From Eunapius fragilis (Eukaryota; Porifera; Demospongiae; Spongillida; Spongillidae): a DNA stretch of 64,000 bases. Shown here in pieces: positions 1 to 64,000 of this stretch (position 1 is the stretch's first letter; each line of letters starts with the position of its first letter). The DNA lies in contig OY811992.1 of NCBI GenBank assembly GCA_963681505.1, forward strand, positions 4,256,889 through 4,320,888. Reading direction: 5' to 3'. A program made the translations under genes and the position numbers. The notes under the pieces are model-generated. The model had not been told where the DNA came from, searched no databases, and saw nothing but the letters and a program-made list of their open reading frames with translations.

Positions 1-139
1 CGTGTTTATGTGAGTATACATGTATAGACATTCATTAGGGTACATTGTTTGAATGCACGTTTTATGAACTTACATTGCTACAAATATATGTATAATTATG
101 TGCATACGGCGGGTAGGTTTATTCCGGTTCTCTATTTAG

Positions 140-6843
<6,704 letters not shown>

Positions 6844-6863
6844 CAGATGTGATTCATAAACAA

Positions 6864-6869
6864 ATTAAA
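6864..6869 (+). promoter_or_regulatory. ATTAAA poly(A) signal, receptor copy 1
   Basis: ATTAAA lies 21 bp after the stop codon. Copies 2 and 4 keep it; copy 3 has a substitution (ATTCAA). Confidence 0.4.
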
Positions 6870-6979
6870 ACAAAGCCAGATTACAGACTTTCAAAGAGAC
6901 TTTAAATTTTTTTTTCTCAATATTTTATTGTGTTTGAACAAAGGTACACACACTACACATACAAACAGCTACACATAAT

Positions 6980-7540
6980 GTTCATCTGCCTGCTGCAAAG
7001 AATGAGGGTATGAGTGAGTGAGGATGGCATGGGTGAGTGAGGATAGTATGAGCATTAACTCTAATTAAGGAGTGACTGAGCTGACCATAAAGATCACCCA
7101 ACACCTTGGATTTACAGGCATTCCCATGAATGGCCAAGTTGTGAAATGGCCTTGAGAGCCATTGGACACCAGGCTCCATGGCTCTCTACCCACCAATGGA
7201 ATACACTTCCAGCCCAATTCTCCACGTTTCGTGTCATTTTCAGAGTGGAATTCAGCTGCTCTTGCAGCAACACCTGAGTATACAGACCCACTCCCATAAT
7301 AATAGTAGAATTGAGCAGGGATGTAACAGTGACATCAACAGCTGCTGCATGAGGTGCCATTGTCCCAATTGGTCACTAAAGATATCTGCTGGTCCAGTCC
7401 TTGAGCTGTCTTGACCCCAGCCACTACCAACTTCAAGATGTGAAGATTAGCTAACTCTACGGAAGGTATTGTGCACAGTGCACCACGTATGGTGCTATGC
7501 CTCAAGGTGACATCACCCCCTCTCTTGCAGGTAACAAATG
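6980..7540 (-). pseudogene. Decayed retroelement pol C-terminus, antisense to the receptor
   Basis: Read on the minus strand with frameshifts, the segment gives pieces such as RTGPADI, AAAVDVTVTSLLNSTIIM and LKAISQLGHSWECL in the order expected for the conserved region downstream of reverse transcriptase in a class of invertebrate retroelements. Related sequence lies after copies 3 and 4 at the same place and in a separate copy at 19600-20440. No intact frame remains. Confidence 0.6.
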
Positions 7541-8034
7541 ACGCCCAAAGGGGTCCAGTGAATCACTTGAACAAAGAGGCAAGCGCCACAAGCCATCAAG
7601 TTTGTATCTAAATCCACAGAGGAAGACACCATGTAACTGATATATGTCAAAAGTGGTTCAAAGTGCAAACCCATGCTGACTGATGGATCTACAGAGATCC
7701 ACGCTGAAGACTATGTTTTAAAAATATTGTATTTGTTGTTAATTCCTTGCGCGTGATTGTGTGTATTTGAAGGGTGATTCTCACAATAGGAGTATTTTAC
7801 AAGGAGTGTTTTTTGTTTGTTTTTTTTATCGCCATCGGTGAGTTTAAGTAGATGGATAACTCGCACAAACTTTAGGCCGATGGTAGACTATGCCGTCCAC
7901 TTTTTAAAACAGCAGGATGTAGGGCCAAGCTGCGTATTAGGTCTGGGGAAGAGACTAGCGTGCAGTGCAAACTGGTGTGTATTGAGAAAGGTGTATATTG
8001 ACAAAGCAGGCCAGTATAAAGATCGCTGCCGTGA
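7541..8034. other. Non-coding stretch, shared 3' flank then moderate repeat
   Basis: The first 200 bp match the 3' flank of receptor copy 2 (34440-34700). From about 7965 the sequence matches 9561-9606. No gene is supported. Confidence 0.5.
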
Positions 8035-8036
8035 TA

Positions 8037-9064
8037 CAGTCTTCCCTTGATATTATCCGGTCTTTGGTCACATTATTATAATCGGATAAAATCAAATCCG
8101 GATTGAATCGCTATTGTCCGTACCGGATAGTAATGAGATTCATAGTGAATTAATGAACCGGTCCGGACATAAAATAATTCAAGCATTACAGTTCAATGTA
8201 TGGTTAGAGCGGTTTAAAATAGCTAGTAATGGCAACTTGTACGTTGGGTTGCGCTCTCGCTACCTGTGGTGTATATTCTTTCAGAATCGCTGGAAGAACA
8301 CGTAGTGCAAAACCGACACCACCCATATCTGCTTCTGCTGCTTCACCATGGAGTTCAAAGCAGGACAATTGAAAACGATTCTTGAAATTCTGCAACCAGC
8401 CTTTAGACAGCTTCAGCTCATCTGCAGTTATTCCAGCAGAATCACGAAGAATCTGCGCTTTTTCTGTCAGTACACCGTCCGTAAGGTGACCATTATTTGC
8501 CAGAATTAAAGTTTTGTTTCACCGCATCGTATTGCACGCATCGCCCTTCACAGCAAACCTGTTTAATCCAAATAAACAGCGTGGCTTCTAGAGTTGGAAA
8601 CATTCCCGGCGATTATGCTTGCTTTCTTTGTTGGTGGCAGCAAGCTGCTCCCAGTGGTGTAGCCCCAGTTTTCGCCATTTACGGATCGCATCTTCACTTA
8701 ACATGGAGCCAGGATGCGTAGCACGCCACCACCGGGAAGCATCAGCATGACTCAACCCCTGCTTTTCAGCATATTGTACGATTTCTAACTTATCTTGGTT
8801 AGTAAGCTCTGTCCTCACTCGTTTCGACATGTCTCAGGATGTGTATTGTTCACGCTAACAATTGGGCCTCATACGATGCTATCAGGTGGGCTATTGTGGT
8901 GTTTGATACTATCCGATAACTACAATAACAAGCGGATAGGGATAGTATCAAAATCCGGATAAAAACAAGATTATAAATGGCTTGTAACAGGTCTGTCACA
9001 GCATTTTAGGAGGATAAAACCAAATCCGGATAGACACAATAAGGATAATATCAAGGGTAGACTG
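8037..9064. mobile_element. pogo/Tigger-type DNA transposon, 1028 bp, decayed
   Basis: Terminal inverted repeats start CAGTCTTCCCTTGATATTAT on the left and CAGTCTACCCTTGATATTAT read inward on the right, flanked by TA on both sides (8035-8036, 9065-9066). Sequence at 9561-9655 is the same flank without the element and with a single TA, so it is an empty site. CAG termini, TA duplication and an internal CENP-B-like DNA-binding region are the marks of the pogo group. The catalytic DDE domain is absent. Confidence 0.88.
8204..8830 (-). pseudogene. Tigger/CENP-B-type transposase, N-terminal DNA-binding part
   Basis: Starts MSKRVRTELTNQDKLEIVQY with a first helix-turn-helix including WWRATHP and DAIRKWRKLG. 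After stops and a frame change, a second DNA-binding half follows with LTEKAQILRDSAG and WLQNFKNRFQLSCFELHGEA. This matches the bipartite CENP-B-like domain of pogo-family transposases. There is no catalytic domain and several stops, so it is inactive. Confidence 0.75.
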
Positions 9065-9066
9065 TA

Positions 9067-11775
<2,709 letters not shown>

Positions 11776-12657
11776 TGGAGAGGTCCTTGTATGTACCAGT
11801 TGAGCCCAGGGAATGTGTCTACCAGGTTCCCTCAGGGAATATGTCTACCAGGTTCCCCCAGGGAATGCGTCTACCAAGTTCCACTGTGGAATAGTTTCTA
11901 AACATCCTGTGTCTGGAGGTAGATAATAATTGTCTTGAACTGATTTCCATTGCAATAACAATGCTCAACATTGTTTGTATTGTAGTATTCAGTAAAAGCT
12001 GTAGTATCGTGAAGTGCTGCTTAAAACCCATGCAATTATAGGATATTGCTTTAATGCGACTAGACATTTTGATACAAGAGAAATTACTACACATTTTAAG
12101 TGTAGCCATAGTATTTTTAGCTAGAGACTTGTATTGTGTCTGTACTATTCAGCTGTAACTCGACCACTTGCAAGACTCCTACATGCAAATAAAATTTTAA
12201 TAGGTTCATTGGAATTCAAAAGTGAGTGTCAAATCTTAATAACTGCCAAACCTAATTCTATTACACACACACACACATACACACACACACACGCACACAC
12301 TCTTAACCCACCTGATTGTTTGAACAAGCCTTTTTATAAAATGCTGAGTTCTTCCTTCCAACACCATCCTATATCAGCATTGAGTTATTAAGCTTGCTGC
12401 CATGGCATTATTTCTTGAAATGTGTAAATTTTGCGAGACAGTTACCACAAAAAAGTCAGTTTCTATAAACTACATGACACACTGTGTCCATTGTCATGGG
12501 TACCGTGGGCGTAGGTGGCCATATTGAAAGCAATTGCATGTGTCAGAGCGATGTGTAATATGAGATGGAGGGAACTAGGGTGTAAGCTACTCGCAACCTA
12601 AACAGCTAGAGTATGCAGTAACCAGAGCCAATCACAATATGACACAATAATCGAAGT

Positions 12658-12766
12658 GGGGGGGGGGGGGGGGGGACAGTATAGCAGAGATTATCTCTTA
12701 TCCTAACTACCTATTCACAACTCATGGCAGTAGTCAATCACAAAAATTTGGGGGGGGGGGGGGGGG
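12658..12766. repeat. Two poly-G tracts (12658-12675, 12750-12766)
   Basis: Pure G-runs of 18 and 17. The same sites in block B have much shorter runs (about 39029-39038 and 39114-39119), so they are unstable homopolymers. A further C-run lies at 13013-13034. Confidence 0.9.
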
Positions 12767-13179
12767 AGGCTAATTAATATTCATGAGTCATGCTAAAACG
12801 ATGCATAAGTAAGTGTGCAGTATAAACAAAAATACAGTGTGGCGGCTTGAATTATCGCTTACGAAGTAATTTGCCACTGCTTGAAGGTCTAACATATCTG
12901 TATCATCTTTATGCATCCATTTGTGGTACCGCTACCGCGTAATTTATTCAATTAGACCATCAACGTGTAGCCTTTTAATATGATGCTGGCTCAAAATTTT
13001 TGGGGACTTAAGCCCCCCCCCCCCCCCCCCCCCCTCCCCCACTACGGCCTTGCAACTCAACTTACACAAACAAGTCTTTCTGTCTATAAGAGAAGCCGCT
13101 TCAATTCCATATAGCGCTCGCTATTCAGCTTAAAATGCGCATGCGCTAAATCGGATGTGAAGATGGGGAATTGTCTAAG

Positions 13180-14660
13180 AAAAGGCAATGCGCGTGTGTG
13201 GGTGTGTTTGTGTGTATACGGCGTACGTACTCTGTGCTACGCACAAGATAATGCTAGTCGCTCTCACCCTTATAGAATCCGAAGTAGTTCAGCCTGTCGT
13301 TCACCTACCTGTAAAAGTACATGATAGTCAGGAGAGTATATATGCGTTATATGCTTTTTATTTTCACGTAGAAAGTACACTGGGAAGAGTATCCAGCTCA
13401 GGCTGTACAGGTATTTATGATACAGCTCTGTGCTGTTTTATATGGTGTTATGATACCACATGTATTATCACATTCCCAGCTAGAGCTTGAAGATGGGGAG
13501 TTTGGATATCTGGTTTGTGTGGGGATTATGTGAAGTGATATCATTTCTGTTGTTTGTATGTGGATGTGAGCAGTGCATGCAAAGTTAAATTATTTTAACC
13601 CAGATGCCAGGAAAGCTTGCATGTAAGCTATGAGTGTCTGTATATATCCAGCTGTGTTTCTGACATGAACATGCAAGTGTGTGTGTTGTATGATGGGCAT
13701 TTTTCGTTTCACATGCACATACATACATGTACGAGGAGTGCAAACCCACTCAGTGTGTGGTCACATGCTTATAAGCACCCATAAATCACATGCATACACC
13801 ATGCCTCATCACATCTAAACTTATCACATGAACACCCCACACCTCGTCTCCATTCAAAGGTCTAACAGTAACCTTATGGTCACCTTTCATTTCAGAAAGA
13901 AAACCCTGCTCCATGACTTCGAATGGGAGGTGTCCTGTAACTGTTAGTCACTTGCTGCCTGTGATCAAACACTATCCACTTATATACATGTTGCAATTCT
14001 GTTGTGGAAGACATCAAGCTTGCCTCTGCGAGGGTAAAATAGCGCCTTAGTTTGTTATCTTCATTTATTGTATGCTATTTGTATTCTGCTAGTGTCTTTC
14101 ATTTTTGGTTGGTAATGAAAAAAAATTCTTTCCGGAAAAAAAAATCAGTGACCTGGACGGAGAGAGAGAGAGACAATGGATAAATGGAGAAGACATCTAA
14201 GCTCTCCACTGGCATAAGGTTCTTTTGCCCATGCAACACATTAAGGATGCTATCATTAAACATCGGGCGGTCAACATCACAGCTGTCATTGAGAATCAAA
14301 AGAATTTGTACAATTTTGAAATCCTATTGAATTGAAATATTTTGGATTTAGATTCAATTATCAGAACTCTTCTGCTCGGTCCATAGTTCTCAATGTTACC
14401 AATGCTGATGATGAGCAATGTGTCATGAAATTTGTTGGCAGTAAGTCACAAAAAAGATTATCTTTGTGGGTGAACATATCATAACAGATTCTGTACTTCA
14501 TTTCATTGAACACTTTGATATACTTCTTTGACCTGTTGTATGTAAAGACTGACTGCCAAGGTGCTTTGATTAACTTAGATGAAGTTCTACAATCTTTCAT
14601 GGTTGTGGATTTGAGCACTGTGACCTACGACTTGAAATCATTTGTTTTCATCGCAGTAGC
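13180..14660. other. Shared segment of blocks A and B, no recognised gene
   Basis: Contains a + reading frame at 13188-13490 with ALTLIESEVVQPVVHLPVKV, preserved in part at 39503-39718, and - frames at 14361-14618 and 14099-14299. None shows a known domain. A short purine-rich simple repeat lies at 14160. They could be exons of an unrecognised gene or old transposon sequence. Confidence 0.3.
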
Positions 14661-14849
14661 CCTTAATTAATTAAGTCCCACTTTTCTATAGGGCGTGGTA
14701 ATGCATCACGAAGCAAAGCAAAGTTGGCAATTAATGAAAGGCAGTTGCAGATACCAGCGGACACTATCCGTTTAGTTTCATATTTATATTTCATATCCTC
14801 TAATTATTATTGTATTGTTTTCTCATATTGGAAGGGAAGAGGTATTTTG

Positions 14850-15022
14850 AGGGAGGCAGGGGATGAGGGAGGCAGGGGATGAGGGAGGCAGGGGATGAGG
14901 GAGGCAGGAGATGAGGGAGGCAGGGTATGAGGGAGGCAGGGGATGAGGGAGGCAGGGGATGAGGGAGGCAGGGGATGAGGGAGGCAGGGGATGAGGGAGG
15001 CAGGAGATGAGGGAGGCAGGGA
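14850..15022. repeat. 16-bp minisatellite, block A, about 11 units
   Basis: Unit GATGAGGGAGGCAGGG with A/G variation. The same array has about 102 units in block B and about 38 in block C, with identical flanks. Confidence 0.92.
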
Positions 15023-15064
15023 TGGACGTCTTTGCTTTCCATCTTTATCGCGATTTTTCAAGTT

Positions 15065-15115
15065 CAGAATCCTCCAGGATGATGAGGCCAACACATGAAG
15101 GAACACAAGGTGCCA
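15065..15115 (-). pseudogene. ZnT5 exon remnant beside the minisatellite (block A)
   Basis: Minus strand reads LVFLHVLA then diverges. Nucleotides GGCCAACACATG and the following GGAACACA match the start of the ZnT5-type exon at 9861-9881. Counterparts are at 42895 and 56225. Confidence 0.5.
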
Positions 15116-16316
15116 AGAGAGATAGCCCTGATAGATGCATAGTCCTTGCTTGTATCTTTGGCGCATGTTGTGAGGGTGGGCTGATTATCCGAAAAAGTGT
15201 TTTGCTTAGGTGGTGGATGAAACAAGGAAATTATGCGCGTCTGTCGTAAATCCGGTGTTAAAATTTTACTTTTATCATGTATGCTAAAATGTCGGATAAG
15301 GTAGCAAACAAGTGGGAACCCATTCCTGACTACAACGTATGGTCATGTGATGCTAAATTACTTGTACACATTTGCCAGTAAATTAAATCAAGTATGCTTT
15401 GGAGATATTAATAAATAGGTCTCTTTAGGTGCGCCTGTTTATTGAGAGGGAGGTGAGATGGCAGTATAAAACCTCCAACTTTTTAGAACTCAACATGTTC
15501 TCATACAATCAAGTTGCCTTGTGATGTAGATATGTATTGTGTTGTACTTCACTATGAAATGACCACTACCTGTGATTGTTGCAGAGCCTCTTCCAAAAGA
15601 ATGAGTGTGGGTTTGTGGGATGTGGCTCAACTTTCAGGTTTCAATCTTTGTTGAAAGGAGGCACTAGTTGAGGGAGAGGCACTAGTTGAGGGAAGGAGCT
15701 CTCACAAGAGTGTAGGTTTGCGTTCTCCGTCACTGCACACCCTCACAACAGCATCAACCTTCCCCAGATGTGGATTCTACTAGTTCAAAACATAATTGCA
15801 GCTGTAGATCAGTACAAAAAAAAAAGTTGCATCTCCAGTGAGAATTTATGCAAAAATAGTTGAGCTTGTGTAAGCTGCTGAGCCCTCGAGCTTATGTCAG
15901 TAGATACCTCGAGCCAATGAAGAACTTTTTCATCAAGAACCAGGGTATTGATAGGTGGGCTACCATATAATGATACTGATAGAGCAGGGACAGTGCAATT
16001 TAGGGGTCACAAAGGTTTGGCAACAAGCTCTGCAACTGACCATCTTTGATTCATTTTTCCTGGATGAATTTTTGGGCTCCCTAATCTGGGCACCTAAGGT
16101 ATCAGTGTTTCTAACTAACTGAGTTTAAGTGGTCATGTAAACTAAACTAGAGTATGCAACTGATTTTCAGGTTTTAAGGTTATATAAATAACTGTTTGTA
16201 AATTTCTTTTTTCTTTGTCACAATTAGTCAGCATTTTTTTTGTCGTTGCAACAAATTTTAATCCACATACTATACAAAACAATGGATAAAAAAACAAAAG
16301 TGTCACTGATATATTT

Positions 16317-16790
16317 TTAGACTGATGATGGTATCTTACCCTGAACGGTGGCAAGGGTAAGGTCATGTTCGTAAATAGGGTGGAGATGTGATGACCTGCT
16401 TCCACGAATGCACAGAACAGCAGCACGAAGGAAAGCATAAGAGAGTCGAGTGCGTAGCCAGCTAACTACAAGAGAATATGGTTTGTCCAGCTTGATGGAA
16501 ATCACGCCTGTAAAATGTTGAACACTCACGAGCCATTCCTCCTGTTGTACTAAAACCCAGTGGTGTAAAGACTCCATGCACAACCTCTTTCACCCGTTGA
16601 CTATATTCTGATTCATGTCTGTAGTATATTGCTGGCAAGTCCATGGAACGGTAGCTTGGAGCATTAGAGTGGAAAACCCTTACATCAAAGTAAGCATCCT
16701 GACCACGATTCCAAATACCCCTGGCACGTATATCAAGACGTGAATTCTCATCAGTGTTGGCAGATTTGTGGTGAAAGCATTCACCATTCA
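16317..16790 (-). pseudogene. Retroelement pol C-terminal remnant (block A)
   Basis: Minus-strand fragments RLDIRARGIWNRGQDAYFDV, RVKEVVHGVFTPLGFSTTGG and RLSYAFLRAAVLCIRGSRSS appear in the order seen in the conserved region after reverse transcriptase of certain invertebrate retroelements; the D...QDAYFDV part resembles a restriction-like nuclease core. Frameshifts separate the pieces. The block B copy is at 44090-44570. Confidence 0.55.
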
Positions 16791-17149
16791 GTGGTTATAA
16801 GTGCTGCCCAGTCTTGGGTTTAATAATGGGTACCATAATGACTCATGTTTAATGTTAATCATGAGCTTGTTGTATTTGTGCACGGGAGTGCAGAGCAGGA
16901 TGGCATATATGTGGTACGCATCCACAAAACTTTCTGTGCGAGTCACATGTAATAAGGTCACCAGTATTGTTTAATAAATTGGGAGGGGCTTATACGTCTT
17001 TGCAATCAAACAGAAATGGACCATCAACATTAGTTATGTCAACATTTGAAAACCACGCAATGATAACTGCATTAGTGGGATTATGCCTCAAGATACTACC
17101 TTATAGATTTGTATGTATGAGTGGGCACAGAAAATAACTTCACTGCGTT

Positions 17150-17720
17150 TGACAAAATATGAATTAAACAGCTTTTCTATGTACAATTGGTTAGGTCAGT
17201 TGGTCCTTCCTCACTCCATGAACGTAAAAGTATATTGGTTGATTATATCTGCCATGCAATGATTTTATATTGTATAGGAGATCAAAATTTCTGTTACACT
17301 GTCCTTTGTCTGGACCTATGTCTAAGAAATCCTGTTCATCTTGAAACTTTTAAGTTGTTAAGTCACAGTGCTTCACCACAAGAAGTAAATCCAATCCCAG
17401 CCTCAACATTGAGCAAGATTGCAACATGTTTTCAAGATATTCTGTTTGTTAATGAAGGTTAAAGTTATGCAAAACTTTTTAAATATCGTTCAATTACTGA
17501 GGCTTGTTCTTACTTGATATTCAAGTTGATACCCAGTGGAAAAAAGAAAGGTCTGAAATTATTGCTGCAATTGGTATAGCTACATATCCAAAAGGTGTCA
17601 ATGGATTAACCATCATCACTGAGCCAATTGAGGGGATTCCGAAAGTTACAATCTTGGACTCAGGTTTCAATGGCAGTGTTGTCAAGTGTTCCCTGACGAC
17701 AAGGTTGGGAGGCTTGTAGT
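17150..17720 (+). pseudogene. Unrecognised conserved reading frames, copy A
   Basis: Two + strand frames, 17187-17462 (contains LVDYICHAMILYCIGDQNFC and HLETFKLLSHSASPQEVNPI) and 17504-17719 (IIAAIGIATYPKGVNGLTII, ILDSGFNGSVVKCSL). A possible 67-bp intron (GTTAAA to TTCAAG) could join them. Both recur in block B (46023-46640) and partly in block C (57243-57662 and 57890-58110). I recognise no family. The presence of the same frame in three copies suggests it was once coding. Confidence 0.4.
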
Positions 17721-17749
17721 GTACATTGAGGTAGGTTTAAAATCCTGAT

Positions 17750-18707
17750 CAGGAACTACGATAATAGTTCCTATATAGAAATTGACCCGGGTCGTGAAAT
17801 CATTAAAAAACCGCGCCCCGCGTATAACTCGCGTACCGAGAAACGGATAGTGTTGCTCTTTGTTGCTATCGAACCAGATGGTAAAGACGGTCATTTTAAT
17901 GTTTTATTCCAGTCTTCGAACTGTTTGCTTTAAGAGAACAAAAAAAAGTTCGTGTTTTACCTCGTCCCCAGGCCAAATCTTCTCCGTCGTCAACGTCGTC
18001 GTCTTCTTCTTCTCGCGTGAGTATAACTCCGGATAGGTAAAGGATAACTCTGGATAGGAAAGGTTTAAAAGAGCGCCACATATACCAATCGCTTTAGAAT
18101 TTCCTGGAAGGACATCTTCAAGTATCAGATGTATGAATAAAGCATAAAACTGACATACGTAATCATTACGTAATGCGTAGTGTTAAATAGAAGCGTTCCC
18201 ATGGCGACATTTACGTATATTTAGAATTGTGCAAACAAAAGAGGAGAGCTAAACAACGAGACGACGAGTTAGAATTTTCCCGCGTTCCTTCCAGTGATCC
18301 CAAACAAAAGCGGGCGTCTGCTCGTGACGGTAATTGAAGCGGAGGGGGAGGGGGGGGGGGCACTAGCCAGTCTTAATAATCGATAAAAAATGATTATAAA
18401 AAAATAGAGGAAACAAGTAAAGAAAAACATTCTCTAACGAGAAAGTTGGTGGGATATAGGAATCGGAGGCAATGGTGGTGTAAAAAGGAAGGGAACAAGG
18501 TTTTGAGAAAAGAGTAATGAGACAAAAATCCTATATTTATCACGTGTAAATGTAACAGAAGCAAAAGAAGTGCTAAATATAGGATTTTTCATTTTTGTAT
18601 CATTACCCTTTTCTCAAAACCTTGTTCCCTTCCTTTTTACACCACCATTGCCTTTAATTCCTATATTTCACCAACTTTCTCGCTAGAGAATGTTTTTCTT
18701 TACTTGT
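17750..18707. mobile_element. Insertion in block A, absent from block B
   Basis: Block B reads CCTGATTAAGTATG at about 46693 where block A has about 958 bp inserted between CCTGAT and TAAGTATG. The first 120 bp (from CAGGAACTACG) recur at 22911-23020. The right part is the inverted-repeat element 18412-18708. No clear target duplication is visible. Confidence 0.65.
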
Positions 18708-18708
18708 T
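18412..18708. mobile_element. 297-bp foldback MITE, AACAAGTAAAGAAAAACATT ends
   Basis: Arms of about 130 bp are near-perfect reverse complements. The ends resemble those of the element at 22514-22807 (ACAAGTAAATAAAAGCATTC) while the interiors differ, so they are two members of one family. Confidence 0.8.
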
Positions 18709-18917
18709 AAGTATGTATATTTGCATAGGCTTCTTAACAGTACCCACTGAATGGTACCTTTAAAAATCCTGGATATGCGCCTCACACACACATAACAAAC
18801 ACATTGCTCCCATCAACAAAGCGCTTTATAACTTCCCCCTTAAGGTTGAGGCGGCGTGTGATTAGCAATATTATGACGTCACGTCAACCTGCATTCTGAT
18901 TTGTGCCACCGCAGCTG

Positions 18918-19011
18918 TGACGTCAGGGCCAACGGATCATTCCCAAGGGCCGTCGTCACGGGCAACATGGGCTATGCCCAGTCCATCACTGTACACCCCA
19001 TCATGGGGTGA
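18918..19011 (+). CDS. Possible exon fragment with an LDL-receptor YWTD-like motif
   Basis: Between an acceptor CACCGCAG and a donor G|GTGAGC lies an open stretch with FPRAVVTGNMGYAQSITVHP, similar to the strand pattern of YWTD beta-propeller repeats (N-G-x5-V-V-x-G-N-x-G). It is cut on the right by a long CATA microsatellite. It is an isolated piece and weakly supported. Confidence 0.25.
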
Positions 19012-19022
19012 GCCTTGCCACA

Positions 19023-19180
19023 CACACATACATACATACATACATACATACATACATACATACATACATACATACATACATACATACATACATACATACA
19101 TGCATGCATGCATACATACATACATACATACATACATACATACATACATACATACATACATACATACATACATACATACA

Positions 19181-19214
<34 letters not shown>

Positions 19215-19311
19215 CATACATGCATGCATACATACATACATACATACATGCATACATACATACATGCATGCATGCATACATACATACATGCATACATACA
19301 TGCATACATAC
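19023..19311. repeat. (CATA)n microsatellite with CATG interruptions
   Basis: About 70 tetranucleotides, open in many frames on both strands (alternating Tyr-Ile-His-Thr or Cys-Met-Tyr-Val). It is not coding. Confidence 0.95.
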
Positions 19312-19599
19312 AAACGTTGTAGAAGCCCAAAGGGTACTACTCCCATTAGATTGGTTAAAAGTGTGGTTCCAGGTGCTACTTACAAATATAGCATGGATTG
19401 AATCAGGGAGTTAGTGCAGTGTCAGCAGCAAGTGTCAGAGGGTGTCTGGTATACACAATAAATACAGAGTTCAGCCATCATCCAATGAATGATGTGCTGC
19501 TCCGATCTGTATAATGTATTGACATTATGCATGCAGACTTGTTCATCGTATTGATACTGATCAATGTTCACAGTTTATTAAACAAAACAACAATGGGTT

Positions 19600-20440
19600 A
19601 ACCTGCTTTATTATAGTCCGAAGTGTTGTACTTGAACTCCTTGTTATATGCAGCTGAACTAACGGACATGCATGGAGCAGTTAATAATTCTGAAAGGTTC
19701 TGCATGGTTTCTCTCTTCTCATGCATTTTTGGGGGAATGAGGAGCCTGTGCCTTGACATGGTAAGATACTCCCTGATGGAATCCAATTTTTGTGCACATG
19801 GATACTTGCTCATTACTTTCCGTGGCCAGATACATGGTTTTTGCATTGACATAAACAGTACGCCCCAACAACCATAAGCCTCGGCTGCCAAAGGCACACA
19901 CACACCCAAGCTCCGAGCACTTTGCATCATTGCTGGCATGTTTTCTGTTTTCAGCCACCTGAGCTGTTGACCCACTTGTCACACTCGTTTCATATAGAGT
20001 AATTGGAGTAAGCGGTGATGTGACAGTTATGTCAAAGGCTGCAGGTTTCCCTGTAGCACCCAATTAGGAACAAGCACGTAGGCCAGCCTTGTACGTAGGG
20101 CATCATGTCCCAAACCACTTCCCTCTTCCACCTGGCCACCAATACCAGCTTGCCTACAAGATTCAAAAAAAGCATCCCGAAGCCTATTGTGGTGAGAGAC
20201 CACATCGCCATTATACCGACAAGTTAGTGCATGATGGCCCAAGGGATTTAGTGACAGAGTAAGACAACGAGGGCATTTCTCCCCCACTGAATAGATCAAT
20301 CCCAAGCCACCATTTTATTGCTGTTTGGAACTCTACAGATTTAGATGGAGGTTGAGACCTGGAGTTGGCACGACAGAAAGCCATGAGGGGATGGGACAGA
20401 TAGTAGCCGCGCTCTCTTTGGCAGGGAAGAGGATTCAAAG
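19600..20440 (-). pseudogene. Retroelement pol C-terminus, frameshifted
   Basis: Minus strand, in order: FQTAIKWWLGIDLFSGG, CPRCLTLSLNPLGHHALTCR, GDVVSHHNRLRDAFFESC, GKPAAFDITVTSPLTPITLY, RKHASNDAKCSELG, VCVPLAAEAYGCWG. This is the characteristic region after the reverse transcriptase of a widespread invertebrate retroelement class, with a C-x2-C...H...C zinc-binding pattern. At least two frameshifts break it, and the reverse transcriptase itself is missing here. Confidence 0.75.
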
Positions 20441-20829
20441 AGTGCTCAAAACGGACTATTTCAATCCTGCTAGAAAGCTCCTTCTGATTCTTGGTACATG
20501 TTTCTTTTGACTCTGGTCATCCATATTAATTTGACCTCTTCACTAATCCACAGCCAGCTTCTCATAATGAATCAAAAACTCGGCCTGAACTTTTGTGTAC
20601 ATCATCAGACAGTTGTGCAGTACTTACAGAGCAGTGGTTTCTTACAACAATGCTTCGCCTACTCAGATAATTATTTTAATAAGAGCTACATGCTCCTGTG
20701 AACGAGGTACAACTGTACAATAATCATGTTCATGAAGAATACATTTTAATCTACCACTAGTTCCTAAGGGTCAACTCCATACAATCCTAGCTGATAACAT
20801 ATCTATAGTGGTGCAACTTTGTGCTTACA

Positions 20830-21057
20830 GTGCGAGGGTTCAAAGCAATGGCTCTGGCTGATGGGAACACCACTTTTGAACGAGTTTGACTGTCCTTTAT
20901 TCTCATTGCTACGAACCATTCTATCTGTGGATAGCACCAACATACTAACTCCTTCGTCCATGAACGAGGAACATGAACCATTGTGGAAAGAAATGTACAA
21001 GCTCACAACAAGAAAGAGAAAAAACACGTGCAAGCTTGTTTTCGAACATAACTGCAA
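20830..21057 (-). CDS. Possible first exon of a secreted protein, unrecognised
   Basis: Minus-strand start at 21057 gives an N-terminus with a strong hydrophobic core (HVFFLFLVVSLYISF) like a signal peptide, about 75 codons, then a good donor ACT|GTAAGC. The + strand is also open over the same span, so this is tentative. No downstream exons were identified before the retroelement remnant. Confidence 0.3.
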
Positions 21058-21429
21058 GTAATATGCTTTTCTGTAACAACCTTTTTAGTGCACAATATAT
21101 CCGACGACAAGTTAAGAAATATTAAGCGATTACGAACCAGCCCACGCAATATAATACAACCCGATATCAGCCCTTGTACGCCCTCGGTACGATATGTTTA
21201 CGGCACTGAGAGAAACCGATAGTTACGATGGCGCTTACAATCCTGGCACCCGACGCAACCGTATAGGGCCCGATGAATTCGCCATCATTACAGTATGTAT
21301 GGTTGGCCTACTACAACAACGACTACATACCGTAACAGGAAAATTACGGATTCCGAAGCCGTATAAAAGACAAAAATTTTTGGTTGTGTATGGTTTTCCT
21401 AAACCCACGTTGCGTTTAAAAAATGTTGC

Positions 21430-21850
21430 ACCACAGCAAAATGCAAATCGCTGATCTGGATCGAATATCCGGCAAATCGCGCAATCTGGACACGTCATGT
21501 CCGCAAATCGCGGACATGTGCACGTCCGCTGATCTGGACTAGTTAGGCGTAGCCCGACCATCGTGTTTTGGCGACCTAGCTCATAGCGTATATGTGGCTA
21601 TATGTGATAATAGGTGATAATAGCCCACTCGCAATCACACGGAATCTTGGACTCGACCTTCCGCCAATACGCGTGAAGGTCGGGTTACGCCCAACTAGAT
21701 CTGGACCACAGCAAATCGCTGATCTGGAAACTGCACGGCCGCAAAACCGCTGTGGTTATAATACCTACCGTGCACGTACGCTAATCGCTGTTCTGGACCA
21801 CAGCAAATCGATGATATGACAACAGTTAGCCGCAAAGCAGCTATGCGGAT
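21430..21850. repeat. Diverged repeats containing CAAATCGCTGATCTGGA
   Basis: At least six imperfect copies of GCAAATCGCTGATCTGGA-like sequence with some local inverted repeats, in a relatively CpG-rich stretch. No gene is supported. Confidence 0.55.
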
Positions 21851-22071
21851 GTAATGACAATCATGTACCGGGCCACCGCACCGCAAGGGCCGGGACGGGA
21901 GTGGAGAAAAGCACGTACAGTAGCGGGTTGATTAGACTAGGATCAGATAAGTGTTGCACACAAACGGATTATACATCTACGCACCACTAAAAGCTACAGC
22001 TAAAGTTAGTTTTAGTTACACTATCCGCCATATTTATTTCCGAAGAAAATTTCCTAGATGGTCGAAAGTAC

Positions 22072-22267
22072 CTTGCCTTATCCCTTTGGAGTCGAATCCC
22101 TTGTACTGCAAACCCCCGCCGTGTGGGTTTCCTGACCTATCCTTTTGCATAAAGTTTCCTTTCAGTTTATGATTCGTGTAGAAGCGCGGGAGACTTGGAT
22201 CGTGCTGTCCTCCATCTGGTCCACCTCCGCTTCCACGAAAAGGAAAGGAGCCGAAGATCCACGACAT
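22072..22267 (-). CDS. Possible first exon of an ATAD3-like mitochondrial AAA protein
   Basis: Minus-strand ATG at 22267 begins MSWIFG, then a glycine-rich stretch (GSGGGPDGG), and ends YKGFDSKGIRQ before a possible donor G|GTACTT. ATAD3 proteins start MSWLFG, are glycine-rich and then have a W-x-x-F-D-x-x-G-L-E motif, so this is a plausible but weak match. It lies in a CpG-containing stretch that could be a promoter region. No second exon was found. Confidence 0.3.
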
Positions 22268-22513
22268 TCTGGCACAGTCCAAACAGAGGGTGTGTATATT
22301 ACATCATGCCGCATCACGTGATTTATTTCGTAACAGATAGATTACGGAAGGCCAATGCCTAATCTTGAGAAGGGACTGTCATATGACGCTCACGAGTTAC
22401 ATATACTCGTGCCCACATCGCTGAATGGGAAGGATGTATGGAGAAATGGGCTAATGCAGTGCTGTACATGTAAGTTGCAGAATGAAGCTTCAGTAACGGC
22501 GGTTCCATAGGAT

Positions 22514-22807
22514 ACAAGTAAATAAAAGCATTCTCTAACGAGAGAGTTGTTGGGATATAGGATTGACCAATGGTGGTGTAAAAAGCACGAAACAAGAGTG
22601 ACAGAAATTTTACAGGAAATAGGCCTATATTTAGCCCCTTACTCAGGCATGCGCTGTTATATTCTGAGTGTGCTAAATCTAAATATAGGCCTATTTCAAT
22701 TTTCCAGTAAAATTTCTGTCACTCTTGTTTCCGTGCTTTTTACACCACCATTGGTCAATCCTATATCCCTACAACTCTCTCATTAGAGAATGTTTTTATT
22801 TACTTGT
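22514..22807. mobile_element. 294-bp foldback MITE, same family as 18412-18708
   Basis: Arms of about 130 bp, ends ACAAGTAAATAAAAGCATTC and near complement. The centre contains AGGCCTATATTTAG repeated inverted. Confidence 0.8.
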
Positions 22808-22910
22808 TTCATAAGTTCTTTTTTTCACCCTATCGTAGTCAATAATCTAATTTTGATGCAATAATCTTAATGCAATAACTAATAACTTTAATTATTATTA
22901 TTATCAGGAA

Positions 22911-23030
22911 CTACGGTAGTAGTTCCTGTATAGGAATTGACCCGGGTCGTGAAATCATTACAGAAACGCTAACCAAGTATAACTCGCGTACCAAGGAACG
23001 GATAGTGTAGCTCAAAATGAAAACACAGTA
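22911..23030. repeat. Second copy of the CAGGAACTACG repeat
   Basis: Matches 17750-17870 (CAGGAACTACG, then TTGACCCGGGTCGTGAAATC). It is followed directly by sequence shared with the clathrin/retroelement junction at 28690. Confidence 0.7.
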
Positions 23031-23069
23031 GGGGGATCATAGCAGTGACCTCTGCCCCTGTGAGGTAAG

Positions 23070-23805
23070 GAACACTTCTTCTGGATGCCCTTAAGAACAA
23101 CCAACCTACAGAAGGTCACTTGCAGACCATGCAGGCTTTTGGAAATGAATCTAATGACAGCTCCTCAGGTATCATTGTATTATATGTCCGCCTCACATTT
23201 ACTGCAGCTGTATAGAATATCCTTGTTATTTTCCCTACTTCCAGTAAGTCGTTCTCCTTTTCAGGTTGCCGATGCGATCCTTGGAAATCAGATGTTCACC
23301 CACTATGATAAAGCTCATATTGCCCAATTGTGTGAGAAAGCAGGTCTGCTGCGCGAGCTCTTGAACACTACACGATATAATATGATATAAAGCATGCTGT
23401 TGTGCACACCCATGCACATGCTCAATCCTGCATGACTGGGTGGTGAATTACTTAGGTTCAATGTCCGTTGAAAACCCTCTGATTGTCTGAAAGCAATGCT
23501 GCAAGCCATGAAAGAATTTGCAGGGAGAGCAATTGCTACGATCAGAGATAATATTAGATTATCTCTGCATGCATGCTATCCAGAAATGCATGGTGAAACG
23601 TTTCTTGAAGGTGTACAGTCACTTGTAAACTATATGGTTACATGCATGCATTATTCAATTTATTACCATATTCAGGAAGCTAAACTTACTGACCAGTTGC
23701 CACTGATCATTGTTTGTGATCGATTTGACTTGGTCCGTTACCTTGCTCTGCATGCATCTTTATCATAAAAACCTCCCAGTAATCAACAAAATTTATGTGC
23801 AAAAG
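23070..23805 (+). pseudogene. Clathrin heavy chain fragment, decayed, introns retained
   Basis: Reads [16 protein letters not shown], frameshift, [11 protein letters not shown], an intron of about 95 bp (TCAG|GTATC to TTTTCAG), then [20 protein letters not shown] and [13 protein letters not shown], followed by broken frames (VNYLGSMSVE), KLTDQLPLIIVCDRFDLV and, after another frameshift, LYHKNLPVINKIYVQK. These are consecutive pieces of the clathrin heavy chain proximal-leg repeats. Retained intron and frameshifts indicate a DNA-level duplicate that has decayed. Confidence 0.88.
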
Positions 23806-24176
23806 GTAGTCATGTTACTGGTTAATAAGCTAATCTGAACAATCGTATAACACTATAAGGTGGATAATATCTTCACATGTTTGAGGGAAATGTAACATTT
23901 ACTAGGAGTTTTAAACATGAAAGGCTACAACTGTAAGGTCTGGGAAGGAGATATCGTCGCGAATTAGGAAAATGTATTTGAACAGTATAATGATGCGATT
24001 AATCAATTAGTGTTATCGCTTTACAAACGGTCTCTTCCTTTAAGGGTATAAATGAGGGCATAATGCTAATCTGCGATTAAAAAGATGCTCAAATACAAGT
24101 TGAATTCAAACTATAGTCACTACACAGCTTAGAACAGTTACAGCAGCCATGATGTCTCTTCGTGGTTCTCAGTGCC

Positions 24177-24179
<3 letters not shown>
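23806..24179. other. Intergenic, no feature seen
   Basis: AT-rich, no supported gene. It would contain the 3' end of the minus-strand microexon gene transcript. Confidence 0.5.
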
Positions 24180-24250
<71 letters not shown>

Positions 24251-24253
24251 ACA
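24180..24253. repeat. (CA)n microsatellite
   Basis: About 37 CA units ending CATACACACA, about 65 bp beyond the predicted stop of the microexon gene and so probably in its 3' untranslated region or flank. Confidence 0.95.
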
Positions 24254-24317
24254 AATGAATGTAATGGTTTTATACAAAACACATCAAATGTAAACAATTA
24301 TTCAGTTAAACTTACAA

Positions 24318-24332
24318 TTACAGCTTTGGTGG
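24318..24332 (-). CDS. Microexon gene, terminal exon with stop
   Basis: After TTCACTGCAG, the phase-0 reading gives PPKL and TAA. The preceding intron (165 bp) contains one more donor-like GTAAGT at 24407-24412 without a matching acceptor, perhaps a decayed unit. Confidence 0.5.
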   Translation of the reverse strand, partial: PPKL

Positions 24333-27253
24333 CTGCAGTGAAGTGGAAATTTAACACAACGTGACAGTAGTAAAGGAATAAATAACTTAAAAGAACTTGA
24401 TTGCAAACTTACCTTAATTCGATTCAGTATTGTGTGTCCATGGTCGCATTTCATTGTTAATCAGTTGGGTTAAGTGTTATGAGAAGTGTATACTTACACA
24501 CTATATTATTCAGAGCAATATCCATTGTGATGAGGGATAAAATATGGAGTCATGGGAAACACAAAAGTATTGTTACTTACACACTGCATTACGCGTAGTA
24601 GTATCCATGTTGACAAGGAGTAAGTAGGCATGGTAATGTGCAACGAAAAGTGCAGAATTGGTTATACTTACGCACTGCATGAATTGTCAATAATAGTGTG
24701 ATTGACAAGGAGTAAGCAGGTATGTTAAGGTGCAATGGGAAATGCAGCATCATTGATACTTACTAACTGCATTGTTCATAAGTATAAATGCATGGTAAAG
24801 TTCAATGGGAAATGCAACATGAGTGATATACTTACGGTCTGAATTGTTCATATTAGTAATAGCAAAACGGAATAAATAGACCAATTTGAACTGCATCATC
24901 ATTCAATGATATACTTACAGGCTGCATTGCCCAAAGTAATCATAGTAACAAGAAAAAAAAAGTAAAATGCAATGGGAAATGCAACATCATTCAGTGATAC
25001 TTACGCCCTGCATTGTTCAGAATAGTATCCATGGCAAAAAACAATACACAGGCATGGTAAAGTGTAATAGGCAATGCAGCATCACCATTCATACTTACAC
25101 CCTGCTCACAATAATATCCATGGCAACAAAGAATAATTACGCATGGTAAAGTGGAACAGTATCCATGGTAACAAGATACAATCAGAAATGCAACTTCATT
25201 GATAAGATCATTGATACTTACAAGCTGCATTGTTCATAATTGTTCATAATACCATCCATGGCAACAAGGTACAAGTAAAGTAGAAATGCGGCAATATAAT
25301 TGATACTTACGCCGCCCTGCGGGGTGAATTGTTCATAATAGTACCCATGCCAACAAGTAAAGTAATAAGTGAAGTGCAAAGGAAAGTGCAACATCATTGA
25401 TACTTACAGGCTGCAGTGGTTCACAATGCATCCAGGGCGACAAGCAATAGATTGGGAAATGCACGATACTTACAATCTGCATTGTTCATAATAGCATCCA
25501 TGACAGCATGCAGGCACAGTAAAGTTGCAATGGAAATTGCAACATCACTTATACTTACGCTCTGCATTGTTCATAATAGTAAAGTAGGCATGATAAATGC
25601 AGTGGGAAATGCAACATAAATCGATACTTACAATCTGCATTGTTCATAATAGTGAAAAAGTAATCAGTAGGTATGGGAAATGCTGCGTCACTCGTACTTA
25701 CCTTCTGCAATATGCGTGGTGACAAGGCCCGAAAAATTTAAGACATCTTACAGTGCAGAAATATAACATCCATTGGTACTTACACACTGGATTGTATAAG
25801 TATATATTCATAGTTCCATGATGACAAGGTCAAAATAAAAATTAACCCATGTCAAGATGCAATTGGAAAATGAGAAATCCAACATCATTGATACTTACAG
25901 GCTGTATTGTATCCATGGTGACAGAAGATTAGTATGCGTGTTAATGAAATGCAACAATTGATACTTACGGACTATAGCATATTGACAAGGAATATTATTT
26001 AATGCATGCTTAGGTACAACGACGAAATGTTACTACCTTCTGCATTGTTATTACCGGAAATAGTTTACACGGTGGCAAGGAATTAGTGAGCATGGTAACA
26101 GTGCAGTGGGAAATGCTTTGCCACTGAAACTTACGCACTGCATCGTTCGTATAATTGCATGGGCGGAAAGGAATAAGTAGCCATATTAAGGAATGCAATA
26201 TCATTGATACTTACGGTCTGCATTATTAGTACAGGAAATAGTATGCGAAGAAATTATGTAAGGCATGACAAAGATGCACGCGAACTGCAACGATATACTT
26301 ACTTTACCGCCCTGCGTATAGCAACAAGAATAATAGGTATATAGATGAGGTATAAGAGAGGAAATGCAACATATTAGATACTTACGCCCTGCATTGTTCA
26401 TAACAATATCCATGGTAACAAAGGATAAGTAGGGAATGTAATGGTTCAATGGGAAACGCCGCGTGACTGATACTTACCCACTGCATAAATCACGGCAAGA
26501 AGAAGTATTTAGGGCAGTAAAACAATGGGCATTGTAACAGCATTGATTCTTACAAACTTGATTGTTTATAATAGTGTCCAGCATGGGAACAAGAATTGTA
26601 CATGCATGGTTGGAGATGCAACCTCGTCGATATACTTACCGACTGCAGCGTTATCAAAATATCAATCAGCAGCAACAAGAAATACGTATTTTCATTATAA
26701 AGCGCAAAGAGTGTTGATAAATACACACTGAATTGTTGATATTTGCATCCATGTTGACAAGGAACAAGTGCAATAATAGTAATTGAAAATGCAATATCAT
26801 TGATACTTACTATGTCCGGCTTCTGCATTGTTCATATTTAGTATCAATGCCGGTGCACGGCAGTACGCGAAGATGATTTCAATTGTTCATATCACACATA
26901 AAAACGCTAATTCTGACCTGGGCTTCTCCACTCAAGTAATTATTCATCATTTCTATGAGTATAGAAAATTTTTTACATAATTATACCGGTATATTGATTA
27001 TAAATCAATCACGCCTAACAGCAGCGCACTAATCTTACCGTTCGCAGGAACGTCGACGTCTTCACGGTTAGTCAAAAATTTGCCGCTGTCACTGATATCG
27101 ACCACTTTGTCTGTATATTTCTGCTGCTGTTGCAAGTGAAACAATCGTTGGCTCTCTCAGATGACGCTTGCGATGGCAAACCTCATAGCTCGTAAGGCGG
27201 GCGTCAGCGAAAAGCGCCAGTAACGTCGCAAGAACAGCCAGTTCCTTCAGCAT
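24318..27253 (-). CDS. Secreted Cys-rich peptide gene built from single-codon microexons
   Basis: Predicted 103-residue secreted precursor, 32 coding exons on the minus strand: signal exon 27182-27253, pro-region exons 27039-27126 and 26918-26952, 28 microexons between 24498 and 26822, and terminal exon 24318-24332 ending in TAA. Total coding length is 312 nt, divisible by three. Phases: exon 1 ends in phase 0, exon 2 in phase 1, exon 3 (35 nt) restores phase 0, and all microexons have lengths 3, 6, 9 or 12. Read in this phase there is no stop. All six cysteines lie in the microexon part, framework C-x8-C-x3-C-x13-CCC, none in signal or pro-region. The layout resembles secreted disulfide-rich peptide precursors, which include antimicrobial, signalling and toxin-like peptides; sequence does not tell which. 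No transcript supports the model. Confidence 0.72.
24498..26822 (-). CDS. Array of 28 symmetric microexons (25 are single codons)
   Basis: In transcript order: 26811-26822, 26725-26727, 26640-26642, 26554-26556, 26478-26480, 26386-26388, 26303-26311, 26215-26217, 26135-26137, 26037-26039, 25969-25971, 25899-25901, 25784-25786, 25702-25704, 25632-25634, 25559-25561, 25474-25476, 25408-25410, 25311-25316, 25222-25224, 25099-25101, 25005-25007, 24919-24921, 24836-24838, 24764-24766, 24672-24674, 24581-24583, 24498-24500. Acceptors: 25 CAG, 2 TAG, 1 AAG. Donors: 25 GTAAGT, plus GTATTT, GTAAGA, GTAGTA. Microexons 2, 9, 13, 26, 27 and 28 encode Cys. Introns are 63-120 bp and share a consensus (GTAAGTATCAATGATGTTGC near the start, ATTATGAACAATGCAG at the end). 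The codons vary freely while AG and GT are kept. Confidence 0.75.
26918..26952 (-). CDS. Microexon gene, exon 3: end of pro-region
   Basis: 35 nt between CTCATAG and CCCAG|GTCAGA, reading MMNNYLSGEAQ. It converts phase 1 to phase 0. Skipping it would put a TAA into the read at microexon 7, so its length is informative. Confidence 0.55.
27039..27126 (-). CDS. Microexon gene, exon 2: pro-region
   Basis: Open in the frame set by exon 1: KYTDKVVDISDSGKFLTNRE then DVDVPAN, hydrophilic and acidic, no cysteine, typical of a pro-region. Donor ACG|GTAAGA at phase 1. Confidence 0.65.
27182..27253 (-). CDS. Microexon gene, exon 1: signal peptide
   Basis: ATG at 27253; 24 codons beginning MLKELAVLATLLALFADA, with a positively charged start, hydrophobic core and small residues before a likely cleavage site. 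Donor GAG|GTTTGC is weaker than the others. Intron 1 is 55 bp and ends in a triple CAG (AACAGCAGCAG), so the acceptor may shift by 3 or 6 nt without changing frame. Confidence 0.65.
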
Positions 27254-27310
27254 TATTGCCGGTTCAGTCGGTTATCGCAAAGGTATATGAAATGTGACTG
27301 GAACAAACTG

Positions 27311-27318
27311 TTTAAATA
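27311..27318 (-). promoter_or_regulatory. Possible TATA-like box of the microexon gene
   Basis: TATTTAAA on the minus strand, about 58 bp before the ATG, compatible with a short 5' leader. Confidence 0.3.
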
Positions 27319-27319
27319 C

Positions 27320-28085
27320 ACTTGTCCAAACGGAAATTGCGAATAATACTGCATGCCGCGGTTACACTGCTTTGATGCATGGTTGCTGCCCGAGGACATG
27401 CTGCCTTGTTTATTGAGCACTATAATAATATACCAAATAAGGTATACTACTCGCTTTGTATTTTGCTCGCGATGTATTTTGCGTCTATCGGACCCATGCG
27501 GATGATACACTGTTCAAATCTGTTCCAAGCTTGAGTTACATACGTAAGCTGTCTGTATGCGTTTGTTTTATCGTTCGATAGCGGGCAAACGATTCCGCAT
27601 GTGGTCGCGATTTTTAAAATGAACGTCATTTAATATACTGCATTATTCCTGAAATGTAACCCTGCTCGATTAGGCTCCGATAAAATGTTTAGTTTCTGAT
27701 TTTTTATGCACGTTAATTTAGAGACTGAACAAAAGGGACTGTTCGGGAAGTTGATACAAGCTGAATCCTTGATAATATACTAAATAATGTAATAATTTTC
27801 GCAGTTTTATATTTATTATTATTATACATATAAAATAACATAAATATACAGAAACAACACTGATTAAATACAAAGTACATTTCCACAGTACACGAGCTAT
27901 CCTCGGTAGAGCTCTAGGATAGTTGTAGTATTAGCCCTGACCAGGTGGAGATTCAGTCGGCCATAGATCTCATTATAAGTACGATGGACTTTGGCCGACA
28001 CGTGGAGGTGGCAAGTCTATAGAGGCTACAGAGGAGATAATGGCAGTGGGTTCTTTTCCCCAAGCTCCAAATGTTTCAACTATCA
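27320..28085. other. Intergenic, no gene seen
   Basis: AT-rich upstream region of the microexon gene; no domain, repeat array or splice-supported frame noticed. Confidence 0.5.
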
Positions 28086-28152
28086 GTTTTATAATTATAA
28101 AAATTATTATTAAAAATAATTATTTTAATAATAATTTTTATAATTATAAAAC
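28086..28152. repeat. Perfect AT-rich hairpin, 30-bp arms
   Basis: Arms GTTTTATAATTATAAAAATT... at 28086-28115 and the exact reverse complement at 28123-28152 with a 7-bp spacer. It could be a small MITE or a replication-slippage palindrome. Confidence 0.85.
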
Positions 28153-28349
28153 ACACAACCTAAATCCATTGCTGACCACTATGGACGGTTAAATCTAATC
28201 CTGATGAGGGCCATGCATTGCAAGGGCCATTCTAGCCAGAGCTTTACTTAAGTTCATAGAATTATTTGTTTAGGTTAGTGCTGCTAGTAGTGGTTTATGA
28301 TGTAGTTGGACTGGATATCGTGTGATACATAATAATAAACTCCATGGGT

Positions 28350-28688
<339 letters not shown>

Positions 28689-28689
28689 T

Positions 28690-28957
28690 TCCTTACCTTT
28701 AAAAGTGGACACAGCGGCAGAGGTCACTGCTATCTCTGAGCAAGCCTATAGAGCCCTGGGGAGAATCAAGCTGGAGAACACTAGCAAGACCCTGTTTGGG
28801 CCTACAAAAATCCCTTTGCAGGTAATGGGTCATATTCAAGCCACCCTTAGAGATGCTGAGCATACCTGCCAACAAACAGTGTATGTTGTGAAGGGACTCA
28901 GGAACAACTTACTGGGCTTCCCAGCAATCCAAGCCCTTCATCTACTCACAGGGCAGT
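28690..28957 (+). pseudogene. Ty3/gypsy-type retropepsin fragment
   Basis: Reads LKVDTAAEVTAISEQAYRAL, LFGPTKIPLQVMG and VVKGLRNNLLGFPAIQALHL, the pattern of a gypsy aspartic protease including the late L-L-G motif. The active site is DTA instead of D-T/S-G, so it is probably inactive. The 5' end is fused to the inverted clathrin fragment. Confidence 0.75.
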
Positions 28958-29597
28958 AGCATCCAGTCCGGCCAGTCTGGCCATGGGCGGACCGGTTTAG
29001 CCCAGCTCACGAGAACGTATAGTACGCGTTACAGTACCGTCCAGAGCCAAGTTAAAAGCATTAAATAAATTTTGTGGGCGTTGTTCGTTTCCTGCGACTC
29101 ATTGGCCACGATCGGTATACCATGCGCGTGACTGTTATTAATACTTTAGTTTAGAAGCTCATAAGTTTACGATGGATTTACCATGTCATATCATGTATGC
29201 AGCTTGAATATATATTTGATCATGCTCATCGATAGAGGTTTCCGTCCACCCTTGCTATTTCAAGGTTAAATAATATGCAGTAGTGAAACTGACAGGGAAA
29301 ATATCGAATTCCCATGCAGCCTGCGTCAACTCCGGTTTTTGCGACGATCCCTGGTTGATAACAACTGAACCAATCATTGAGGGTGAGAAAGTTAACCGTG
29401 AATTTTGTTCCAAAACTAATCAACCCCAGGATATTTTTCGCTGTGTCTGACACGCATTGCGTAATTTAATAGCATGGGATCTAATCAGTCCGCCATACTG
29501 TGCTCGTTTACTATAGAGAAGTATGAGCTTATGCCTGTATGTAGTTCAGAGCTTCATAGATTATGGCATTTACTTGTGGCCTAGGAACCGGCGTAAC
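28958..29597. other. Unassigned sequence within the split gypsy element
   Basis: No gene supported. With the satellite that follows, it separates the protease from the next piece of pol. Confidence 0.4.
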
Positions 29598-30170
29598 TTT
29601 CCAAACCGAGCATAAGCCCATATAACATTTCCACAGTAAACCTAGCATAGGTTGATACAACATTTCTACAGTAAATCCCATACAAGTCGATACAAAATTT
29701 CCACGGTAAACCGAGCATAAGCCCATACAAGTCGATACAGCATTTCAACAGTAAACCGAGCATAAGCCCATACAAGTTGATACAGCATTTCAACAGTAAA
29801 CCGAGCACACACAACATACAACATTTCCAGAGTAAACCAAGCTAGTATAACCAATACAATATTTCCACAGTAAACCGAGCATAAGCCCATACAAGTTCGT
29901 CTGTTGATACAGCATTTCAACAGTAAACCGAGCACACACAACATACAACATTTCCAGAGTAAACCAAGCTAGTATAACCAATACAATATTTCCACAGTAA
30001 ACCGAGCATAAGCCCATACAAGTTCGTCTGTTGATACAGCATTTCAACAGTAAACCGAGCACACACAACATACAACATTTCCAGAGTAAACCATGTCTAA
30101 GCCAATACAATATTTCCACAGTAAACCGAGCATAAGCCCATCATGCAACATTTCCACAGTAAACCGAGCA
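29598..30170. repeat. Higher-order satellite, about 40-bp monomers
   Basis: Monomers share ATTTCCACAGTAAACCGAGC or CATTTCAACAGTAAACCGAG. A composite unit of roughly 120-125 bp is repeated nearly exactly around 29815-30075. Open minus-strand frames here are repeat artefacts. Confidence 0.8.
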
Positions 30171-30338
30171 CCAATATGGAGGACAACAAATATAACCCCA
30201 GGCGTTATGAAAGATCTCCAGCAATTGATTGCGAGGACGTGGTGTAAGCGACCTCCCTGGGACTTTTTACGTATGCATTTTCACTGTGACCGGACCGGTT
30301 CTTTTATCGATGCTACGGTCCTATAAGTCTTACCCAAG

Positions 30339-30485
30339 TTAATGTCATTGAGGACTATGGAAAGAACATCTATGAACGTTTCCCAAAGTTGTTTCAGGGT
30401 CTAGGCACATTGGACGAACCATGCCACATCAAACTCAAAGCAAATGCCACTCCGTTTGCATTGTTTACTGTTAGACGCACTTATA
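30339..30485 (+). pseudogene. Ty3/gypsy pol fragment before reverse transcriptase
   Basis: Reads YERFPKLFQGLGTLDEPCHI then KLKANATPFALFTVRR, the conserved linker between protease and reverse transcriptase in gypsy pol. It continues the protease at 28690 after a 1.4-kb interruption and then stops. Confidence 0.72.
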
Positions 30486-30499
30486 GGAGCATAAATAGC

Positions 30500-31230
30500 T
30501 TCAACCGTGCCCCCTCAGTAATATGAAGGATTACACTTCTCAACAAAGCTCTTGCGAATGCTGCTTGTCTGGCATTGGCAGGAACAAAGCGCAGAGTAGG
30601 AATATTCAGCTCACAAACTTGTTCATATCCTAATTAGTTATGGTTACAGGGTAGCAAGGCATAATTAATGTGCACATGCATGTGTTGCCACCACCTTGTC
30701 TCAGCAATTCACAATCAATTTTGATAATGAAATTGGGGGCAAAATGACAACATGAAAATGAAAACACAGTTTGAGAGTTTGGCTGGGCCGTTTTCGACAT
30801 TAGTGGGCTCTTTCAATTCCTTTCTACGATGCGCAGACAGTGACGGACTTCTTTTTTGCATGGCACCATAGCACCAGGAAACCCAAGGAATTAATTCTGG
30901 GAAATGAGTTGCACATTCCTCAAGGTGTGCCTGGCGAGAGACCATGCAATTATCTTTTCAGCTTGGTGTGGCATGGTCCAAAAAAATCAGATGCTTTGTC
31001 TTTGGAGGCCATACAAAGGCACTTCCCTGTCAGTCTTCTTATTGCCTCCCCAACTGCAATGGGGCAGATGTCCAAGGGCAGACCCTCTTTGTCTTTGATC
31101 AGTGCTGCATGCGAGTGAACCACCAGCAAGGTACCTGGATATTGGGATTGGAGCTTTACCGCTTGCCTAGACGCACTTTGGCAGCAAGAATTGCCTTACC
31201 CACGCCTCCTCTGTGTTGGATAGTCTGACA
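30500..31230 (-). pseudogene. Reverse transcriptase N-terminal part, invertebrate retroelement
   Basis: Minus strand: LIKDKEGLPLDICPIAVGEA, IRRLTGKCLCMASKDKASDF, then VSRQAHLEECATHFPELIPW and VSWCYGAMQ, interrupted by frameshifts; an upstream piece near 30640-30510 (RFVPANARQAAFARALL) lies out of the expected order. This is the fingers/palm part of the same retroelement class as the remnant at 19600-20440. Confidence 0.65.
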
Positions 31231-31791
31231 GGACTCGAGCAAATGATGGTCTCACTTTGTGAGGTATGTGACAAACTGTGGCACACTGTGTGCCCTCACC
31301 ACTTTCGAAGAAGGCATTCAACCAGAAACTACAAATTTTATCGGAGTTGCCTTACTTGAGTGCTAACGGGATGTGGCACATCCCCTTACCGCACACCTGA
31401 CGAGCGGTTGCTGATGCGCATTAAAGGACAACAATACCATTGGTTGACCATTATAAAACGAGTGTGCATTCCTTGGCGTTATACATAAAGACTAGGTCAC
31501 ACTCTTAATTAGACAATTCTATGATTACTGCATGTTATACATTTCAACCCTTCAATGCTCTGTGCAATGTTTTGATCTGCAATGTTTAGGGAACGTATAA
31601 ACGTCTTGTATACTCTACACAAGGTCGAGAGCACATTTCTTGGTTTATCAGGGTATCATACTTTTGCATGTGACTTAATATCCTGCGGTTCGGGGGTTTA
31701 CCACTACAATTAAGGGGTTAACTAGAACTGACCTATTACTATACACGAATTACTACACTACAGGAGTAATTACGATCATATCGTAAAATGC

Positions 31792-31983
31792 GTGCGGAAA
31801 TATAACAATAACTTTCACTTGTTTGTGGATGATGCAGTAATAGCTGGCAAGAGGTCAGATGTTCAACGTGCTCTTTCCCACCTTGACGAGTTTGGATCTA
31901 CCCTTGGGTATTTAAATAATAAGCTCCAAGTGCATGTAGCCCTTATCACGTACAGCGTGCATGTGCAGAGACTACTTGTGTAG
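31792..31983 (+). pseudogene. Reverse transcriptase catalytic-motif fragment
   Basis: HLFVDDAVIAGKRSDVQRAL and HLDEFGSTLGYLNNK match the x-x-DD motif and following helix of a reverse transcriptase. It is on the opposite strand to 30500-31230 and isolated. Confidence 0.5.
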
Positions 31984-32339
31984 ATGGACGTATATGCGGT
32001 GCATACGCCAAGCCACGGAGAGATGTTCGAATCTTAAATCCCACTACGTTTGTGTTAAATAATTTTTAACCAGCTATCGGTCTATAACTGTATTACAATT
32101 ATGGGGTCGCAATTATAGATTTTAGACATGCGCTCACAGTAACAAATAAGACAGCATGTGTTTTAGACCGTATTCACTGGAGAATAGTTGAATCTACGTT
32201 ACGTTTTTCTAGAGGAAATAGAGTTATAAACATAGTAATTGTGAGGTTTGCTGAAAGCCTATGGTTAACCACATGCACATTTGCCGTATCGTAGGTTCTA
32301 TGTGGTAAGTGTCACGAATACTCGATTGGCAAAATACTC

Positions 32340-32490
32340 CTGTGATCTGTATACTGTTCCCCCACACTTCGATTATTGTGTCATGTTGTGATTGACTCTG
32401 GTTACTGCATTCTCTAGCTGTTTAGGTTGCGAGTAGCTTAGACCTTAGTTCCCTCCATCTCATATTACACATCGCTCTGACACATGCATA
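32340..32490 (-). repeat. Inverted piece of block A/B
   Basis: Reverse complement of about 12545-12680 (CACAATATGACACAATAATC, CAACCTAAACAGCTAG). It marks the broken left edge of the region upstream of receptor copy 2. Confidence 0.7.
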
Positions 32491-32714
32491 TGTTTGGTTC
32501 TTTCATAAGCCTTCGCATCGAATTATCGGATTTATATCGATTATCGATTATCGGTCACCAATATATATCGATGTTCGGGTATCATATATAGGCTACCACC
32601 TGAATCGATAAACAGCCTTAGCGATAGTTCGATATGTACGTACCAGGAGCTCTAGTGTCGCAACTTAATTAAATATCGTTAATCGTAGCTTAGACCCTTA
32701 CTTTTAGCACTGCT

Positions 32715-32869
32715 TGCAGAAACTAATTTCCAATGTGGACGATGATGATGAATGCATGGACCTCCTCTATGCCGGCATGGTAGCTCGATTAACTGGAAAC
32801 CGTCCAGCTGTGTTGTGGGCCATGCACATCATTGAAAAGATGGGATCTGCCTTTACATCAAATTTGCAG
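32715..32869 (+). other. Exon-like open stretch before receptor copy 2, unrecognised
   Basis: After CTGCTTGCAG the sequence reads ISNVDDDDECMDLLYAGMVA then RLTGNRPAVLWAMHIIEKMG and ends near TTTGCAG where the minisatellite begins. It looks coding but matches no family I know. It replaces receptor exons 1-4 here. Confidence 0.35.
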
Positions 32870-33116
32870 ATGTACCAGGGATGTTGCAGGTGTACCAGGG
32901 ATGTGTGCAGGTGTACCAGGGATGTGTACAGGTGTACCAGGGATGTGTGCAGGTGTACCAGGGATGTGTGCAGGTGTACCAAGGATGTGTGCAGGTGTAC
33001 CAGGAATGTGTGTAGGTGTACCAGGGATGTGTGGAGGTGTACCAGGGATGTGGTCAGGTGTACCAGGGATGTGTGCAGGTGTACCAGGGATGTGTGCAGG
33101 TGTACCAGGGATGTGT
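32870..33116. repeat. 21-bp minisatellite, receptor copy 2, about 12 units
   Basis: Same unit and same distance to the membrane-exon acceptor as in the other copies. Confidence 0.85.
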
Positions 33117-33159
33117 AAAGGTAGCATTATACTTTTACTTTTATCGTTCCAATCACCAG

Positions 33160-34040
33160 ATGGGCCTGCCTCATTCCACAGTTCACCATCCATATCCAGC
33201 TCCACCCCTGTCTACACCCCCTACCTCGCCACCACCCCCCCTACCAACCAGAGCAGTCCCCCTAGCCAATAAAGCTGCTGCCATGCCACTGGTAGTCATA
33301 GTAGCAACAACAGTGGGTGTTGTGGGCAGAGTCATCGTCATTGTCATAATGGTCATTGTGGTCTGCACAGTGGTAGGAGTGGTTCATGCAAGGAGGTCTT
33401 GCAACAATAGCAGGTCTGGAAACAATAACAGGTATAGCAGAAACGGTATAGGATTTGTGTTGCATCCAAGTCTAACTACATTTCACACATTAGAGGATGA
33501 GGGTCAATGTTTCTAGACTAAGAATCAAGAAAATAAAAGTGAAGGTGTCACGTTTTCTGACCCCTATTGAGGCGTATGGTAAAAGAAGATGAATTTGCTC
33601 TCAAAAACACAATCCAATTTCTCTTTTCGTCTTTAACCACCACTGCAATATAAGATGATACTGATCATTAGTAGCCGTTCTGTAATATGAACAACTTGCA
33701 TGAGATTGTATACATGGTGCAAACCTCAGCCATTGGTAACATTCCAGAGAAGGCTGCATACAAATATCATAGTGGCATGCTAATTCACATACAAGCACTT
33801 TGTCTTCAGCACTTTCTAATACCAACCAGATCAGTGACATCTTTGATCATATGCAAACAGTTGCCAAACACAAATTAGCAATGATCCTTTTACAGAACTG
33901 TCAAGCGTATGAAATGTGGATTTATATGGATAACATATACGGAGTCTCTAGATTTAGGGCAAATGCAGTCTGGGACAAGGGAAAAGTCCCCAGGAGTGTG
34001 ATCTCCTCCATGTCCATACTTTGTCATGCCAATTATTGGT

Positions 34041-34131
<91 letters not shown>

Positions 34132-34385
34132 GTGCCACAGTGGCAGTGCAGATGTATGAGACTATCCAGGAGGTTAACCACACGCTATATCAGAAGAATG
34201 AAGAACTACCTCCTAATCTTATCTCCAAGGACTACGAGGAGGCTCTTGACATGACACTGAATGATGCATATGGACCACATCAGAGCAATGAAGGACAAGC
34301 TTCCCCTCAAATCTCCAAGGGCTGTGACATGACACTGAATGATGCATATGATTATGCAAGCACACAAGTCACCTCAAAGGACTAG
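33160..34385 (+). pseudogene. Ig receptor copy 2: membrane and tail exons only
   Basis: Exon 5 at 33160-33431 and exon 6 at 34133-34385 are clear. The stalk reading frame entered in phase 1 ends at a TAA at 33270, while the membrane segment (PLVVIVATTVGVVG...) is in another frame. The cause appears to be one extra C in a C-run near 33235-33241 compared with copy 3. Exons 1-4 are absent. A small in-frame duplication (GNNNR-like) extends exon 5. The tail is well preserved. A sequencing error in the C-run cannot be excluded, but the missing Ig exons make it non-functional regardless. Confidence 0.75.
34045..34130. repeat. (CA)43 run at the acceptor of the tail exon, copy 2
   Basis: Ends directly in AG at the exon border, as in copies 1, 3 and 4. 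Confidence 0.95.
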
Positions 34386-35480
34386 TAGATGTGATGCATA
34401 AACAAATTAAAACAAAGCCGGATTACAGACTTTTTAAAAATGCCTCAAGGTGACATCACCCCCTCTCTTGCAGGTAACAAAATGATGCCCCCAAGGAGTC
34501 CAGTGAGTCACTTGAACAAAGAGGCAAGCCATCAAGTTTGCATCTAAATAAAAAGAGGAAGACACCATGTAACTGATATATGTTTAAAATGGTTCAAAGT
34601 GCAAACCCATGCTGACTGATGGATCAACAGAGATCCACGCTGAAGACTATGTTTTAAAAATATTGTATTTGTTGTTGCATTTGATTGTGTGTATTTTTTG
34701 AACTCCTCTACTCCACCCCCTTACATAACTCCTCTACTCCACCCCCTTACCTAATTACTTATCTATCTAATCACACCATCCCTTAGCTCCACCTACCTAG
34801 GAGCAAGGGATGCCATCCTTAGCCCTCCCCCTGCCTCAAAGGGGGGGGTGGGGTAACTTACCTGGTAAGCCTCACAAAATTTGCCAACATATACATTGAA
34901 TTAATTTAAGTACTTGTGGGTTGCGCATGTACGTATACTTCGTTGTCAATTCAATTAATTTGTAAACTGGCCCATGTAGATTTTGTGCTTCATGATGCGT
35001 TATTAAATTGACCTCATTTTCTATTAAGCTAAAAGTGTGGGTTTTTAAAATTTGGACTTGGTCACTGTTTGTGGTTGCATGCTGTTAGTTGGACTCAGAA
35101 AAATAGACGAAGTTAATGATGAGAAGCTACAAGGACCTTGAGAAGTTGTTTCTACACATGTCGTCTTCGGTTTAATTCATTTGCATTCACACGGAAACTT
35201 CAAGGGGATATATACAGTGGTGGGGCTAAACCTCCTTAACATTTATTTTCATTTCTGGTTTGACTCAACCAGTTACATATTCTTTAGTTTGGGCTAAATA
35301 GAAATTTATAAAACTCCCACCCCCACCTCTGGTTGAAGGTAACATATTGACACAATCCATTGCTGTGGGTGGTGCCCATTTCTGCTGTCACACGAGAGAT
35401 AGAAAAGTGAAAGACAACAGAGAGGAGGAGGAGAGGCACACAGAGGGTAGAGACAGAAAGTTAGAGGGAGTTTGTTCACA
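34386..35480. other. 3' flank of copy 2 and intergenic sequence
   Basis: 34440-34700 matches the flank of copy 1 (7500-7740) but lacks the antisense pol remnant. A short direct repeat CTCCTCTACTCCACCCCCTT lies at 34705-34752. No gene seen. Confidence 0.5.
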
Positions 35481-35481
35481 T

Positions 35482-35769
35482 TCACTTTACTTGTCCAGTG
35501 TAGTCAGTATTGGTGTGAGGAAGGGATGTTCGGCTTAGAAAGTTGACATACGAGACACCTAGATTGGTGTGAAGGAACTCATCCTTCTCCACCTGCACAG
35601 TGAGGGTGGTTACGCCTCTTTCCTTCAGAAAGCTGGTATCCATAGCAGTGACCTTCTGCTGATTAGCCGAAGGGGCAACCTGAACGTGCAATGTCCCGGC
35701 AACGCTGTGAGAACCAAGGAGCCAGAAGTGAGCATCAGAGTAACCAAGGACACTGTCCAGCATGCGAAG
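35482..35769 (-). pseudogene. ZnT5-type transporter, C-terminal exon
   Basis: Minus-strand reading after CCCACACAG gives SVLGYSDAHFWLLGSHSVAG, TLHVQVAPSANQQ and LTVQVEKDEF, the cytosolic C-terminal domain of ZnT5/ZnT7-type transporters (H-F-W, then alternating strands), ending in a natural stop. The preceding helix exon in this copy is only a scrap (LADGGVIITSV at 35815-35865), so helix 6 is missing and the locus is probably a fragment. The better helix exon is at 9661-9881. Confidence 0.65.
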
Positions 35770-36614
35770 CTGTGTGGGATAAAAAGGGTTAATGTAAAAA
35801 CAGACCGAGGTGATGATCACACCCCCGTCAGCCAACAAATAGGCATAATGAGACCTTTTTTCTCTCCATATTTTATAGTAAGGCAAATAATGTAGATTTT
35901 CTTACTCGTTTTCTTACTAACTTCGCGTAGTTAAGCTTAGCGCTTACATGTATCGAATAGCCACAAAAATGAGAAACATGCTGACCTTTTAGCAAGGTTA
36001 TGCTGTGATTTGTGCAAAGTTCTGGGAGTAGCACACCTTGAGGTGGAGCAGCTGGACTAATAAGAAGAGGACACACTGTGGGAGGAGGACAGAGGAGGTG
36101 TGGGAGAACTGGGGCATGACGTCCACCACGAGGGGCTCAAAGTAGCCAAGGTACTAGTAGTCCTTGACTGCCGACTGTTGTGTGGTGATGTGTGTGTAAA
36201 GGAGGGAGGGAGGATGACGATAAATGAGCTGGTGTGGTGAGGTGCTGTCAGGAGGTGTGATGTGGTGAGGTTATGAGGTGTTATGGTAAGTGATTTGGCC
36301 TAGATAGAGGACTCTTCACAATGTGTATGTACACACACACACATCACAGGTTAAGAGATTTAGTTGCCTTAGCAGAGACAAATATTTATGACCTAAGGTA
36401 TGCACACACGTATGAACATAATACAAATCTATACACAATACATGCACTACTGCAAGTCAAGAAATCAATGATGCTTCAAGTCTAACAATTAATCTCCAGT
36501 ATCTGCAAAATCAAATACGGTTTATTATATTGTCTCATCACCAACAAGAGACTTACTGGTCCAACCTGCTGTAGGTAAATTCAAAAACAACAAGATAAAA
36601 TTTAATATAAATTA

Positions 36615-36835
36615 AATTGGGGACGTAGGATTTGTAAGCATCAACTGTGTAAAAAGCATGAAAACTAGGAATTTGTGCCATTATGAAATCATAATTATTA
36701 CATACCAACATTTAGCAAATTCATGGAATTAATGCGGTATGTAATAATTATAAATTCATAATGGCACAAATTAGCGTAATCCCTTGTTTTCTTACTTTTT
36801 ACACAATTGATACTTACAAATCCTACACCCCCAAT
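36615..36835. mobile_element. MITE, block B counterpart of 11341-11577
   Basis: Same arms (CAATGGTATGTAATAATTAT-like centre, AAATCCTACACCCCCAAT end), with small deletions. Confidence 0.7.
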
Positions 36836-39349
36836 TTTATTTATATCAAATTTTTAAATATTTTGTTTCACTCATTTTTACATGTATGCAGCGTAGTGTG
36901 GGGAGCAACACAACGGTGACAGTGCTTGCATATCTATGCTATATAACTGACCACTAGATTAGCTATATATGTTGAATCTGTTGTCCGCGCTGAAGATTGG
37001 CGTGGTCGCAGGCCTTTTCACAAGCCTTCTTACTTTAAGGTAGGCTTTCTAAGGGAGAAAAAAGAATAGTGCAGAGAAGATTAAACGTTACTTGTGCTGA
37101 CAAGTGGTGTTAGGAGACTCAGAGTGCAAGCCTATTGATGAGAAGGAGCGATATAAACCATCCACATTCGAAACATGACTAATGTTTATCTGGTATAACT
37201 ATATAGAGACATACGGTATGGTTTCTATGTTTTCACGTACCAAACCCGCTCCCTCCATGAAAGAAAGCCACAGACCCCACTTTTATGGCTTAGCTTGTGC
37301 TTTGCTATCGCTAATTTATAAATTTCAATGATAATAACTACATGCATTAAAGCTAAATTTATTAAAATCAAGCTTTTGAAATTTGTATCGGCGTTCAGAA
37401 CATGGCAATACCAAACAAACTTGGCAGACCAGTCTTGTCCAGTGCCTTTCCATAACCGCTAACATAACTACTAACATATCTACTATCTTAAGGAACAAGT
37501 TGGCCTTTTAAGTCCAACAAGTTGGGCTTCAAGCGGCCCATGATAATTTCTGCCAAACAGCCCTAAATTTAACCATCTAGAGACTTTGGGCACTAGATGT
37601 ACTCCATAGAGCTAAGGAAGGTATTCCTTTTGCAAAGTATCCAAGAATTCAGAGGTGGAAATAGTGGTCAGCCCTCACACAACTATAGGTTTTGTCAGCA
37701 CAATCTTCTGATCAAATTGACAGGGCATGTTTGCACAATACAGATGTGATATGTGCTACTAATACTCATGATAGGGTCTAAGTAAATTAACCCAATGACC
37801 ATGTACATGTACATGGGATTTGGGCAGCTGGGAAATAAAGCATGCAGTGGGTGTGGTGGTGAGGAGGAATCAAATGAAGGAAGGTCAAGTATGAAGTATA
37901 CAACAAAAATGCAGAGAGTAAAACAAAACACGGCTCAATTGCAAGACTGAATTAGAAGCTGGACCCAAACTTGTGACAAAAGCTGAAGGTCGTGTGTGAT
38001 TGACGCATAGTGACATAATTACTGGTAGGAGGAAGGTTTATGTTATGACCCCACCTCTGCATGTTGCCCAGAAATATGCCAGACACAAGTAAACAAAATG
38101 TGAAGAACACAAAAAGGAATCCTCACACATGCGCCCCTACATTGTCGCCATGGATACCTGAACTTGTGCTGGTGAAGACCTGAATGTGTTCCTTGGACAT
38201 AATGGAGAGATCCTTGTACGTACCAGTTGAGCCCAGGGAATGTGTCTACCAGGTTCCCCCAGGGAATATGTCTACCAGGTTCCCCCAGGGAAGGTGTCTA
38301 CCAGGTTCCACTGTGGAATACAGTTTCTAAACATCCTGCACATGTCTGGAGGTAGATTGAACTGATTTCCATTGCAATAACTTAATGCTCAACATTGTTT
38401 GTGATGTGCTATTCAGTAAAAGCTGTTTTATCATGAAGTGTTGCTTAAAACCCATGCAATTATAGGATATTGCTTTAATGCGACTAGACATTTTGATACA
38501 AGAGAAATTACTACACGTTTCAAGTGTAGCCATAGTAATTTCAGTTAGAGACTAGTATTGTGTCTGTACTATTCAGCTGTAACTTGACCACTTGTAAGAC
38601 TCCTACATGTACACATAAAATTTTAATACAATTCAAAAGTGAGTGTCAAATCTTAATAACTGCCAAACTTAATTCTATTACACACACATACACATACACA
38701 CATACACTCTTAACCCACCTGATTGTTTGAACAAGCCTTTTTTCTATAACGCTGAGTTCTTCCTTCCAACACCATCCTATATCAGCATTGAGTTATTAAC
38801 CTAGCTGCCATGGCATTATTTCTTGTATGTGTGTGTAAATTTGGCAAGACAGTTACCACAAAAAAAGTCAGTTTCTACAAACTACATGACACACTGTCCA
38901 TTATCATGGATACCGTGGGCGTAGGTGGCCATATGAGATGGAGGGAACTAGGGTCTAAGCTACTTGCAACCTAAACAGCTAGTGAATGCAGTAACCAGAG
39001 CCAATCACAACATGACACAATAATCGAAGTGGGGGGGGGGCAGTATAGCAGAGATTATCTCTTATCCTAACTACCTATTCACAACTCATGGCAGTAGTCA
39101 ATCACAAAAATTTGGGGGGCTAATTAATATTCATGAGTCATGATAAAACGATGCATAAGTAAGTGCATGAAACAAAAATACAGTGTGGCGGCTTGAATTA
39201 TCGCTTGCGAAGTAATTTGCCACTGCTTGGAGGTTTAACATATCTTTATGCATCCATTTGTGGTACCGCTACCGCGTAATTTATTCAATTAGACCATCAA
39301 CGTGTAGCTTTTTAATATGATGCTGGCTCAAAATTTTTGGGGGCTTAAG

Positions 39350-39350
<1 letters not shown>

Positions 39351-39377
<27 letters not shown>
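39351..39377. repeat. Poly-C tract, block B
   Basis: C-run of about 27, counterpart of 13013-13034. Confidence 0.9.
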
Positions 39378-39380
<3 letters not shown>

Positions 39381-41204
39381 CCGCCTCCACTACGACCTTG
39401 CAACTCAACTTACACAAACAAGTCTTCTGTCTATTATAAGAAGCCGCTTCAATTCCATATAGCGCTCGCTATTCAGCTTAAAATGCGCATGCGCTAAATC
39501 GGATGGGAAGATGGGGAATTGTCTACGAAAAGGCAATGCGCGTGTGTGGATGTGTTTGTGTGTATGCGGCGTACGTACTCTGTGCTACGCACAAGATAAT
39601 GCTAGTCGCTCTCACCCTTATAGAATCCGAAGTAGTTCAGCCTGTCGTCCACCTACCTGTAAAAGTACATGATAGTCAAGAAAGTATATATGCGTATGTG
39701 CTCTTTCTTTTCACGTAGAAAGTACATTGGGAAGAGTATCCAGCTCAGCCTGTACAGGTATTTATGATACAGCTCTGTGCTGTTTTATATTGTGTTATGA
39801 TACCACATGTATTATCACATTCCCAGCTAGAGCTTGAAGATGGGGAGTTTGGATATCTGGTTTGTGTGGGGATAATATCATTTCTGTTTGTATGGGGATG
39901 TGAGCAGTGCATGCAAAGTTAAATTATTTTAATCCAGATGCCATGAAAGCCTGCGTGTAAGCTATGAGTGTCTGTATATATCCAGCTGAGTTTCTGACAT
40001 GAACATGCAAGTGTGTGTGTTGTATGATGGGCATTTTTCGTTTCACATGCACATACATACATGTACAGGGAGTGCAAACCCACTCTAACAGTGTGTGGTC
40101 ACATGCTTATAAGAACCCGTAAATCACATGCATACACCATGCCTCATCACATCTACTCTTATCACATGAACACCCCACACCTCGTCTCCATTCAAAGGTC
40201 TAACAGTAACCTTATGGTCACCTTTCATTTCAGAAAGAAAACCCTGCTCCATGACTTCTAATGGGAGGTGTCCTGTAACTGTTTGTCACTTGCTGCCTGT
40301 GATCAAACACTATCCACTTATATACATGTTGCAATTCTGTTGTGGAAGACATCAAGCTTGCCTCTGCGAGGGTAAAATAGCACCTTAGTTTATTAACTTC
40401 ATTTATTGTATGCTATTTGTATTCTGCTAGTGTCTTTCATTTTTGGTTGGTAATGAAAAAAAATTCTTTCCGGAAAAAAAAATCAGTGATCCGGACGGAG
40501 AGAGAGAGAGAGACAATGGATAAATGGAGAAGACATCCAAGCTCTCCACTGGCATAGGGTTCTTTTGCCCATGCAGCACATTAAGGATGCTATCATTAAA
40601 CATCGGGCGGTCAACGTCACAGCTGTCATTGAGAATCAAAAGAATTTGTACAAATTTGAAATCCTATTGATTTTGGATTTAGATTCAATTATCAGAACTC
40701 TTCTGCTCGGTCCATAGTTCTCAATGTTACCAATGCTGATGATGATCACCATTGCGTCATGAAATTTGTTGGCAGTAAGTCACAAAAAAGATTATCTTGT
40801 GGGTGAAGCATACCATAACAGATTCTGTACTTCATTTCATTGAACACTTTGATACACTACAAACCACAAACCCTTCTTTGACCTGTTGTATGTAAAGACT
40901 GACTGCCAAGGTGCTTGATTAACTTGGATGAAGTTCTACAATCTTTCATGGTTGTGGATTTCAGCACTGTGACCTACGACTTGAAATCATTTGTTTTCGT
41001 CGCAGTAGCCCTTAATTAGTTAATTAAGTCACACTTTTCTATAGGGCGTGGTAATGCATCATGAAGCAAAGCAAAGTTGGCAATTAATGAAAGGCAGATG
41101 CAGATACCAGCAGACACTATCCGTTTAGTTTTATATTTATATTTCATATCCTCTAATTATTATTGTATTATTTTCTCATATTGAAAGGGAAGAGGTATTT
41201 TGAG

Positions 41205-42836
41205 GGTGGAGGGAGGCAGGGGATGAGATGGGGGAGGCTGGGGATGAGGGAGGCAGGGGATGAGGGAAGCAGGGGATGAGGGAGGCAGGGGATGAGGGAG
41301 GCAGGGGGTGAGGGAGACAGGGGGTGAGGGAGACAGGGGATGAAGGAGGCAGGGGATGAGGGAGGCAGGGGGTGAGGGAGGCACGGGATGAGGGAGGCAG
41401 GGGGTGAGGGAGGCAGGGGATGAGGGAGGCAGGGGGTGATGGAGGCAGGGGATGAGGGAGGCAGGGGATGAGGGAGGCAGGGGATGAGGGAGGCAGGGGA
41501 TGAGGGAGGCAGGGGATGAGGGAGGCAGGGGATGAGGGAGGCAGAGGATGAGGGAGGCAGGAGATGAGGGAGGCAGGGGGGGAGGGAGGTAGGGGATGAG
41601 GGAGGCAGGGGGTGAGAGAGACAGGGGGTGAGGGAGACAGGGGATGAAGGAGGCAGGGGATGAGGGAGGCAGGGGATGAGGGAGGCAGGGGGTGAGGGAG
41701 GCACGGGATGAGGGAGGCAGGGGGTGAGGGAGGCAGGGGATGAGGGAGGCAGGGGTGATGGAGGCAGGGGATGAGGGAGGCAGGGGATGAGGGAGGCAGG
41801 GGATGAGGGAGGCAGGGGGTGAGGGAGGCAGGGGATGAGGGAGGCAGGGGATGAGGGAGGCAGGGGATGAGGGAGGCAGGAGATGAGGGAGGCAGGGGGT
41901 GAGGGAGGTAGGGGATGAGGGAGGCAGGGGATGAGGGAGGTAGGGGATGAGGGAGGCAGGAGATGAGGGAGGCAGGAGATGAGGGAGGCAGGAGATGAGG
42001 GAGGCAGGGGATGAGGGAGGCAGGAGATGAGGGAGGCAGGAGATGAGGGAGGCAGGGGTGAGGGAGGCAGGAGATGAGGGAGGCAGGCAGGGGATGAGGG
42101 AGGCAGGAGATGAGGGAGGCAGGAGATGAGGGAGGCAGGAGATGAGGGAGGCAGGCAGGGGATGAGGGAGGCAGGCAGGGGATGAGGGAGGCAGGGGATG
42201 AGGGAGGCAGGGATGAGGGACGCAGGTGATGAGGGAGGCAGGGGATGAGGGAGGCAGGGGATGAGGGAGGCAGGAGATGAGGGAGGCAGGGGATGAGGGA
42301 GGCAGGAGATGAGGGAGGCAGGGGGTGAGGGAGGCAGGGGATGAGGGAGGCAGGGGATGAGGGAGGCAGGGGATGAGGGAGGCAGGGGATGAGGGAGGCA
42401 GGGGATGAGGGACGCAGGGGATGAGGGACGCAGGGGATGAGGGAGGCAGGGGATGAGGGAGGCAGGGGATGAGGGAGGCAGGGGATGAGGGAGGCAGGGG
42501 ATGAGGGAGGCAGGAGATGAGGGAGGCAGGGGATGAGGGAGGCAGGGGATGAGGGAGGCAGGGGATGAGGGAGGCAGGGGGTGAGGGAGGCAGGGGATGA
42601 GGGAGGCAGGGGGTGAGGGAGGCAGGGGATGAGGGAGCAGGGGATGAGGGAGGCACGGGATGAGGGAGGCAGGGGCTGAGGGAGGCAGGGGATGAGGGAG
42701 GCAGGAGATGAGGGAGGCAGGGGGTGAGGGAGGCAGGGGATGAGGGAGGCAGGGGGTGAGGGAGGCAGGGGGTGAGGGAGGCATGGGATGAGGGAGGCAG
42801 GGGATGAGGGAGGCAGGAGATGAGGGAGGCAGGGGA
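41205..42836. repeat. 16-bp minisatellite, block B, about 102 units
   Basis: Unit GATGAGGGAGGCAGGG with single-base variants. The minus strand has no stop in any of three frames for over 550 codons, a property of the 16-bp unit rather than a gene. Flanks are the same as in blocks A and C. Confidence 0.95.
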
Positions 42837-44089
42837 TGGACATCTTTGCTTTCCATCTTTATCGCGATTTTTCAAGTTCAGATTCCTCCAGGATGATGAG
42901 GCCAACACATGAAGGAACACAAGGTGCCAAGAGAGATAGCCCTGATGGATGAATAGTCCTTGCTTGTATCTTTGGCGCATGTTGTGTGAGTGGGCTGATT
43001 ATCCGAACAAGTCTTTTGCATAGGTGGAAGATGAAATTAGGAAATTATACGTGTCTGTCGTAAATTCGGTGTTAAAATTTTACTTTTATCATGTATGCTA
43101 AAATATCGAATAAGGTAGCGAACAAGAGGGAACCTGTTCCTGACTACAATGTATGGTCATATGATGCTAAATTACTTGTACACATTTGCCAGTATATTAA
43201 ATCAAGCATGCTTTAGAGATATTAATAAATAGGTTACTTTAGGTGTGCCTGTTTATTGAGAGGGAGGTGGGATGGCAGTATAAAACCTCCAACTTTTTAG
43301 AACTCAACATGTTCTCATACAATCAAGTTGCCTTGTGATGTAAATATGTATTGTGTTGTACCGCACTATGAAATGACCACTACCTGTGATTGTTGCAGAG
43401 CCTCTTCCAAAAGAATGAGTGTGGGTTTGCGGGATGTGGCTCAACTTTCAGGTTTCAATCTTTGTTGAAAGGAGGCACTAGTTGAGGGAAGGAGCTCTCA
43501 TGAGAGTGTAAGTTTGCGTTCTCTGCCACCTCACACCCTCACAACAGCATCAACCTTCCCCAGATGTGGATTGCTACTTGTTCAAAACATAATTGCAGCT
43601 GTAGATCAGTACAAAAAAAAAAGTTGCATCTCCAGTGAGAATTTATGCAAAAATAATTGAGCTTGTGTAAGCTGCTGAGCCCTCGAGCTTTATGTCAGTA
43701 AATACCTCCAGCCAATGAAGAACTTTTTCATCAAGAACCAGGGGTTTTGTTAAGTGGGCTACCGTATAATGATATTGATAGAGAAGGGACGGTGCAATTT
43801 AGGGGTCACAAAGTTTTGTCAGCAAGCTCTGCAAATGACCATCCTTGCTTCATTTTTCCGGATGAATTTTTGGGCTCCTTAATCTGGGCACCTAAGGTAT
43901 CAGTAACTGAGTTTAAGTGGTGGTGTAAAGTAAACTAGAGTGTGCAACTGATTTTCAGGTTTTAAGGTTATTTAAATAACTGTTTGTAAATTTCTTTTTT
44001 TTTTGTCACAATTAGTCAGCATTTTTTTGTGTGGTTACAACAAATTTTAATCCACATACTATACAAAACAATGCATAAAAACAAAAGTG

Positions 44090-44570
44090 TTACTGATAGA
44101 TTTTTAGACTGAGGATGGTATCTTACCGTCAACAGTGGCAAGGGTAAGGTCATGTTCGTAATAGGGTGATGTGATGACCTGCTTCCATGAATGCACAGAA
44201 CAGCAGCACAAAGGGAAGCATAAGAGAGTCGAGTGCATAGCCAGCTAACTACAGAAGAAGAGTTTGTCCTGCTTGATGTGGAAATCATGTCTGCCAAATG
44301 CCTGTTAACTGTGACACTCACGAGCCATCCTCCTGTTGTACTAAAAACCAGTGGTGTAAAGACCCCATGCTCAACCTCTTTCACCCATTAACTATATTGT
44401 CGCTTTTTTTCTGATTCATGTCTGTGGTATATTGCTGGAATGGTAGCTTGGAGTATTAGAGTGGAAAACCCTTACATCAAAGTAAGCATCCTGACCACGA
44501 TTCCAAAAACCCCTGGCACGTTTATCGAGATGTGAATTCTCATCAGTGTTGGTAGATTTGTGGTGAAAAC
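44090..44570 (-). pseudogene. Retroelement pol C-terminal remnant (block B)
   Basis: Minus strand: KEVEHGVFTPLVFSTTGG and RLSYASLCAAVLCIHGSRSS, with a gap containing RHLADMIS. Paralogue of 16317-16790. Confidence 0.55.
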
Positions 44571-44860
44571 CTTCACTATTCAGTGGTTGTAAGTGAGGCT
44601 TGAAAATTGGAAATCTTTATGATCTTGATGCTACTACTGCCCATTCTTGGGTTTACTAATGCGTACCATAGAAAAAATAAGGACTCATGTTTAATGTTAA
44701 TCATACACTTATAACATGAGCTTGTTGTAATTGTGCACGGGAGAACAGAGCAGGATGGCTTATATGTGGTACGTATCCACAAAACTTTCTGTGCGAGTCA
44801 CATGTCACCCGTATTGTTTGATAAATTGGGAGGGGCTTATACGTCTTTGCAATCAAACAG

Positions 44861-45929
44861 AATGGACCAGTTGCGCGTAAGCGATGGAATGTTGATTAAA
44901 CATTTGATTGAACGTGACGTCACGTCCGGACTGCTAGTCTCTATGTCTTAAAGTTGTCAGCCCAAGGAACGGTGACGTGTAGTCATGATATTTGCCTTAG
45001 CTTCACCAAACCCATAAACAGTTGATTTTCTGGATCTATTTTTCGTTTTTCAGTTCCGTACAGGAGCGCCCTCCTTTGACTCTCAGTACTGCAGATCAAT
45101 AACAACTGGACCAAGGAAGTTGTAGAAGGCCAAAAAAATATGAACCCAGTATACACTCTAACTAGGCAATCATCGTGTTCGATCCTAAAGTTAATCTTTG
45201 TAGGTGCATATTCGTTTCTGGAAGTATTTTGAGTTTCTAGATGGGGAGTTACTCTGGAGCATTAACTAATGATTCAGTCTGAAGGGAGCTAGATTGAACC
45301 CATCGATGGGTAATGTGCCAGGCTGTGAGGCATCGTCAACATTGTTGGGCAACTCATGCACTTGATAGTCGCTCACTAGTTGTTCTCCGACATCAGCTAC
45401 AGAAAGTGGAGGTTGTGTAAAGGTGGATGTTGTCACAGAATTGCTGCATGCTTGATGGTGCCGATGTTACTGACGTTGACGATAGAGAATCTATAGTCGA
45501 ATTAGCTGCTTATTGACCTCTCGGTTTTTAGCCCTCATTCTCGAGGGGGGGGGGGGGGGGGGGAGGGGGAGGTTGGCGAGGATAACCTTTTCCCCGAGGG
45601 TAGTTTCGGGGTTGTTATTCGCTTCGCTATTTGGAAAATGTCTGATGGAGCAAACGCGATGGTGAGGCTTTATATCCTTTGGCTGCAAGTTGAACACGGT
45701 AAGCTAGCCAGATAGCCGCCTTTCTAGGTTTGTAGGGAATCCATGAAAGGAGGCATTTGGATCGCCGGACTTGCTGTTGTCACACACTCGGCACCATGTG
45801 CCAGGCATAGCAACTGTTTATTCCCAAGGATGGCGGCATTACACGTTGAGCTCCGTTCAAACAGTAGCAGTCCGGATGTAATTAAGGATGATTAAATTCT
45901 TTGTACCTTACGCGCAACTCGTCCATTGA
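44861..45929. mobile_element. TIR element of about 1.07 kb in block B
   Basis: Ends AATGGACCAGTTGCGCGTAA and, inward from the right, AATGGACGAGTTGCGCGTAA. Blocks A (17015-17030) and C lack it: A reads AATGGACCATCAACATTAG. It contains a G-run at 45545-45563 and no recognisable transposase, so it is non-autonomous. Confidence 0.7.
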
Positions 45930-46022
45930 ACCATCAACATTAGTTATGACAACATTTGAAAACAACACAATGATAACTGCATTAGTGGGATTGTGCCTCA
46001 AGATACTACCTTATAGAGTTGT

Positions 46023-46640
46023 ATGTATGAGTGGGCACAGAACATACCTTCACTGCGTTTGACAAAATATCAATTAAACAGCTTTTTTATGTACAATTGG
46101 TTAGGTCAGTTGGTCCCCTCTCACTCCATGAACGTAAAAGTATTGGTTGATTATATTTGCCATGCAATGATTTTATATTGTATAGGAGATCAAAATTTCT
46201 GTTACACTGTCCTTTGTCTGGACGTATGTCTAAAAAATCCTGTTCATCTTGAAACTTTTAAGTTGTTAAGTCACAGTGCTTCACCACAAGAAGTAAATCC
46301 AATCCCAGCCTCAACTTTGAGCATGATTGCAACATGTTTTCAAGATATTCTGTTTGTTAATGACTGTTAAAGTTATGCAAAACTTTTTAAAGATTGTTCA
46401 ATTACTGAGGCTTGTTCCTTACTTGATATTCAAGTTGATACCCAGTGGAAAAATTGCAATTGCTATAGCTACATAGCAATTGGTATAGCTACATATCCTA
46501 AAGGTGGCAATAGATTAACCATCATCACTGAGCCAATTGAAAGGATTCCGAAGGTTAAAGGTGCAATATTGGACTCAGGTTTCAATGGCAGTGTTGTCAA
46601 GTGTTCCCTGACGACATGGTTGGGAGGTTTGTAGTGTACA
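46023..46640 (+). pseudogene. Unrecognised conserved reading frames, copy B
   Basis: 46023-46370 carries the same frame as 17187-17462 (VDYICHAMILYCIGDQNFCY) with upstream codons SLRLTKYQLNSFFMYNWLGQ. The second frame (ILDSGFNGSVVKCSL) is interrupted by a small duplication around 46460-46490. Confidence 0.4.
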
Positions 46641-46912
46641 TTGAGGTAGGTTTCTGAGTTGCTCTAATAAATCTTCACACTTCAAAATCCTGATTAAGTA
46701 TGTATATTTGCATAGGCTTTCAATTTTGAACTTCTTAACAGTACCCACTGAATTGTCCCTTTAAAAATCCTGGATATGCGCACACACAAGCACACATAAT
46801 AAACACATCGCTCCCATCAACAAAGCGCTTTATAACTTCCCCCTTAAGGTTGAGGCGGCGTGTGATTAGCAATATTATGACGTTACGTCAACCTGCATTC
46901 TGATTTGTGCCA

Positions 46913-47755
46913 CCATAGATTATAGAATACAGGGATTGGAAACGGTGTATATGCATTTACGTGACCTGACGTCACGTTCCGTTACGTGACCGTGCTTCGC
47001 ATTGAATCCTTTGGTGGGCGTGTGAGCTGTTAAACATCCTTCTGTAGAGAGCTTCTTTCGGCGTTGTTTAGTCTATAACTGTGTGAGAACCAGTCTGGTG
47101 AGAAAGCCTCTTTCACATCAAAGAATCGTTTAGCTATTCTTTTTACAGAGTTTCAGTTGAGCCTGCGAGCGATCGTAGCTACCACGTGATCGGGTAGTGG
47201 TTGTGGCATTTTCCTGGACACAGGAAACATTTTAAATCCATTTTGGGAGTTCCCATATAGATTACGTAGTTGTTAGTATGGCGTAGTAGCGTTCTGGAGT
47301 CCCAGAGAAGGGTTCTGGCATTGTAAATCGTAAATATGTCATATAATGATATCCAAATAGGGTACTTTTTGTGTACTTTTCCCAGAAAAGTGATCAGGGT
47401 TCTAGAATATTTAAGGACATATATTGAATCAGAGATGCATAATGAGTGGGTGATCAAAATTTCTTATGTCTTGTGCATGTGTTGTAGGAGCAAATGGCTC
47501 GCAAGTTCGTTTTGGTCGAAGCTCAGATATATCCGTGTTGAACGGAATTGCTCCACAAATGCCTCTTCTTATTGTTAAACGTATTTTTACCTTTTGGATA
47601 GCCGGATCGGCACAAGTTTCTTAAATGTACCGACTATTTTCTCGGCAAAGCTCACAAAAGTGCCCTGGCCAGGGTACGTAATTTACGGAATGGTGAAATG
47701 CGGATGAATCCCGTAATCTTTACCTTTTCCAATCCCTGTATTCTATAATCTATGG
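46913..47755. mobile_element. 843-bp TIR element with 5-bp TGCCA target duplication
   Basis: Arms CCATAGATTATAGAATACAG at both ends in inverted orientation (about 28 bp perfect). TGCCA flanks both sides (46908-46912, 47756-47760). Block A has the empty site TTGTGCCACCGCAG at about 18901-18914. No transposase seen inside; superfamily not assigned. Confidence 0.85.
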
Positions 47756-50378
47756 TGCCACCGCAGCTGTGACTTACGCGGGTCTGGTATGAGACAGACC
47801 ATAATTAGAAGTTGTTCGATCTAAATATGCAGCACGCAGTACATAGCCCCGCTACAGGAAAAAGTTAGTATTGTGTTCCCGAACACGATTATATCAAACG
47901 TTATCGTCGATACAAGCTCATGAAATATAAAATCGATGACATAACTGAGCTCAATTAGTGAAGGTCAGTCACGTGCTTTATTACTTACAAGAGCGCTCGC
48001 AAGATGATGGTCCTCCACTTGGTGGTGGTGGCGATACAATTATTACTCACCATGTGCAGTTCAAGTAGTAAGCAGACGAATACTATATGTTTGTACATAC
48101 GTTCGTGAGCTACCGTGTGCGCGTACAGGACTTCAGCATTGGGAGCCTGTTAAGGCGTTTGAGTTATGAACCGTGCTCACGCGAGTGCGTGTTTATGTGA
48201 GTATACATGTATAGACATTCATTAGGGTACATTGTTTGAATGCACGTTTTATGAACATACATTGCTTACAAGTATATGTGCGTACGGCGGGTAGGTTTAT
48301 TCCGGTTCTCTAAAAGCAGCCCAACCACCTCTGAATGCTGTGAGCCTGAGGGGACCCCAGTACTTTGATGAAATCAGTGATAATTCGAGCAGTGTGATAG
48401 TAGCGGGATCAGTCATCCAACTCTTCTGTTCAGCCAGTGGACAGTTCACTGCTCCCCACATACAGTGGACGAGGAATAATTTCACCATTCCAGAGACTGC
48501 ACAGTTGCCTCATCTGATGGTAAAGAGTAGGACAGAGAACAACACCGTCATTTCCTCAGTTCTCACTATCTACGGTTTCTCATCAAGTGATAATGGAAGC
48601 TATCAGTGTTGTGCTTCAGACATCAATGGCAGTACTTTGAGTAAACCATTACTGCTAACAGGTTAGTGCCACAGACGTATTACTTCAATCACCCATCCTT
48701 TACTCTGCAGCTATCAATGGCTCCAACAAGTTGAAGATGATACGAGAACTTAGTAACTCCACATCAGACAGAACATCTGTTCCTCTTGGAAGTTCAAATA
48801 TTTCAACCAATGGAATCTTTCTGAGATGTTCAGCTGAACAGCCTTCTTCATCCTCTCTTGCTGCACCCAGTGTGATATGGTTGAGGGATGAGACATAGCT
48901 ATCTGGTGATGGGGTTAGGGTTGTGATAACTACCAATACCTATACCACTATCATGGGATCAAACAGGACTGTAAGCTTTGTCCGTATCTTCAACTTCAGT
49001 CAGTCTGATGCTGGAGTGTACCAGTGTGTGTTCTATGACACACCATCCCAGGGAGGAGAGGTTATCACTACTAGACCATACAAAGTGGACACAGGTATGG
49101 ATAGCCACTTTTCATTTGCTGGAATGAATGTGTTTTATCTTTATTTGTTAGGTCCAGTCTTCATTACTGCTGCTTCTCCTTTATCAGTCACCCTCTGTCC
49201 CCCTGAGCCTCTGGTCCTCCAAATGGAGGCAGGAGGAGAGTATGCTGATATTCAATGGAGCAGGACACCAATTGCTCTGAATATCAGCAGTGATGAACTG
49301 GTGGACTTCCAGCAGACATTTGTGAGGACTGTGACATCAGAGCAGGACTGGGGACTATACTTGGCGTCCATTATGTTGCCCAATAATTCATCTTCCAATA
49401 TCACAATCAGCTGCAGCATATCTTGTAACACCACTGTGCCCAGTAAGTCAATAGACAAGACTGAATAATAGTACTGGAATGTTTATTGATTGAAAAACAA
49501 TAAAAGGGTGGACACTGTTATTGTTTACAACCTTGTAAAGCAGTTGTCTGGGAATCATAACTCCTCCCCTTTTCATCTGTGGCAGGGGCCACACCCCAAC
49601 ACATGGTCACCTTGTCACGTTAGAACCATCTTTGGGTCATTCCATGTCTGTAGGACTCAAATTGGATGCTATCCTTTAGATTTTGGTGCAAATACTCATA
49701 TTCGCCTGACCTAATATGAAGGTTAGTTTGGTCCCAAAAAAAAGTTTAATAACGTGAATGGTTTACCTCATGAATAATGAATTTTTTCTCTCATTTTGGA
49801 AAGTCGTAACGCCCTCTCACAAAATATGTATGGCAGCACAATAGTGTACAACCCATCCAACAATAATGTGTTTATGGGAAGGTGCAAAGGGTTAAATGTA
49901 TATAACACGGCACAGTTTTCAATATTTAGGTCATTTGCAGAATGATACACTAATATATATTTTACTAAATGGAAGCCATTCATTGTCTTCATGTATTGAC
50001 AAAATCAGAAGTCAGAGTATGAGCTAGTTCTGAGAACCACAGAAGGTTAAACTGCAAGACGCCATTTTTTTTTCTTCCAGGTTGTTTTTATAGCACTGAT
50101 TAAAAGTAAGTGTTGTTTGCATATGCCTACATAACAACCCAACCTATTTAAGTAAACGATACGGAACATGACTGAGCACATGTTGTACTCATCTGTCACG
50201 TTTTTTTTCCTAATAACGCTGACTTGTGCACTCAGTTGTTTTGTTCAAGCGGTGGTTTGTAAGGCGATGTCAAAAAACCTGTTGTGTCCCATTCAAAACG
50301 TCGTATATACTACATCTCCTGGGAAAGGTTACTATGCCCCGCCCTCCTGCACTGCACCTACTTGGGAAAGGCTACTAC

Positions 50379-50722
50379 ATGTGTCCTTAGTACATCCCCC
50401 TGACAATCCAGTATGTGTCCTTAGTACATCCCCCTGACAATCCAGTATGTGTCCTTAGTACATTCCCCTGACAATCCAGTATGTGCATGTCCTTAGTACA
50501 TCCCCCTGACAATCCAGTATGTGTCTTTAGTACACCCCCCCTGACAATCCAGTATGTGTCCTTAGTACATCCCCCTGACAATCCAGTATGTGTCCTTAGT
50601 ACATCCCCCTGACAATCCAGTATGTGTCCTTAGTACATTCCCCTGACAATCCAGTATGTGTCCTTTAGTACATCCCCCTGACAATCCAGTATGTGTCCTT
50701 AGTACATCCCCCTGACAATCCA
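50379..50722. repeat. 34-bp tandem repeat in intron 4 of copy 3, about 10 units
   Basis: Units of GTGTCCTTAGTACATCCCCC then TGACAATCCAGTAT. Not found in copies 1 or 4. Confidence 0.9.
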
Positions 50723-51607
50723 TTGTGTCCTTAAGTTGCTGGATTGCTACAGCTAGTCTGGGGACCCGACTGATGGTTATACAGTCTGGTGGCATTCTCG
50801 CATCCATGCATTACATGTACTGCACGAATTCGCGCAGTTATAAACCACGAGGTCATGAATAAGTACAAATCTATACCACGTGTAATTGTAATGGTCGATT
50901 TATGTTGATGCTATCCATTACGCTTGGGTTTACCAAGTTACAGAGCCCCCCAGTTGCATGGAAGTAGTTCCACTGGGCAGGACGTTTATGGAGTGTACGC
51001 GTTACCAACTTGTTATGTGAAGAGTCTATGTTATATCTGCCATGCATCCTATATATTTCGATCGCCTGCGTTCCGTTGAGGCTCCGCCTTTCAAGTGGAA
51101 GGTTGGGTAAGGTCATTTCCACAAGGCAAACAAAGGACAGCAAGATTATTAATGCTAGAAAGGCTGGGGACTGTTTTTGCAGTGAACTGTTAGCCGCGTT
51201 CTTATATTCATGCCATTATAATTATGCATGTATATAGTGTACAAAACGGATGCCATCATGTCTCCATGCTGACAGTATAGTACAACCATCAGTCGGGTAC
51301 CCAGACTACTCCACAGCTTCGTTGTGAAGGCTACTAGGGCCTGCAGCTTCACGGGAAAGCTTGCTATAACTATTTCTGGATTGTGCTCATGTACTTTCCT
51401 CTGAAAATCTTCAGTTTCTTGCGTGTTATATCTCCAATGTGAATAGTGAGCGCACAACTTGAAGATACAAGTGCATGTATACACGATGCTGATGAGTTTT
51501 GAATGGGTCATAGCGGAAATTCGAAGTTTTTTGACATCGCTTAAAACAATTGAGCACTATTCGTGACGGAGAGTCATTTTCCATACCCTAAACCATAGTT
51601 TACTTAG

Positions 51608-51880
51608 GTATGGGTAATTGTTACAGTAGCGGTTCGCACATCAGCACTTTCACATATTCCTGTATCAAATAAGTTGTTAGAAGACGTAGGCTTGTCCCCA
51701 GACCCACATAGCGCAAACAATCGTTGTCATGTGGGCCTGGGGACGAGACTATGTAAAAACGGTGAAATCAGTAGATGAATCCATGCGTTTGCTAACAGTT
51801 TCTTGAGAATGTAATCATTTGTACTGATATTTGCGAATTGTGAAAGTGCTGATGTGCTAGCTGCTATAATATGTAATATC
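51608..51880. mobile_element. Foldback arms with nested palindrome
   Basis: Outer arms match the 4075-4229 element. Between them lies a second inverted repeat (GTCCCCAGACCCACAT and ATGTGGGCCTGGGGAC, 51687-51745), related to a diverged hairpin at 4300-4355. Confidence 0.55.
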
Positions 51881-52358
51881 ACTTGAGACATATATAATGG
51901 CTTCCATTTAGTAAAACGTTTTCACCTTCCCCAGGCCTTTCACCTCCCCCATAAACACATATTATCATTGGGTTGTACACACTAAAAGAGCATTAATGTG
52001 AGTCCAAATATAGCCATACAAATTTGTGAGAAGAGCGTTATGACTCTCCAAAGAGGAAATAAAAAAATTTATGACGGTGTATTTTTGGACCAAACTAACC
52101 TTCACATTAGGCCATATAAATATGAGTATCTGCATCAAAATCTATAGTATGGCATCAATTTGAGTCCCACAAGATATGGAATGACCCTCTGGGCTTGTTT
52201 TTTCTGTCTGGTTGATGTATGATATCTGCTGTGACATGAAGGGGAGCAAAGGGGAGGGGGTGTAGGGTTGCTGCCTCCTGGAGATATAAGAAATCCACTT
52301 ACCTACTGCTAAATGCTGTATGTATAAACCTAATAATTGACTTGAGGGTGTGGCAAAG

Positions 52359-52359
52359 G

Positions 52360-52422
<63 letters not shown>

Positions 52423-52491
52423 AGGAAGTGCTTAGTTGTGGGTTGTGTGATGTACGTTTTTAGTTACACTTTGGGGGGGGGGGGGGGGGGG
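52359..52491. repeat. (GT)n run and poly-G tract in intron 4 of copy 3
   Basis: GT dinucleotides 52359-52420, then G-run 52473-52491. The surrounding segment 52140-52680 is not in the other receptor copies. Confidence 0.9.
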
Positions 52492-52685
52492 TTTTGCAGG
52501 TGATGCTAAATATTTCCTGTAACTGAATGCTGGTGGATCTGTTTGGGGCTGGGTGGGGATGTCTCCACCTGCCCACCTGATTGGTGTGGTTTCATGGCTT
52601 TGTGGTCTGTGGTGTGGTCAAATCAATGCACTACATCCTGTTACCTCTGGAACCCCAAATCCTACTCCTCCTTTTACTCCAATGT

Positions 52686-53556
52686 GCAGGTGTACCAGGG
52701 ATGTATGTAGGTGTACCAGGGATGTGTGCAGGTGTACCAGGGATGTGTGGAGGTGTACCAGGGGTGTGTGTAGGTGTACCAGGGATGTGTGGAGGTGTAC
52801 CAGGGGTGTGTGCAGGTGTACCAGGGATGTGCGCAGGTGTACCAGGGGTGTGTGCAGGTGTACCAGGGATGTGTGCAGGTGTACCAGGGATGTGTATAGA
52901 TGTACCAGAGATGTATGGAGGTGTACCAGGGATGTGTGTAGGTGGACCAGGGATGTGTGCAGGTGTGTGCAGGTGTACCAGGGATGTGTGCAGGTGTACC
53001 AGGGATGTGTGTAGGTGTACGGGGGATGTGTGGAGGTGTACCAGTGATGTGTGCAGGTGTACCAGGGATGTGTGTAGGTGTACCAGGGATGTGTGGAGGT
53101 GTACCAGGGGTGTGTGCAGGTGTACCAGGGATGTGCGCAGGTGTACCAGGGGTGTGTGCAGGTGTACCAGGGATGTGTGCAGGCGTACCAGGGATGTGTG
53201 TAGGTGTACCAGAGATGTGTGGAGGTGTACCAGGGATGTGTGTAGGTGAACCAGGGATGTGTGCAGGTGTACCAGGGGTGTGTGCAGGTGTACCAGGGAT
53301 GTGTGCAGGTGTACCAGGGATGTGTGTAGGTGTACGGGGGATGTGTGGAGGTGTACCAGTGATGTGTGCAGGTGTACCAGGGATGTGTGGAGGTGTACCA
53401 GGGATGTGTGGAGGTGTACCAGGGATGTGTGCAGGTGTACCAGGGATGTGCAGGAGTACCAGGGATGTGTGGAGGTGTACCAGGGATGTGTGGAGGTGTA
53501 CCAGGGATGTGTGAAGGTGTACCAGGGATGTGTTCAGGTGGACCAGGGATGTGTGA
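52686..53556. repeat. 21-bp minisatellite, copy 3, about 41 units with 315-bp duplication
   Basis: Longest of the four arrays. The rare variant GTGTACGGGGGATGTGTGGA occurs at about 53015 and again about 315 bp (15 units) later, showing that a block of units was duplicated. Confidence 0.85.
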
Positions 53557-54528
53557 AGGTAGTATTATACTTTTACTTTTATCACTCCAATCACCAGATG
53601 GGCCTGCCTCATTCCAAAGTTCACCATCCATATCCAGCTCCACCCCTGTCTCCACCCTCTACTTCGCCACCACCCCCCAACCAACCAGAGCAGTCCCCCT
53701 GGTTAATGGAGCAGCTGTCATACCACTGGTAGCAACAACAGTGGGTGTTGTGGGCGGAGTCATCATCATTGTTATACTGGTTATTGTGGTCTGCACAGCA
53801 GTAGGAGTGGCTCATGCAAGGAGGTCTTGCAACAATAGCAGGTATAGCAGAAACGGTATAGGATTTGTGTTGCATCCAGGTCTAACTACATTCCACACAT
53901 TAGAGGATGAGGGTCGGTGTTTCTAGATTAGGAAACCAGGAAAAAAAAAGTGTCATGTTTGCTGACCCCTATTGAGGCGTATGGTAAAAGAAGATAAATT
54001 TGCTCTCAAAACACAATCCAATTTCTCTTTTCGTCTTTAACCACCACTGCAATATAAGATGAAACTAGTCATTAGTAGCCGTTCTGTAATAAGAATCAAC
54101 TTGCATGAGACTGTATACATGGTGCAAACCTCAGCCATTGGTAACATTCCAGAGAAGGGCTGCATACAATTATCTTAGTGGCATGCAAATTCACATGCAA
54201 GCACTTTGTCATCAGCACTTTCTAATACAACCAGATCACTGACATCTTTGATCACATGCAAACAGTTGCCACACACAAAATTTCGATGATCCTTATACTG
54301 AACTGTCAAATGTATGAAGTGTGGATTTACATGGATAGCATATAGATAGTTATGTGCCACTGTATAACACTACACCAGTACTTGAGGATCAAAAATTTTA
54401 GCACAGAGAACTAAAATGTAGTGTTTGGATTTGGGGCAAATGCAGTCTGGGACAACTGAAATAGTCTCCAAAAGTGACAGAAATGACTGATCTCCTCCAT
54501 GTCCATATTTGGTCTGCCAATTATTGGT

Positions 54529-54536
54529 ACACACAT

Positions 54537-54590
<54 letters not shown>

Positions 54591-54600
54591 CACACACAAG
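54529..54600. repeat. (CA)n run at the acceptor of the tail exon, copy 3
   Basis: About 35 CA units with one AA interruption, ending in AG at the exon border. Confidence 0.95.
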
Positions 54601-54959
54601 TGCCACAGAGGCAGTGCAGATGTACGAGACTATCCAGGAGGTTAACCACACGCTATATCAGAAGAATGAAGAGCTACCTCCTAATCATATCTCCAAGGAC
54701 TACGAGGAGGCTCTTGACATGACACTGAATGATGCATATGGACCACCTCAGGGCAATGAAGGACAAGCTTCCCCTCACATGCCCAAGGGCTGTGACATGA
54801 CACTGAATGATGCATATGACTATGCAAGGACACAAGCCACCTCAAAAGACTAGCAGATGTGATGCATAAACAAATTCAAACAAAGCCGGATTACAGACTT
54901 TTTATAAAATTTCAAGAAGACTTTTAATTTTTTTTTCTCAATATTTTCTTGTGTTTGGA

Positions 54960-55258
54960 CAGAGGTACACATACTACACATACAAACAGCTACACATAAC
55001 GTTCATCTGCCTGCTGCAGAATGAGGGCATGAGTGAGTGAGGATGACATGAGCATTAGCTCTAATTAAGTTCTGAGTGATTGAGTCGACCATAAAGATCA
55101 CCCAACAACTTGGATTTACACGCATTCCCACGAATGGCCAAGTTGTGAAATGGCCTTGAGAGCCTTTGGACTCCAGGCTCCATGACTCTCTACCCACCAA
55201 TAGGATACACTTCCTGCCCAATTCTCACGTTTCGTGTCATTTTCAGAGTGGAACTCAG
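54960..55258 (-). pseudogene. Antisense retroelement pol remnant after copy 3
   Basis: Same sequence as 6980-7260, truncated where block C begins (at about 55262). Minus strand gives GRESWSLESKGSQGHFTTWP. Confidence 0.55.
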
Positions 55259-55564
55259 GTGCTCTGTATGTAAAGACTGACTGCCAAGGTGCTTGATTAA
55301 CTTTATTCTTAAATAAGTTCTACAATCTTTCATGGTTGTGGATTTGAGCACTGCAACCTACGACTTGAAATCATTTGCTTTCGTCACAGTAGCCCTTAAT
55401 TAAGTCACACGTTTCTATAGGGCGTGGTAATGCATCACGAAGCAAAGCAAAGATGGCAATTAATGAAAGGCAGTTGCTGATACCTGTGGTCACCATCAGT
55501 TTAGTTATTTAATATCCTCTAATTATTATTGGATTGTTTTCTCATATTGAAAGGGAAGGGGTAT

Positions 55565-56172
55565 TTTGAGGAAGGCAGGGAATGAGGGAGGCAGGAGATG
55601 AGGGAGGCAGGAGATGAGGGAGGCAGGAGATGAGGGAGGCAGGGGATGAGGGAGGCAGGGGATGAGGGAGGCAGGGGTGAGGGAGGCATGGGATGAGGGA
55701 GGCAGCGGATGAGGGAGGCAGGGGATGAGGGAGGCAGGGGATGAGGGAGGCAGGGGATGAGGGAGGTAGGTGATGAGGGAGGCAGGGGATGAGGGAGGCA
55801 GGGGGTGAGGGAGGCAGGGGGTGAGGGAGGCATGGGATGAGGGAGGCAGGGGATGAGGGCGGCAGGGGATGAGGGAGGCAGGGGATGAGGGAGGCAGGGG
55901 ATGAGGGAGGCAGGGGATGAGGGAGGCAGGGGATGAGAGAGGCAGGGGATGAGGGAGGCAGGGGATGAGGGAGGCAGGGGATGAGGGAGGCAGGGGATGA
56001 GGGAGGTAGGGGATGAGGGAGGCAGGAGATGAGGGAGGCAGGGGATGAGGGAGGCAGGAGATAAGGGAGGCAGGGGTGAGGGAGGCAGGGGATGAGGGAG
56101 GCAGGGGTGAGGGAGGCAGGGGATGAGGGAGGCAGGGGTGAGAGAGGCAGGAGATAAGGGAGGCAGGAGATG
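55565..56172. repeat. 16-bp minisatellite, block C, about 38 units
   Basis: Same unit and flanks as in blocks A and B. A ZnT5 exon scrap (FLHVLA) follows on the minus strand at about 56225. Confidence 0.93.
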
Positions 56173-57242
56173 GACGTCTTTGCTTTCCATGCGATTTTCA
56201 AGTTCAGAATCCTCCAGGATGATGAGGCCAACACATGAAGGAACATAAGGTGCCAAGAGAGATAGCCCTGATAGATGAATAGTCCTTACGTATTTGAAAA
56301 AGTGTTTTGCTTAGGTTGTTGATGAAACAAGGGAATTATGCGCGTCTGTTGTAAATCTGGTGTTGAAATTTTGCTTTTATCAGGTATATTGAAATACGGT
56401 AGAGAACAAGGGAACCCATTCCTGACTACAACATATGGTCATGTGATGCTAAATTACTTGTACACATTTGCCAAGTAAATTAAATCAAACATGCTTTGGA
56501 GATATTCATAAATAGGTTACTTTAGGTACACCTGTTCATTGAGAGAGAGGTGGGATGGCAGTATAAAACCTCCAACTTTTTATAACTCAACATGTTCTCA
56601 TACAATCAAGTTGCCTTGTGATGTAAATATGTATTATGTTGTACCGCACTATGAAATGACCACTACCTGTGATTGTTGCAGAGCCTCTTCCAAATGCATG
56701 AGTGTGGGTTTGTGGGATGTGGCTCTTGTTAGGAGGGCTGCCATATAATGATATTGATAGAGAAGGGACAGTGCAATTTTGGGGTCACAAAGTTTTGGCA
56801 GCAAGCTCTGCAACTGACCATCCTTGCTTCATTTTTCCTGGATGAATTTGTGGGCTCCCTAATCTGGGCACCTAAGGTATCAGTGTTTTTAAGTGGTGGT
56901 GTAAAATAAACTAGAGTGTGCAACTGATTTTCAGGTTTTAAGGTTATTGGACTATTGGTGAGTCAACTATGAATATAGTGGTATTCGTGAAGTTCCTTTA
57001 GTCGAAATAACTGTAAATTACTTTGTCACAATTAGTCAGCATTCGCGTCTACGTAAGGCAGAAAATTGGTAATCTTAAGGATCTTGATGCTACTACTGCC
57101 CAGTCTTGGGTTTACTGATGCATAATTTTATTAAACAATACGAGTAACCTTATTACATATGACTCCCACAGAAAGTTTTTTGGATGAATATAAGTCTCGT
57201 ACCGTGCAGTACCACATATAAGCCACGCTGCTCTGCCCTCCC

Positions 57243-58110
57243 TTGCGCAATTACAACAAGCTCATGTTTTGTGTGTATCATTGGGCACAGAAAATACCTT
57301 CACTGCGTTTGACAAAATATCAATTAAACAGCTTTTCTATGTACAATTGGTTAGGTCAGTTGGTCCCCTCTCAAAACGTAAAAGTATTGGTTGATTATAT
57401 TTGCCATGAAATGATTTTATATTGTATAGGAGATCAAAATTTCTGTTACACTGTCCTTTGTCTGGACGTATGTCTAAGAAATCCTGTTCATCTTGAAACT
57501 TTTAAGTTGTTAAGTCACAGTGCTTCACCACAAGAAGTAAATCCAATCCCAGCCTCAACTTTGAGCATGATTGCAACATGTTTTCAAGATATTCTGTTTG
57601 TTTTAAGGCATAATCCCACTAATGCAGTTATCATTGTGGTTTTCAAATGTTGTCATAACTAATGTTGATGGTCCATTTCTGTTTGATTACAAAGACGTAC
57701 AAGCCACCATAGAAAAACTAATGGCTCATGTTTAAATATTAATCATACATGAGCTTGTTGTAATTGTGCATGGGAGGGCCGAACAGGATGGCTTATAGGT
57801 GGTACTCATCCATTGTGACTTAAGTCACAATTGGTCAATCTATGATTAATGAAGGTTAAAGATTGTTCAATTCTTACTTGATGTTCTCGATATCAAAATT
57901 GATATCCAGTGGAAAAAGAAAAGGTCTGAAATCATTGCTGCAATTGGTATAGCTACATAATTATTCAAAAGGAAGCAATTGATTAACCATCGTCATGCAC
58001 TGAGCCAATTGAGGGGATTCCAAAGGCAATCTTGGACTCAGGTGTCAGTGGCAGTGTTGTATGGTCACCAAGTGTTCCCTGACGACATGGTTGGTAGGCT
58101 TGTATGAGGT
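57243..58110 (+). pseudogene. Unrecognised conserved reading frames, copy C
   Basis: 57243-57600 keeps the first frame (SLRLTKYQLNSFSMYNWLGQ, VDYICHEMILYCIGDQNFCY). It then runs into an inverted scrap of its own 5' flank (57605-57700), and the second frame at 57890-58110 is decayed. Confidence 0.4.
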
Positions 58111-58479
58111 AGCTTTCAGAGTTGCTCTAATAAAATCTTCACATTTCAAACTCCTGATTACATGTAAGTATGTAGGCTTTCAGTTTTGAACTTCTTAACA
58201 GTACCCACTGAATGGTCCCTCTAAAAATCCTGGATATGCGCCTGCGCACACACAAGCACACATAACAAATGCATCGCTCCCATCAACAAAGCGCTTTATA
58301 ACTTTCCTTATAAGGCTGAGGCGGCGTATACGGTGCGTGCGAGTTGACTATATTATGGCGTCACGTCAACCTGTAATGACATCCGCAGCTGTGACGTACG
58401 CGGGTCTGGGTACGAGATCATAATTCGATACATGGCTTCCCGAACACGATATCAATTGTTAGCTTACCTACTGTCCAAG

Positions 58480-59480
58480 GGCGTCGGAAGGTAAAATCCA
58501 TTGGTCCGGCAAATAAATAAACAATGAGGTGGGTGGACTCGGAGAGGCCCGCCCACAGCAACGGAATGGGGAGCGCTAAAGATGCTTTCCGATCTGGGTC
58601 TGGGGTTTCGCCGCAGAAGTTATGCCAGTTGTGCATTATTAATGCAAGAAATTTCACTAAAATGACTAGCACGCACGCGGCGTTCAGAGCTCGAACTCGG
58701 GGTAATGATCACGTGAGAGGTTTTCCAATCCATATCACCGGTCTCTAGTCTTTAACTCTTCGGACGCCAAGTGTGTATTCATGCGTACACACACAATCGT
58801 TATAATACCATTCATGTATAAATTAGATCTTACATGGGAATTACAAAAAAAATGTGTTGATCATTCACAATTCCATGATGCATGCAAATGCTTGCTGCAC
58901 TTGTACCCTACATGTACAAGGTATCTATGCTCCTCCTTACACCTACTAATGAACACCATTATTCAGTTGACTGCATTTTATCTATTAACAGCTAGGAATG
59001 TGTGACTAATTGACCATCACTAGTGCTTAAATTGCCAGTTCACTTCCCTCTTTTGCCTGGTTCATATCATGGGTAGTAGCAACAGAAGGTGCCAGTAGGT
59101 TGTAATGGACAAACAAAATGTACTTACACTGAGACCACAAACGCTCAAACATTCTTATGATTATGAGGTTACATGCATGCATGCAAGCCAGTATTGTGTG
59201 TATGGACAATGGTATTCAAAGTGATTCTATAGTCACAACACAACACAGTAATGCGTGGTTGTGTGAACATGCATGTATATACGCAATTGGCGTTCAACAG
59301 TTAAAGTTAATTCGATGCTTGCCCCAAACAATTTAATTGTAGTCAAATACGCACCAAAAATGGCAAATAAAAACAATTGCTGTGACGTTTTGAATATTTA
59401 TCGATACCTATGCTCTTATTACTTACCTATGCCCTTATTCATATTATTTATTTTCCTGCCGGACCGGTTCCGACGCCGAT
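58480..59480. mobile_element. Candidate insertion of about 1 kb upstream of copy 4
   Basis: Absent upstream of copy 3. Ends carry GGCGTCGGAA and, nearby, GGTCCGGCA with AAATAAATA in inverted orientation on the two sides. A minus-strand open stretch (ALPIPLLWAGLSESTHLIVY, ending near a GTAAGC donor) is unrecognised. Confidence 0.45.
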
Positions 59481-59552
59481 GACTATATAACAATACAAGC
59501 TCAATTAGTGAAGGTCAGTCACGTGCGTTATTACTACAAGAGCGCTCGCAAG

Positions 59553-59616
59553 ATGATGGTTCTCCACTTGGTGGTGGTGGTGATACAATTATTACCCACC
59601 ATGTGCAGTTCAAGTA
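59553..59616 (+). CDS. Copy 4 exon 1: signal peptide
   Basis: MMVLHLVVVVIQLLPTMCSS with a hydrophobic core, ending in phase 1 at a strong donor GTAAGC. Two adjacent ATG codons; either may start translation. Copy 3 has the same exon at 48004-48067. Confidence 0.75.
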
Positions 59617-62600
59617 GTAAGCAGACGAATACCGTATGTTTGTACATACGTTCGTGAGCTACCGTGTGCGCGTACAGGACTCCAGTGTTGGGATCCTGTT
59701 AGGCGTTTGATTTCTTGAACCGTGCTCACACGAGTGCGTGTATACATGTATAGCCATTAGGGTACATTGTATGAATGCATGTTTTATGAACTTACATTGC
59801 TACAAGTATGTGTAAATGTGTATGCGGCGGCTAGGTTTATACCGGTTCTATAAAAGCAGCTCTGAATGCTGTGCGCCTGAGGGGACCCCAGTACTTTGAT
59901 GAAATCAGCGATAACTCGAGCAGTGTTATAGTAGCTGGATCAGTCATCCAGCTCTTCTGTTCAGCCAGTGGACAGTTCACTGCTCCCCACATACAGTGGA
60001 CCAGGAATAATATCACCATTCCAGAGACTGCACAGTTGCCTCATCTGATGGTAAAGAGTAGGACAGAGAACTCTTCAGTCCTCACTATCTATGGTTTCTC
60101 ATCAAGTGATAATGGAAGCTATCAGTGTTGTGCTTCGGACATCAATAGCAGTACTTTGAGTAAACCATTACTGCTAACAGGTTAGTGTCACATCAGATCC
60201 TTCACTTCAATCACCCATCCTTTACTCTGCAGCTATCGATGGCTCCAACGTATTGTATATTATACGAGAACTTGGTAACACCAAATCAGACAGAAAAACT
60301 GTTCCTCTTGGAAGTACAAATATTTCAACCAATGGAACCTTTCTAAGATGTTCAGCTACGCAGCCTTCTTCATTCTCTCTTGCTGCACCCAGTGTGATAT
60401 GGTTGAATGATGAGACACAGCTATCTGGTGATGGGGTTAGGGTTGTTGTGACAACTACCAATACCACTTTCATGGGATCAAACAGGACTGTAAGCTTTGT
60501 TCGCATCTTCAACTTCAGTCAGTCTGATGCTGGAGTGTACCAGTGTGTGTTCTATGACACTCCATCCCAGGGAGGAGAGGTCATTACCACTAGACCATAC
60601 AAAGTGGACACAGGTATGGATAGCCACTTTTCATGTGCTGGAATGAATGTGTTTTATCTTTATTTGTTAGGTCCAGTCTTCATTACTGCTGCTTCTCCTT
60701 TATCAGTCACCCTCTGTCCCCCTGAGCCTCTGGTCCTCCAAATGGAGGCAGGAGGAGAGTATGTTGGTATTCAATGGACCAGGACACCAATTGCTCTGAA
60801 TATCAGCAGTGATGAATTGGTGGACTTCCAGCAGACATTTGTGAGGACTGTGACATCAGAACAGGACTGGGGACTATACTTGGTGTCCGTTATCTTGCCC
60901 AATAATTCATCTTCCAACTTCACAATCGCAATCAGCATATCTTGTAATACCACTGTGCCCAGTAAGTAAATAGACAAGACTGAATAATAGTACTGGAATG
61001 TTTATTGATAGAAATAATATAAAACAAAAAATGGATGGACACTATTATTGTTTAGAACCCTGTAAAGCAGTTGCCTGGGAATCATAACCCCTCCCTTTTT
61101 TCATCTGTGGCAGAGGCCACACCCCAACACAGGATCACCTTGTCAGGTTGAAACCATCTTGGGTCATTCTATATCCAATGGGACTCAAATTGGATGCTAT
61201 ACTTTAGATTTAGTGCAAATACTCATATTTGTCTGACCTAATATGAAGATTAGTTTGGTCCAAATAAAGTTTAATAACGTGAATGGTTTACAAAATACAC
61301 CATCATGAATAATTTAGATTTTTTCTTACTGAGTTATAATTTTGGCTTTGGAATATCGTAACTCCCTTCTCACAATATTTGTATGGCTATATTTGGCACC
61401 AATGAATGGCTCCATTCAGTAAAAAAGATATCTTTTTTACTGAATGGGAGCCATTCATTGTCTTCATGCATTGACAAAATCAGAAGTCAAGAGTATGAGC
61501 TAACCACAGCAAGATGCCTTTTTTGTGTATAGCACTAATTAAAAGTAAGTGTTTACATATGTCTTTAGGTGATATTACATAATAACCTGGACCATAAGAT
61601 TGTTATGATCTGATTCTCATTGGTTTCCAGTAGTTGTATTAATAATCGTGAGGTGGATGTGTGGAGGTGTACAAGGGATGTGTGCAGGAGTACCAGGGAT
61701 GTATGCAGGTGTACCAGGGATGTGTGGAGGTGTACCAGGGATGTGTGCAGGTGTACCAGGGATGTGTGCAGGTGTACCAGGGATGTGTGCAGGTGTACCA
61801 GGGATGTGTGCAGGTGTACCAGGGATGTGTGTAGGCGTACCAGGGATGTGTTGAGGTGTACCAGGGATGTGTGCAGGTGTACCAGGGATGTTTAAATGTA
61901 GTATTATACTTTTACTGTTATCACTCTAATCACCAGATGGGCCTGCCTCATTCCACAGTTCCCCATCCACATCCTCCATCTACCTACCTCCACAGTCCCG
62001 CCTGGCCAATGGGGCTGCTGTCATGCCACTGGTAGTCATAGTAGCAACAATGGTGGGTGTTGTAGGTGGAGTCATCATCATGGTTATACTGGTCATTGTG
62101 GTCTGCACAGCGGTAGGCGTGGCTCATGCAAGGAGGTCTTGCAACAATAGCAGGTATGTTTTTACTGCCAGAAACTGTATAGGATTTGTGTTGCATCCAA
62201 GTCTAACTACATTCCACACACTAGCAGATAGGGTCGGTGTTTCTAGACTAGGAAAAAAGTGAACAGTGTCACTTTGTCAACCCCTATTGCCACGTAAGGT
62301 TTGAAAGCATTAATTTGCTCTCATAACCCAGTACAATTTCTCATTTAGTCTTTAACCTGCACTGCAATATAAAATGATACTGATCATTAGTATGGGGTAC
62401 ACACCTAAGAGCTGGGCTGTTGTTAGAATCAACTTGCATGAGATTGTATACATAGTGCAAACCTCAGCAATTGATAACATTCCAGAGAAGGGCTGCATAC
62501 AAATATCTTAGTGGCAAGCAAATTCACATGCAAGCACTTTGTCTTCAGCACTTTCTAATACCAACCAGATCAGTGACATCTTTGATCATATGCAAACAGT

Positions 62601-63006
62601 TGCCACATACAAAAGATTTTATTAATCGATGATCCTTTTACAGAACTGTCAAATGTATGAAGTGTGGATTTACATGGATAACATATATGTAGATAGTTAT
62701 ATGCCGCTACATAACACTACACCAGTACTTGAGGATCAAAAATTTTAGCCCAGAGAACTAAAATGTAGTCTGGATTTGGGGGGGACATTTTTAACAATGC
62801 AGTCTGGGACAACTGAAATAGTTCCCAGAAGTGACAGAAATGACTGATCTCCTCCATGCATGACCATACTTTGTCATGTCATTTATTGGCAACACACACA
62901 CACACACACACACATGCATGCACACACAAACACACACAAACACACACACATGCATGCACACACAAACACACACACAAACACACACATGCATGCACACACA
63001 ATCACA

Positions 63007-63069
<63 letters not shown>

Positions 63070-63326
63070 GTGCCACAGAGGCAGTGCAGGTGTATGAGAC
63101 TATCCAGGAGGTTAACCACACGCTATATCAGAAGAATGAAGAACTACCTCCCAATCATATCTCCAAGGACTATGAGGAGGCTCTCATTGACATGACACTA
63201 AATGATGCATATGGACCACATCAGGGCAATGAAGCACAAGCTTCCCCTCAAATGTCCAAGGGCTGTGACATGACACTGAATGATGCATATGACTATGCAA
63301 GCACACAAGTCACCTCAAAGGACTAG
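59553..63326 (+). CDS. Ig-superfamily receptor, copy 4, complete and open (510 aa)
   Basis: Reference copy. Exons 59553-59616, 59857-60180, 60233-60613, 60671-60961, 61937-62153, 63071-63326; coding total 1533 nt with no internal stop. Order: signal peptide, Ig1, Ig2, degenerate Ig3, short Ser/Pro/Thr stalk, one membrane helix, cytoplasmic tail. Introns 2 and 3 are 52 and 57 bp. Many N-x-S/T sites. The tail has Tyr motifs (YETI, DYEEAL, NDAY twice) that could bind SH2 proteins after phosphorylation, but no canonical ITAM or ITIM. By layout it is a cell-surface recognition or adhesion receptor; ligand and pathway are unknown. Neighbouring paralogues imply a tandemly expanding family. Confidence 0.85.
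59857..60180 (+). CDS. Copy 4 exon 2: Ig domain 1
   Basis: Cys in VIQLFCSASG, Trp in IQWTRNN, and DNGSYQCC at the F strand. Acceptor AAGCAG allows two start points 3 nt apart. The loop before SSVL differs in length among copies by 6-9 nt. Confidence 0.8.
60233..60613 (+). CDS. Copy 4 exon 3: Ig domain 2
   Basis: Cys in TFLRCSA, Trp in VIWLNDE, and SDAGVYQCVFYD. It varies among copies around the B and C strands. Confidence 0.8.
60671..60961 (+). CDS. Copy 4 exon 4: degenerate Ig-like domain 3
   Basis: Cys in SVTLCPPEP, Trp in GIQWTRT, and EQDWGLYLVS with Val in place of the second Cys. Ends CNTTVP in phase 1 before GTAAGT. Confidence 0.75.
61401..61461. repeat. Near-perfect 61-bp palindrome in intron 4 of copy 4
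   Basis: AATGAATGGCTCCATTCAGT and onward to GATATC, then the complement with one extra G. Other copies have only one arm (ATGGAAGCCATTCATTGTCT). Confidence 0.8.
61660..61890. repeat. 21-bp minisatellite, copy 4, about 11 units
   Basis: Same unit and position relative to the membrane-exon acceptor as in copies 1-3. Confidence 0.85.
61937..62153 (+). CDS. Copy 4 exon 5: stalk and transmembrane helix
   Basis: Ser/Pro-rich stalk, then PLVVIVATMVGVVGGVII and following hydrophobic residues to VVCTAVGV, with positive HARRSCNN just inside the membrane. Ends in phase 2. Confidence 0.8.
62891..63070. repeat. Compound CA/TGCA microsatellite at the tail-exon acceptor, copy 4
   Basis: CA runs interrupted by TGCATGCA and AAACA, ending in a pure run and AG at the exon border. 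Confidence 0.93.
63071..63326 (+). CDS. Copy 4 exon 6: cytoplasmic tail
   Basis: Begins SATEAVQVYETIQEVNHTLY. An internal repeat DMTLNDAY occurs twice. One extra Ile codon (EEALIDMTL) compared with the other copies. Stop TAG at 63324-63326. Confidence 0.8.
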
Positions 63327-63419
63327 CAGATGTGATGTATAAACAAATTAAAACAAAGCCAGATTACAGAATTTTTTTAGAATTTCAAAGAGACTTTAAT
63401 TTTTTTCTCTCAATATTTT

Positions 63420-64000
63420 ATTGTGTTTGGACAGAGGTACACACACTACACATACAAACAGCTACACATAACATTCATACGCCTGCTGCACGGAGTTAGG
63501 GCATGAGTGAGTGAGGATGGTATGAGTGAGTGAGGATGGTATGAGCATTAGCTCTAATTAAGGAGTGACTGAGCTGACCACAAAGATCACCCAACGCCTT
63601 GGATTTACAGCCATTCCCATGAATGGCCAAGTTGTGAAATGGCCTTGAGAGCCTTTGGACTCCAGGCTCCATGACTCTCTACCCTCCAATGGGATACACT
63701 TCCAGCCCAATTTCACGTTTTGTGTCATTTTCAGAGTGGAATTCAGCTGCTCTTGCAGCAACACCTGAGTACATGCCCACTTCCATCATAATAATAGAAT
63801 TGAGCAGGGATTAACAGTGACATCAACAGCTGCTGCATGAGGTGCCACTGTCCCAATTGGTCACTAAGATATCTGCTGGTCCAGTCCTTGAGCTGTCTTG
63901 ACCCCAGCCGCTACCAACTTCATGATGTGAAGAAGATTAGCTAACTCTACGGAAGGTATTGTGCACAATGCACCACGTATGGTGCTATGCCTCAAGGTGA
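63420..64000 (-). pseudogene. Antisense retroelement pol remnant after copy 4
   Basis: Paralogue of 6980-7500; minus strand keeps KLGWKCIPLEGRESWSLESK. It runs to the window edge. Confidence 0.55.

Follow-up and report, generated by a model that had tools for sequence, protein, structure and literature searches.

Candidate secreted-peptide genes of the sponge Eunapius fragilis with arrays of putative single-codon exons

The window analysed here, a stretch of 64,000 nucleotides from Eunapius fragilis (G000:C22:4256889-4320888; genome assembly of 219 Mb in 24 contigs), holds one member of what is very probably a family of secreted-peptide genes, whose mature peptides would derive almost wholly from exons of a single codon. 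The arrays in these genes combine kept splice signals with whole sense codons and a symmetric frame, which is phase 0 wherever it was assessable. A preliminary description of the window gene had proposed that one codon is encoded per exon. This interpretation gained support from a shared signal-peptide exon, the matching phase in 17/17 loci, exon lengths that are multiples of three, the absence of stop codons and a corresponding exon junction in gene models of Ephydatia muelleri.

Between positions 24318 and 27253 of the window, 28 units of the form AG-codon(s)-GT were found on the minus strand, 25 with 3 nt between AG and GT and one each with 6, 9 and 12 nt. This tally is as first described; it is made up of 27 listed units and the TGT at 26725-26727 with its weak donor GTATTT (Table 1). 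The proposed signal-peptide exon and two pro-region exons upstream were recovered as well, their 72 + 82 + 35 nt adding up to 189 = 63 x 3, so that the frame stands at phase 0 where the array begins. After joining of the exons the frame stays open for 101 residues to the TAA at 24318-24320, or for 100 residues if TGT 26725-26727 is omitted. With this triplet counted, the product contains six cysteines, all encoded in the array. Thus, the open frame to TAA and the placement of the six cysteines stood as described earlier, while the length had to be corrected from 103 to 101 residues.

Table 1. Features of the array gene in the window (positions refer to the window).
Feature	Position	Strand	Remarks
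Exon 1, putative signal peptide MLKELAVLATLLALFADARLTSYE	27182..27253	(-)	72 nt, phase 0; relatives in 15/21 loci
Exon 2, acidic pro-region	27039..27120	(-)	82 nt, ends in phase 1; L050 and others have a homologous exon
Exon 3, pro-region	26918..26952	(-)	35 nt, phase 0 restored, donor GTCAGA; homologues with a phase-0 donor in 16 other loci
First array exon, KPDI	26811..26822	(-)	12 nt
Single-codon exon TGT, Cys 1	26725..26727	(-)	weak donor GTATTT; paralogue L050 has GTATGT
26 further array exons	24498..26642	(-)	24x 3 nt, 1x 9 nt, 1x 6 nt; residues S F W G GGK T C K S P C K I S I P GG L G G P T L C C C
9-nt array exon GGCGGTAAA	26303-26311	(-)	
6-nt array exon GGCGGC	25311-25316	(-)	
AG|GTAAGTTT site	24412..24413	(-)	zero-length exon (ratchet-point-like) or dead unit; frame unaffected
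Last coding exon CCA CCA AAG CTG TAA	24318..24332	(-)	PPKL, stop
Probable 3' untranslated exon	24090..24175	(-)	end point approximate; comparison by eye

Using the pattern [CT]AG-N3-GTAAGT, 22 matches were obtained on the minus strand of 24318-27253 and none on the plus strand; the remaining ~61 kb of the window contained 0 on the plus and 1 on the minus strand. In 500 dinucleotide shuffles of 24318-27253 the strict unit pattern appeared 0.008 times on average and once at most. When spacers of 0-12 nt were scanned in the window array, lengths of 3, 6, 9 and 12 nt alone were found (22, 1, 1 and 1 cases).

The window gene is one of many. A 70-base unit consensus gave at least 498 matches in the genome, and the exact context AATGCAG-NNN-GTAAGTATCAATG occurred at 329 places, compared with 0 for the same pattern read backwards. 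A six-frame genome search with a joined precursor yielded 72 matches at E <= 10, 53 of which start at residue 1 of exon 1; as their E-values reach 9.2, the weakest of these 53 are uncertain, and the count may also miss members. Thirty loci were read, namely the window, 20 loci from unit-consensus matches (L021-L040) and nine from exon matches, picked via exon 1 (L041-L045, L047-L050). At least six in-register units were present in 27/30 loci, the others being L026 with 4, L041 with 4 and L028 with 1. L041 holds many more units, which belong to another intron family. A relative of the hydrophobic MLKEL exon 1 lay inside 15 of the first 21 stretches, the window included, the signal peptide being judged from hydrophobicity and the nine later loci being preselected by their exon 1 match; for L039 and L040 the exon 1 match fell outside the fetched stretch. 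Exon 3 ends in phase 0 in all 17 assessable loci (16 and the window), L044 having matched too little. A terminal exon AAA TGA (Lys-stop) is common to seven loci.

The predicted peptides vary widely, from the six-cysteine product of the window to a Pro/Arg-rich one in L029 and a Gly/Arg/Lys-rich one in L030. The array of L031 has six codons, and in L022 up to 49 single-codon exons follow one another. In L022, blocks of several units are duplicated (D-P-S-K-V-I-N once, P-S-K-V-I-N-L earlier), which gives peptide repeats. In L028 a single strict unit separates exon 3 from the terminal Lys-stop exon, either a near-total contraction of an array or a stump. Sequence like that of the probable 3' untranslated exon also ends the genes in L036, L042 and L045, distant members of the family (GTAGTGACTATAGTTTGA..., compared by eye). 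Another intron consensus (e.g. GTAAGTACCAATGATATTACATTC, GTAAGTATCATTGATGTTGTAGTC) with the AG-codon-GT design retained was seen in L041, L043 and L044; since the consensus differs while the design is kept, introns may be homogenised within lineages.

The mature part of the window product had no match to solved structures at E <= 10, two precursors hit no Pfam family at E <= 1, and Rfam gave nothing for the window at the gathering threshold. With one exact pattern for each collection, no match was found in viral contigs and a single one, a Sulfurospirillum MAG without an array, in bacterial and archaeal genomes.

The same flanks were searched genome-wide with other spacers. No case of N0-2 (AATGCAG-N0-2-GTAAGTATCAATG) was detected, and N4-8 gave three, two of them the 6-nt GCTGCT and one the 4-nt TTTT, which belongs to a short array in decay (C13:3.9196 Mb) and is 1 of 332 exact-context places. 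Stop codons were absent from the exact context (TAA/TGA 0, TAG 0, versus 47 for NRA). Units were also located by flank models in which AG, spacer and GT were hidden. It has to be considered that intact units served to train these models and that donor bases after GT form part of them. This approach identified 493 units, 451 of them with AG and GT in register and with exon lengths of 3 nt (443), 6 nt (3), 9 nt (4) and 12 nt (1), all divisible by three. The 6-, 9- and 12-nt exons are the stronger evidence for this periodicity, because repeated copies of the same 3-nt unit do not count as independent observations. Not a single stop was found in 465 codons, where ~10.7 were expected from position frequencies (P ~2e-5, a value that presumes independent codons, which these are not fully). 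In 37 of the 42 off-register units an AG displaced by a few bases again yields an exon of 3n length, while the other two length classes would be obtained in 3 and 0. The remaining 5/493 units have no usable AG/GT pair nearby, hence units do die. With a free choice of AG (0-21 nt upstream, scored by flank), 496/496 exons passing the thresholds were multiples of three. The introns follow no such strict rule: the 316 shorter than 130 nt measure 61-99 nt with a mode of 88 and fall into mod-3 classes of 189, 70 and 57. A tandem unit consists of one short intron and one codon, often ~91 nt in all. No clear branch point was recognised by eye in the unit consensus. The third codon base is T in 325/465 codons, and proline is written CCT in 92/96 cases (30 loci), which may go back to a preference in splicing or to a small number of ancestral units.

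Comparison of 383 strict units from 21 loci showed plainly homologous introns, and codon positions 1 and 2 were the least conserved of 100 columns (0.07 bit each). Between the window gene and its paralogue L050, 18/69 codon sites had changed against 52/1026 flank sites (P = 5e-8), with 6/6 cysteines kept. In six paralogue pairs without shared members, 56/384 codon bases and 277/5739 flank bases were changed (~3x). Per codon base, the changes amounted to 21/128, 23/128 and 12/128; 33 unit changes were nonsynonymous and 5 synonymous, and cysteine units were kept in 26/26 cases. The six donor bases after GT had 0-4 changes per 125-128 and AG/GT 0/512, low values that arise partly by selection of units, since AG, GT and part of the donor bases are required by the unit pattern. 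Extending the comparison to 13 pairs, which share members and of which L025/L027 and L039/L040 are young arrays with possibly mispaired units, codons were faster than flanks in 11, seven of them at P < 0.05. The two exceptions were L042/L048 and L033/L034. For four paralogues on contig C22, 28 collinear units were compared, each intact in at least three of the four and chosen for having AG and GT. Here, codon positions 1 and 2 changed at 14/56 and intron columns at 281/2506 (P = 0.0044), and AG/GT changes were restricted to 1/112, a dead unit.

Neutral drift of triplets and splice signals among relatives, which the preliminary description had named as the outcome that would speak against it, was not what these comparisons gave. 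AG and GT were kept in 451/493 units and rescued in 37 of the other 42, and the triplets outpaced the introns yet stayed sense, with cysteines kept throughout (26/26). We take the triplets to be, almost certainly, exons that are translated and subject to diversifying selection. Alternatively, the arrays could be a tandem satellite with splice-like motifs by chance, or could be excised whole, in both cases with meaningless triplets. Such a reading draws on units that are plainly tandem repeats with homologous introns, and is nevertheless highly improbable in view of 0 stops in 465 codons, spacer lengths of 3n alone, fixed cysteines and an excess of change confined to the codons. It would also leave aside the signal-peptide exon and phase match before the arrays and the same junction in E. 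muelleri gene models. A coincidence of satellite and splice motifs was rejected on the genome pattern counts, the spacer and stop controls, the flank-found units and the paralogue pairs.

Translated exons could also have been diversified by codon-aimed mutation or by exchange of cassettes rather than by selection on ordinary mutations. Several single triplets differ by multi-base changes between near-identical flanks (CCT/TAC, AGC/CAT, ACC/CTC). Moreover, the nearest relative of a unit within its array has the same codon in 30% of cases versus 11% after permutation (14% versus 8% between families), and for this reason a codon seems to be duplicated jointly with its intron. The constraint on cysteines and stop codons, however, amounts to strong selection, and we regard a codon-aimed origin of the diversity as quite unlikely. 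In arrays of this design, unequal exchange could insert or delete amino acids one by one with the frame intact. It is conceivable, and we put it forward as a tentative suggestion, that throughout the family one repeat stands for one residue and is inherited, duplicated, lost and exchanged as a codon cassette, and that ratchet splicing with a choice of exons may yield a library of secreted peptides per gene.

Analyzing protein databases with eight joined precursors, a total of 44 proteins was obtained at E <= 1, and 45 over all protein searches. The freshwater sponge E. muelleri was the sole named organism among the matches, EukProt proteins being assigned to it by the Em prefix. For 6/45 proteins the in-frame translation of the donor side, VSINDVAFPIAPY, matched better than all 300 shuffles. 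Five of these are the E. muelleri models P0016, P0017, P0018, P0025 and P0035, and the sixth, P0038, is unnamed. In P0035, P0025, P0016 and P0017, exactly one residue (H, F, I and K, respectively) separates the last residue of exon 3 from VSI; these four models thus read exon 3, one codon and then GTAAGTATC in frame. The C-terminus of P0006 corresponds to a whole translated unit (E = 5e-6 for L025 when the 30 loci were searched locally), and P0001 has exons 1, 2 and 3 joined in the way modelled for the window gene. In P0016 the downstream, probably untranslated exon seems to be translated. The E. muelleri models of 2020 came from AUGUSTUS trained on RNA-Seq, according to the methods information available from the genome article (PMC7385117), and are for this reason predictions and not cDNAs. 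They stop or enter intron sequence inside the array. Among the 45 database proteins, which are gene models or genomic reading frames, no joined mature peptide was recognised. A few precursor matches in the six-frame genome search cross an exon boundary, for example that at C21:1192545 with query residues 41-73, which falls on exon 3 of L025; none exceeds 45 query residues and none is recognisable as a spliced retrocopy.

We infer that the array codons are spliced in order. The pre-mRNA would be processed intron by intron, by intron definition, because the two splice sites next to a 3-nt exon could not be occupied together. Each step would add one codon and uncover the next GTAAGTAT donor, which amounts to a recursive (ratchet-point) splicing that would leave a codon and not nothing. 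This donor, found in 364/451 units, is fully complementary to bases 1-8 of U1 snRNA; because all eight of its intronic bases match the U1 5' end, it should work without exon bases. Short introns and exon-independent donors fit intron definition with stepwise removal.

Constitutive use of every exon is, however, an assumption. The exons could be real and each transcript could use a subset, so that skipping in a symmetric array creates many peptides per gene. Exons of 3n length throughout mean that any skip keeps the frame, and dead units inside intact arrays are bridged without its loss; the diversity of schistosome micro-exon genes is credited to alternative splicing (PMC10526429). A fixed chain is nevertheless the better fit to cysteines kept in 26/26 cases than a random subset, and the uniformly strong donors favour constitutive use. 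We consider subset use a minority possibility, clearly more plausible than meaningless triplets or codon-aimed mutation.

Tiny exons as such are known. For the 1-nt exon of Arabidopsis APC11 the authors suggest intron definition combined with stepwise removal (PMC4674806), and the RPS24 microexon reportedly has 3 bp (PMC12686416). Both illustrate that splicing can retain exons as small as 1-3 nt in the mRNA; they are lone tiny exons in ordinary genes and not gene bodies. The zero-nucleotide ratchet points of Drosophila resemble the arrays in that acceptor and donor adjoin, so that removal has to be stepwise; they sit within long introns and contribute no sequence to the mRNA (PMC8605326). The sponge arrays differ by short introns and, in our model, by one codon left per step. 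Spacers of 0-2 nt in the exact context number 0 genome-wide, and one zero-length site, AG|GTAAGTTT, lies at window position 24412.

The micro-exon genes (MEGs) of schistosomes are the nearest known kind, and a cautious reader may regard the sponge genes as an extreme MEG variant. Those of Schistosoma mansoni share a signal peptide, many tiny exons of mostly 3n length, variable products and poor automatic annotation; they differ in having 10-20 exons of mostly 15 bp and introns of 0.1-5 kb (PMC10526429). The abstract of that article states exon lengths of 3-81 bp; its main text has 6-81 bp and puts most exons at 15 bp. The initial statement that schistosome micro-exons are longer therefore applies to the majority at 15 bp and not to the full range of the abstract (PMC10526429). 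In a comparison by gene structure, 443/451 sponge exons measure 3 nt, and introns are mostly 61-99 nt and homologous tandem copies of each other. What sets the array genes apart, in our view, is that coding rests with the repeat unit rather than with the exon, at one repeat per residue. A literature search, mainly of open-access full texts with few subscription papers and no bioRxiv, found no gene built mainly of single-codon exons, in agreement with the original description, which knew of no such gene. A PNAS paper from 2024 on precursors of sponge macrocyclic peptides could bear on this point.

On the model, the peptide would be cut from its pro-region and folded by disulfide bonds, with other family members rich in proline, arginine or glycine; a role in defence or chemical interaction is likely. 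Conotoxin-like superfamilies likewise combine a conserved signal and pro-region with fixed cysteines and fast-changing residues between them. To our knowledge, the mature peptides of conotoxins are not divided into single-codon exons. Sponge disulfide and proline-rich peptides, namely halichondamide A and the barrettides and proline-rich macrocyclic peptides cited along with it (PMC11382151), are also short, Cys-rich or Pro-rich, and have proposed ribosomal precursors. Such peptides come from other species, and the likeness is one of peptide description and not of gene structure (PMC11382151).

If cDNA agrees, these genes would represent the finest division of coding sequence known to us, with dozens of consecutive one-codon exons in dozens of genes. 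They would challenge exon definition as a need for accurate splicing and provide a natural system for the ordered splicing of 3-nt exons. Agreement of cDNA would equally account for annotation missing the array peptides and would establish a gene design in which selection can swap, gain or lose individual residues with the frame preserved. The family would also bring to light a pool of hitherto hidden sponge peptides that are Cys-rich, Pro/Arg-rich or Gly-rich.

Other features of the window were recorded in passing. Repeated copies resembling an immunoglobulin-domain receptor gene lie at 28-1027, 48295-49468 and 60178-60969. Within them, the curated Pfam cut-off is passed by 48295-48663 for Ig_3 and further entries, matches of 48899-49465 and 60178-60966 stay beneath it, and 28-1027 was likened to these copies by eye alone. 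Mutually similar open reading frames with repeated Tyr motifs follow (6406-6843, 34002-34385, 54491-54853 and 62844-63326); the one tested, 6406-6840, had no match in Pfam. A 21-bp minisatellite, TGTGCAGGTGTACCAGGGATG, of 3n length occurs at 5068-5555, 32865-33116, 52683-53560 and 61655-61891, and at the first three of these places a long reading frame crosses it and continues into hydrophobic sequence (by eye). A piece of a cation efflux family gene (Pfam PF01545) was located at 9622-10077 on the minus strand.
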